Of a DNA stretch of 38,556 bases, positions 1 to 38,556 are shown piece by piece; positions within the stretch are counted from its first letter, which is position 1, and each line of letters starts with the position of its first letter. The notes under the pieces were generated by a model. That model saw only the letters and a program-made list of their open reading frames with translations. It was not told the origin of the DNA and did no database searches. This DNA is from Frankia torreyi (GTDB lineage Bacteria; Actinomycetota; Actinomycetes; Frankiales; Frankiaceae), in contig NZ_JYFN01000050.1 of NCBI RefSeq assembly GCF_000948395.1, positions 9,347-47,902 of the forward strand. The letters are read 5' to 3'. The position numbers and the translations under genes were made by a program.

Positions 1-987
1 TTCGACGCCTTCACCGGGCAGAACTTCCGCCGGGGCGGCTTCCTGCACCGCGACGACCGGTACGTGCGGGCCAAGGAGTTCGTCGCCCTCGCCCGCCAGC
101 TGTGGGACTCCTGGGCCGCCGACGCGATCGTCGCCGACGCCGAGCACGGCCGGTTCCTGCGCGACGCGGCGGTCGGGACGTTCCGCCACTCCGGTCGCCA
201 GTTCGACGTGGCCGGTCAGTTCACCGTGCCGCGCAGCCCGCAGGGGCGGCCGGTGATCCTGCAGGCCGGGGTCTCCCCGCAGGGCCGTGACTTCGCCGCC
301 GCCACCGCCGACGCGATCTTCTCGCCCTACCGCGAGCTCGGGCCGGCCCAGGAGTACTACCGCGACATCCAGGCCCGAGTCGTCCGGGCGGGCCGGCCGC
401 CGGGCTCGGTGAAGCTGCTACCCGGCGGGGCGTTCGTCCTCGGCGACACCGCGGCCGACGCCGTCGAGCGGCAGCGGGAGGTCGCCCGCGCCCAGGTCAG
501 CGGGCGGACCGCGCAGATCCTGCTGGAGACCGTCTGGAACCGGGACCTGTCCGGCTACGATCCGGACGGCCCGCTGCCCGACGTCGATCCGGACCCGACC
601 GGCCCGCCGGTGATCCAGGGCCGTGCCCGGATCGCCGAGGACCCGTTCGAGACCGTGCGGACGTGGCGGGCGCTGGCCGAGGCCAACCGGTACTCGCTGC
701 GCGACCTCGCCATCCGCGTGTTCAGCCACACCGAGTTCGTGGGCACGCCGACCCAGATCGCCGACCGGCTCGACCACTTCGTCCAGAACGACGGCTCGGA
801 CGGCTTCATCCTGGGCTCGCACGTGACCCCCGGGGGAATCGACGAGTTCGTCGACAAGGTCGTCCCGTTGTTGCAGGAACGCGGCTCGCTGCGCGCCGAG
901 TACAGCGGGACGACGCTGCGGGACAACTTCGGCCTCCCCCGGGACTCGGCCGCCCCGGACCGGACCCCCCAGGGTGCCCCGACGTGA
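1..987 (+). CDS. FMN-dependent monooxygenase, NtaA/SnaA-like (5' end outside window)
   Basis: The reading frame is open from the first base, so the N-terminus lies upstream; 328 codons are visible. The sequence resembles the luciferase-like flavin monooxygenases of the NtaA/SnaA/DszA group, which oxidise small organic substrates with reduced FMN from a partner reductase in the cytoplasm. Supporting stretches are the PVILQAGVSPQGRDFAA region, the alternating hydrophobic/acidic TIM-barrel strands, and the C-terminal block reading GTPTQIADRLDHF followed by DGFILGSH, which is characteristic of the family. Its stop overlaps the start of the next gene (GTGA), so the two are probably co-translated. 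The substrate cannot be told from sequence. Confidence 0.85.
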   Translation, partial: FDAFTGQNFRRGGFLHRDDRYVRAKEFVALARQLWDSWAADAIVADAEHGRFLRDAAVGTFRHSGRQFDVAGQFTVPRSPQGRPVILQAGVSPQGRDFAAATADAIFSPYRELGPAQEYYRDIQARVVRAGRPPGSVKLLPGGAFVLGDTAADAVERQREVARAQVSGRTAQILLETVWNRDLSGYDPDGPLPDVDPDPTGPPVIQGRARIAEDPFETVRTWRALAEANRYSLRDLAIRVFSHTEFVGTPTQIADRLDHFVQNDGSDGFILGSHVTPGGIDEFVDKVVPLLQERGSLRAEYSGTTLRDNFGLPRDSAAPDRTPQGAPT

Positions 988-1796
988 CCGAACGCCATCC
1001 GCTCGACAACCCGGCGCTCGCCTCGCTGCTGGGACCGCACGCGCACCTCGCCGTGCGGCAGGGGAGCGTGCTGCGCTACCCCGAGGACGTCGCACCGTTC
1101 ATCGCCCTGCCGGACGATCCCGACGCCGGCACCTGGCGGGACGCCGCGACGCTGCTCGGCCCCGGGGCGATCCTGCCCCTCGCCGGCTTCGACGACGTGC
1201 TGCCGACCGGATGGGAGGTGGTCGGACACGGTGCCGGCGTGCAGCTCGTGGACGAGGGTGTCGCCGCGGCGCCCGACGACGAGGCCGTCCGGCTCGAGCC
1301 GGACGACGTCGAGGACATCCTCGCGCTGATCGACCGCGCCCGGCCCGGGCCGTTCCGGTCCCGGACCATCGAGCTCGGCACCTACCTCGGCATCCGGCGC
1401 GGCGGCGTGCTCGTCGCGATGGCCGGGGAACGGCTGCACCCGCCGGGCTGGACGGAGATCAGCGCGGTGTGCACCGAGGAGGCCTACCGCGGGCAGGGAC
1501 TGGCCACCCGGCTCGTGCACGCCGTCGCCGCGATCATCCGGGCCCGGGGGGAGACGCCGTTCCTGCACGCCTCGGCGGACAACACCGGCGCGATCAGGCT
1601 CTACGAACAGCTCGGTTTCCGCCTTCGCCGGCGGGTGACGTTCACCGCCATCCGGGTGCCCGGCGAGCCGGCGGGCGGCGTGCCCGCCCCGAACCCGTTC
1701 GCCGCCGCGGCCACACCCACCGCCGCGGCCGCACCAACACCCGCGCCGCGAAGCGGTTCGGCGACCGAAGCCGCGAGCGGAGGTCCGGTCGGGTGA
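984..1796 (+). CDS. GNAT-family N-acetyltransferase (FR47-like)
   Basis: A 270-residue protein. The GTG start overlaps the upstream stop as GTGA, which fixes the start better than the longer open frame upstream. The C-terminal half carries the GNAT fold: ISAVCTEEAYRGQGLATRLV (the acetyl-CoA-binding Q/RxxGxG/A signature, here RGQGLA) and the later NTGAIRLYEQLGF block that closes the domain. The N-terminal half (about 130 residues) is typical of FR47-like proteins and may set specificity. The last about 50 residues are Ala/Pro/Thr-rich and probably disordered. It likely acetylates an amine of a small molecule or peptide; the operon partner is the flavin monooxygenase. Confidence 0.85.
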   Translation: MTERHPLDNPALASLLGPHAHLAVRQGSVLRYPEDVAPFIALPDDPDAGTWRDAATLLGPGAILPLAGFDDVLPTGWEVVGHGAGVQLVDEGVAAAPDDEAVRLEPDDVEDILALIDRARPGPFRSRTIELGTYLGIRRGGVLVAMAGERLHPPGWTEISAVCTEEAYRGQGLATRLVHAVAAIIRARGETPFLHASADNTGAIRLYEQLGFRLRRRVTFTAIRVPGEPAGGVPAPNPFAAAATPTAAAAPTPAPRSGSATEAASGGPVG

Positions 1797-1876
1797 CCGA
1801 CGTCGTCGCCGAGCAGTCAACGCATGGCCGACCAGATCCAGATCACGGCGGTTCCCGGCGCCGACCAGGCGCACGT

Positions 1877-1916
1877 GATCGCCCACGGGGTAGGACGATC
1901 GCCCATGGGGTAGGAG
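1877..1916 (+). repeat. 20-bp direct repeat, two copies
   Basis: Two adjacent near-identical 20-bp units (gatcgcccaYggggtaggaS) differ at two bases. They lie between the acetyltransferase and the TMEM175-like remnant. A short open frame (1824-1913, 29 codons beginning MADQIQITAVPG) ends inside the second unit and may be the leftover N-terminus of a lost gene. No function is assigned. Confidence 0.6.
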
Positions 1917-1926
1917 GCAGGGAATA

Positions 1927-2151
1927 TCAGTCCGGGGCTCCGAACTCGCGCGCGGCACGGCGGCCGATGCGGCGGTCAGGGACGATCCAGATCAGCGCGA
2001 CGACGGTGTAGCAGCCGGTTGCGATAATGACGCCGACCTTGCCGTGGGTGTCCACGAACTGCGCGGACAGTATTCCGGCGAGATAGAACAGCGGCGAGAT
2101 CCTGCCCTCCACCGTCATGCGCGCAGCCGCACGCCTCACCCCTGTCCCCAT
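1927..2151 (-). pseudogene. TMEM175/DUF1211-like C-terminal remnant
   Basis: A 74-codon frame reads like only the last quarter of a bacterial TMEM175-type (DUF1211) potassium channel: a helix RISPLFYLAGILSAQF, a second helix around GVIIATGCYTVVALIWIV, and the terminal PDRRI motif commonly found at the end of this family. Full proteins have about 200 residues and six helices; the first four helices are absent and nothing upstream (2152-2297) encodes them. It may instead be a small two-helix membrane protein, but truncation is the simpler reading. Assignment is from memory of the family and moderate. Confidence 0.45.
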
Positions 2152-2297
2152 GCCGTCATCAGACCATCCCCCGGCCAGGAGCCGCGGCGTCGCACCGGAG
2201 GTGTATCTACGCCGGTGCGGGAACGCCGCGCCGAGACCGGGATGCCCGCCGCGGCGCGCTCCGCCTCAGTGGCCGGGCCGTCCCCGGCCGTCGTGGA

Positions 2298-3500
2298 TCA
2301 CTGCCCACCGCCGTCTCGGCCTGGCCGCGGGCAGGTAGGCATGGCGTGCAGGTGGTCCCAGTAGTAGGCGGCGGCGGAGGGATGGAGCTGGACGGCACAG
2401 TAGAGCTTGTTGTCCTGGATTTCGGTCTTCAGATCGAGAAAATGCCGGTTGTGCGGGTCGTTCTTCCACAGGGCGGCTTCGAACTCGCTGCGGTCGTCAA
2501 CCAGCAAGCCGGCGACGAAGGTGACCAGGTCACCGTCAGCCTTGGCGTTCGCCAGCACGACGTTCGACGACGCGATCGTGTCCGTCGCGTCGATCCGTGT
2601 GTAGTCGTCACGTCGGAGCGTCCACTTCCGATAGTCTCCGCCGTGCAGAAAGGGATACTTGGCATCCCATTCGGACTGCATTCTCACGAGATAGTCCGTG
2701 CCGAGCGGCAGCAGCGTCAGCGTGGCCCCTTCCGGGTCCTTCAGCGCATCCGCGATGGTCGGCGTCGGTGCTCCTCCCGACCACAGGAGGGCGTCGGCAC
2801 GGTGGCTGCGGACGGCGTCCACCGCGTCGGCCAGCGTACTGTGCGCCATCGTCGGGTTGCAGTCCGGGATCTGGGCCCGGAGCTGGCGAAGGAGAATCGT
2901 GCCGGTGCGTTCCGTCCCCGACTCGACCAGCCCCGTCTCCAGGGTCCGGTTCTGCTGGCAGAGATCACCGAGCGCGGTAACCGGCCGGTCGTCCGGACTG
3001 CCCGGGTTCGGCGCCCGGACGACCACCTGGATGAAGTCCAGCCACAGCGGGCCGATGGTCCGCACCGTGGTCACGGGCCGCCCCTCGAACTGGTAGACGG
3101 CCTCGTGCGCGTCCACCGCCGTGCTCAGGCCACTGATGGACAGCCAGCAGGTGGCGGCCTTCGGGTCGGCCAGCACCCCGACGTTGAAGGCGCTCCCCTG
3201 TGTCGCCACGACGTTCACGACCGACCCGGGAAACCGCTGCGTAATGTTTCTGCTGATGACATCCGCATACTCGTCATAAGGCGTGGTCGTCGAATCATGC
3301 GCGGCGCCGCCCTGCCCGGCGAAAATGTCGATGACCGGGCACCTGCCGAGCACTCGCGGAGCGGCCGGCCGCGTTCGCGCACCGAGGACGGCGGCCAGCA
3401 TGCCCACGACGACAACCGCTACGCCAATGGCCAGGTAAACACCGCGTTCACCCCGCGAGAATGACCCCGCACTGGACACAGAGCAACAGCCCCCCACCAT
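2298..3500 (-). CDS. Membrane-anchored TAXI-family solute-binding-like protein
   Basis: A 400-residue protein with one strong N-terminal transmembrane helix (about residues 21-41), followed by an extracytoplasmic domain resembling TAXI/NMT1 substrate-binding proteins of TRAP transporters. Family-like features are the early strand/helix alternation around residues 50-130 and the block LADAVDAVRSHRADALLWSG with a following APTPTIADAL, equivalent to the 'dG.iDA.f...G.p.p.i..l' stretch. No TRAP permease genes are nearby, so it may act as a ligand sensor rather than a transporter component. It starts 31 bp after the TIR gene on the same strand, so the two are probably one operon. The start is uncertain because no good ribosome-binding site is visible. 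Confidence 0.65.
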   Translation of the reverse strand: MVGGCCSVSSAGSFSRGERGVYLAIGVAVVVVGMLAAVLGARTRPAAPRVLGRCPVIDIFAGQGGAAHDSTTTPYDEYADVISRNITQRFPGSVVNVVATQGSAFNVGVLADPKAATCWLSISGLSTAVDAHEAVYQFEGRPVTTVRTIGPLWLDFIQVVVRAPNPGSPDDRPVTALGDLCQQNRTLETGLVESGTERTGTILLRQLRAQIPDCNPTMAHSTLADAVDAVRSHRADALLWSGGAPTPTIADALKDPEGATLTLLPLGTDYLVRMQSEWDAKYPFLHGGDYRKWTLRRDDYTRIDATDTIASSNVVLANAKADGDLVTFVAGLLVDDRSEFEAALWKNDPHNRHFLDLKTEIQDNKLYCAVQLHPSAAAYYWDHLHAMPTCPRPGRDGGGQ

Positions 3501-3531
3501 GCTCCACGCCGTCCGGATAGACGGCAGGCGG

Positions 3532-4752
3532 CTATGTTACCCGTCCCGGTTCGTCGCCTTCGGAAGCGGCCGTGGAATATCCCGGCGGCGGGCATTCCTG
3601 CTGACGCCACGCGAGCGCGTACACCAGCATTCCGGCGATCCCGGCCTGCAGAGCCACCGCGCCCGCCGAATGGTCCGCCGAGACGAAGGTCGCGACCTCG
3701 GCCCCGCAGGCCGCCCCGAGCAGGGCCAGCACGACGGTCCGGGCCAGCTCACCCGCGGTCGGCCGCCACCTGGTCGCGAGCAGACAGCGGATCACGGCGG
3801 TACTCGCAACGCCCACCGCGACGACGCCCAAGGCGACCCCGGCGAGACCACCGCCCCCCGAGGACTGCCACGCGATGCCGCCGGCCTCGAGGCCCAGCCC
3901 GGCCAGGACGGCGACGCCCAGGGCGACCGGCCGCGCGGATGCGGAGAACCCGGGCATAGGAAGCCCGGGCGTTCGGCGCCGATCCCGCGGGCGGCCCCGA
4001 TCCCGCGGGCGGCCCCGATCCCGCGGGCGGCCCCGATCCCGCGGGCGGCCCCGATCCCGCGGGCGGCGCCGATCCCGCGGGCGGCGCCGATCCTGCGAAG
4101 CCTCGGGTGGTCGCGCCGGTTCACCCTGCTGACCGTCCGGGCGGGCGATCGGCGCCGGTGGGCGCGCGCTGGGCAGGGGCGGTGGTTGGGACGGTCGAGG
4201 CACCCTGCGGACCGGGGACGGCGGTGGCTGCGCCGCCACCGCGCTGCCGTCGGCGGCCGGCTCCCGGCGTCGGGTCGGGTAGTCGGGGGCGGTCCGCGGC
4301 CGGTTCTGGCCCGCCAGCGCGGCCCTGACCTGCGTGACCAGCTCCACCCGGGCGGCGCCAGCCGCCAGCCCGAACAGGTCGATGAAGACGACGGACCCCA
4401 GCGGGTCGGGAGGCCGGCAGTCGGCGACCCGGATCGGAATGAGCTTCCGGTCGGTGCCCGCGAGATCGGCTCCCCACGCGGCCCGCCAGTCCGTGCCGCC
4501 CTGACCCGAACGCAGGTAGGCGCTGGAAACAATGGCTATCGTCCGGGCGGAGCCGACGATACCGTTCTCGAAGAACGCCTGCCGGTTCATGCCTGGGACG
4601 AGATACCAGTCCTCCAGGAGCACCCGGTAGCCGGCCTCCTCCAAGTGCCAACCGACCCAGATGGCCCACTCCCTGTCCACCGGGGCACGGGAGATGAAGA
4701 AATCCCACCGGGGGCCGGTGACCTCATCCGCGTTCTCCGCGGCATCGAGCAT
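3532..4752 (-). CDS. TIR-domain protein with four C-terminal membrane helices
   Basis: A 406-residue protein if it starts at the ATG at 4752, directly before the TIR domain; the frame stays open upstream only through flavodoxin-like debris. Residues about 15-145 form a TIR domain (WDFFISRAPVDREWAIWV, then AIVSSAYLRS, then IPIRVADCRPP and FIDLFGL). Bacterial TIR domains are usually NADases or signalling modules. Where related actinobacterial TIRs have the glutamate of 'EWRAA', this protein has Asp88 (DWRAA). A Pro-rich linker then an (RPRDRG)n basic repeat lead to four predicted membrane helices and a short cytoplasmic tail. Its operon partner is the TAXI-like binding protein, which suggests ligand-triggered signalling across the membrane (inference). 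Confidence 0.75.
   Translation of the reverse strand: MLDAAENADEVTGPRWDFFISRAPVDREWAIWVGWHLEEAGYRVLLEDWYLVPGMNRQAFFENGIVGSARTIAIVSSAYLRSGQGGTDWRAAWGADLAGTDRKLIPIRVADCRPPDPLGSVVFIDLFGLAAGAARVELVTQVRAALAGQNRPRTAPDYPTRRREPAADGSAVAAQPPPSPVRRVPRPSQPPPLPSARPPAPIARPDGQQGEPARPPEASQDRRRPRDRRRPRDRGRPRDRGRPRDRGRPRDRGRPRDRRRTPGLPMPGFSASARPVALGVAVLAGLGLEAGGIAWQSSGGGGLAGVALGVVAVGVASTAVIRCLLATRWRPTAGELARTVVLALLGAACGAEVATFVSADHSAGAVALQAGIAGMLVYALAWRQQECPPPGYSTAASEGDEPGRVT
3981..4088 (-). repeat. 18-bp coding minisatellite, six copies
   Basis: Six contiguous 18-bp units (gatcccgcgggcggcSCC) plus a partial seventh to about 4096. They are in frame and encode a hexapeptide of Arg, Pro and Asp in the linker between the TIR domain and the membrane helices. 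The last two units differ from the others by one base. The number of copies could vary between strains and would change linker length without a frameshift. Confidence 0.9.
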
Positions 4753-4919
4753 GAACCGATCATCGCACGGAGCCGCCGCCGGTCGGAAAGCCCTCGACGT
4801 CGCCACCGACCACGCGCACCTTGCAGGGCAGCCCCGAGCACCGCACCCGCCGAGGGCAGGCCGACCTACTCCGGGATGCAGGCTCGCGGCGGTAGAGGCG
4901 CCCCCCTCCCTGTCAGACT

Positions 4920-5160
4920 CGTGTGAGACACCCCAGCGGGCTTCCCGGTCCTTCGCGTCCGGCGTGCCGATCACCGTCACCGGCTCACGCAGACGCTTCC
5001 ACTTCAGGCCGGTCGTGATCGCCTCAACCCCGCGGATTGCGCCGGTCGTGTCGGAGTTGCCGTGAACGTAGAGGGCCTATGGGCGACCAATGGTCGCTTC
5101 AATCACGGGATAGTAGATCTGGTCGCACAACTTGCGGAAAGTTGCATACGTTGCGCAACC
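4920..5160 (-). pseudogene. Flavodoxin-like C-terminal fragment, copy 1
   Basis: Translation on the minus strand gives ATFRKLCDQIYYPVIEATIG, a stop, then ALYVHGNSDTTG, GVEAITTGLKWKRLRE and a decayed tail. This matches the C-terminal half of the complete flavodoxin-like gene at 15956-16408. The N-terminal half is missing; homology begins about ten codons before DQIYYP, at a tacgtg sequence shared with other copies. A TAG interrupts the P-Y-A-L motif. After that stop the frame runs open into the TIR gene. Confidence 0.85.
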
Positions 5161-5189
5161 ACGCTACGTGTGCACGGATCGGGCCGCCA

Positions 5190-5270
5190 TGGCAGGGCGG
5201 GCCAGGAGACGGCCGGCGCGGCCCTGCCAGCTCGACACCCAGACGTCGAGGATTTGCTAAACTTTTCGCT
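5190..5270 (+). promoter_or_regulatory. Putative promoter/operator of the HigBA-like module
   Basis: Nine-base inverted arms TGGCAGGGC (5190-5198) and GCCCTGCCA (5221-5229) flank a 22-nt loop and could be an operator or a hairpin. A TAAACT hexamer at 5258-5263 fits an actinobacterial -10 element and sits so close to the GTG at 5271 that the transcript would be leaderless or nearly so. The stretch gaggatttgctaaac is conserved in a second, broken copy near 15925, which supports functional importance in the past. The promoter assignment is inference. Confidence 0.4.
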
Positions 5271-5642
5271 GTGGACGAGTGGGAGGTCCGCGTCACCGAC
5301 GAGTTTCTGGCCTGGGTCGACGGGCTCGATCCGAGATCGAAGGCGCTCGTGGTCGACGCGATAGACCGGCTGGCCGACGCCGGGCCAGGCCTGGGGCGGC
5401 CACTGGTCGACCGCCTGGTCGGCTCGGAGATCCACAACCTCAAGGAACTCAGGCCAGGTTCCGCGGGTTCCTCGGAGATCCGCGTCCTGTTCGTCTTCGA
5501 TCCCTGGCGCTGCGCGATTCTGCTGGTGGGGGGCGACAAGTCGGGCGACTGGTCCGGCTGGTACCGCACAGCGATCCCACGGGCGGAGACGCTGTACGTC
5601 GAGTACGTGAAGGAACGGGAAGCCGAGGAAGGCAGCTCATGA
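5271..5642 (+). CDS. RelE/HigB-like toxin (phage Gp49/DUF891 type)
   Basis: A 123-residue protein of the size and pattern of HigB-like mRNA interferases: an N-terminal helix region (DEFLAWVDGLDPRSKALVVD), then strands KELRPGSAGSSEIRVLFVFD and RCAILLVGGDKSGDWSGWY, the usual 'elR....g.yRilF.f......vllhgf.Kk' profile with some residue changes. Such toxins cleave mRNA on the ribosome. The GTG start at 5271 is preferred over the longer frame because it follows a promoter-like site and begins the conserved fold. Its last codons overlap the antitoxin start (ATGA). The toxin-first order is typical of HigBA. Confidence 0.8.
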   Translation: MDEWEVRVTDEFLAWVDGLDPRSKALVVDAIDRLADAGPGLGRPLVDRLVGSEIHNLKELRPGSAGSSEIRVLFVFDPWRCAILLVGGDKSGDWSGWYRTAIPRAETLYVEYVKEREAEEGSS

Positions 5643-5974
5643 CCAGATTTCCCCGGTGGAACGACGTCCGCGCCGGCCTGGTCGCCGACGCCGGCGGCGA
5701 GGAGGCCCTGGCCGAGGCCCACAGGCGCAACCAGGCCTACATCGACGGCCACCGGCTCGCCGATCGCCGCAGACTCCTCGGCCTGACGCAGACCGATGTC
5801 GCCGAACACATGGGCGTCAGCAAGAGTCGGGTCTCCCAGATCGAACGCGGCGAAGTCTCCACCGTGGACGTCATCGCCCGCTACGTCCGAGCCCTCGGCG
5901 GCCAGCTCCAGATCACCGCCGTCTTCGGCGACGACCTGTACATCCTGCGCGGCACCGACACGCCTGCCGCGTGA
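5639..5974 (+). CDS. XRE-family HTH antitoxin (HigA-like)
   Basis: A 111-residue protein starting at an ATG that overlaps the toxin stop by four bases. Residues about 40-95 are a lambda-repressor-like helix-turn-helix: LADRRRLLGLTQTDVAEHMG then VSKSRVSQIERGEVSTVDVI. The C-terminal part (LGGQLQITAVFGDDLYIL) is the short strand region common in HigA-type antitoxins. It should neutralise the upstream toxin and repress the shared promoter. Translational coupling and gene order support the pair. Confidence 0.88.
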   Translation: MTRFPRWNDVRAGLVADAGGEEALAEAHRRNQAYIDGHRLADRRRLLGLTQTDVAEHMGVSKSRVSQIERGEVSTVDVIARYVRALGGQLQITAVFGDDLYILRGTDTPAA

Positions 5975-6574
5975 CGAGGCAGTTCCCGCCGCTGGGTGCT
6001 CGATCTCCGCGAGATCGACCTTGGTGGCCGTCGAGGTACCGAGGGGCGGAACGGCAGTCGAGGTACCGAGGGGCGGAACGCGCGAGACGGGCGCCCCCGG
6101 CCCGGCAGGCCCGCGTCCCTGGGCCGAGGCCCGCCCGCGACACTCGCACCGACTCGCCCGCGGTCCCGCGATGCTCGCCCAGCGGCCAGCGCACAGAGCA
6201 TCCGCCCCCACTGCCGCGTCGACAGCGCCGGGTCAACCACCTCCTGGATCACCGTCCTCACGCGTCGCCCACCACGGCGTCGACGTGCGCCTGCAGGTGC
6301 GTGAAGAAATCGACGATCGCGCCGGCAACACCGCCGCGCGATCATCTCGACACGGTCCTGGCGGCGCTCAATCTCTCCGCGATGCCCTGGGCACAGGGCG
6401 ATCATGAGGCAGCCTGCGGCCTGGCCGCCGCCCACATAGCCTGGCGTTCCAAGCGGATGACCTGCGCGACACACTGGGCGCGCAGTACTCGCCGCCGAGG
6501 CATCCGGGCACTCCCGTTCGTCGGCCTGATCGAGATCGCCGGCCAGTTCCGGCCCGCCCAGATACTTTCGCGAC
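5975..6574. other. 600-bp stretch without a supported gene
   Basis: Between the antitoxin stop and flavodoxin-like copy 2. Open frames exist in several phases but none shows a recognisable domain, ribosome-binding site or coding bias; they look like chance frames of GC-rich DNA. It holds the 27-bp direct repeat at 6030-6080. The part from about 6340 to 6530 could be decayed coding sequence, but I cannot name a family. Confidence 0.5.
6030..6080. repeat. 27-bp-period direct repeat, two copies
   Basis: The 24-base string gtcgaggtaccgaggggcgg+aacg occurs at 6030-6053 and exactly again at 6057-6080, separated by three bases. It lies just downstream of the HigBA-like pair. Perfect identity suggests a recent duplication. 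Confidence 0.85.
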
Positions 6575-6835
6575 CGTCGCCCCGAGCTCCCAGCAGGCCT
6601 CTCGGTCGGCGGCTGACAGGTCACCAGGGACGGTAAACGGGTCGCGCAGACGTTTCCATTTCAGACCCGTCGTGATGGTCTCGACTCCGCGGACCGCGCC
6701 GGTCGTATCGCTGTTGCCGTGGACGTACAGCGCATACGGCCGGCCAACGGTCGCGTCGAGACACGGATAGTAGATCTGGTCGCAGAACTTGCAGAAAGTC
6801 GCGTCCGTCGCGCGATCACACTACGTGGTTCTCGG
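6575..6835 (-). pseudogene. Flavodoxin-like C-terminal fragment, copy 2
   Basis: The minus strand reads ATFCKFCDQIYYPCLDATVG, then RPYALYVHGNSDTTGAVRG, GVETITTGLKWKRLRDP and the C-terminal block EACWELGATVA, an intact reading frame for about 80 codons. It is the closest of the fragments to the complete gene at 15956-16408. A TAG precedes it about 18 codons before DQIYYP, there is no start, and the N-terminal FMN-loop half is absent. It lies immediately downstream of the VapC-type toxin. Confidence 0.85.
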
Positions 6836-6935
6836 AACGCTGTGGTCCGCGGCCTCAAGAACCGCGGGGCGTCCTGACGCCACACTTCCCGGCCGGCCTC
6901 CGGCAGGCAGGACGAGAGAAATCCGCCCGTACCTG

Positions 6936-7337
6936 CTACCGCGTGACGATGACCGTCGCGCGGTGTCCGGCAGCGTTCTTGAGCTTGGTGTCGCCTGTGA
7001 GCAGATTGCAGCCGAGTGCTTCGGCGAGCGCGATGTAGGCGGCGTCGTAAGCACCGAGGTTGTGCCGCAGCTCCCACATCCGGGGGTGGTAGGGCCAGAC
7101 CGGATGACGGGTAATCCGCAGGCGCGCGTAGTCAGCCAACATCTGCTCGCCACGATGAGCAGTGATCTTCTTTCCGGCGGCAAGCCGACGGACTGTTGAC
7201 GCGACCTCGACGTCGAGATGGTGCGGGGCGTGCAGTGTCCGCGGGGCGGACAGGCGCTGCCGGAGCACCTCGTCGCCATCGCGGACCGACAGCACATCGA
7301 TGACGAGCGAGCAGTCGACCACGTACGTGAGGGTCAA
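6936..7337 (-). CDS. vapC: PIN-domain toxin (VapC/FitB-type ribonuclease)
   Basis: A 133-residue PIN-domain protein. The acidic metal-binding residues expected of VapC are visible: Asp8 (VVDCS), Glu44 (LDVEVAS), Asp98 (GAYDAAYIALAEAL) and Asp116 (LLTGDTKL). PIN toxins cleave RNA, often tRNA or rRNA, using Mg2+. The start chosen is the TTG at 7337, whose TTGA overlaps the antitoxin stop and puts Asp8 in the right place; the longer upstream frame overlaps the antitoxin and is not protein-like. It is the second gene of a two-gene operon. Confidence 0.88.
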   Translation of the reverse strand: MTLTYVVDCSLVIDVLSVRDGDEVLRQRLSAPRTLHAPHHLDVEVASTVRRLAAGKKITAHRGEQMLADYARLRITRHPVWPYHPRMWELRHNLGAYDAAYIALAEALGCNLLTGDTKLKNAAGHRATVIVTR

Positions 7338-7579
7338 CGCCGCCCCTCGTCGCGCGCCGCGAGGATGTCGTCCATGGTGAGCCCCACAGGTTCCCTGTCG
7401 CGGACCATGCGGGCGATGACCTCGGCGTTGGTCTCCGTGGCCGCATCGGCATCCATCAGGTCCCGCAGGTACCCGGACAGCGACTGACCGAGCGATCTGG
7501 CCCGCTCGCGGAGGACCGCGAGCGTCGTCGGATCGACATCGCGCACCTGGATGATGCCCCCGTCGGCAGACTCGCTCAT
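7334..7579 (-). CDS. Ribbon-helix-helix antitoxin (FitA/VapB-type)
   Basis: An 81-residue protein. The N-terminal strand-helix-helix (IIQVRDVDPTTLAVLRERAR, then SLGQSLSGYLRDLM) matches FitA-like Arc/MetJ-fold antitoxins, whose dimer binds an inverted repeat in the operon promoter. The C-terminal segment (residues about 50-81) would wrap the PIN toxin. The ATG at 7579 lies 17 bp from a perfect inverted repeat (7596-7618). Its stop overlaps the toxin start. Confidence 0.85.
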   Translation of the reverse strand: MSESADGGIIQVRDVDPTTLAVLRERARSLGQSLSGYLRDLMDADAATETNAEVIARMVRDREPVGLTMDDILAARDEGRR

Positions 7580-7595
7580 CTGTCCACGCTACCAT

Positions 7596-7618
7596 GATTC
7601 ATGCATCACGCATGAATC
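7596..7618 (-). promoter_or_regulatory. Operator-like perfect inverted repeat upstream of vapB-type gene
   Basis: GATTCATGC (7596-7604), five-base spacer, GCATGAATC (7610-7618): nine-base arms without mismatch, AT-richer than the surroundings. The position just upstream of a ribbon-helix-helix antitoxin matches the autoregulatory operator known for FitAB-type modules. That it binds this antitoxin is inference. Confidence 0.75.
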
Positions 7619-7724
7619 CTTGCGTCAACCTCGCCAGGAGCGTTCGTGGGCACCTCACGACACCTCCGCCGCTCGCGCGCTGTCCCGCCGGAACATCGCC
7701 GTGAGCCGGCCACCAGCAACGCGG

Positions 7725-7985
7725 CAACGGTGGCGCCGAGCTCCCAGCAGGCCTCGCGTGTCGCAGTATCCATCTCGCCGACGATCGACAGCGGCTCTCG
7801 CAGTCGCTTCCACTTCAGGCTGGTGGCGATGGTCTCGACCCCCGGATCGCGCCCGGTCGTGTCGCTGCCACCGTGCACATACAGCGCGTACAGCCGTCCT
7901 ACCGAGGCTTCGAGCACGGGACAGTAGATCTGGTCGAAGGACCTGCGGAGAGTCGCGTGCGTCGGGCGATCACACCGAGTGTCGA
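7725..7985 (-). pseudogene. Flavodoxin-like C-terminal fragment, copy 3
   Basis: The minus strand gives THATLRRSFDQIYCPVLEAS, ALYVHGGSDTTG, VETIATSLKWKRLREPLSIV and EACWELGATVAAL, the same C-terminal half as the other copies, still in one open frame. The frame runs on to a stop at 7606. The upstream boundary again falls about 18 codons before the DQIY motif in cgatcacaccgagtgtcg. It separates the VapBC-type module from the CHAT gene. Confidence 0.85.
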
Positions 7986-8051
7986 CCAGGCTTTCTGTCG
8001 TGGTGATGCCGGGATGCGCACGCAGCCGGGCCTCCGGACACCCAGTGAGCG

Positions 8052-11000
8052 CTACGGACCGTAGTGGACGAAGGATGCCCAGGCGGACGGTCGGTCGGGA
8101 TCTCGGGCGCGGGCGGCGAGGGTGGCGTCGTACAGCGCCTGCGCCGAGGCGGCGGCAGGGCCTAGGGCCGAATCCGCCTCGGCGTCTCGCAACTGGCGGT
8201 ACACCGAGCGGGCGACCCGCAGCGCCGCGAGATCCCACACCGTCCACAGGGTGGCGATCACATGGCGGTAGCCCGCGGCTTGGAAGGCCGAGGCGAGATG
8301 GATCGACTCGTCGAGCAGCCGGACGCTGGGCTCGGCGGTGCCACATGCCGACAGGTACGCCAGGCCACTGACGTCAACCCGTCGCCGGACGATGTCGGCC
8401 ACCGTCAGCGGCTGATGTTGGTGGTCGTAGACGAGGAGCGCGCTGTTTGACGGCTCGTCGATGTCCGTCACTCCGTGACACGCCAGATGGATCCAGGGCC
8501 GGGCGACCATCGCGGCCAGAACACGTTCCCGCGACGCCTGCGGACCGGTCAGGGTCTGAACGCGGCCGGGAAATGCCTCGGCGATCATGGACGCTTCCCG
8601 AGTCGCGTTGGGCAGGGGCTTGCGTTCCGGTGTTTTCGGTAGGGCTACCGCGGTGATCTCGGGCGCCCACGACCCGGAAGCCGCCGAGCCGACCGCCCCA
8701 TTTGGCGGCCGGCGGGAATCCAGCAGTGCGCGGATGGTCGGCGTGTAGCTGGAGACGACTCGGTCCAGCACGGTCCGGGGCTGCCCGCCAACGGCGTCCG
8801 TCGCCGGGTCGGCGATCTGGTGACCGGCGGCGTGCAGCGGCAGGAACGCCAGCACCCCGGTCGGGCACCACCACAGACGTCGTACGCCGCCGTACTGGTC
8901 CCAGACCCGGCGCTGGTCCAGCAACGAGAGAACCGGTTCCGCGATGCTGTCCCACAGCCACCGCAGCACCGCGTTGATCCGCTCCTCCGCCGCGGTGCGC
9001 AGATTGAGATCCACGGTGGAATCAGTGGCCGTCGCGACGGCAGCCGTCAGCGCCAGCACCTGGTCGCCGGCGGTGGCCGCGGACAGGTGCGCCAGCCTCA
9101 CCTGGTGGACGCCCGCTCGGGTCAGTACGAGCGCGTCGCAGCGGATGCGGTGCGGGTTGATGATGACGACCGGGCCGGCCCCGGCAGCGTCACGCATCTG
9201 GCTGAGGTCCGGCGGGAGCAGGAAGCGGGCGTAGCCGGGCAGCTGACGGGCCTCAGCCAGCAGGGCTTCGAACTGAGCGGCAAGGTCACGTCGATGTTGC
9301 TGAAGCTGAGCGTCGTCCACATGGAGCCGGCGGGGCGCGCCGGCCTCACGCGCCAGGTCGTCGGTGGGCGCGTCGAGCGCACGGCGTACCGCCTCGATCC
9401 GCCCGGCCAGGTCCGGATTGGTCTGTGCGAGCTGCCCTACGTCCGTTCGCAGTTCGCCGATCCGCCCGAGCAGAACGCCCCGGGCCTGATCCAGCAGCTC
9501 CACGGCCCGCTCGGGCATGCCGTCGGCCAGGGCGCAGGCCGCGACCAGGGATCCCAGTCCCTGTACCGACGTGAGCCGCCGTTGCTGGTCCGGCCGAGTC
9601 AGCCCACGTCCCACTGTGCGCGACAGCATCTCGATCGCCAGTTCACCGGCCTGCGTGGCCGTCGACCAGTCGGACATCTCAGCCGCGCCGATCGCCCAGG
9701 CGCGAGCGGCACCCGCTCGGGCCGTCGGGGTCGCCGTGTCCAGCCGGGCCGCGGTGGCGTAGGCCGTCTGCGCCGCCGCCTGATCGGCCTGTTCGCCGGT
9801 CCTCACGAACCGGGCGTATCGCGCCCGCCCCAGGTTGGACAGGTACACCGCCAGGTCGGGATGGCCGGGTGGAGTCAGCTCCACCGCGCGTTCGACGAGG
9901 GCGAGGGATTCGTCCAGATCAGCCATCGCCCCTGTACGTTCGAACAGCTGGAGCAGCAGGCCCGCCTCGTTGGACAGGCGTCCGAGGTAGGACGGGCTGG
10001 CCGGCGACGTGACCTGCACGGCCTCGCCGACCAGTTCTCGCGCCTCCCGGAGAACGGCCGCCTCCGCCCGCGCCTCGGCGCGCAGCCCGGTGCGCCCCGA
10101 ATAGGGGACGCTGTCTGCTGGCTGGTCGGTCGCGCCGCCGAGTGAGGCGGTCAACGCCAGGCTGAGTTTGGTCAGATAGGAAGCGCGATCGACGTGGTGG
10201 GCCGGGATGGCTGTGAGTGCGGCCCGCGCCGACGCGACGGCGGCGTCGGCGTCGGCGCGACGAGCGCCGATGAGGTAGCGGGCGCGCAGGGCTCCGGAGA
10301 GATTCGCCAGCCGACCCGCCCGCCGGGTGTCGCTGGCGGCCGTGGCATCCACCGAGGCCTCCAGCACCTCCACCGCCGCGTCGAGATCAACCGCCGCCCC
10401 GGTCAGCTCGAACCGGGTGTGCAGGACCCCTCCGTGGTTGGACAGATGCCGGGCCCGGTCCGCACGCCAAGTCGGGCTCTCGTCGACGGCGGCTCCCAAC
10501 TGGCGCGCGGCCTCATCGAGGTCCGCCGTCCGGCCGGTCAGCTCGTATCGGGTCGCCAGCGCCAGGCCAAGGGCGGAACTCGCCTCCGAACGCAGCGGGC
10601 GCCCCGGGACGAGCAGGTCGCGGGCCTCACTGGCCCACCGCACCGCGTCGTTGACGTCGGTCAGTGCGGCACGGCGTTCCGCGCGGGCCCGTGCCACCAC
10701 CGACAGGTTGACCAGCCGGGACGCACGGAGCTCGCCGGGCCGCGGAGTGGCGTCGACGGCATCGCGCGCGTAGCCAACCATCTCGTCCGACAGCCCGGAA
10801 TCGCCAGAGGTCTCGACCTGGAGCCGGATCGCGCTGACCAGAGCCGACACAAGACGGGGATATGCCAGGTCACCGCGAGAGGTCATCATCACGGCCTCAC
10901 GGGCGCATTCCGCGCCCCGCTCCAGATCCGACTCCTGGCCGCCATACTCGTACCGGGCCTGGAGGGACGCGCTCAGGTTGGCCAGGGCACTCGCGGTGGA

Positions 11001-12362
11001 GGCGCCAGCCCGGGTCACCCGCAGGAGATCTACCGCCGTCTGGCTGGCGCACACCGCCCGCTCCACATCCTCTGGATGCCCTTGGCGGTCAAAGCGCAGC
11101 CGCAGCGCGACGCCGAGACCGTTGTGCAGCAGCCCCAGGTGCGGATGCCCCGGCGGCAGGGCGTCTATCGCCTCCGCCACCAGCGCGGTAGCTTCGTCGA
11201 AGCCATCCGCCGAGTCGGTAGCCTCCGCCTGTGTTTGCAGCGCGTTTGACAGCGCAAGCAGAGCTCCTGACCTGGCCGGATGCCCTTTCGGGGCAGCGGC
11301 GAGAGCTCCCCGCGCGGCTTCGATGCCGAAGGTGAGGTCGGTGGGGTCGCCGGTCGCCTCGAAGCGCAGTATCAGGCAGCCGGCGAGACACGCCAGCAGC
11401 GCCACGGGATTGCGACTCGCGGAGGGCAGCGTGGCCGCCCGCGCGGCCAGGTTCAGCGCCCGTTCGAGATGGGCCAACTCGCCGGTGCGTTCATACAGGT
11501 CGGACAACATCGAAGCCACGTTCGACAGCCGCCCGGCGGCGTTGCCGTCGTCCTCGGTCAACGCCGCGGTCAGGGCGACGCACTCCTCGCCGGCCTCGAC
11601 GGCCGCGAGGAGATCGTCGAGGTTTCCGGTGGCACCGTGGCGCTGCTGCCGCGCGGTACTGAGGTTGGACAGTACCGCCGCGCGCTGCGGGTGCCCGGCC
11701 GCCGCCAGTGATGCGCCGCGTTGACCGATGGTGATCGCCTCGTTGAGGCTGGTCCGGCTGCCCGTCCTCTCCCAGTGCTGTCGCAGCGCGCTGCACATGT
11801 TCGACAGCCGGCCCGGCAGTCTGGGGTCGACCGGTTCGGTGACGTCGAGAATCCGCCGGCCCTCCGTGATCGCCGCCACGAGGTCGTCGAGATCGTGACG
11901 CAGCTCGTAGCGGGTGGTGAGTGCGGCGGCGAGGTTGCTCGCGTGGATGGCGAGGTGCGGGTCATCCGCGGTGGTCACCGCCAGCGCACGCCGGCCGAAC
12001 GCCACCGACTCGTCCAGATCCGCCTCGCCACCCCAACGGTTGTGACGCTGATGGAGTGCCCCCGCCAGGTTCGAAAGCCGTCCGGCCAGGTCAGGACTCG
12101 ACTCGGACGTCATCTCGACCGCGTCGCGTAACAGCCGAACCGCGTGATTCACCTGCTCGGAGTCCGCCATCGCGGCAGGTTCCTGCAGGATCGCCACGGC
12201 GGCACGGGTCCACTGCGTCACGTCGGCCTCATCCCCGGAACTCTCCGGCTGTGGACCTGGACCGCGCGCTCTTCGGCCGTGTGCCCGCCACACGCCGACC
12301 GCGGCTGGGTCCTCCTTGCGGCGCGCGGTCCCGACTACGGACGTCCACCAGCGCCCAAACAC
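8052..12362 (-). CDS. CHAT-domain caspase-like protease with TPR-like repeats (CATRA system)
   Basis: A 1436-residue protein. The C-terminal about 300 residues are a CHAT (caspase HetF associated with TPRs) domain with the catalytic dyad visible as His1296 (LACHGVTD) and Cys1340 (YLSACGTA), followed by SIHLASAFQAAGYRHVIATL. The preceding about 1000 residues are helical repeats of roughly 50 residues, each with an 'LSNLaxAL..R.e.tG...DL..A' core: TPR-like solenoid for partner or ligand sensing. The GTG start lies 12 bp after the small gene at 12375-12677, so they are co-transcribed. With the divergent large gene this matches the predicted CATRA conflict system (CASPASE/TPR-repeat-associated), in which the protease is the effector. 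Its substrate is unknown. Confidence 0.88.
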   Translation of the reverse strand: MFGRWWTSVVGTARRKEDPAAVGVWRAHGRRARGPGPQPESSGDEADVTQWTRAAVAILQEPAAMADSEQVNHAVRLLRDAVEMTSESSPDLAGRLSNLAGALHQRHNRWGGEADLDESVAFGRRALAVTTADDPHLAIHASNLAAALTTRYELRHDLDDLVAAITEGRRILDVTEPVDPRLPGRLSNMCSALRQHWERTGSRTSLNEAITIGQRGASLAAAGHPQRAAVLSNLSTARQQRHGATGNLDDLLAAVEAGEECVALTAALTEDDGNAAGRLSNVASMLSDLYERTGELAHLERALNLAARAATLPSASRNPVALLACLAGCLILRFEATGDPTDLTFGIEAARGALAAAPKGHPARSGALLALSNALQTQAEATDSADGFDEATALVAEAIDALPPGHPHLGLLHNGLGVALRLRFDRQGHPEDVERAVCASQTAVDLLRVTRAGASTASALANLSASLQARYEYGGQESDLERGAECAREAVMMTSRGDLAYPRLVSALVSAIRLQVETSGDSGLSDEMVGYARDAVDATPRPGELRASRLVNLSVVARARAERRAALTDVNDAVRWASEARDLLVPGRPLRSEASSALGLALATRYELTGRTADLDEAARQLGAAVDESPTWRADRARHLSNHGGVLHTRFELTGAAVDLDAAVEVLEASVDATAASDTRRAGRLANLSGALRARYLIGARRADADAAVASARAALTAIPAHHVDRASYLTKLSLALTASLGGATDQPADSVPYSGRTGLRAEARAEAAVLREARELVGEAVQVTSPASPSYLGRLSNEAGLLLQLFERTGAMADLDESLALVERAVELTPPGHPDLAVYLSNLGRARYARFVRTGEQADQAAAQTAYATAARLDTATPTARAGAARAWAIGAAEMSDWSTATQAGELAIEMLSRTVGRGLTRPDQQRRLTSVQGLGSLVAACALADGMPERAVELLDQARGVLLGRIGELRTDVGQLAQTNPDLAGRIEAVRRALDAPTDDLAREAGAPRRLHVDDAQLQQHRRDLAAQFEALLAEARQLPGYARFLLPPDLSQMRDAAGAGPVVIINPHRIRCDALVLTRAGVHQVRLAHLSAATAGDQVLALTAAVATATDSTVDLNLRTAAEERINAVLRWLWDSIAEPVLSLLDQRRVWDQYGGVRRLWWCPTGVLAFLPLHAAGHQIADPATDAVGGQPRTVLDRVVSSYTPTIRALLDSRRPPNGAVGSAASGSWAPEITAVALPKTPERKPLPNATREASMIAEAFPGRVQTLTGPQASRERVLAAMVARPWIHLACHGVTDIDEPSNSALLVYDHQHQPLTVADIVRRRVDVSGLAYLSACGTAEPSVRLLDESIHLASAFQAAGYRHVIATLWTVWDLAALRVARSVYRQLRDAEADSALGPAAASAQALYDATLAARARDPDRPSAWASFVHYGP

Positions 12363-12374
12363 GGCTAATCCGGC

Positions 12375-12677
12375 CTATTTGCCGAGTTTGTGAATGGTGT
12401 CGGTCAGCCGTTCACGAACGACGCCCGTTGCCTTCGTCCCCGAATCCTTACCCGCGTCGTTGCCACGGCCGGAGTCGAGCCGAAGGTCTTCCAGCACCCG
12501 CGTCAACTCCTTGACCGCGCCCGAGTCCTCGGCGTCCACAGCCAACTGAAGCGACTGGAGAGTGCGAGAGACACGACTCCAGATGCCCGGAGTTGTCTCC
12601 CAGTCCAGGGCACTGTGCAGGACGTCCAGAGCCTCCTCCCGAATCTGCTCGTCGATCATGCCGCCACCGAAATGCAC
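12375..12677 (-). CDS. CATRA system-associated small protein
   Basis: A 100-residue, mainly helical protein. The region EALDVLHSALDWETTPGIWS, then VSRTLQSLQLAVDAEDSGAV, resembles the small helical proteins predicted to accompany CHAT/CATRA pairs (a 'DWxxTpxxWxxVxxxLxxLxxA' profile). The GTG start at 12677 has a GAGGG seven bases upstream; an ATG at 12659 is the alternative. It precedes the CHAT gene in an operon and probably regulates or scaffolds it. Assignment rests on context plus a modest sequence resemblance. Confidence 0.65.
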   Translation of the reverse strand: MHFGGGMIDEQIREEALDVLHSALDWETTPGIWSRVSRTLQSLQLAVDAEDSGAVKELTRVLEDLRLDSGRGNDAGKDSGTKATGVVRERLTDTIHKLGK

Positions 12678-12761
12678 CCGCTGTCCCTCGCCATGCGCAC
12701 GATTATGCTGGTATCTCGGGAGTCCTGATCAGGGGCATCCGGATCGGAGGCAGTCCAGATC
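12678..12761. promoter_or_regulatory. Divergent intergenic region of the CATRA genes
   Basis: An 84-bp gap between the divergent small gene (minus) and large partner (plus). Any promoters for both arms of the system should be here. GGAGG at 12746-12750 would serve the GTG at 12762; a second GGAGG at 12766-12770 lies only three bases from an ATG at 12774. No clear operator palindrome was found. Confidence 0.35.
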
Positions 12762-14432
12762 GTGCGGAGGGACATGTCCCAGCACAGTGCCGAGACGTTG
12801 ACCGCTCACGAGTTCGTCGCGCATCTGTACGCGCCCACGTCAAGCCCGCGGGCTGTCGAACTTTACACGTACCTGCGCGGTCTCTGGTCACGCTGCCAGG
12901 TCGAACTCGGCATGACCAGCCCCATTCCGGCCTTGGGGGTCCCACCGGATCCGCCGGCGCACAGCGAGCCGGATGAGACCGCGGTCTTCACCCCCATCGC
13001 CGCCGCACGCCGCGAGGGCGACGGGGTGCATCAGGTTCTGCTACGGCGGGTGCATGACGTGCTGTGCCTGTCGGTGTCCCTGGCGCCGCGCCACGGCAGC
13101 GATCTGACCTGGGCACGGCTGCGCAGCGACTGGGCGAGCATCAGCGAGCCGCTCCCCGACGGGCTGCTGGGCACGGCCGAACTCTACCTCGCACTGTTCC
13201 CGGCGTCAGGACTGGAACGGACCGAAGCAGGAGCCGATCTCAGTGCGGCCTGCCGCGCGCTGCTGCCAGCCCCGGCAGCCGCCGATTTCGATGGACGGGG
13301 TGTGTCGACGGCGGGCGGCTTCATCGCCTGGGACGCGGACACCGGTCCGGACGACCGCCTCACCCGGCGCATCGTGGCCCTGGCCCCGGCCGACCACGCC
13401 GCCGAGCTCAGTTCCTGGGCCTGGAGCCGGGGCGGGCCCGCCGAGGGCATGGTGATCACACCGCTCGCGCGGTACCTGATGCAGGCGGCGAAGCTCCGCT
13501 ACCACCTGCGCGTCTGGGCGGCGGGGGCGCCGGTGCGGGCGGCCCGCCGAGACACCGAGTCCGCGCTCGCCACGGTCACCGCCCTGCTCGATGAAAGCTC
13601 ACTGTTGGCCGCCAGACCCGTTCCCTTCAACTCCGCGGCACACTCTGGAGCTCTGCTCGACTCGAACCAGACCGCGCTTGACCGCGCCGTGGCGTTGCTG
13701 CGGGCCGAGATCGTGCACCTGGCCGGCACCGCCACGGCACTGCGCCAGATGCGACGGTCCGTGGAGGCCAGTGCCGCGAACATGGCCGCCTTGGCCGACC
13801 AGATCCCGGCGAGCGCCCGCGATCGGGCCGATGCGGACCACCATCACCTTTATGCCGACGACGACGCCCTGGCCACCTGGTTCGCTCGCCAACTTGACGA
13901 TGATCTCTTCTCGGTCGAAACCACCGTTGACCGGGCCCGCGCGGCGATCGGCGACATCGTCCCGACATCAGTGCCGCCCACGCCGCCAGCCCCACCGGAA
14001 CATCCGAAGTGGACATATTCGCCGACGGTTCCACCTATTCCCGCCAGCGAGGCATGGCCGGTATCCACGGACATCGACCTCACCGCCCCAGACCGCGCGG
14101 CCTTACTGGATACCGTGGCCAGCCTCTTCCCAACCGAAAATCACGCGGGCCACCTGCTCCACCAGGTGGGTTTACCCAGAGAAAGACGAGTCGGCTTGGA
14201 ATCCGTGGCGCCAATAGTCGGGTGGAGTCAAATTTTCGCCGAGTTCGACAACGGAGTCATTTTCAACCCATACCGGCGCCTGCTCGCCGCCGCACTCGCC
14301 CTCTACCCTTACAACCCGACCTTACGGAACCTCGCTCGCGCCAACGGCCTGAAAATCGCACTTGAAGAGTCCCAGAAAGCCTCGACCACTCCTGACTACG
14401 ACCCCGTTCGGAACGTAAGGCGCCTAACCTGA
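12762..14432 (+). CDS. CATRA conflict system CASPASE/TPR-repeat-associated large protein
   Basis: A 556-residue protein (552 if it starts at the ATG at 12774). It begins with TAHEFVAHLYAPTSSPRAVE, the opening I associate with the CATRA-N proteins that accompany CHAT proteases in actinomycetes. The middle (about residues 240-380) is helical and may include a coiled coil (RRSVEASAANMAALADQIPA), and a Pro-rich linker near residue 410 separates a C-terminal domain (about 430-556) with LFPTENHAGHLLHQVGLPRE. No enzyme motif is visible. It probably controls or senses for the CHAT protease encoded divergently. Confidence 0.7.
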   Translation: MRRDMSQHSAETLTAHEFVAHLYAPTSSPRAVELYTYLRGLWSRCQVELGMTSPIPALGVPPDPPAHSEPDETAVFTPIAAARREGDGVHQVLLRRVHDVLCLSVSLAPRHGSDLTWARLRSDWASISEPLPDGLLGTAELYLALFPASGLERTEAGADLSAACRALLPAPAAADFDGRGVSTAGGFIAWDADTGPDDRLTRRIVALAPADHAAELSSWAWSRGGPAEGMVITPLARYLMQAAKLRYHLRVWAAGAPVRAARRDTESALATVTALLDESSLLAARPVPFNSAAHSGALLDSNQTALDRAVALLRAEIVHLAGTATALRQMRRSVEASAANMAALADQIPASARDRADADHHHLYADDDALATWFARQLDDDLFSVETTVDRARAAIGDIVPTSVPPTPPAPPEHPKWTYSPTVPPIPASEAWPVSTDIDLTAPDRAALLDTVASLFPTENHAGHLLHQVGLPRERRVGLESVAPIVGWSQIFAEFDNGVIFNPYRRLLAAALALYPYNPTLRNLARANGLKIALEESQKASTTPDYDPVRNVRRLT

Positions 14433-14659
14433 TCTTGATCGCGCGTGCCGGCAATGACCTGCTCGCGATTTTCGCGGCGCGATGGAATGATCGCGCCGGG
14501 ACGGGTTTGTCACAGGCGGACAATGGGAGATCTCGCCGCTATCCTCCGGACAGGTCGGACGCGGAGTGGGCATACGCGGCGCTCTTTCTGCCGCCGGCCC
14601 CGAAGGAGGGCCGATCAGCCATAGACCGCGTACGGCTTCCCGGGCCAACAATTGTTTGT

Positions 14660-14895
14660 CACCTTAACGGATACAGGGTCACGCAGGCGTTCCACTTCAG
14701 GCCGGTCGTGATGGTCCCGACGCCACGGACAGGCTGATGTCGCTTCCGCCGTGGACGTACAAGGCATACCGGCGGCCGACGGTGGCTTCGAGGACCGGGC
14801 AGTAGATCTGGTCGCGGAACTTGCGAAAAGTCGCATGCGTCATACGGTCACGCCACGTGTCGCACGAGGTTCGCCGGCACGGGCCGCGTGGCAAT
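14660..14895 (-). pseudogene. Flavodoxin-like C-terminal fragment, copy 4 (frameshifted)
   Basis: The minus strand gives THATFRKFRDQIYCPVLEAT, then ALYVHGGSD, after which about ten bases are missing compared with the other copies and the frame shifts. LKW reappears, but one base is lost within the following Lys-Arg-Leu-Arg codons. The upstream end again shows the shared cacgtgt sequence, and similarity to the DNA upstream of the HigBA-like module continues for about 40 bp. It is the most decayed copy and lies between the CATRA genes and hepT. Confidence 0.8.
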
Positions 14896-14930
14896 CGTCC
14901 AGGTCGGGCGCGACTACCCACGGGCCCCGG

Positions 14931-15353
14931 CTACGCCCCCGCGGCAGACACGTACACCGCTATCTGCCGGACGAATTCGTCAAGGTCGTCGAGGGCATCC
15001 AGTCGAGCAACGACGATCTCATCGTTGACCGCGATGTAGTCGTGGACGAGGACGTTTCGGAAACCGACGGACTTGCGGAGCGTCAGTGCGAGCGTTGCGG
15101 CCAGCGCTCCATGGTCGCCGAGCAGACGGATCGCGTCACCGTTGTCCGCCGGCGGTCCCCAGCCCTGCGCCGCGCAGATGTGCTGCGCGACGTCGACACA
15201 GGCCTCGATCGCTGTCACAAAGGTGTACTTCACCCCGCGCAGCCAGATCGGGTCCGCACGGCGCTCGTCGTCGGCGCCCGACTCGCGGCGGAGCACAGAC
15301 AGATCGTCGGTGACCGCGCGCAGGAGGCGTAGCACCCGGACTTCGTCGACCAC
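14931..15353 (-). CDS. hepT: HepT-like HEPN ribonuclease toxin (DUF86)
   Basis: A 140-residue all-helical HEPN protein with the active-site motif Rx4HxY at Arg99-His104-Tyr106 (RNVLVHDY). HepT toxins are RNases neutralised by MntA through AMPylation of that tyrosine. The GTG start at 15353 lies three bases after the mntA stop, consistent with translational coupling. DUF86 proteins are usually 110-145 residues, so it looks complete. The residues around Ile36-Val52 (IWLRGVKYTFVTAIEACVDV) form the helix often seen at the dimer interface. Confidence 0.9.
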   Translation of the reverse strand: MVDEVRVLRLLRAVTDDLSVLRRESGADDERRADPIWLRGVKYTFVTAIEACVDVAQHICAAQGWGPPADNGDAIRLLGDHGALAATLALTLRKSVGFRNVLVHDYIAVNDEIVVARLDALDDLDEFVRQIAVYVSAAGA

Positions 15354-15356
15354 CGG

Positions 15357-15749
15357 CTACGCGTTCCGGTCCAGAACAGCCGCGGCGAACTCGCGGTGCG
15401 CCCGAGTGATCCGCGGAAGTTCGTCGAAGTAAATCTTTCTGGTCATCGCCTCCCAGCGCACCCGCGCGGCCCGGTCGTCCTCGAAGAGCAGCCGCCCGCC
15501 GGCCGCGACCCTGCCGGCGAGCTCGAGCGGCGCGCTGTCAAGGACGAGGAGGTCGACGCCGGGCGGCAGGAGTATGTCGAAGGCGCTCGGAGGCCGCGGG
15601 CCGCCGAAGAAGGCGGCGATATCGATGTCCGAGTCCGCCCGCTGGCACCCGACGGCACGGCTGCCGTGCAGATAGGCGAACTGCGCGCCCGCCTGCCGCA
15701 GCACGGCGACAGCGTCGCGCGTCGCGATGGTAGCGAGCGTCTCGTCCAT
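15357..15749 (-). CDS. mntA: MntA-like minimal nucleotidyltransferase antitoxin
   Basis: A 130-residue protein with the MNT signature GSx10DxD: Gly29-Ser30 (LHGSRAVG) and Asp41/Asp43 (DSDIDIA). In characterised HepT-MntA pairs the MNT protein AMPylates the toxin. The ATG at 15749 begins 28 residues before the motif; an earlier in-frame start exists but adds non-family sequence. The C-terminal helix (AMTRKIYFDELPRITRAHRE) is typical of MNT antitoxins. It is the first gene of the pair. Confidence 0.9.
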   Translation of the reverse strand: MDETLATIATRDAVAVLRQAGAQFAYLHGSRAVGCQRADSDIDIAAFFGGPRPPSAFDILLPPGVDLLVLDSAPLELAGRVAAGGRLLFEDDRAARVRWEAMTRKIYFDELPRITRAHREFAAAVLDRNA

Positions 15750-15829
15750 GCCCCGATCATCCCAGACGCAACGGCCGCGCGGCACTCGGCTTCCGCCCGC
15801 GTCGCCGGCCCGCACAGAGGTCTCGGGCC

Positions 15830-15950
15830 AGCGGACTACGTGTGCACGAGATCAGGCCGCCATGGCAGGGCGGCCCCAGCAGCCGGCCGGCTCGGCATCC
15901 ATGTGTCGAGGACTTGCTAAACCTCTCGCCGTGAACGGGTGGTGAGGTCC
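15830..15950 (+). pseudogene. Broken copy of the HigBA-like promoter and toxin start
   Basis: The DNA matches 5164-5290: ctacgtgtgcacg, gccgccatggcagggcgg, then gtcgaggacttgctaaacc, and a GTG followed by codons corresponding to the first residues of the toxin at 5271. One extra T makes a TGA after the fourth codon, and similarity ends within about ten bases. The right arm of the upstream inverted repeat is lost. This is a fossil of a second HigBA-like module whose body has gone, ending next to the complete flavodoxin-like gene. Confidence 0.8.
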
Positions 15951-15955
15951 GCGAG

Positions 15956-16408
15956 CTATGGCATCAGGCTCGCAGCCATGGTCCCGCCGAGTTCTCGGCA
16001 GGACTCGCGGGCGGCGGGGTCGAGCTCGCCGATGATCGACAGTGGGTCGCGCAGGCGCTTCCACTTCAGGCCGGTGGTGATCGTCTCGACGCCGCGGACC
16101 GCGCCGGTCGTGTCGGAGTTGCCGTGTACGTAGAGCGCGTACGGATGGCCGATGGTCGCGTCGAGGCACGGGTAGTAGATCTGGTCGAAGAAGTGCTTGA
16201 GCGCGCCGCTCATGTAACCGATGTTCGCTGGGGTGCCGAGCAGGTACCCGTCGGCGGCGAGCACCTCCATCACCGTCGCGCTCAGCGCCGGCCTGACGAC
16301 GACGTCGACGCCCTCGATCGCGTCGTCCCGGGCCCCGGAGAGCACAGCCTCCAGCATGGCCTGCATCGTCGGCGACGGGGTGTGGTGCACGACCAGCAAC
16401 GTCGTCAT
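15956..16408 (-). CDS. Flavodoxin-like / NADPH-dependent FMN reductase family protein (complete copy)
   Basis: A 150-residue flavoprotein. It opens TTLLVVHHTPSPTMQAMLEA (strand plus FMN phosphate-binding loop), continues with GYLLGTPANIGYMSGALKHF (flavin-contacting loop) and DQIYYPCLDATIGHPYALYV. Proteins of this group bind FMN and act as small oxidoreductases. The ATG at 16408 starts directly at the first strand. It is the only full-length copy in the window; four fragments (near 5000, 6700, 7850 and 14780) carry only its second half. Physiological substrate unknown. Confidence 0.85.
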   Translation of the reverse strand: MTTLLVVHHTPSPTMQAMLEAVLSGARDDAIEGVDVVVRPALSATVMEVLAADGYLLGTPANIGYMSGALKHFFDQIYYPCLDATIGHPYALYVHGNSDTTGAVRGVETITTGLKWKRLRDPLSIIGELDPAARESCRELGGTMAASLMP

Positions 16409-16594
16409 GCACGCCATCCTCCCGGGTGCCGTCGGAACGGCGGCGGCCGGCCGCACCGGGCGGGGGCCCTCGGCCACCGGCCGCCCGGTCGTCCAGTTCC
16501 CGTCGAACGCCGCACCTGATCCCGACACGTCGATGATTCCCGACACTTCCGACCGGCTCGCCGGGAGGCCGCCCGGGCGGCGCCTGAAGCGCGG

Positions 16595-17266
16595 TCAGCC
16601 GACGACGGCGACGGCGCGCACGGGGAAGGTGCCCATGCCGCGGACGGGCGCGGGCAGCACGGTGAGGCGGACCGGCTCGCCGTCGGGCAGCTCGTCCAGG
16701 GCGGTGAGGTGCTCGACGATCGGGATGCCGGCGCCGAGCAGACCCTGATGGGCGGGACGGGCCAGGTCATCGACGTCGTCGATGTTCAGCGAGTCGATGC
16801 CGACCAACAGCGCCCCGGCGGCGAGGAGGGCCTCGACGGCCGCCCGGGTCAGATGCGGCGCCGGGCCGAAGTACGCCTCGCTCCCCCAGTGCCGGGCATG
16901 GCCCGTGTGGACGAGCACAGCCCGCCCGGCGAGCTCGGCGGCGACCGGCAACCGCTCGGCGCCGACGGCCCGTGCCCCGCCCGCGCGGACCACCACGGCC
17001 GGCACGTCGACCAGCCGCGCCAGGTCGAGCGCCGCGACGTCCGGACCGTCGGCGTGGAAGTGGAACGGGGCGTCGAGGTAGGTCCCGGTGTTCGCGACGA
17101 GGTCGATGGCGGCGATGTGGAACGACACCCCGGGCGCGAGCCGCTCCCCCGAGGCGGCCCGGCTGGTCCACGTGGAGATCCGCGGACCGGGCAGGCCCGG
17201 ATAGGTCACCATGCCGTCGACGATGGGATGGGACAGGTCGACGATGCGGCGGTCCCCGACGGGCAT
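16595..17266 (-). CDS. Cyclase-family protein (kynurenine formamidase-like fold)
   Basis: A 223-residue protein with AAGGAG seven bases before the ATG at 17266. It has the family opening VDLSHPIVDGMVTYPGLPGP and the region GTYLDAPFHFHADGPDVAAL. In metal-dependent members the key motif is HxGTHxD; here it reads NTGTYLD, so both histidines are replaced and only the Asp remains. The later VLVHTGHARHWG and VGIDSLNIDD blocks are well kept, and the length is normal. It could be a hydrolase with altered metal binding or a non-hydrolytic variant. Confidence 0.82.
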   Translation of the reverse strand: MPVGDRRIVDLSHPIVDGMVTYPGLPGPRISTWTSRAASGERLAPGVSFHIAAIDLVANTGTYLDAPFHFHADGPDVAALDLARLVDVPAVVVRAGGARAVGAERLPVAAELAGRAVLVHTGHARHWGSEAYFGPAPHLTRAAVEALLAAGALLVGIDSLNIDDVDDLARPAHQGLLGAGIPIVEHLTALDELPDGEPVRLTVLPAPVRGMGTFPVRAVAVVG

Positions 17267-17421
17267 GGCGCGCTCCTTGCGTCCACGGCACGGTTGCGGT
17301 GCCGCCACGCTACCGGGACCATGCTCGGCGCAGCCGGCGAACCGTCCCTGCCCGGCGCGGGCGGCGGTGGGGTCGCGGGAGCGACCCGGTCCGCCCGCCC
17401 GCGCCGGGGGGTGCCCAGCGG

Positions 17422-18339
17422 TCAGCCGTCGGTGCCGGTCACCGGCGCGGGCGGCGGGCCGGCGGGCGACGAGCGCCCGCGCGGGACGAGCGTCGGCCGG
17501 GGGCATGGCGGCCGACGCGCGAGGGGTGACCGCTGGGCCGGAACCCGCCTCGGGACGGCGCCCGGCGGCGTGGACTCTGCCGGAAGCCGTGGAGGCGGAG
17601 CGGACGGCGACGGATGCCGCGGCCATCCCGCCGGAGCCGACGGATGGCGCGGCGCTGGCGCGGCCGGCGGAGTCCGTGGCAGCGGGAGCTGCGGGGGCGT
17701 CGCCGGCCGAGAGGACGGGGGCACGGTCCTCGGCGCGGGGGTTCTTTCGGGTTCGGCGGCCGGGTCCTCCCGCCCGGCGTCGCCGGGGGCATCGTCGGGG
17801 GCGTCGTCGGCCGTCGGGGCGGGCACGCCCTCGTCCGGGGTGGGGGTGCTCGGCTCGCTCGCCACCGCGTCGTCCCCGGATGCGGCGGCGCCAGCCGGCA
17901 CCGCGGATGCCCTCCGGGTTCCGGCGGTCGCGAGGTCCTCCGCGGCGACCACAGCCGCCGCCGGCCCCGCCGAGACGGTGGCGGGCGGAACGGTGGCGGG
18001 CGGAACGGTGGCGGCCGGCGGCTCGGCCGGACGGGGTCGCGGAATGGCCGTGAACGTGGGCGTGGGAGTGGGCGTGAACGTGGGAGTGGGCGTGCAGGTG
18101 GGAGTGGCAGTAGGTGCGGCGGCGGGCTCGTCGGTGTCGGGGTGGTCGGCACCGGCGTCCTTGCGGGTCCGCTCGGGCAGCGGTCCCCAGGCGTCGACGT
18201 CGACGGTCGACGTCGCCCACTGCTCGTATGGATCTCGGTCGGGTGGGAACGTCTCGGGGTCGGGCGTGTGGCGGGTCAGACCCACCGCCGCCGCGAGCAC
18301 GAGTACTAGTCCCCCCAGAATCAGCACCGGCGTCAGCAT
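17422..18339 (-). CDS. Membrane-anchored Pro/Thr/Ala-rich protein of unknown function
   Basis: A 305-residue protein with one N-terminal hydrophobic helix (about residues 4-22, TPVLILGGLVLVLAAAVGL), a short charged segment (DRDPYEQWATSTVDVDAW), then over 200 residues of Pro, Ala, Thr and Arg without a fold. A TPTPTFT repeat occupies about residues 77-97. It may be a secreted or surface-tethered disordered protein. The first 60 residues look coding; the Arg-rich end could be frameshifted or chance frame. I recognise no family. Confidence 0.5.
   Translation of the reverse strand: MLTPVLILGGLVLVLAAAVGLTRHTPDPETFPPDRDPYEQWATSTVDVDAWGPLPERTRKDAGADHPDTDEPAAAPTATPTCTPTPTFTPTPTPTFTAIPRPRPAEPPAATVPPATVPPATVSAGPAAAVVAAEDLATAGTRRASAVPAGAAASGDDAVASEPSTPTPDEGVPAPTADDAPDDAPGDAGREDPAAEPERTPAPRTVPPSSRPATPPQLPLPRTPPAAPAPRHPSAPAGWPRHPSPSAPPPRLPAESTPPGAVPRRVPAQRSPLARRPPCPRPTLVPRGRSSPAGPPPAPVTGTDG
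18050..18111 (-). repeat. 6/12-bp purine-rich tandem repeat encoding Thr-Pro
   Basis: Repeated gtgggc/gtggga/gtgaac hexamers on the plus strand, encoding alternating Thr-Pro with occasional Phe or Cys on the minus strand, inside the Pro/Thr-rich protein. Confidence 0.8.
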
Positions 18340-18757
18340 CGCCGTCCTTCCCCCCCGAACAGGTCACCGCGGGCCCGCCCCCCTGCCTGGAAATCAAGGG
18401 CGGGAAGGCCCGATCAGTCCCGCATTCCTGTCATGCGCGGGCAAGTGACAACGTACGGGTGACCAGCCCGGACGGGGCCCATATCGATGACACGCAGCGA
18501 GGTAGCCGGTTCGGGTGGTAAGGCCGCTCGATCGGTGCCATGGCCGCAGGTCCGGACCAGGCTGGACCGGTACATTACGGGCCATCGACTCCAACGCGCC
18601 CGGCCCGGATGATCATCCTCGGTCGGTCGGTCCCGGGCTCAGCCGCGGTCTGGGCGCAGGCGCCCGCGACGGCAGCGTGACCGCGACGCGACCGCCGCAC
18701 CGCCCCGCGCCGGCCGCCGCCGGCCAGGGCCGCACCCACTGATCGCCCGCACCGCCC
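18340..18757. other. 418-bp divergent intergenic region
   Basis: Lies between the Pro/Thr-rich gene (minus) and the DMT transporter (plus), so it should contain both promoters. Part of it (about 18420-18530) is less GC-rich. I see no convincing gene, and no palindrome strong enough to call an operator. Confidence 0.5.
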
Positions 18758-19645
18758 GTGCCGCTCTTCATCCCGCTCGCGCTGCTCGCCGCGTTCCTGT
18801 TGGCGTCGTCGGCCGCTCTCCAGCAGCGCGCCGCGGGCCGCAGCCGGTTCGCGGCCCGCGACGACCACGACCTGGCCGTGCCCGGGTTCGGACACCTGCT
18901 CGACCTCGTCCGCGAGCCGTTATGGCTGGTGGGCTGGCTGACGAACCTGGCCGGCTTCCTCACCCAGGCCCTGGCGCTGCATCTCGGATCGCTCGCCGAG
19001 GTGCAGCCGCTCATGGTCACCCAGCTACTGTTCGCGCTCCCCCTCGGCCTGGTGGGCACCCGCCTGCGGATGGCCCGCACGGCCTGGTGGGCCATCGCGG
19101 CGATCTGCGCCGGGCTCGCGCTGCTGCTCGGCGTGCAGGATCGGCTACCCACCCGCCCGCCGCTCGACCAGGAACGCCTCGTGTTGGCGATCATCGCCAT
19201 CGCCGCGCTGGCCGCGGCGTTGGTCATCGCATCGCGCGGGCGGCGGCCGGCGGCACGGGCGGCGCTGTTCGGCGTCGCCGCCGGATTGTTCTTCGCGCTC
19301 AGCGCGCTGCTGCTCAAGCAGGCGACCGACGAAACCCTCGACAACGGGTTCGACACGACAGTGACGCACTGGTTCGCTTATGCCCTCTGCGGGGTGACAC
19401 TGACGAGCCTGTGTCTAGGTCAAATGGCCTACGCGGTCGGTCCGCTGACCGCGGCGGTCACCGCCATGAACATCACCAACCCGACCGCCGCCTACGCGCT
19501 CGGCGTCCTGGTGTTCGGGGTCCCCGCTCCGAGGGGGTCCGGGGTCATCGCGGGCGTCGCGGTCTCCGCCGTGCTGGTCGTGGGCGGGGTGTTCCTGCTG
19601 TCGCGGCCCAGTGCGCTGCCCCGGCCCCGACACCGCGCGCCCTGA
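18758..19645 (+). CDS. DMT-superfamily membrane transporter
   Basis: A 295-residue integral membrane protein with about nine or ten hydrophobic helices, starting LFIPLALLAAFLLASSAALQ and showing the two-fold pattern of drug/metabolite (EamA/NIPA-like) transporters: helices around residues 55-80 (LVGWLTNLAGFLTQALALHL), 105-125, 140-160, 170-190, 215-240 and 260-285. The VQPLMVTQLLFALPLGLV stretch is typical of the actinobacterial branch. The GTG start leads straight into the first helix. Substrate not predictable. Confidence 0.82.
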   Translation: MPLFIPLALLAAFLLASSAALQQRAAGRSRFAARDDHDLAVPGFGHLLDLVREPLWLVGWLTNLAGFLTQALALHLGSLAEVQPLMVTQLLFALPLGLVGTRLRMARTAWWAIAAICAGLALLLGVQDRLPTRPPLDQERLVLAIIAIAALAAALVIASRGRRPAARAALFGVAAGLFFALSALLLKQATDETLDNGFDTTVTHWFAYALCGVTLTSLCLGQMAYAVGPLTAAVTAMNITNPTAAYALGVLVFGVPAPRGSGVIAGVAVSAVLVVGGVFLLSRPSALPRPRHRAP

Positions 19646-19762
19646 CGGACCCGGTGGACGGGTTCTTCCTGTCGCATATTGCGTCATCTCGGCGCCAGGC
19701 GGACACTCAGGGTATTGAGACCGATCGCGGCGACCGGCGCCGTTCGGGGCGGAGGCTTCCGC

Positions 19763-20476
19763 ATGCCCCTGGCAAGGAGCGAGGTGCAGCCGGAATCGCG
19801 CGGCGACGCGGCCGCCTACGACGCAGTCCTCACCGACCTGGTGGACGTTCTCGACGGGGAGCCCGGTTTCGGTCGCGAGTCGGCCCGGCGGCTGCTGCAG
19901 GACCGCATCGCCCACCACCTCGGGCCGGGCCACCGGCTGCATCTCGTCGAGCACGATGTGCGCTACCAGTGGTTCGCCGCCCTCGTGTACCGGCTCGGCG
20001 AGGAGTCCGGCGGGCTCGCCGCGCTGGGCCGGGCCGTCAACGATCTGCAACCGGATTCGCGGGTGGCCGCGGTGGTCGCCCGCCTTGTCGCGGCCGCCGA
20101 TGAGGGCGTCGGCGAGAGGTGGGCCGAGGACCACGGGGCCGCGATGCCGCGGGTGACGGCATCCCCACCGGCGGACCCGCCGTCAGGACGCGCGGCGGCG
20201 GAGGTCGACGGGCCACCACAGCCGCTGCGCCCGGTCGAGATCCGGGAACTCGCCTCGGCGTTCGGCCAGGGTGGGGGCGCACGGCGGTTCCTGGTCGACG
20301 CCGGGGTGCCGGCGGAGCGGATCCCACCGTCGGACATCGACGCCGCGACGTTCTGGGCGGAAGTGTCGGCGCTTCTCGGCCACGGGCTGCTTCGCGATGG
20401 CCGGCGGCGAGTGCTCGCGGCGGCTGCCTTCCGCTTCCCCGCGAACGACGTCTTCGCTGCGGGCCGGCCCCGATAG
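19763..20476 (+). CDS. EAD2-EAD1 adaptor protein of a ternary conflict system
   Basis: A 237-residue protein starting at an ATG with GGAGG seven bases upstream. Residues about 15-110 resemble effector-associated domain 2 (RRLLQDRIAHHLG, then FAALVYRLGEESGGLAALGR and AVNDLQPDS). The C-terminal about 80 residues resemble effector-associated domain 1 (VEIRELASAFGQ, RRFLVDAGVPAERIP, TFWAEVSALLGHGLL, FRFPAND). EADs are death-domain-like adaptors predicted to join sensors and effectors by like-with-like contact. The next gene carries its own EAD2, so a homotypic interaction is likely. No catalytic effector domain is present, which is unusual for an EAD protein. Confidence 0.72.
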   Translation: MPLARSEVQPESRGDAAAYDAVLTDLVDVLDGEPGFGRESARRLLQDRIAHHLGPGHRLHLVEHDVRYQWFAALVYRLGEESGGLAALGRAVNDLQPDSRVAAVVARLVAAADEGVGERWAEDHGAAMPRVTASPPADPPSGRAAAEVDGPPQPLRPVEIRELASAFGQGGGARRFLVDAGVPAERIPPSDIDAATFWAEVSALLGHGLLRDGRRRVLAAAAFRFPANDVFAAGRPR

Positions 20477-20572
20477 CCAGCGGCCGGTCATGACGACTCC
20501 GCCCGCTCCGTCGGCTGGACCTACGGCATCCAGTCGGGGTCCGACGACCTCCTCCGCGCCGGCCATCGGGCA

Positions 20573-20608
20573 GGTTACGCTAAACACCAGATTCGGTGTG
20601 CTGAGTAA
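20573..20608 (+). promoter_or_regulatory. Imperfect palindrome upstream of the VMAP operon
   Basis: GTTAC-gctaa-ACACC, six-base centre, GGTGT-gctga-GTAAC: 15-base arms with the outer and inner five bases perfectly paired. The stretch is AT-richer than its surroundings and looks non-coding, which favours the VMAP start at 20655 over an earlier ATG at 20490. It is a candidate operator; the binding protein is unknown. Confidence 0.5.
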
Positions 20609-20654
20609 CAGAGCCCGCCGGCCGTCAAGCGCGTTGGGATCCGTCGGGGGAATC

Positions 20655-22250
20655 GTGACCAACCGCGATCCGTCGTCGCCACGACACGACGCATGGCGGT
20701 CCGACCCCGTCCTGGAGTCCGACCCCGTCCTGGAGTCCGACCTTGTCCTGGAGATTGTCGGCTGCCTGGAGAGCACCGCCGATCTACTCAGCCCCGCCAC
20801 CCGAGATCTGCTGGTCAGGCGCTTCGAACGGCGCGCCGGCAGGCGGCTGTTCGTCCCCCAGTTCGATGTCGCCCGGGACTGGTGCTTCCGTTTCGTCGAA
20901 AGCTGCGTCGAGCTGGACAACGGAGCCGAGATCCTCGTGGACGCCGTGTCCGACCTGCGGCCCGACTCCGCCGTCGCGCACCGGCTGGCGCACATTCTCG
21001 CCGAACAGGGGGCGGCGGAGGTCGCCGAGGGGGCCGGCGAGCTGTGGGATCTCCTGCGGCGGGAGCTCAGCGCGTTGCCGGCGCAGCGGGTCGCCCATGC
21101 CTTCCGCCATGCCTGCCACCCGGCCCAGCCACCACGCCACTGCACCACGGCGTGGCAGCTGTTCCTCTGGGTTGCGAACCGTCATCCAGAACCCGCCCGA
21201 CTCCCGCAGCATGCGGTGTTCCTCATCCGGTGCGCCGACGTGCTCGCCCCGGGCACGTTCGTCCGGGTCGAGGCGTGGCTACGCGGCGAGGCGCACCGGC
21301 GCGACCTGACCCACCAGCTGCAGCTGGCCCAGCTCGCCGCGGCCCCGGTGCCGCGGCGGCGCACGGGGATCGTCTCGCTGCAGTTCCAGCCAGTCGGGCC
21401 CAGGTCCGAGGATCATCTCGCGTCGTGGTGGCTGCACTGGGCCGACGCAGCGACGCCGCACCAGGGTGGGGCGCGGCCGGCCCGGCCGGAGCTGTTCGAA
21501 CAGATCGCGGCCGCGGTCGTCGAAGACGCGGAGGAGATCCTCGGCGCGGAGATACCCACGGGTGAGTCCGCCGAGCTGGTCGTGGAGATCTTCCTGCCGT
21601 TCGCCTACATGGACCTGCCCGTCACCAGCTGGCGCCGGCAGATCCACGGAACGCCGCGCCTGCTGGTCGAGGACCACCCAGTCGTCGTGCGCAGCTTCGA
21701 ACGCCTGCACCGACGTGGCTCGCGCTTCCTGTGGCTGCAGCGCTGGGCCGCGCTCACCGCCCCCGACCCGAGTGGGATGGTGGTGGCGGACGCCGCGCGC
21801 GTCGGGCGACATGGGCTGGCCAAGGACGAGCGGATCGCCGCGGTGACACTCAGCGGGCCACCGACGCAGGGCTCGCCGGCGCAGCGGCAGCTCGCCGAGG
21901 CGCTGAGCGCGGGCCTCGCGGTCGCGGCGTGGCAGGTCGACGACCCCGACCGGCCCCACACCGACAGGCCGCTGCTCGAGCTGCTCGCCCATGGCGATCC
22001 GTTCCGCCTGCCCCAGCGGTTCCGGCGGGAAAACCTCACCCGACTGGAACCACGCGGTGACCGCCACGCGCCCGGCCCGACCGCCTGCGATGCGCAGGCG
22101 GCGGCGCGACGCACCGCGATTCTGCTGTGGGACGACCCGCGCCGCGCCGCCTGGCGAGCGATCGCCGGATCGGCACGGCTACCGCGGCGCCCGACGCAAC
22201 TCGGGCAGGCGACGCCCTCGGCCGGGACACAACCGGAGGGGCCCGCGTGA
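20655..22250 (+). CDS. EAD2-VMAP-C protein (vWA-MoxR associated)
   Basis: A 531-residue protein from the GTG at 20655, which has GGGGG four bases upstream; an ATG at 20490 in the same frame would add 55 low-complexity residues. After a short repeat, residues about 28-115 form an EAD2-like domain (VGCLESTADLLSPATRDLLV to AVSDLRPDSAVAHRLAHIL). A middle helical region is followed from about residue 240 by VMAP-C: SLQFQPVGPRSEDHLASWWL, ELVVEIFLPFAYMDLPVTSW, and GSRFLWLQRWAAL. VMAP proteins are predicted partners of MoxR ATPases and vWA proteins in NTP-dependent conflict systems. Its stop overlaps the MoxR start (GTGA), so translation is coupled. Confidence 0.82.
   Translation: MTNRDPSSPRHDAWRSDPVLESDPVLESDLVLEIVGCLESTADLLSPATRDLLVRRFERRAGRRLFVPQFDVARDWCFRFVESCVELDNGAEILVDAVSDLRPDSAVAHRLAHILAEQGAAEVAEGAGELWDLLRRELSALPAQRVAHAFRHACHPAQPPRHCTTAWQLFLWVANRHPEPARLPQHAVFLIRCADVLAPGTFVRVEAWLRGEAHRRDLTHQLQLAQLAAAPVPRRRTGIVSLQFQPVGPRSEDHLASWWLHWADAATPHQGGARPARPELFEQIAAAVVEDAEEILGAEIPTGESAELVVEIFLPFAYMDLPVTSWRRQIHGTPRLLVEDHPVVVRSFERLHRRGSRFLWLQRWAALTAPDPSGMVVADAARVGRHGLAKDERIAAVTLSGPPTQGSPAQRQLAEALSAGLAVAAWQVDDPDRPHTDRPLLELLAHGDPFRLPQRFRRENLTRLEPRGDRHAPGPTACDAQAAARRTAILLWDDPRRAAWRAIAGSARLPRRPTQLGQATPSAGTQPEGPA
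20700..20753 (+). repeat. 18-bp coding repeat, three copies
   Basis: Three contiguous units of tccgaccccgtcctggag (third with two substitutions) encode SDPVLE, SDPVLE and SDLVLE near the N-terminus of the VMAP-C protein. Confidence 0.9.
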
Positions 22251-23398
22251 GCTTCGACGACGGGAGAATCATGCTGGAGCCGGACGCCGAGGGACCGGGC
22301 GCCCGACGCTGGTGGCTGTTCCACGGCACCGGCGAGCCCCCCGACGCCGACCTCCAGTGGCCGCCGGCCCCTCCTTGGCGGCGGTTCGCCGGCCCCGTGG
22401 TCGACGGTCCACCGCCACCAGAGGACGACGAGGAGATCTCGCGTCTGCGCGGGGAGGTGTCGGCCATGCTGCTCACGCCCGCCCAGGTCTCGGCCGTCAA
22501 CGTCGCGCTGCTGCTGCGACGACCGATCCTCGTCACCGCTGCGCCAGGCTCCGGGCAGGCGGGGCTGGCCCACCTGATCGCCCGGGAACTGCGCCTGGGG
22601 CGGGTCCTGCGCTGGTCGGTGAACCGTCATACGACGCTGCGCGACGGCGTCCACGACTTCGATGCGCTTGGCCTGGCGAGCGCCGCGATCCAGCTGCGGG
22701 CCGATCAGCCCGTGGTGGAGCCGGGCGCGCCCCCCGGCACGCGCAGGTCCGTCAAGGGCCATCTCGCCGACCTGCTCGGCCACGACGCCGAGCGCAGGCC
22801 GCCGGACTCGCTCCCGGTTCACCGGTACGTCAGGCTCGGCCCGTTGGGCACCGCGCTGCTTGGCCGCACTCGCCCCCGGGTGCTGCTCATCGACCGACTC
22901 GACCGCAGCGGCTACGACCTGCCCGACGACGTTCTCGACGTGCTCGACGAGGGCCGTGCCGTCGTGCCAGAGCTGGCCAGGCTGCCACCCACCACCGGGC
23001 CGCTCCCCGTGGCTGTGGACGATCCAGGCGCCCACGCGCTCCTCGATGCTGGGATCATCCAGTGCGCGGAACCGCCGGTCGTCGTGATCACGAGCAGCGG
23101 CGAACGGGATTTCTCGCCGACCTTCCACGGCCGCTGCGTCCACCTCCGGATGCCCGCGCCATCCCGCACGAGGCTGCAGACAGTGGCGGAATCCCGGTAT
23201 GGGGCCGTTCCCGGCGTGGCCGCCCTGATCGCACGCTTCGACAAACGCCGCAGCGCGGGTGCCGAGCTGACGATCGACCAGCTCCTCGACGCCCTCCACC
23301 TGGCAGCGGCCGGCGTCCTGGACGACGACAGCACGGGACTCGCCCTCGACGCCGTCTGGGGCGGCGCGGCTGACGATCCCTCGGCGGGCCTGCCGTGA
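22247..23398 (+). CDS. MoxR-type AAA+ protein with degenerate nucleotide-binding motifs
   Basis: A 383-residue protein; the GTG start has GGAGG seven bases upstream and overlaps the VMAP stop. It matches the MoxR-like ATPase of VMAP ternary systems along its length (LTPAQVSAVNVALLLRRPIL, VLRWSVNRHTTLRDGVHDFD, PDDVLDVLDEGRAVVPELAR). The Walker A site, expected as GxxGxGK[ST], reads APGSGQAG: Lys is Gln104 and the Ser/Thr is Ala105. Walker B reads LLIDRLD, with the catalytic Glu replaced by Arg217. The sensor position expected as SNGE reads SSGE, and one of two arginines of the RRC motif is Gly. It is therefore probably a pseudo-ATPase acting as scaffold or nucleotide-independent switch. The frame is intact. 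Confidence 0.85.
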   Translation: MSFDDGRIMLEPDAEGPGARRWWLFHGTGEPPDADLQWPPAPPWRRFAGPVVDGPPPPEDDEEISRLRGEVSAMLLTPAQVSAVNVALLLRRPILVTAAPGSGQAGLAHLIARELRLGRVLRWSVNRHTTLRDGVHDFDALGLASAAIQLRADQPVVEPGAPPGTRRSVKGHLADLLGHDAERRPPDSLPVHRYVRLGPLGTALLGRTRPRVLLIDRLDRSGYDLPDDVLDVLDEGRAVVPELARLPPTTGPLPVAVDDPGAHALLDAGIIQCAEPPVVVITSSGERDFSPTFHGRCVHLRMPAPSRTRLQTVAESRYGAVPGVAALIARFDKRRSAGAELTIDQLLDALHLAAAGVLDDDSTGLALDAVWGGAADDPSAGLP

Positions 23399-26300
23399 CC
23401 CGACGTCACGCCGACAACGGTCACGCCGACAACGGTCACGCCGACGACGACGGCACCGACGGACTTACCGCCGGCGATCAGCCCGACAAGCCGAGCCGCG
23501 TCCGTTACCTGCCCGGGCCCGTCCACATCGACCTGGCGCCGGCGATTCGCGACGAGCGAGCCCTCGCCCGGGCACTGCACCCGCTCGTCGATCAGGTCCC
23601 GGCTCCGCAGTCCCGCCCGCTCGATACGCAGCGGACCGCACGCGACCTGCTGCAGAGCCGCATGGGGCAGGTCACGGTCAAGGGATCGGCCCCGCCGCGG
23701 TGGGAACTCGCCCTCGTCGTCGACGCGAATCCGACGTTCTTCGCGGCCTGGGGGGATGCCCTCCCCGGCATCATCCAGATCCTGGAGCGCCAGCTCGCGT
23801 TCCGTGACGTTATCGTCGCTTACCTCGTTCCCGACGACCGTCACGACGGTGCCCTGCGTCTGCGCGGCGGACCTGCCAGCTCGACCACACGGCCACCGTC
23901 CCAGCTGACGGAGCGCACCGGGCGGCGCGTCATCTGGCTGCTCACCGACGGCCTGGGCGAGGCGTGGCGTTCCGGCCGCATGGCGCAGGTGCTCGCCGAG
24001 TGGGCCGACGCTGGACCGGTCGCGGTGATCGACGTCCTCGCCTCGCGCACCTGGGACCACACTGACCTGGACGCCGAGCGGGTTCGGCTGCACGGCAGCG
24101 GGTTCGGGACGGGACGGGTGCGCTCCTGGACCTACCAGGGCGGCCTGCTCGACCAGGCCGGCGACGATCCCGACCACGGCGTCGAGGGCGTCGAGGGCGA
24201 CAGGGCTGCTGCGGCGGGCAGCGTCGCCGGATCCGCGCGGACGGCGCGCGCCGTCCCGGTCCTGGAGCTGGACGCGGAGTGGATCGGCTACTGGGCCCGC
24301 TTTGTCGCTGCGGCGGAACCGACGTGGTTCGAGACAGTCGCCGTCGTCGCCGGGTCCGACCGCCGCTTTCCACCTGAATACGGGATCGAGTCGTCGCCGC
24401 CGGACGAGCGACTCGAGGATTTCTTCGCGCTTGCCACGCCGACATCAAGAAAGCTTGCGGGACTCCTGGCGATCCAGCCCCTAAGCCGCCGAAGCCTGCG
24501 CACGGTCGCCGGCATCGCAGGCGCCAGCCGCCGGGATTTGTCCGAGATTTTTGCCTTCGGTTTACTTGTGATCGATTCGTTGTCGACAACATTCGATATC
24601 ATTCCGGAAATCCGCTCGAAGCTTCGCGCGCAGGTGAGCAGGAGCGACGTCGAGCGGATTCGCCGGGCGGTCGGATCCGACGCGGACAACGCGGGGACGG
24701 AGCCACTCGGCATGCCCATGGCCACGCCCTCCGACCAGCCGCCCGTCCGTCCACCCGGCGAGGCGGACACGCCCGCGCCGGTGTGGGACGCAGCCGCGCC
24801 CCTCGACCGAACCCCCAGCGCACGGCCGCCGCGCAGCACGGGAGCTCCGGCCGGAGAGCCAAGGCCACCACGGACACCTGACACTGAGAGCGAAGATTCC
24901 CTTACGATGAGTAGTATCGCTGGAACGAGTCGGCCGAGGTCCAGCGCGGGTGACGGCTCGATGGGAGCTGCCGGCGCCGAGGCGAACACCACACGAGGAG
25001 GACCCACCGTGACTGTGGGCACCGCCCTACGACCGGCGCTGGCCGCGGGTCAGCTCCCTCGTGTCTGGGGAAATGTGCCGCCGCGGAATCCGCACTTCAC
25101 CGGGCGCGTCGACCTGCTCACCATGCTGGACGCCCGACTCCTCGAAGGCACGACCTCGGTCCTGCCCGAGACGCTGCACGGAATGGGCGGCGTCGGAAAG
25201 TCCCAGCTCGCGACCGAATACATTTATCGCCATCTTTCGGACTTCGACATCATCTGGTGGATTCCCGCGGAACGGACGGTCCAGATCAGCAGCGCTCTCA
25301 TCGAGTTGGGCGCCCGGCTCGGGCTGGACGTCGGCACCGAGGCCAACGTCGCCGTCCGCCAGGTCGTGGAAGCGCTGCGGATCGGTCATCCCTACGAGCG
25401 CTGGCTGCTGGTTTTCGACAATGCCGACGACCCGCAGGCGGTGCGGGAGTACTTTCCGGCGAGTCCGACCGGTCGGGTTCTCGTCACCTCCCGCAATCCG
25501 GGCTGGGCGAACGTCAGCCATCCCCTCGAAGTGGCTGTCTTCCGGCGCGAGGAGAGCGTCGCGCTGCTGCGCAGCCGAGGTGGTCCACTGGACGACGACG
25601 GCGCGGACCAGGTTGCATCTGCTCTCGGGGACCTGCCGCTCGCGGTCGAGCAGGCGGCGACCTGGCGGGCGGAGACCGGGATGTCCGCTCAGGAATACCT
25701 GCGGCTGTTGGAGGACAAACTGACCGAGCTGCTGAGCACCGCGCCGGCGGACTACCCGCGCCCGGTCACGGCGGCCTGGAACGTGTCGCTGGATCGGCTC
25801 GCGGAGAGCAATCCCGCCGCCCTCGAACTCCTCCAGGTATGCGCGTTCTTCGCGCCGGAACCGATCTCCCGCCAGCTCCTCTCCCGAGCCCACAACGAGA
25901 CGATCTCGCCAGCGCTCGACGAGGCCCTGCGCGACCCGGTCAAACTCGGCCAGGCAATCCGCGACATCAACCGGTATGCCCTGGCCAGAATCAACCACCG
26001 GGACAACTCCATCGTCATGCACCGGCTGGTCCAGGCCGTCCTGATCGGCCGGATGACCCCGGACCAGCAGCGGACGATGCGCCACGGAGCCCACGTCCTG
26101 CTCGCCGCGAGCGACCCCAACGATCCGTTCAACCCGGGCCTGTGGCCCACCTACGCCGACCTGTACCCGCACATGATCGCCTCGCTCGCCGAACGTTCCG
26201 CGGACCCCCGCGTCCGCCAGCTCCTGCTCAACGAGGTCGACTACCTGTGGACCTGGGGAGACCACCAGGTGAGCAACGACCTCGCTCGCGGCGTGCACGC

Positions 26301-27537
26301 CGAGTGGCAGGCGAGCTTCGGCGAGGACGACCCCTACACCCTGCAGATGGCGCTGCGCTCCGGCTGGGGCCTCGTCGTGATCGGCCGCTACGCCGAGGCC
26401 GCCGAGGTCAACCGACGAACCTTCGAGCTGTCGACCCAGGTCAACGGGCCCGACGGCGAGCTGACCATCGTGCTCATGGGCAATGTCGCGGCCGACCTGC
26501 GCTGGCGCGGCGACTTCGCCGCCGCCTACGACGTCGCCGAGGACGCCTACCGGCGGGCCCGCCAGGCCTTCGGCGCCGACGACCCGCAGACCCTGGACGC
26601 CGCCCACAACGTCGCCGTGAGCCTCCGGCTGCTGGGACGCTTCGCCGAGTCGGCCGAACTGGCCGAGGACACCTGGCAACGCTCGATCCAGCTCTACGGC
26701 GAGAACCACGACCGCAGTCTGAACACCTTCACCGGGCTGACCCTCGACCGCCGGGAACTCGGCGACTACCTCGGCGCTCGGGCCACCCAGGAGAACATCG
26801 ACGCGCGCTACCGGCACCTGTTCAAGGATTCGGAGAACCATCCGGCCCGGCTGCACGCCGGGCGGAACCTGGCGGTGGCGCACCGCAAGGCCGGCGACCA
26901 CGACAAGGCGCTCGCGCTGTCCCGCGACGTCGAGGAACGGTTCTTCCACCGCTACGGTGGCGAACACCCCGCGTCGCTGGCCGCCGCCCTGAGCCTGTCC
27001 ATCGACCTGCGCCATGCCGGCCAGCTCCACGAGGCCCGCAAGATCTGCGTCCGGACCCAGCAGCGGTACGCGACGAAGATCGGTGAGATGCACCCGCACA
27101 CCCTCGCGACCTGGATCAATCTCGCGATCATCGACCGGCTGTCCGGCCAGTCGGATGTCGCGCTCGACCGGGACGAGCGGACGTTGGCGGCCTTCGTCGA
27201 GCGGCTCGGCGACCGGCATCCCTCGACCCTCGCCTGCGCCGCGAACCTCGCCAGCGACCTGTATGCGGTCGGACGGTTCGAGGAGGCGCACGCGCGTGAC
27301 CAGGTGACGCTCGCGACCTCGACCGAGGTGCTCGGCGAGGCGCACCCGACGACGTTGGCGGTGGCCGCGAACCTCGCGATGGACCTGCGCGCCCTGGAGC
27401 GCAAGGAGGAGGCCCTGGAGCTGCAGGCCGCGACGCTGACCCGGTTGGACCGGGTGCTGGGCCACGACCATCCGGCGACCCGCCAGGTCGTCGCCGGGAT
27501 CCGTCTGGACTGCGACGTCGACCCCATGCCGATGTAG
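23395..27537 (+). CDS. fxsT: SAV_2336-like / NB-ARC / TPR protein, FxsT-like
   Basis: A 1380-residue protein overlapping the MoxR stop by four bases. Residues about 35-410 are a SAV_2336-type domain with a vWA-like core (WELALVVDANPTFFAAW, Asp185 in LLTDG); the MIDAS DxSxS reads DANPT. After a Pro-rich linker comes an NB-ARC STAND NTPase (about 560-830): P-loop GMGGVGKSQ with Lys602, LLVFDNADDP, VLVTSRNPGW, GDLPLAVEQAATW. From about 880 to the end are TPR repeats (GRYAEAAEVNRRTFELSTQV; HPSTLACAANLASDLYAVGR). The arrangement corresponds to the tetratricopeptide protein of FxSxx-COOH RiPP systems, and the nearby HExxH and precursor-like genes agree. A perfect internal ribosome-binding site precedes an in-frame GTG at 25009, so a shorter product is possible. 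Confidence 0.8.
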   Translation: MTRRHADNGHADNGHADDDGTDGLTAGDQPDKPSRVRYLPGPVHIDLAPAIRDERALARALHPLVDQVPAPQSRPLDTQRTARDLLQSRMGQVTVKGSAPPRWELALVVDANPTFFAAWGDALPGIIQILERQLAFRDVIVAYLVPDDRHDGALRLRGGPASSTTRPPSQLTERTGRRVIWLLTDGLGEAWRSGRMAQVLAEWADAGPVAVIDVLASRTWDHTDLDAERVRLHGSGFGTGRVRSWTYQGGLLDQAGDDPDHGVEGVEGDRAAAAGSVAGSARTARAVPVLELDAEWIGYWARFVAAAEPTWFETVAVVAGSDRRFPPEYGIESSPPDERLEDFFALATPTSRKLAGLLAIQPLSRRSLRTVAGIAGASRRDLSEIFAFGLLVIDSLSTTFDIIPEIRSKLRAQVSRSDVERIRRAVGSDADNAGTEPLGMPMATPSDQPPVRPPGEADTPAPVWDAAAPLDRTPSARPPRSTGAPAGEPRPPRTPDTESEDSLTMSSIAGTSRPRSSAGDGSMGAAGAEANTTRGGPTVTVGTALRPALAAGQLPRVWGNVPPRNPHFTGRVDLLTMLDARLLEGTTSVLPETLHGMGGVGKSQLATEYIYRHLSDFDIIWWIPAERTVQISSALIELGARLGLDVGTEANVAVRQVVEALRIGHPYERWLLVFDNADDPQAVREYFPASPTGRVLVTSRNPGWANVSHPLEVAVFRREESVALLRSRGGPLDDDGADQVASALGDLPLAVEQAATWRAETGMSAQEYLRLLEDKLTELLSTAPADYPRPVTAAWNVSLDRLAESNPAALELLQVCAFFAPEPISRQLLSRAHNETISPALDEALRDPVKLGQAIRDINRYALARINHRDNSIVMHRLVQAVLIGRMTPDQQRTMRHGAHVLLAASDPNDPFNPGLWPTYADLYPHMIASLAERSADPRVRQLLLNEVDYLWTWGDHQVSNDLARGVHAEWQASFGEDDPYTLQMALRSGWGLVVIGRYAEAAEVNRRTFELSTQVNGPDGELTIVLMGNVAADLRWRGDFAAAYDVAEDAYRRARQAFGADDPQTLDAAHNVAVSLRLLGRFAESAELAEDTWQRSIQLYGENHDRSLNTFTGLTLDRRELGDYLGARATQENIDARYRHLFKDSENHPARLHAGRNLAVAHRKAGDHDKALALSRDVEERFFHRYGGEHPASLAAALSLSIDLRHAGQLHEARKICVRTQQRYATKIGEMHPHTLATWINLAIIDRLSGQSDVALDRDERTLAAFVERLGDRHPSTLACAANLASDLYAVGRFEEAHARDQVTLATSTEVLGEAHPTTLAVAANLAMDLRALERKEEALELQAATLTRLDRVLGHDHPATRQVVAGIRLDCDVDPMPM
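23407..23448 (+). repeat. 15-bp coding repeat, 2.8 copies
   Basis: Units of cacgccgacaacggt at 23407-23421 and 23422-23436 and a partial third encode His-Ala-Asp-Asn-Gly at the extreme N-terminus of the FxsT-like protein. Confidence 0.85.
24995..25011 (+). promoter_or_regulatory. Internal Shine-Dalgarno and in-frame GTG within the FxsT-like gene
   Basis: GAGGAGG at 24995-25001, seven bases, then GTG at 25009-25011, in frame with the NB-ARC-TPR half (codon 539). The preceding about 120 bases have unusual AT-richer codons (gaagattcccttacgatgag) like an intergenic region. The site could start a separate 842-residue NB-ARC-TPR protein, or be a relic of two genes fused by stop loss. Confidence 0.55.
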
Positions 27538-27581
27538 CAGGCCCGCTGTGAGCAGGCCCGCCAGGCCCCGCGGTCTGCCCG

Positions 27582-29513
27582 CTACTCCCGGATGAGGCGA
27601 GCGGCCGCCGCGGCGTCGTCCCGCGCGAGCCGCTGGCCCGAGACGTCCGGCTGGCCCGAAGCGTCCGGCTCGTCCGGCTGGACGGACGCGGGAAGCAGCC
27701 AGGCGGCGAGTGCGGACGGGTCCGGCGCCTCGCCACCCCGGTCGACCGCCGCGGCCGCCACGGCGCGGACCAGCTCGGGTCGCCGCAGCAGGGTCCACCC
27801 CGCCGGCTCGCCGTCGCCGATCGCGAGTCCGAGCCCGACGAGGGCGCGGCGGTCGTCGCCGTCCCGTTGCACGTCCGCCGCGTAGCCCTGCCGGGCACGG
27901 GCCCGGTCGCCCGCCACGAGGGCGCAGTCCGCCGCGCTCGCACCGCGGTACTCCCGGCCCGGCCCGGCCCGCTCGGTCCGGCGGAACGCGTCCCGATCCG
28001 CCAGCCACAGCCGGGCCAGGGACGCCCTTGTATCCAGGGCGCGTGCCCCCGGATCGGGCACGAGGCGGGCGGGGACCGCGGCCGGCGGGGCGGCGGCGCC
28101 GGCCGCCCAGGCCGCGGCGAGACGCTCGACGGCGGCCGAGTCCGGTTCAAGGTGGTGGATGCGCCACAGTGCGCGGCTGTCCGCCGTCGCCAGCTCGGCC
28201 AGGCGCCGCGTCTCGACGGGGACCGGTTCCGGCAGCCAGCCCTGCACGGTCGTGCGGATCCCGGTGACGAACCGCCGGCCCAGCGCGGTCAGCGGACCGG
28301 TGCGCAGCATCTCGGTCGCCGTGTCGAGAACCTCACCGCGCCACAGCGCGAACTCGAAGTGGGCCAGCATCGCGTCCGCCCCGACCGCCAGCCGGCGCTG
28401 CCGGCGCCAGAACTCCGTGACGCCGAAGAACGCGTAGATGCCGTGGAGCACCCCGTGCGGTGGGCGCGGGTCGTCACGCCACGGCGCGTACCGCAGGACG
28501 GGCGGGGCCTGCGGGTCGATGAGGTCGCACAGGTGCAGGACCGCGCTGAGCACGGTGTGCCGGAACTCGTGCGCCAGGGTCGCGGCGCCGTCGACCGGGT
28601 CCGGCGGTTCGGTGAGCTCGACGCTGCCGACCGCGTCGCCCGACGTGGCGCTGAACGAGCGGAAACGCTGCGCCACGGGCAGCGGGACGACGGCCGAGAC
28701 GGCCGCGTCGACTCCCGCCGCGAGCTGGGGGTGCCCGTCCCGCAGCACCTGCCACGCGCCGGCCAGGCGCCCCTCCCAGCGGGCGACGTCGGCGTCGGCG
28801 AGCCGCACCGGCGGGACGACCCGGTCCACCAGGCGGTAGGGGTCGGCGTCCTCGATGACGACGCCGACGGCTCGGGCCGCCCGGGTGGGATGCCAGACCG
28901 TGACGTCGCGCGTCGGCGCGCCGCCGCCGTCACCGCGGTCCACTCGGACCCGGCCGGCGGATCCGATCACCTCGGCGTCGCCGCCGGTGCCCCGCACCAC
29001 CGCGGTCTCCCAGATCTCCCAGAACGGCAGGCGGGCGTGGCCAAGCGAGGGCAGGTGCACGACGCCACGGTGGGCCGGCACCGCGAGCTCGACCGGTTCG
29101 CCGGCTCGGACTGCGGCGGCGGCGGCCATGGCATGCAGGTAACCGACCTCCACCCACAGGGGCACGTCGTGGTGGAGTCGCCCACGTAACCGGCGGAGCA
29201 GCCGAGTGGCCCATGCCCCCGCGAAGGGCCGGTCGATCACCGCGCGGACCGCCGCCGGATCGCGCTGTTCCACCTCGACGAGGAGGTCCCACGCCTGGTC
29301 CACGGGCGCCAGTGGGTCCGTCGCTGCCGGCTGCTCCCGTAGGGCGTCGAGAATCGCGCGCAGCGCGAGCCGACGGAAGCTGATCTCGGTCTCGAGGAGC
29401 CTCTCGACGACCTCGGCGTCGATCACGCCGAGGGCGAGGGCGTCGACATCACGCGCCGCCAGCCGGTGGATGCCGATGCCCGGCACGGTCGCGGCCGCCG
29501 GAGTGGACGGCAT
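27582..29513 (-). CDS. HExxH-motif putative peptide-modification enzyme
   Basis: A 643-residue protein containing the HExxH motif at His315-Glu316-His319 (TLAHEFRHTVLSAVLHLCDL) and the downstream HGVLHGIYAFFGVTEFWRRQ block, both characteristic of the HExxH domain found with FxSxx-type RiPP systems, either alone or fused to a radical SAM enzyme (FxsB). The motif suggests metal binding; members are thought to modify precursor peptides rather than act as plain proteases. No radical SAM domain is present here. The ATG shares one base with the stop of the small precursor-like gene (TGATG). It is convergent with the FxsT-like gene, 44 bp apart. The Asp/Gly/Ser-rich end (about 615-630) is repetitive. 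Confidence 0.78.
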   Translation of the reverse strand: MPSTPAAATVPGIGIHRLAARDVDALALGVIDAEVVERLLETEISFRRLALRAILDALREQPAATDPLAPVDQAWDLLVEVEQRDPAAVRAVIDRPFAGAWATRLLRRLRGRLHHDVPLWVEVGYLHAMAAAAAVRAGEPVELAVPAHRGVVHLPSLGHARLPFWEIWETAVVRGTGGDAEVIGSAGRVRVDRGDGGGAPTRDVTVWHPTRAARAVGVVIEDADPYRLVDRVVPPVRLADADVARWEGRLAGAWQVLRDGHPQLAAGVDAAVSAVVPLPVAQRFRSFSATSGDAVGSVELTEPPDPVDGAATLAHEFRHTVLSAVLHLCDLIDPQAPPVLRYAPWRDDPRPPHGVLHGIYAFFGVTEFWRRQRRLAVGADAMLAHFEFALWRGEVLDTATEMLRTGPLTALGRRFVTGIRTTVQGWLPEPVPVETRRLAELATADSRALWRIHHLEPDSAAVERLAAAWAAGAAAPPAAVPARLVPDPGARALDTRASLARLWLADRDAFRRTERAGPGREYRGASAADCALVAGDRARARQGYAADVQRDGDDRRALVGLGLAIGDGEPAGWTLLRRPELVRAVAAAAVDRGGEAPDPSALAAWLLPASVQPDEPDASGQPDVSGQRLARDDAAAAARLIRE

Positions 29514-29695
29514 CAGACGCGCCGACGCGGATTAGCGCCGCCGCTACCGTTTTCAATCCGCCCCGCGGGCACGTCGATGGTGTGGAGCAGCCTTTGTACG
29601 CCCGCGCGGAGCCTGCCGTCCGGGCTGTCGCGGAGCCGGTCGAGCCCGATCCCGCGCACGTCGGCGAGCTCTCCTTCGATTGCAGCGTCAGCCAT
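29513..29695 (-). CDS. FxsA-like small precursor peptide (candidate RiPP)
   Basis: A 60-residue peptide. Its leader-like part (ELADVRGIGLDRLRDSPDGR, then LRAGVQRLLHTIDVPAGRI) follows the pattern of FxSxx-COOH precursors: DLxGVSLxxL, then LxxALxRVLxxxxxP. The FxSxx core normally ends the protein; the aligned position here reads NGSGG and is followed by seven more residues (ANPRRRV). The stop overlaps the start of the HExxH gene, so the two are coupled. GGAGG lies 11 bases before the ATG. Leader resemblance plus the HExxH neighbour support a precursor; the core is atypical or degenerate. Confidence 0.55.
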   Translation of the reverse strand: MADAAIEGELADVRGIGLDRLRDSPDGRLRAGVQRLLHTIDVPAGRIENGSGGANPRRRV

Positions 29696-30149
29696 GGCGC
29701 CCCGTTCCCTCCTGACGATTCCTTCCCGGGAACGGCCGGAGCCGCGGGCCGCGGTTCCGCTCCCGGGAAAGAAAAGGAAGTCGCACAGGAAGTGTTGCAC
29801 ATCCGCGGGCGACAGGGCACCGTCATGGCCGCTGGCGCAGCGGATCCGGGCCACGGGTCGCACCCGGGCCAGCGGACTCGGGCCGTCCCGACCGAGCGCG
29901 CTCCTGGCGCTGCCACCGACCGAACGTGACGACGGAACGAAGGGCGGCGGAGCCTTACCGAACTCGAATCCGCGGGTCTTACCGGGAAGGGCCGTCGAAA
30001 TGCTCCGCTCCGCGGCAGTGGTTTCCCGTGAACGTACGCCCGGATCAGACCCGCATCTTTCCACGCCTGGTTCGGCGTGCTCACTCCCGCCATATTCGCT
30101 CGCCGTCAGGATTGGCGGCGTCGGGCATTGACGCGGCCGGTCGCGGGGG
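29696..30149. other. 454-bp intergenic region
   Basis: Lies between the last AIM24 gene (upstream on the minus strand) and the precursor-like gene, and should contain the precursor's promoter and a terminator for the AIM24 genes. It includes the inverted repeat at 29723-29769 and an AT-richer patch around 29768-29800. I see no gene in it. Confidence 0.5.
29723..29769 (-). promoter_or_regulatory. Perfect 9-bp inverted repeat upstream of the precursor-like gene
   Basis: TTCCCGGGA (29723-29731) and TCCCGGGAA (29761-29769), 29 bases apart, beginning 28 bases before the precursor start. Each arm is itself nearly palindromic. It could be a dimer-pair operator or a leader hairpin; the regulator is unknown. 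Confidence 0.45.
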
Positions 30150-31346
30150 TCAGCGGTTGCCGAACAGTCCGCCCATGCCGCCGCCACCGAAACCACCGAA
30201 ACCGCCGCCGCCGAAGCCACCGCCCGGCCCGCCCGGCCCGCCCGCCCCGCCCTGGCCGTGGTGGCCGCCGAGCTGGTTGCCGGCGAAGCCGCCCTGGCCG
30301 AGGCCGAAGTGACCGGCCGCGCCGGCGCCGGCCAGCGCGTTGTACGGGGGCAGCAGCTCGCAGGGCTGCACGATGACGAAGCCCTCGCCGCTGAACTGCA
30401 TCTGCCAGCTCTCCCCGGTGTTGCCGCGCGGCCGCCACACCGCCGAGGACGTCACCGCCGCCTGCATCGACACCTGCAGGTTCGTCGACCAGCCGACGAC
30501 GGCGTCCGCGTCGGCGAAGTAGTAGTTCTGGTGGGTGACGTGCATGACCAGCGGCGCGCCCGACGTGCAGACCGCGACCTTGCCGTTGCCACGCAGCTCC
30601 ACCTGGTAGGAGCCGACGCCGGCGATGCCGACCTGGCTGTCGACCCGGACCAGGTCCCAGTTCAGGTCGGAGTTGAAGGCGAGGACGTTCTTGCCGTCGA
30701 CGGTCAGCCCGTCGCCGGCCAGGTCGAGGATGTGGATGTCCTGCGCCTGGTTGGCGAGGAAGACCGAGCCGGAGCCGGAGACCTGCATGAGGTTCAGGCC
30801 CTCGCCGCCGCTGAAGAAGCTGCGGAAGTGCCCTCCCCAGCCCTCCCAGTGGGCGTCGAAGTTCGCGGCGCCCTGGTAGGCGACCATCGCGCCCTTGCGG
30901 GCGTAGAACTCACGCATCCCGCGGGCGCCGAGCGTCGCCCGCAGCATCTTGCTGTTCTGCAGGGAGAACGGCTCGTCGGAGGGCCGTTCGGGATTGTCGA
31001 GCAGGCTGCTGCGGATCCCGCCGGCCGGACCACCCGGACCACCCGGACCACCCGGACCACCGGGACCACCAGGCGGCATGCCCTGACCGCCGGGGCCGCC
31101 GGGATAGCCGCCGGGCGCACCGGGACCACCCGGGTAACCGCCGGGGCCGGGTTGACCGGGGGGATATCCCTGGCCGGGACCGCCCGGGTAGCCGCCCTGA
31201 CCGGGACCGCCGGGACCCGGCGGGTAGCCGCCACCCGGACCCGGATAGCCCGGGCCGGGAGGCGGGTAGCCGGGGCCGCCCGGACCGCCGGGATAGCCAC
31301 CGCCGGGACCGCCCGGATGACCGCCGTACGCCCCGCCCTGCGTCAT
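30150..31346 (-). CDS. AIM24-family protein with Gly/Pro-rich ends
   Basis: A 398-residue protein. Residues 1-110 are a Gly-Pro-Tyr-rich low-complexity arm with many GGP triplets; residues about 120-330 are an AIM24 domain (EFYARKGAMVAYQGAANFDA, GLTVDGKNVLAFNSDLNWDL, MQFSGEGFVIVQPCEL); the last 60 residues are Gly/Phe-rich (GGGFGGGGFGGFGGGG). AIM24 proteins form a beta-rich fold of unclear biochemical role, often beside TerD proteins in actinomycetes. The two low-complexity ends suggest condensate-like or surface-binding behaviour (inference). It is the last of three AIM24 genes in a row. Confidence 0.87.
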   Translation of the reverse strand: MTQGGAYGGHPGGPGGGYPGGPGGPGYPPPGPGYPGPGGGYPPGPGGPGQGGYPGGPGQGYPPGQPGPGGYPGGPGAPGGYPGGPGGQGMPPGGPGGPGGPGGPGGPAGGIRSSLLDNPERPSDEPFSLQNSKMLRATLGARGMREFYARKGAMVAYQGAANFDAHWEGWGGHFRSFFSGGEGLNLMQVSGSGSVFLANQAQDIHILDLAGDGLTVDGKNVLAFNSDLNWDLVRVDSQVGIAGVGSYQVELRGNGKVAVCTSGAPLVMHVTHQNYYFADADAVVGWSTNLQVSMQAAVTSSAVWRPRGNTGESWQMQFSGEGFVIVQPCELLPPYNALAGAGAAGHFGLGQGGFAGNQLGGHHGQGGAGGPGGPGGGFGGGGFGGFGGGGMGGLFGNR

Positions 31347-31459
31347 GTCGCAGTCCTCTCCGCCGTCCGCCGCGCCCGGCGCGTGCCGCCGCCGTTCATC
31401 CCGTCCACGAACCGCCCGCCGTCCAGGAGCCGCATACCGTCACCGGATCCCATGTCGCG

Positions 31460-32137
31460 TCAGCCCCGCAGCGACATGGTCGGCCGCTCGTCCTCGCTCG
31501 GCTGGACGACGACGAAGCCCTGCCCGGAGAACCCGAGCTGGAAGGCCTCCCCGGAGCCGCGCCCGATCAGGCCGCCGAGACGCGCCGTGCGCCGGGGCTC
31601 GACGCGCAGGCCGTCGGTGTAGGCGACGAGGGCGTCGGTGTCGACGAACGTCGGCGCCTCCCGGGTGTCGAGCACGATCGGGTTGCCCTTCGCGGTCAGG
31701 GCGACCCAGCCATGGCCGCGCAGCACCACGTTGAACATCCCCATCCCGGACAGCATCGTGACGCCGCGGACGCGTTCGATGTTCCACTGCAGCGCGGCGT
31801 CGAAGGCCAGGATGTTCTTGCCGTTGACCGAGAGGCCCTCGCCGGCGAGCTGCGCGACGATGACCTCCTTGCCGTAGTCGGCGAGGTAGAGCAGGCCCTG
31901 GCCGGTCGCCGTCATCAGGGGCACGCCCTCGCCGGTCGCCCAGGACGACGCGATCCGGCCGAGCTGCGGCGGCTGCGGGTTGAAGTCGATCAGCCCCTCA
32001 TAAGCGATCATGGAACCGACCCGGGCGAACAGGTCCTGGCCGGGGTTCATGACCACCTTGGCGATCTTGGAACCGTGCTTGCTCATCCGCTCGAAGACGG
32101 GCGTCGGCCCGTAGTGGTCGATCAGGCTGCCCTGCAC
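31460..32137 (-). CDS. AIM24-family protein (stand-alone domain)
   Basis: A 225-residue protein consisting of little more than an AIM24 domain: VVMNPGQDLFARVGSMIAYE near the start, GLLYLADYGKEVIVAQLAGE and LSVNGKNILAFDAALQWNIE in the middle, and AFQLGFSGQGFVVVQPSEDE near the end. It lies 61 bp downstream of the TerD-AIM24 gene and 113 bp upstream of the Gly/Pro-rich AIM24 gene, all on the minus strand, so the three probably form an operon and may assemble together. Confidence 0.88.
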   Translation of the reverse strand: MQGSLIDHYGPTPVFERMSKHGSKIAKVVMNPGQDLFARVGSMIAYEGLIDFNPQPPQLGRIASSWATGEGVPLMTATGQGLLYLADYGKEVIVAQLAGEGLSVNGKNILAFDAALQWNIERVRGVTMLSGMGMFNVVLRGHGWVALTAKGNPIVLDTREAPTFVDTDALVAYTDGLRVEPRRTARLGGLIGRGSGEAFQLGFSGQGFVVVQPSEDERPTMSLRG

Positions 32138-32198
32138 GGCCCGCTCCCTCCCGCCGGCGGGCGACCCGCCGGGCCCGCTCCCACGACCGTCGCCACGC

Positions 32199-33785
32199 TC
32201 AGACCTCGTAGGGCTGGACGACGACGAAATGACCGGCGAAGCCCATGAACTGCAGGGCCAGGGCCTCCCCGCTGCTGCCCGCGTAGATCTGCCGGGAGAT
32301 CCGCACCTGCGTCGAAACGCTGACCCGCATGCCGGTGGTCCACGCGACCAGCGCGTTCATGTCCGCGAACGTCGGGCCCTGCACGGGCAGGGTCATCGGC
32401 GACCCCTTGGTCATGACGACCACCGAGCCCGGCCCGGAGACCTCGAAGTGGAACAGGCCGCCCCCGGGGATGCCGGCGCTTTCGATCCGGCGCACCTCGG
32501 TACGGACGGTGGCGTCCATCGCCAGCAGGTTCTTCGCGTTGATGCACAGCGACGAGCTGCCAAGCTCGACGATGTGCAGGTCCGCGGCGTCCTGGGCGAG
32601 GAAGACCTCGCCTGACCCCTTGCAGGTCATGAGCTTGAGGCTCTGGCCGGTCAGCTTGCCCTCGATGAGGCCGCGCAGCCCGCCGCCCTTGTAGTCGAAC
32701 TCGACGTTGCCCTGGTAGGCGACCATCGACCCGCGCAGCGCCAGCGCGTCCGGGCCGAGGGTCACCTTGACCAGCTTGCCGTTCTGCTGGGTCCAGCGCC
32801 CGGCCGTCGGCACCTCCCGGTACGGGGCGAGGCTGTTCATCGCCCCCGGCGGGGTCGGCTGGACCTGCGACGGCAGCGGCTCGGGACCACCGAAGGCGCC
32901 CACCGGCGGCTGGGCGCCGGGCATGCCGCCGGGCACCGGCGCGCCGCCGAACCCGGGGCCGCCGGGGGGCGGCCCGCCGGCCGGGAACGGCTGACCCGGC
33001 ACGGGCTGGCCGCCGTACCCTGGCGCGGGAGGCTGACCGCCGCCGTACGCCGGGGCGGGCTGCCCACCGCCATAGGCCGGGGCGGGCTGACCGCCGCCGT
33101 AGGCGGGAGCCGGCTGACCGCCGCCGTAGGCCGGCGCGGGCTGGCTCGGCGGGCCGGGCGGCGGGGTGGGCGCCTTGCGCTGATCGTGGCGGGGCGGGGC
33201 CGCCGGCGGGGCGGCGAAGCTCGGCGGCGCCGGTGCGGCGGGGGCGGGGGGCGGCTCCTCCTCGGCGACCTCGCCGCCGTAGGAGCGGATGAGCTCGGCG
33301 AGGCCGCCCTGGAAGCCCTGGCCGACCGCGGCGACGCGCCACACGCCCTTGCGGTAGATGTCGCCGATCATCACCGCGCGTTCGCTGGTGAAGTCCGCGC
33401 CGGTGAAGGAGTAGCGCAGCACCTCGGCGCCGCCGACGACGATGCGCAGGTAGCCCGACGTGATCGCCGCGGCGCTGCCCGCGCCGTCCAGCGCCGCGCA
33501 GAACGACAGCCGGCCGATCGAGGCGGGCACCCGGTCGAGGCTGACCCGGAACGCCTGGCTGTCCCCGGACTGCGGGCCGAGGAGCTCGACGGACTTCTCC
33601 GGCGAGGCGGGCTGGTTGAAGAAGACGAAGTACCGGTCGTCGGAGAGGCGGTCGTCGCCGTCCAGGCCGAAGCAGGAGACGTCCCACTCCCCCGGCGCGT
33701 CGATCCGGATCCCGACGTACAGATCGGTGCTCTGGGTGACCGCCGAGAGCTGCGCCTTCTGCCCGCGGCTGAACTGGGTGACCAA
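32199..33785 (-). CDS. TerD-AIM24 fusion protein
   Basis: A 528-residue protein. The start chosen is a TTG at 33785 with GGAGG about eight bases upstream; the frame extends further but the TerD fold starts here (VTQFSRGQKAQLSAVTQSTD). TerD (residues about 1-180) contains the calcium-site region DGDDRLSDDRYFVFFNQPAS and later RAVMIGDIYRKGVWRVAAVG. A 120-residue Pro/Gly/Gln/Ala linker with a nine-residue repeat follows, then AIM24 (about 310-528; MVAYQGNVEFDYKG, NAKNLLAMDATVRTEVRRIE, MGFAGHFVVVQPYEV). TerD proteins bind Ca2+ and are tied to stress and envelope processes. First gene of the AIM24 operon. Confidence 0.9.
   Translation of the reverse strand: MVTQFSRGQKAQLSAVTQSTDLYVGIRIDAPGEWDVSCFGLDGDDRLSDDRYFVFFNQPASPEKSVELLGPQSGDSQAFRVSLDRVPASIGRLSFCAALDGAGSAAAITSGYLRIVVGGAEVLRYSFTGADFTSERAVMIGDIYRKGVWRVAAVGQGFQGGLAELIRSYGGEVAEEEPPPAPAAPAPPSFAAPPAAPPRHDQRKAPTPPPGPPSQPAPAYGGGQPAPAYGGGQPAPAYGGGQPAPAYGGGQPPAPGYGGQPVPGQPFPAGGPPPGGPGFGGAPVPGGMPGAQPPVGAFGGPEPLPSQVQPTPPGAMNSLAPYREVPTAGRWTQQNGKLVKVTLGPDALALRGSMVAYQGNVEFDYKGGGLRGLIEGKLTGQSLKLMTCKGSGEVFLAQDAADLHIVELGSSSLCINAKNLLAMDATVRTEVRRIESAGIPGGGLFHFEVSGPGSVVVMTKGSPMTLPVQGPTFADMNALVAWTTGMRVSVSTQVRISRQIYAGSSGEALALQFMGFAGHFVVVQPYEV
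33033..33140 (-). repeat. 27-bp coding repeat, four copies
   Basis: Four contiguous 27-bp units (33033, 33060, 33087, 33114) encode a Pro-Ala-Tyr-Gly-Gly-Gly-Gln-Pro-Ala repeat in the linker of the TerD-AIM24 protein. Units differ by a few silent or conservative changes. Confidence 0.9.
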
Positions 33786-34035
33786 CGCGCTCCCTCCACT
33801 CGCCTGCCGCCGTCCCGGCGCCTGCCGGGGCGGCCGGCGGCCCGGCCCACCACCTGCGCCCGCATCCGCACGAATCGGACTGCGGGCAAGGTAGCAGCTA
33901 CCCACCTGCCCAGCCGAACACGCCGGGCGCGCGGGCGCTGTCGCCCAGGGGACACCACACGCGCGTCACCGTGGCAGGTCACCAGCGTGACACCTCCTCT
34001 CGCGTCCCGCGGGGAGGAGGGCGTTCACTGGGCGA

Positions 34036-35025
34036 ATGCGCTACGTGGAGGGCTCCGTCACCACCAGTCCGAAGAGGATTTCGAAGATCGGCCTGGGCAC
34101 CTGGCAGTTCGGGTCCGGACAGTGGGGCTACGGCAGCCGCTACGCCGACACCGACGCCGCGCTCATCGTCCGCCGGGCGCTCGAGCTCGGGATCACCCTG
34201 TTCGACTCGGCGGAGGTCTACGGCCTGGGACGCAGCGAGCGCATCCTCGGCGCCGCGCTGGCCGCGGTCCCCGGCGCGCTCGACCGGGCGTACGTGGCGA
34301 CCAAGCTCCTACCGGTCGTGCCGGTGGGCCCGGTCGTCGAGCAGCGCGCGGTCGCCAGCGCGCATCGCCTCGGCGTGCGCCACCTCGACCTCTACCAGGT
34401 GCACCAGCCCAACCCGGCGATCCGGGACCGCTGGACGATGCGGGGCATGGCCGCACTGCGGTCCGTGGGCCTCGTCGGGGACGTCGGGGTCAGCAACTAC
34501 TCGCTGGCCCGCTGGCAGGAGGCCGACGCGGCCCTCGGCGTGCCGGTGCTGTCCAACCAGGTGGAGTACAGCCTGGCCCGGCCGCGCCACGGCGCCGCGC
34601 TGCTGGACTTCGCCGCCCGCGAGTCCCGGATCGTCATCGCCTGGAGCCCGCTCGCTCAGGGGCTGCTGTCGGGCCGCTACGACGTGACCAACCGCCCGAG
34701 CGGCCGGGTCCGGGCCGCCAACACGCTGTTCGGAACCGAGAACCTCGCCCGAGCGACGCCCCTGCTCGACGTGCTGCGCGAGGTCGCCGCCGCGCACGGG
34801 GCGAGCCCCGCCCAGATCGCGCTGGCCTGGGCGATCCGCCATCCGCAGGTCGTGGCGATCCCGGGGGCGTCCGGCGTCGCCCAGGTGGAGAGCAACGCCG
34901 CGGCCGCCGACCTCGACCTCGCCGCGGACGAGTACGCCGCGCTCAGCGCCGCCGCCGACCGCTTCACTCCGGTCACGGGACCGGCGGCGTTCGTCGCGCT
35001 GGCCGCCGAGCGCCTGCGCCCCTGA
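34036..35025 (+). CDS. Aldo/keto reductase
   Basis: A 329-residue protein of the aldo/keto reductase superfamily, NADPH-dependent reductases with a TIM barrel. Family motifs in order: KIGLGTWQFG, the catalytic Asp/Tyr in LFDSAEVYGLGRSERILGAA, the catalytic Lys in YVATKLLP, the catalytic His in DLYQVHQPNP, the VGVSNYS strand, and the cofactor-binding end SPLAQGLLSGRY and VVAIPGASGVAQVESN. All four catalytic residues are present and the length is normal. The start is slightly uncertain: GGAGGAGGG lies about 15 bases before the ATG. Substrate not predictable; the neighbours give no pathway. Confidence 0.9.
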   Translation: MRYVEGSVTTSPKRISKIGLGTWQFGSGQWGYGSRYADTDAALIVRRALELGITLFDSAEVYGLGRSERILGAALAAVPGALDRAYVATKLLPVVPVGPVVEQRAVASAHRLGVRHLDLYQVHQPNPAIRDRWTMRGMAALRSVGLVGDVGVSNYSLARWQEADAALGVPVLSNQVEYSLARPRHGAALLDFAARESRIVIAWSPLAQGLLSGRYDVTNRPSGRVRAANTLFGTENLARATPLLDVLREVAAAHGASPAQIALAWAIRHPQVVAIPGASGVAQVESNAAAADLDLAADEYAALSAAADRFTPVTGPAAFVALAAERLRP

Positions 35026-35035
35026 CCCACCGCGC

Positions 35036-35135
35036 CCGGCGTTGGCCTGGCCGGCATTGACCTGACCGGCGTTGGCCTGACCGGCGTTGGCCTGGCCGGC
35101 TTTGGCCTGGCCGGCGTGACCTAGCCGGCGTTGAC
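35036..35135 (-). repeat. 15-bp tandem repeat, about seven copies, continuing a coding tail
   Basis: Units of the type GCCAACGCCGGYCAG on the minus strand start at the last codons of the proteasome-like gene (VNAG then TAG) and run on past its stop. In frame the units would encode (V/A)NAGQ. In the first unit the Gln codon CAG reads TAG, and the second unit lacks one base. The array ends close to the aldo/keto reductase stop. Confidence 0.85.
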
Positions 35136-35690
35136 GGAGCCGTCGGGGGCGTAGACGTCGTCGGAGGAGATGATGTGGAACGGCGGGCAGACGCCCGTCG
35201 AATGGTGGGCGGCGGCCTCCAGCGCGAGCTGCACACGCTGTTCCGCGTCGAGGCCGCGGGTGCTGTGCAGGGAGCCGCAGGCGTACTCGTCGCCGCTGCC
35301 GACGGCGTAGTAGTCGTCGACGCTGCGACCGATCTGGTAGTCCGAGTCGATGCGGTAGAGGTGCCCGCGGATCCCGACGAGGAACAGCCCGCCGCTCTCG
35401 TTGCCGGAGTCGTTGCGCGCGAACCCACCCTCGCGCAGGCAGTCGCGGACGACCGCGATGAAGTCGGTCGCCATGAACCGGTCAAGGTCCCAGTCCTGAG
35501 GCACGGGCGGGACGAGGCTGTAGCGGAGCAGCTGGCCCATCCGGAACGAGTCGGTGAAGCCCATGATGAACTCACCGTTGCGGAACACCTTGGTGTCCGC
35601 GCGCACGGTGATGGACCAGCCGGCTACACCGGCACTGTCCCCACCGATCACGACCCGGCCGTCCTGCTGAACCCCGACGATGCAGGTCAC
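35121..35690 (-). CDS. Proteasome-like Ntn-hydrolase
   Basis: A 189-residue protein beginning Met-Thr-Cys-Ile-Val-Gly-Val; removal of the Met would expose an N-terminal Thr, the nucleophile of proteasome beta/HslV-type Ntn-hydrolases. Further family-like features are VVIGGDSAGVAGWSITVRAD, TKVFRNGEFIMGFTDSFRMG and the glycine-rich YYAVGSGDEYACGSL loop. The actinobacterial 20S proteasome has its own longer subunits, so this is likely a paralogue of unknown substrate. It ends in VNAG where a pentapeptide-repeat tail has been cut by a stop. Confidence 0.8.
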   Translation of the reverse strand: MTCIVGVQQDGRVVIGGDSAGVAGWSITVRADTKVFRNGEFIMGFTDSFRMGQLLRYSLVPPVPQDWDLDRFMATDFIAVVRDCLREGGFARNDSGNESGGLFLVGIRGHLYRIDSDYQIGRSVDDYYAVGSGDEYACGSLHSTRGLDAEQRVQLALEAAAHHSTGVCPPFHIISSDDVYAPDGSVNAG

Positions 35691-35940
35691 GAAGCGGAAT
35701 GGTACCGGTTCGCCCCGCCGGCGGATGCCCCACCCCGTCGGCGTCCTCCACCTTCGTCACGGACTGTCCCGAGCGTCCTGACCGATGTCACCTTGCCGAC
35801 CTGCGACTGTTTCCCTCGATCGGGCTGTCGTAGAGATGTGAGAGCGTGTCCGGCGGTCGCACCAGCACGCGGCGGCGGTCGCGCCAGCACGCCGCGGCGG
35901 GCAGGCACGGCCCGACGACGGCGCCGGGATCATCGACGAA

Positions 35941-35978
35941 GGGGACGGACGCACGATGGGGACGAACGCACGATGGGG
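35941..35978 (+). repeat. 17-bp tandem repeat carrying the Spo0M start and a mini-uORF
   Basis: Two units, ggggacggacgcacgat and ggggacgaacgcacgat, are followed by gggg. The second supplies the Spo0M ATG at 35973; the first supplies an out-of-frame ATG at 35956 that opens an eight-codon frame ending at 35982, overlapping the Spo0M start. Confidence 0.75.
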
Positions 35979-36752
35979 ATGAAGCGGTTCATGTCGCGGC
36001 TCGGCGTGGGGGCCGCCGAGGTCGAGACCGTGCTGGACCGTCCGGAGACGCTGCCGGGTCAGGTCGTGACCGGCACGACGACGATCACCGGCGGCAAGGT
36101 CGACCAGGAGGTCGAGAAGGTCCTCGTCGCGTTGGAGGCGACGGTCGAGGTCGAGCGGGACGACTCGACCTGGTACGAGCAGGTCACCTTCGGCACCCAG
36201 CAGGTCGGCGGGGGCTTCACCATCAACCCGGGCCAGCAGATCAGCGGCCGGTTCGAGCTGCCCGTGCCGTGGCAGACGCCGATCACCGACGTCGGCGGCT
36301 GGCACCTGCACGGCATGAAGATCGGCGTACGGACGAAGCTGGCGATCTCCGGCGCGGTCGACCCGGGCGACCTGGACCCGGTGAGCGTGCATCCCCTGCC
36401 GGTGCAGGAGGCGGTGCTGGCGGCGCTCGGCGACCTGGGTTTCCACTTCCGGTCCGCGGACGTCGAGAAGGGCCGGCTGCACGGCTCTGATCTGCCCTTC
36501 TACCAGGAGATCGAGCTCAAGCCTGCCGGCGAGTACGCCCGGCGGATCTCCGAGCTGGAGGTGACCTTCCTCGTCGACGGCGCCGGGATGGACGTCGTGC
36601 TCGAGGCCGACCGCCGCGGCGGGCTGCTGTCCTCCGGTCGCGACGAGCTCAGCCGCTTCCGCCTCGCCCACCACGACACCGACCGGCACGCGCTCGCCGG
36701 CCTGCTTCACCAGCAGCTCGAACACCTCGGCCGCCGCCGCGGCTGGTTCTGA
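35973..36752 (+). CDS. spo0M: Spo0M-like sporulation-control protein
   Basis: A 259-residue protein of the SpoOM family (arrestin-like beta fold), known in Bacillus as a regulator affecting sporulation and cell division and common in actinomycetes. Conserved regions: RLGVGAAEVETVLDRPETLP at the start, GGKVDQEVEKVLVALEATVE, FELPVPWQTPITDVGGWHLH and KIGVRTKLAISGAVDPGDLD, then AVLAALGDLGFHFRSADVEK. The start may be the ATG at 35973 or 35979. The C-terminus (HQQLEHLGRRRGWF) is intact. Confidence 0.88.
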   Translation: MGMKRFMSRLGVGAAEVETVLDRPETLPGQVVTGTTTITGGKVDQEVEKVLVALEATVEVERDDSTWYEQVTFGTQQVGGGFTINPGQQISGRFELPVPWQTPITDVGGWHLHGMKIGVRTKLAISGAVDPGDLDPVSVHPLPVQEAVLAALGDLGFHFRSADVEKGRLHGSDLPFYQEIELKPAGEYARRISELEVTFLVDGAGMDVVLEADRRGGLLSSGRDELSRFRLAHHDTDRHALAGLLHQQLEHLGRRRGWF

Positions 36753-36996
36753 GTCCCGCTGGCCGAACGAGGCCGTGCCCGCGGTAGTGGGGCCGGCCTC
36801 GCCGTCACCTCCGTCGATTGTCGCCTCGGCCGAAAGGGCCGTGACGGCACCGGCCTCTTCAGATGCCCTGCTGTCCGGAAGCCAGGACGGGCCACGGTAA
36901 ATGACCGCGATGCCCCCGAAGCACGCCATCGCCCGCAGTCGAGAGCGGGCGTGGGTGCTGTCGATCCGACCCCAGCCGGTCTGGGAAGGTGACAGC

Positions 36997-37017
36997 ATGG
37001 CATCGGGGGAAAAATGA
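36997..37017 (+). other. Six-codon upstream ORF overlapping the TIR-NB-ARC start
   Basis: ATG at 36997 opens MASGEK and its stop TGA overlaps the ATG of the TIR-NB-ARC gene (ATGA at 37014-37017). GGGAAGGTGA lies just before it. It could be a coupling leader peptide, or chance. Nothing else was recognised in 36753-36996. Confidence 0.3.
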
Positions 37018-38474
37018 CATTGTTTGCGGACGGGTCGCGTCAGCGAGTGTTCATCAGTGTCGCGGGCCCGGACCGGCCGTGGGCGCGGTGGATTGCGCAA
37101 CACCTGCGCCGTGCCGGGTACGAGGTCGAGTACGACGAGTGGACGTGGCAGGCGGGCACCAGTTTTCTCGCGCGCATGGACATGGCCCTGGCCAGAGCCG
37201 ACCGCATCATCGCCGTGATAACTCCCGCGTACCTCGATCGGACCTCCTTCGGCCGGGAGGAACGCGAGGCCGCGCTGCAACTCGCGCACGAACGAGACGG
37301 CCTGCTGGTGCCGGTGATCGTCGCACCCACCGCATTGCCGCCACTCCTTGCCCGGTTGTCGAACATAGATCTGACCGGATTGAGCGAGGAAGAGGCCGCC
37401 GCCCGCCTACTCGATCGGCTCGCGGTCCGGGCGCCGCATCTGGACGAGCGGGTTCCCTGGCCCGGAGCGACGTCCACCGGATCCGCGCAGCGGCGGGCAG
37501 ACCGTGCCCGGCAGATCCCGTTTCCCGGTTCGATACCGCCGATCTGGAATGTCCCGCCGAGACTCCCCACCTTCACCGACCGGGTCGAGGTCCTGCACCG
37601 GATCGAGGTGCTGTCTCGGCAGCCGGTCGGCCGATCGGGCCCCGGCGGCAGCCCGGCCATCACCGTGCTGCGCGGCCTCGGCGGCGTCGGCAAGACCCAG
37701 GTGGCAGTCGAGTACGCCTGGCGCCACGCATCCGAGTACACCCTGGTCTGGTGGGTCAACGCCACCCAGTCGGCGCTGATCACGGAGAAGATCGCCGCCC
37801 TCTCGAGCCGACTCGACCTTCCGGAGAGCGGTATTCTCGCAAAGGATGCCCAGGCCGTCCTCGCGATGCTGGCGCGCCGCCCCCGCTGGTTGCTGGTTTA
37901 CGACAACGTCGAAAATCCCCGCGACCTGCGCCCATGGCTGCCCGGGGGAGCCGGTGACATCCTGATCACCTCCCGCAGCCCGAGCTGGGGGGACATGGCG
38001 ACGAGAATCGACGTCGATGTTCTGCCGCGAACCGACTCCATCACCCTGCTGCGAAGCAGGAACGCGGGCAGCGACGTGAGTTCGGCCGCGGATCTGGCCC
38101 GTGAACTCGGTGACCTGCCACTGGCCCTCGAACAGGCCTCGGCCTACATCGAGCGGACGGAGATGGGGCTGTCCACCTATCTGAACAAGTTCCGGTCCCG
38201 CCGGGAGCGGATGCTGCGTAAAGGCGAGGACCTGGCCTACGGCGGGAATCTGCACACCGCCTGGTCGCTGTCCCTGGAACGCCTGGAGGCGACCGAACCT
38301 GCCGCCGTGCAGTTGTTGCAGATCGTCTCGGTCCTCGCCCCGGATCTGATCCCGTTGACGTTGTTCGAGGAGGCCTCGGCCATCCTGCCGGAACCGCTGC
38401 GTTCCCGAGTCAGCGGTGAGGATCCCGGGGAGGATCTGGACGACATCATCGCCGCGATCGCGGGCGTGTCATGA
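37014..38474 (+). CDS. TIR-NB-ARC STAND protein, C-terminally truncated
   Basis: A 486-residue product. Residues about 8-125 are a TIR domain (RVFISVAGPDRPWARWIAQH, RIIAVITPAYLDRTSFG, then acidic REER at 81-84 where the NADase glutamate is expected). NB-ARC follows: GLGGVGKTQ with Lys227, WLLVYDNVENP with Asp297, ILITSRSPSW, GDLPLALEQASAY, and the start of the winged-helix part. It stops at DDIIAAIAGVS, the point at which relatives, including the FxsT-like protein here, continue into 'LAR...hrLvQ' and TPRs. The stop lies at an IS-like end, so the sensor part is lost and the gene is probably broken. Confidence 0.82.
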   Translation: MTLFADGSRQRVFISVAGPDRPWARWIAQHLRRAGYEVEYDEWTWQAGTSFLARMDMALARADRIIAVITPAYLDRTSFGREEREAALQLAHERDGLLVPVIVAPTALPPLLARLSNIDLTGLSEEEAAARLLDRLAVRAPHLDERVPWPGATSTGSAQRRADRARQIPFPGSIPPIWNVPPRLPTFTDRVEVLHRIEVLSRQPVGRSGPGGSPAITVLRGLGGVGKTQVAVEYAWRHASEYTLVWWVNATQSALITEKIAALSSRLDLPESGILAKDAQAVLAMLARRPRWLLVYDNVENPRDLRPWLPGGAGDILITSRSPSWGDMATRIDVDVLPRTDSITLLRSRNAGSDVSSAADLARELGDLPLALEQASAYIERTEMGLSTYLNKFRSRRERMLRKGEDLAYGGNLHTAWSLSLERLEATEPAAVQLLQIVSVLAPDLIPLTLFEEASAILPEPLRSRVSGEDPGEDLDDIIAAIAGVS

Positions 38475-38556
38475 CGACTGTGTAAGCCGGAGGTGGACCA
38501 GGATCGATCTACCTTGATCGGGTAGGTTGGAAAGGGACACCGAATGACACAGAGCA
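38471..38556 (+). mobile_element. Probable IS256-family element, left end and start of transposase
   Basis: Directly after the truncated NB-ARC frame comes gactgtgtaagcc; a TGTGTAA core near the tip is common in IS256-family inverted repeats. A purine-rich AAAGGGA precedes an ATG at 38544 (Met-Thr-Gln-Ser) whose frame leaves the window, as expected for a transposase. A ctacc/ggtag hairpin lies between. The right end is outside the window, so identity and target duplication cannot be confirmed. Confidence 0.45.

Follow-up and report, generated by a model that had tools for sequence, protein, structure and literature searches.

Bacterial TIR domains have mostly been studied as intracellular phage-defence enzymes, and the arrangement of an outside sensor, a membrane helix and a cytoplasmic TIR domain is that of the animal Toll-like receptors, with which the bacterial gene pair described here can be compared by analogy only, its ectodomain being unrelated and its domain order reversed (the TIR domain comes first). 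For this pair, in which a TIR protein with four hydrophobic helices is encoded next to a binding protein of the TAXI class, the best parallel in print is the GlnH-GlnX-PknG system, of which GlnH is a lipoprotein and belongs to a binding-protein class other than TAXI. In the sections of the two reports that bear on it, the proposal is that the amino-acid state reaches a kinase by way of the binding protein and a four-helix protein (PMC6069109, PMC9769921), a contact that the same authors describe as not yet shown. The likeness lies in an extracytoplasmic binding protein and a four-helix protein leading to a cytoplasmic output, with the genes together. GlnX, as described in those sections, has two large periplasmic four-helix bundles and works with a separate kinase, whereas the four-helix protein of our pair bears the TIR domain itself and has short modelled loops, with no such bundles in its low-confidence model. 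By analogy, we propose the same logic for the pair, with assembly of TIR domains as the output.

Two other kinds of system come near the pair. TAXI proteins classically partner TRAP or GltS, according to the part of PMC12344293 that treats them, and in the corresponding part of PMC11574862 the glutamate binding of VcGluP is dominated by Tyr45 and Gln93, with Ala mutants that bind 213-fold and 990-fold more weakly. The Frankiaceae proteins share with these the TAXI fold and the pocket Tyr, and most of them the key Gln (PMC11574862, PMC12344293); they differ in lying on or beside signalling modules, in 35 genomes that have neither DctM nor GltS. The EACC1-caspase systems, as the relevant part of PMC7159879 presents them, are actinobacterial membrane two-gene systems, some of which have an outside binding-protein domain after a helix; they carry a caspase, whereas our pair carries a TIR domain and, by Pfam scans, has no EACC1-like first gene. 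A term search of the text of PMC7159879 did not return the word "TAXI", and the open-access PMC literature searched yielded no paper on a coupling of TIR with TAXI.

The window, by which we mean the whole stretch of 38,556 nucleotides that was analysed, comes from a Frankia torreyi genome of 7.6 Mb. The pair lies near its beginning, and the coordinates given in the initial annotation hold up: the TIR gene has its start codon at 4752, and the TAXI gene ends at 2298. Its features are as follows.

3532..4752, minus strand: TIR-4TM gene, 406 aa; predicted cytoplasmic TIR, Pro-rich linker and four hydrophobic helices
4366..4701, minus strand: TIR_2 domain, residues 18-129 (Pfam TIR_2, E 8.6e-25)
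4489..4491, minus strand: Asp88 codon, at the conserved-Glu position (Glu in 43/46 other TIR domains)
3974..4097, minus strand: 18-bp tandem repeat, a basic hexapeptide repeat in the linker, lineage-specific
3595..3936, minus strand: four C-terminal membrane helices, residues 273-386, by hydropathy and AlphaFold2
2298..3500, minus strand: TAXI (NMT1_3) gene, 400 aa, predicted membrane-anchored binding protein
3375..3446, minus strand: N-terminal membrane helix of TAXI, residues 19-42, by hydropathy and model
2331..3341, minus strand: predicted extracytoplasmic TAXI domain, residues 54-390, with six conserved Cys
3129..3131, minus strand: Gly124 codon, aligned with the ligand-binding Gln93 of VcGluP; Gln in most Frankiaceae TAXIs

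Elsewhere in the window, a CHAT-TPR gene on the minus strand adjoins a CATRA-N/CATRA-C/EAD1 gene (12729-14429, plus strand), the two spanning 8052-14429 and being of conflict-system type. A second TIR gene (36993-38471) has Glu at the catalytic column and a weak NB-ARC match just below the cut-off (E 1.1e-4). Two further places look toxin-antitoxin like, namely 5037-5974, where a Gp49-like gene is followed by a helix-turn-helix gene, and 6936-7595, where a PIN-domain gene stands next to a small gene (7334-7579).

The TIR-4TM gene runs from an ATG at 4752, a start backed by the aligned Met starts of two orthologues, to a stop that ends at 3532, and the TAXI gene follows 31 bp downstream on the same strand. 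Its product consists of an N-terminal TIR_2 domain (Pfam PF13676; 88 bits against a curated cut-off of 28), a long Pro/Arg-rich linker and four segments that are hydrophobic by hydropathy, and the structural match list of its model is filled by TIR structures with Z up to 15.3. The AlphaFold2 model, built on a six-row alignment, is poor overall (pLDDT 61.6) with a fair to good TIR part; it places helices at 273-297, 303-326, 333-357 and 361-386 with low pLDDT, separated by gaps of 3-6 residues that are likewise of low confidence. The TIR domain and four helices of the initial annotation are thereby borne out. The basic repeat that it took as the tie between them (6.9 copies, 97% matches) is missing in all five of the other aligned TIR-4TM proteins; it is therefore not a conserved coupling element, and we dismissed it as incidental. 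Proteins of this build are rare: among the family TIR matches listed, only six scored above 300 bits on a TIR-4TM profile, and these are the genes on which the profile itself had been built; five of the matches extend through the helices while the sixth covers the TIR part. Against the PADLOC defence models, the TAXI protein has no match and the window TIR a best score of 21.7 bits (Aga TIR models).

The neighbouring protein belongs to Pfam NMT1_3 (E 4.1e-17, 63.2 bits against a cut-off of 27), and its AlphaFold2 model (pLDDT 83.8, pTM 0.82) has seven best PDB matches that are all TAXI proteins: 1us4, 8u79, 9ibo, 4ddd (a TAXI protein in the part of PMC11574862 that mentions it), 8s4j and two chains of 9ibp (entry title VCA0144), which we took as TAXI. 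Together with the single N-terminal helix, these matches confirm the membrane-anchored binding protein that had been noted next door. The six cysteines, which are kept in 14 of the 18 TAXI rows of our alignment A1, fit an oxidising, outside location. The pocket positions of VcGluP were mapped through a PDB relative and the same alignment: Tyr45 corresponds to Tyr75 of the window protein and is invariant in 18/18 rows, and Gln93 corresponds to position 124, where Gln stands in 14 rows, Lys in two (L078, L083; the L numbers denote loci) and Gly in two, those of the window and L053. The L054 protein, outside A1, also has Gly there when read by eye. Because Tyr and Gln are kept, an amino-acid-like ligand seems possible for most Frankiaceae TAXI proteins; in the clade of the window, where the Gln so important for glutamate binding is missing, the ligand is probably a different one.

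The TIR-4TM and TAXI pair is common to three genomes (window, L053 and L054), and in the compared stretches their other neighbours share no gene cluster. The TAXI proteins are 64% identical across the three, and pairwise dN/dS is about 0.35-0.41 for TAXI, about 0.52-0.69 for the TIR domain and about 0.59-0.87 for the whole TIR gene, all pairwise comparisons made being below 1. By these estimates the TIR half is less constrained than the TAXI half, and relaxed constraint is one possible cause of the faster evolution of TIR-4TM. Both genes have uninterrupted reading frames in the window, in L053 and, as far as the contig end, in L054. At L077 a TIR-4TM gene again precedes TAXI, and its sister TAXI on the tree, that of L081, is part of a TIR-helix-TAXI fusion, an arrangement that interconversion of two-gene and one-gene forms would predict.

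A search of 35 Frankiaceae genomes with a TAXI-domain profile found 61 places in 26 of them, and the surroundings of all 61 were scored for TIR, Ser/Thr kinase, histidine kinase and TAXI frames, with Pfam checks added on chosen genes. TIR is linked to TAXI at 14 of the 61 places, by fusion at five and through a neighbouring gene at nine. The fusions comprise two straight TIR-helix-TAXI proteins (L063, 595 aa; L081, 580 aa) and three TIR-kinase-helix-TAXI proteins (L055 and L062 by Pfam, L065 alike by profile), and in all five a helix stands directly ahead of the TAXI domain. The neighbouring TIR gene is on the same strand in the window, L053, L054, L077 and two cases in L082, convergent with TAXI in L079 and L083, and divergent in L202; L082 counts twice since it has two TAXI genes. 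There (L082:5085-10198) a TAXI gene, a double-TIR gene, a TAXI gene and a further TIR gene stand in a row, and of the two TIR domains encoded by the double gene the second matches a ThsB model (65 bits).

The other TAXI places are mostly beside different modules. A Ser/Thr kinase without TIR is fused or adjacent at 17 of the 61, in the same protein at five (L056-L060) and as the next gene at 12 (L052, L066-L076). Histidine kinases lie within 3.5 kb at 21 (L088-L091, L203, L205-L220), of which 13 are on the same strand within about 0.6 kb, five on the same strand at 1.2-2.2 kb and three on the opposite strand. An EAD1-domain gene adjoins TAXI at two (L078:7127-9455 and L080:398-2828). A signalling module is thus fused to or near TAXI at 54 of the 61 places, window included, and was not found near the other seven, which are L084-L087, L204, and L061 and L064, whose surroundings are cut by contig ends. 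L084-L087 form a TAXI subgroup, one copy of which, that of L085, has a superoxide dismutase gene nearby. The TIR protein of L186 (646-2499) has five hydrophobic segments, and no TAXI is listed at that site; a helix-bearing TIR therefore needs no TAXI.

With at least 536 TIR matches in 251 Mb of family genomes, the chance of a TIR within 2 kb of a TAXI gene is 0.0085, or about 0.5 expected among 61. Linkage at 14 of 61 has a binomial P of 1.7e-16, a figure in which chance covers TIR only and which treats as independent places that, through loci shared among relatives, are not. On the TAXI-domain tree, a quick tree with several long branches, TIR linkage needs at least four changes; for the TIR-gene label, three are required by the starred branches. 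The survey of TIR-TAXI linkage that had been suggested as a check thus finds the coupling real and recurrent on these sequences, five times within single proteins, and the objection that such genes show no recurrent linkage fails.

The group appears restricted in its distribution. Within Frankiaceae this TAXI class scores at least 255 bits, and outside the family none exceeded 161 bits (best 160.8) in 396 genomes of the phylum and 393 of the class, two samples that overlap, the class sample including family genomes. At 28 TAXI loci outside the family, taken from the phylum search with flanks of about 1.5 kb, no TIR or kinase frame was seen. A contig scan with one genome per species returned 17 loci, all from Frankia or Parafrankia, although it could miss other taxa because its patterns came from Frankiaceae sequences. 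As far as searched, the TAXI-based sensor group is confined to Frankiaceae.

DctM, the membrane component of TRAP transporters, was found in 0 of 35 family genomes (controls matched in 7 of 14) and GltS in 0 of 35 (controls in 2 of 14), so neither classical membrane partner of a TAXI subunit was seen, nor was any transporter gene beside the window TAXI, in support of the earlier remark that the binding protein stands without transporter genes. The NCBIfam model TRAP_TAXI matches the window protein (E 3.7e-18) at 65.4 bits, below its cut-off of 84.35; four other scanned TAXI proteins pass it. Given the linkage to TIR, kinases and EAD1 and the lack of DctM and GltS, the most plausible role of the Frankiaceae TAXI protein is that of a sensor outside the cytoplasm whose cytoplasmic outputs can be exchanged, TIR being one of several.

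Whether the TIR domain cleaves NAD+ turns on residue 88. In an alignment of TIR domains from 20 loci of the same genome and 24 of the family, plus the TAXI-linked TIRs, Glu occupies this column in 43 of the 46 ungapped TAXI-unlinked domains (one unlinked row, gapped there, was excluded); the window has Asp instead, and the orthologues L053 and L054 both have Gln. Two other conserved positions are changed in the window, Trp-Asp to Trp-Tyr and Asn-Trp to Asn-Arg. A range-level structure alignment places model residues 15-147 on AbTir 134-267 and SARM1 561-700, which puts Asp88 at about AbTir 207-208, in agreement with the catalytic Glu208 of that protein, and at about SARM1 634-641, adjoining Glu642 (a number from the title of the structure entry); the five PDB alignments at residue detail are with Toll-related and MyD88 TIRs. 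Within the limits of sequence comparison and of structure comparison at the level of ranges, Asp88 is at the active-site position, where, as first noted, relatives carry Glu. The series Asp, Gln, Gln reads as loss of the enzyme and not as a tuned version of it, which makes the suggested "weakened" enzyme doubtful, and with these replacements the window TIR probably signals by assembly and not by NAD+ cleavage.

Other TAXI-linked TIRs differ in this respect. By our reading, Glu is retained in nine of 14 (L055, L061, L062, L065, L077, L079, L081, L083 and L202) and lost in five (window, L053, L054, L063 and the first TIR of L082). L062 and L065 are gapped at the column and their adjacent Glu was read by eye; L061 is outside the 14 linkage cases and was counted here because its TIR is on the same contig, 3.3 kb from TAXI. 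For the Fisher test, L202 and two extra L082 TIRs (another letter at the column, a nearby Glu by eye) were left outside the 13 linked domains: 5 of 13 linked against 3 of 46 unlinked gives P 0.0096, or 0.079 with the three orthologues counted as one, and we did not uphold Glu loss as a hallmark of TAXI-linked TIRs.

It is very improbable that the TAXI protein is an ordinary solute-binding protein for a distant transporter, with the TIR gene a chance neighbour. Such a role would suit the classical TRAP or GltS partnership (PMC12344293, in the part concerned) and the Pfam and NCBIfam models, which are named for transport or ligand binding, but we rejected a chance neighbourhood on the strength of the fusions and the 14/61 linkage, the score falls short of the TRAP_TAXI cut-off, and the absence of DctM and GltS from each of the 35 genomes, which covers these two permease classes, argues the same way.

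More room, though still an unlikely prospect, must be left for an active NADase with Asp in place of Glu, in which case a ligand would trigger the unit to deplete NAD+ as a means of suicide or defence. NADase activity is known from bacterial TIRs such as SpbK (PMC12847820), several TAXI-linked TIRs retain Glu (L061, L077, L079, L081, L083 and L202 among them), and the window has the conflict-type genes listed above (CHAT-TPR, CATRA-EAD1 and the TIR with a weak NB-ARC match); against this stand the Asp and Gln of the three orthologues, the altered Trp-Asp and Asn-Trp motifs and the lack of a close PADLOC model. The same lost Glu, together with the lost pocket Gln, the tandem-repeat expansion in the linker and the dN/dS of the TIR gene, might be taken for decay, with a TIR that is losing function in a unit that is a relic; this we consider decidedly unlikely, since the frames are intact as far as the contigs reach, dN/dS is below 1 for every pair and the pair has been retained in three different contexts.

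We favour, at a probability of roughly 0.6, the reading of the window pair as a two-component membrane receptor, which draws on the pair itself, its recurrence, the fusions, both folds, the missing transport partners and the lost Glu, all read from the sequences. The fusions suggest a topology of a cytoplasmic module, one helix and TAXI outside; in the two-gene form TAXI has one helix and TIR has four. TAXI would be anchored by its N-terminal helix with the binding domain outside, where it would bind a small molecule, and its closure, presumably through contact between the two proteins, would be relayed inward across the membrane to the four helices of TIR-4TM, so that the TIR domains in the cytoplasm would cluster differently. 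For the window clade, because the catalytic Glu is replaced, the TIR would most likely be a non-enzymatic platform for TIR-TIR assembly, and we infer that its downstream partners would be recruited to it, the absence of Glu favouring recruitment over catalysis; where relatives have kept Glu, the same receptor could control the cleavage of NAD+. Several observations speak against the receptor reading: the TIR-4TM/TAXI pairs of L079 and L083 are convergent and form no operon, the TIR gene of L202 is divergent and encodes repeats in place of helices, the L186 protein does without a TAXI, the TIR-4TM half evolves faster, the TIR-4TM profile recovered its own source genes, and seven TAXI places were found without a signalling module nearby. 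Of the ligand-gated, weakened or regulatory TIR first envisaged, the coupling of TIR with TAXI, the TAXI role without a transporter and the Asp88 site have thus stood, the part given to the repeat has not, and the weakening is in doubt.

A wider version, which we put forward tentatively and with clear reservations, is that Frankiaceae have Toll-like membrane TIR receptors in which TAXI senses an outside metabolite and drives TIR assembly in the cytoplasm, the window clade being an NADase-free adaptor that recruits other TIRs while its sisters drive kinases from the same ectodomain. If the receptor reading is true, the pair would give bacteria a membrane TIR receptor, and with it one could ask directly what chemical from outside switches a TIR; TAXI proteins, known from transport, would be recast as sensor domains with swappable outputs in plant-associated bacteria.

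What the first reader, a model, noticed from the sequence alone, without database searches (positions are those of the whole stretch)
22247..23398. Pseudo-MoxR: Walker A Lys and Walker B Glu both lost in an intact gene
Gln104-Ala105 replace Lys-Ser/Thr, Arg217 replaces the catalytic Glu, the sensor Asn is Ser and one arginine of the RRC motif is Gly, yet the frame, ribosome-binding site and overlap with both neighbours are kept. Ternary MoxR systems are thought to depend on NTP hydrolysis, so this operon may have a nucleotide-independent version, with energy input moved to the NB-ARC of the fused next gene.
Basis: partly seen in the sequence, partly recalled or inferred. Interest (0 to 1): 0.8.

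Follow-up and report, generated by a model that had tools for sequence, protein, structure and literature searches.

The report
Dead MoxR, then MoxR-less conflict system
In a group of Frankia-type soil bacteria, a putative immunity system keeps an intact gene for a molecular motor that has lost the residues for burning ATP, and two relatives have deleted the gene altogether, so these systems apparently no longer need the motor that was thought to switch them.

Summary
Observation confirmed. The 383-aa MoxR-type AAA+ protein (22247-23398) has Gln104-Ala105 for Walker A Lys-Ser, Arg217 for the Walker B Glu, Ser284 for sensor-1 Asn and Gly295 for one Arg, in an intact, tightly overlapped gene. 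It is not a one-off. Five Frankiaceae genomes share a single-origin clade (100/100, motif columns removed) without Walker A Lys/Ser and Walker B Glu; every other intact VMAP-type MoxR sampled across the class keeps the Lys. The dead clade is under purifying selection (omega 0.15). Catalytic positions drift while scaffold positions hold. No other VMAP-type MoxR exists in the window's genome. Two further Frankia systems, nested in this clade on VMAP and vWA-NB-ARC-TPR trees, have no MoxR gene: VMAP overlaps the vWA gene directly. So the series reads active, dead, deleted MoxR, with VMAP, vWA, NB-ARC-TPR and HExxH genes kept. Best reading: a catalytically dead scaffold in a system that stopped depending on MoxR ATP hydrolysis. 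New variant of the VMAP system of Kaur et al. 2020; no biochemistry available.

The parts
12762..14432 (+). CATRA-N/CATRA-C protein with C-terminal EAD1; possible effector sharing EAD1 with the adaptor below (linkage to the cassette is inferred)
   Evidence: Pfam PF20269, PF20270, PF19955 above cut-off
19679..20476 (+). adaptor protein EAD2 + EAD1, first gene of the conserved cassette
   Evidence: Pfam PF19956 and PF19955; same position in relatives
20271..22250 (+). VMAP protein: EAD2, VMAP-M0, VMAP-C (start codon uncertain; the true start is probably downstream of 20271)
   Evidence: PF20028, PF19956 and PF19916 above cut-off
22247..23398 (+). catalytically dead MoxR-type AAA+ protein, 383 aa
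   Evidence: Profile and alignment to active VMAP-type MoxRs; predicted fold closest to CbbQ/NorQ, Z about 16
22547..22561 (+). degenerate Walker A, GSGQA (residues 101-105)
   Evidence: K and S/T lost in all five clade members
22895..22897 (+). Arg217 in place of the Walker B Glu
   Evidence: R/R/R/G/G in the five clade members
23395..27537 (+). vWA (SAV_2336 N-terminal type) fused to NB-ARC and TPR (FxsT type), 1380 aa; NB-ARC Walker A GMGGVGKS and Walker B LLVFDNADD intact
   Evidence: NF041121, NF040586, PF00931, TPR; motifs
27582..29513 (-). aKG-HExxH type peptide-modifying/processing enzyme, HEFRH intact
   Evidence: TIGR04267, 172.6 bits; motif
29513..29695 (-). candidate FxsA-like precursor peptide, 60 aa, overlapping the HExxH gene
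   Evidence: Direct reading; similar small ORF at the same place in relatives; no family hit

Best explanation
The gene encodes a pseudo-ATPase of the MoxR clade that keeps the AAA+ scaffold but can neither bind nor hydrolyse ATP in the usual way. Hydrolysis was lost once, in the ancestor of this branch of Frankiaceae VMAP systems. The protein was then kept, most likely as a static adaptor or ring that positions the vWA-NB-ARC-TPR protein against VMAP, while the threshold for firing came to rest on the remaining parts (VMAP sensing, and the NB-ARC switch that was already present). In two Frankia species the adaptor itself became dispensable and the gene was deleted. Shown: the residue losses, single origin, purifying selection, absence of another VMAP-type MoxR in the assembly, and nested MoxR-less systems. 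Inferred: no ATP binding, scaffold role, the NB-ARC as sole NTPase switch, and immune function of the system.
For: The five dead MoxRs are one clade, 100/100, on a tree built without the motif columns; the closest active relative is G030:C150. Of 91 columns conserved in active MoxRs, those lost in all five are K104, S105, L135, R143, E217, K220 and N348. K220R and N348D are identical in all five, whereas position 104 reads Q/Q/G/R/R and 217 reads R/R/R/G/G, so the catalytic sites drift while the scaffold is constrained. A codon model gives omega 0.15, lnL -4303.7 against -4505.6 for omega=1. The predicted fold matches CbbQ2 and NorQ, MoxR proteins that work with vWA partners, at Z about 16. 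The own genome has one VMAP-type MoxR only, the dead one, plus a distant generic MoxR. G006, a one-contig genome, likewise has only the dead one. L220 (G005:C144) and L221 (G001:C311) have VMAP overlapping the vWA gene with no MoxR, and both trees place them in the dead clade. Their NB-ARC and HExxH motifs are intact.
Against: Omega in the dead clade (0.15) is higher than in active Frankiaceae (0.08) and one other active group (0.12), so constraint is somewhat relaxed. Absence of stop codons is weak evidence in such GC-rich DNA: a neutral simulation keeps the frame open in 31% of trials. Deletion in two relatives shows that the dead protein is not essential everywhere. No biochemical data. The draft assembly of the window's genome (153 contigs) could hide another MoxR.
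Confidence: 0.62

Rival explanations
1. Decay in progress: once hydrolysis was no longer needed the gene lost its role and is being slowly eroded, with deletion as the end point; the present protein has no function.
For: Catalytic positions drift; omega is about twice that of active Frankiaceae relatives; two nested systems have deleted the gene.
Against: Omega 0.15 is far below 1; open frames, translational overlaps and most conserved columns are kept in five species down to about 46-48% identity; two clade-specific residues are fixed (K220R, N348D).
Confidence: 0.18
2. Energy hand-over: the fused NB-ARC specifically took over the energy input from MoxR, and this is why MoxR could die. This is partly compatible with the best explanation.
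For: NB-ARC motifs are intact in all dead and MoxR-less Frankia systems; Walker B Glu loss is somewhat commoner in NB-ARC-fused systems, 10/39 vs 1/20.
Against: Most NB-ARC-fused systems keep an active MoxR, so fusion is at most permissive; p=0.08 with only about two independent events; a Streptomyces-group system without MoxR has no NB-ARC on its vWA protein (L223).
Confidence: 0.3
3. The dead MoxR acts in mixed rings with the distant generic MoxR encoded elsewhere, as an inhibitory or regulatory subunit.
For: Arg296 is kept in all; a generic MoxR exists in the window's genome and in the relatives checked; one genome with a dead MoxR (G028) also has an active VMAP-type MoxR.
Against: The generic MoxR is only remotely similar (54.6 bits against 481); four of five genomes with a dead MoxR have no active VMAP-type MoxR.
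Confidence: 0.08
4. The protein still binds nucleotide in an unusual way and works as a nucleotide-gated switch without fast hydrolysis.
For: The f17 relatives (L016, L017) keep GKS while Walker B is DG, so binding-only MoxRs may exist in these systems.
Against: Lys and Ser/Thr of Walker A are both gone, the Lys replaced in three different ways across the clade.
Confidence: 0.07

Closest known systems
VMAP-type MoxR-vWA ternary systems (Kaur et al. 2020, PMC7159879)
   Same: VMAP protein, MoxR-type gene and vWA protein in order, EADs, AP-ATPase/NB-ARC plus TPR fused behind the vWA, nearby peptide and metallopeptidase-like gene; Actinobacteria.
   Different: The MoxR is catalytically dead, or absent in two sister systems; the main text describes the MoxR as an active NTPase with an arginine finger and mentions no inactive MoxR.
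iSTAND, iSTAND2 and the inactive N-terminal FtsH domain of related ternary systems (PMC7159879, PMC8195603)
   Same: Pseudo-NTPase components inside the same class of systems, with eroded nucleotide-binding motifs.
   Different: There the third component is inactive and MoxR stays active; here the MoxR itself is inactive.
NorQ-NorD and CbbQ-CbbO (active MoxR-vWA machines)
   Same: Closest solved folds, MoxR partner of a vWA protein.
   Different: They have intact Walker motifs and use ATP hydrolysis (established knowledge).
Catalytically dead AAA+ modules of dynein and ORC
   Same: AAA+ folds kept as structural modules after loss of ATPase function (established knowledge; ORC is cited as a parallel in PMC8195603).
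   Different: There the dead modules sit in mixed rings with active ones; here no active partner of the same type is encoded in four of five genomes.

Membership tests
VMAP-type ternary conflict system | VMAP-C protein encoded directly upstream | tested here: met
   PF20028, 90 bits against a cut-off of 27
VMAP-type ternary conflict system | vWA protein downstream carrying C-terminal effector domains | tested here: met
   SAV_2336 N-terminal domain 221 bits, NB-ARC and TPR; both vWA aspartates kept; the fold model of the vWA part was of low confidence
VMAP-type ternary conflict system | catalytically competent MoxR AAA+ ATPase | tested here: not met
   Walker A Lys/Ser and Walker B Glu lost; gene absent in L220 and L221
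MoxR clade of AAA+ | MoxR fold and sequence kinship | tested here: met
   84 to about 40% identity to VMAP-type MoxRs; CbbQ/NorQ fold Z about 16; Pfam AAA_5 not reached by the window protein but reached by active sisters
MoxR clade of AAA+ | Walker A GxGK[S/T] and Walker B DE | tested here: not met
   GSGQA, DR
MoxR clade of AAA+ | arginine finger before strand 5 | tested here: inconclusive
   Of the RRC pair, Arg295 is Gly and Arg296 is kept; three of five members keep both; which one is the finger was not tested
MoxR clade of AAA+ | hexameric ring and ATPase activity | not testable with these tools
   needs protein

The most novel reading that the evidence does not exclude
A lineage of MoxR-vWA conflict systems has moved in steps from an ATP-driven MoxR gate to a pseudo-MoxR adaptor and then to no MoxR at all, leaving VMAP plus a vWA-NB-ARC-TPR protein as a self-sufficient sensor-switch. 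MoxR-less VMAP-vWA systems also arose elsewhere, in the Streptomyces group (L223) and in f17 (L224), so the MoxR is an optional layer and not the core.
Probability: 0.45. Interest if true: 0.75.

Novelty: new variant of a known kind. Interest (0 to 1): 0.62.

Why it matters
The MoxR-vWA pair is proposed to be the NTP-driven threshold that keeps these systems silent. Natural systems with dead or missing MoxR, in complete and otherwise intact cassettes, give a direct test of whether that threshold needs ATP hydrolysis by MoxR. They also supply a ready comparison series (active, dead, absent) in close relatives, and a smaller, possibly easier system to reconstitute.

Tried and rejected
A parallel loss of the vWA metal site was considered: the dead clade reads D-x-N/S-P-T-F against mostly D-D/E-x-x-S/T-M in active relatives. 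But N and T at the ligand positions also occur in active relatives (L044, L049) and both Asp are kept, so no loss is claimed. A fold model of the vWA part was too poor to use (pLDDT 49). Simple pairwise dN/dS suggested strong relaxation against a few near pairs, but a wider set of active pairs overlapped; the codon model was used instead. ORF 18922-20103 was first taken for the upstream gene and rejected: the real one is the EAD2-EAD1 frame 19679-20476. Plasmids hold only distant relatives, best 42% identity. The genome-contig scan gave only five loci, all Frankiaceae. Literature searches found no inactive MoxR in VMAP systems in the papers held; supplementary files could not be read.

Full report
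Observation. The reading frame 22247-23398 encodes 383 aa with GSGQA in place of GxGK[S/T], DR in place of DE, TSS in place of TSN and GRC in place of RRC. Start and stop overlap the neighbouring genes, with a GGAGG site upstream. No Pfam model reaches the window protein even at E=1, while active sisters pass the AAA_5 cut-off. NCBIfam gives only a weak partial match to MadB_ATPase.

What it is. Alignment and tree place it among VMAP-type MoxRs. The predicted structure (core pLDDT about 75-88, ends poor) matches the MoxR proteins CbbQ2 and NorQ at Z about 16, above other AAA+ families at 12.6 or less. The upstream gene is VMAP (EAD2, VMAP-M0, VMAP-C). The downstream gene is a SAV_2336-type vWA fused to NB-ARC and TPR. 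Around them lie an EAD2-EAD1 adaptor and, on the other strand, an HExxH enzyme and a candidate small peptide. This matches the peptide-associated VMAP systems of Kaur et al. 2020, where an AP-ATPase with TPRs is fused directly to the vWA protein (PMC7159879). The genus is Frankia: G010:C45 (15,443 bases) corresponds in length and match to the Frankia tisae record NZ_JANEZT010000140.1, and G010 is of the window's genus.

A clade, not an accident. Searches of the family, the class and the phylum and a motif table of 95 distinct sequences found Walker A Lys loss in five intact sequences only: the window, G010 (Frankia tisae), G006, G028 (Parafrankia sp. EUN1f) and G009 (Frankia canadensis). All five also lost the Walker B Glu. 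With the motif columns removed they form one clade (100/100) whose sister, G030:C150, is active. Hydrolysis was therefore most simply lost once.

Selection. A codon model gives omega 0.15 for the dead clade, 0.083 for active Frankiaceae and 0.12 for an active f17 group; omega=1 is rejected by about 200 log units. So the protein is constrained, somewhat less than active ones. Among 91 columns conserved in active MoxRs, seven are lost in all five dead ones: K104, S105, L135, R143, E217, K220 and N348. The catalytic Lys and Glu positions vary freely among the dead ones, while K220R and N348D are fixed.

No other VMAP-type MoxR. The window's genome holds one VMAP-type MoxR, this one, and one distant generic MoxR (54.6 bits against 481). 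The same holds for G006 (single contig), G009 and G010. G028 has an active second system.

Loss of the gene. A VMAP-C search of the family turned up systems without any MoxR: L220 (G005:C144) and L221 (G001:C311). There VMAP and the vWA-NB-ARC-TPR gene overlap directly, and no MoxR trace is found in 17 kb. On the vWA-NB-ARC-TPR tree they are sister to F. canadensis inside the dead clade (100/99; clade 100/100). On the VMAP tree they are again inside that clade (100/100), with a different inner order. NB-ARC and HExxH motifs are intact. G001 has no VMAP-type MoxR elsewhere; G005 has an active second system. Outside Frankiaceae two more VMAP-vWA neighbours without MoxR were seen: L223 in a one-contig Streptomyces-group genome (the group name is inferred from kinship codes) and L224 in f17.

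Is the NB-ARC the new engine? The fusion is shared by all Frankiaceae systems examined with active MoxR. Loss of the Walker B Glu occurs in 10 of 39 fused and 1 of 20 unfused systems (p=0.08), in about two independent lineages. So the fusion may be permissive, but a hand-over is not shown.

Conclusion. A pseudo-ATPase MoxR kept by selection in a VMAP system that no longer relies on MoxR ATP hydrolysis, with outright loss in two relatives. Function, binding and complex formation are inferred.

Noticed in passing
L045/L016 (G193), L046/L017 (G138), L188-L193 (f17, g40): Second, independent change of the Walker B Glu in VMAP-type MoxRs: E to G (with sensor Asn lost) in two genomes and E to D in six, all with an intact P-loop; possibly ATP-binding but slow or non-hydrolysing MoxRs.
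   Followed up: partly
L223:7127-10227 and L224:6538-12651: VMAP next to a vWA gene without a MoxR gene in a Streptomyces-group genome and in an f17 genome; MoxR-less systems seem to have arisen more than once.
   Followed up: partly
window 12762-14432 (+): CATRA-N/CATRA-C protein ending in EAD1, which could be recruited by the EAD2-EAD1 adaptor of the VMAP cassette.
   Followed up: no
window 29513-29695 (-): 60-aa candidate FxsA-like precursor with a C-terminus (RIENGSGGANPRRRV) that does not fit the FxSxx, RxD or acidic types; the HExxH enzyme next to it is intact.
   Followed up: partly
window 36993-38471 (+): Second ORF with an NB-ARC match (170 bits) about 9 kb from the cassette.
   Followed up: no
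L222:6715-8595 (G014:C5): VMAP of the dead-clade type that runs to the end of its contig; whether a MoxR follows cannot be seen.
   Followed up: no
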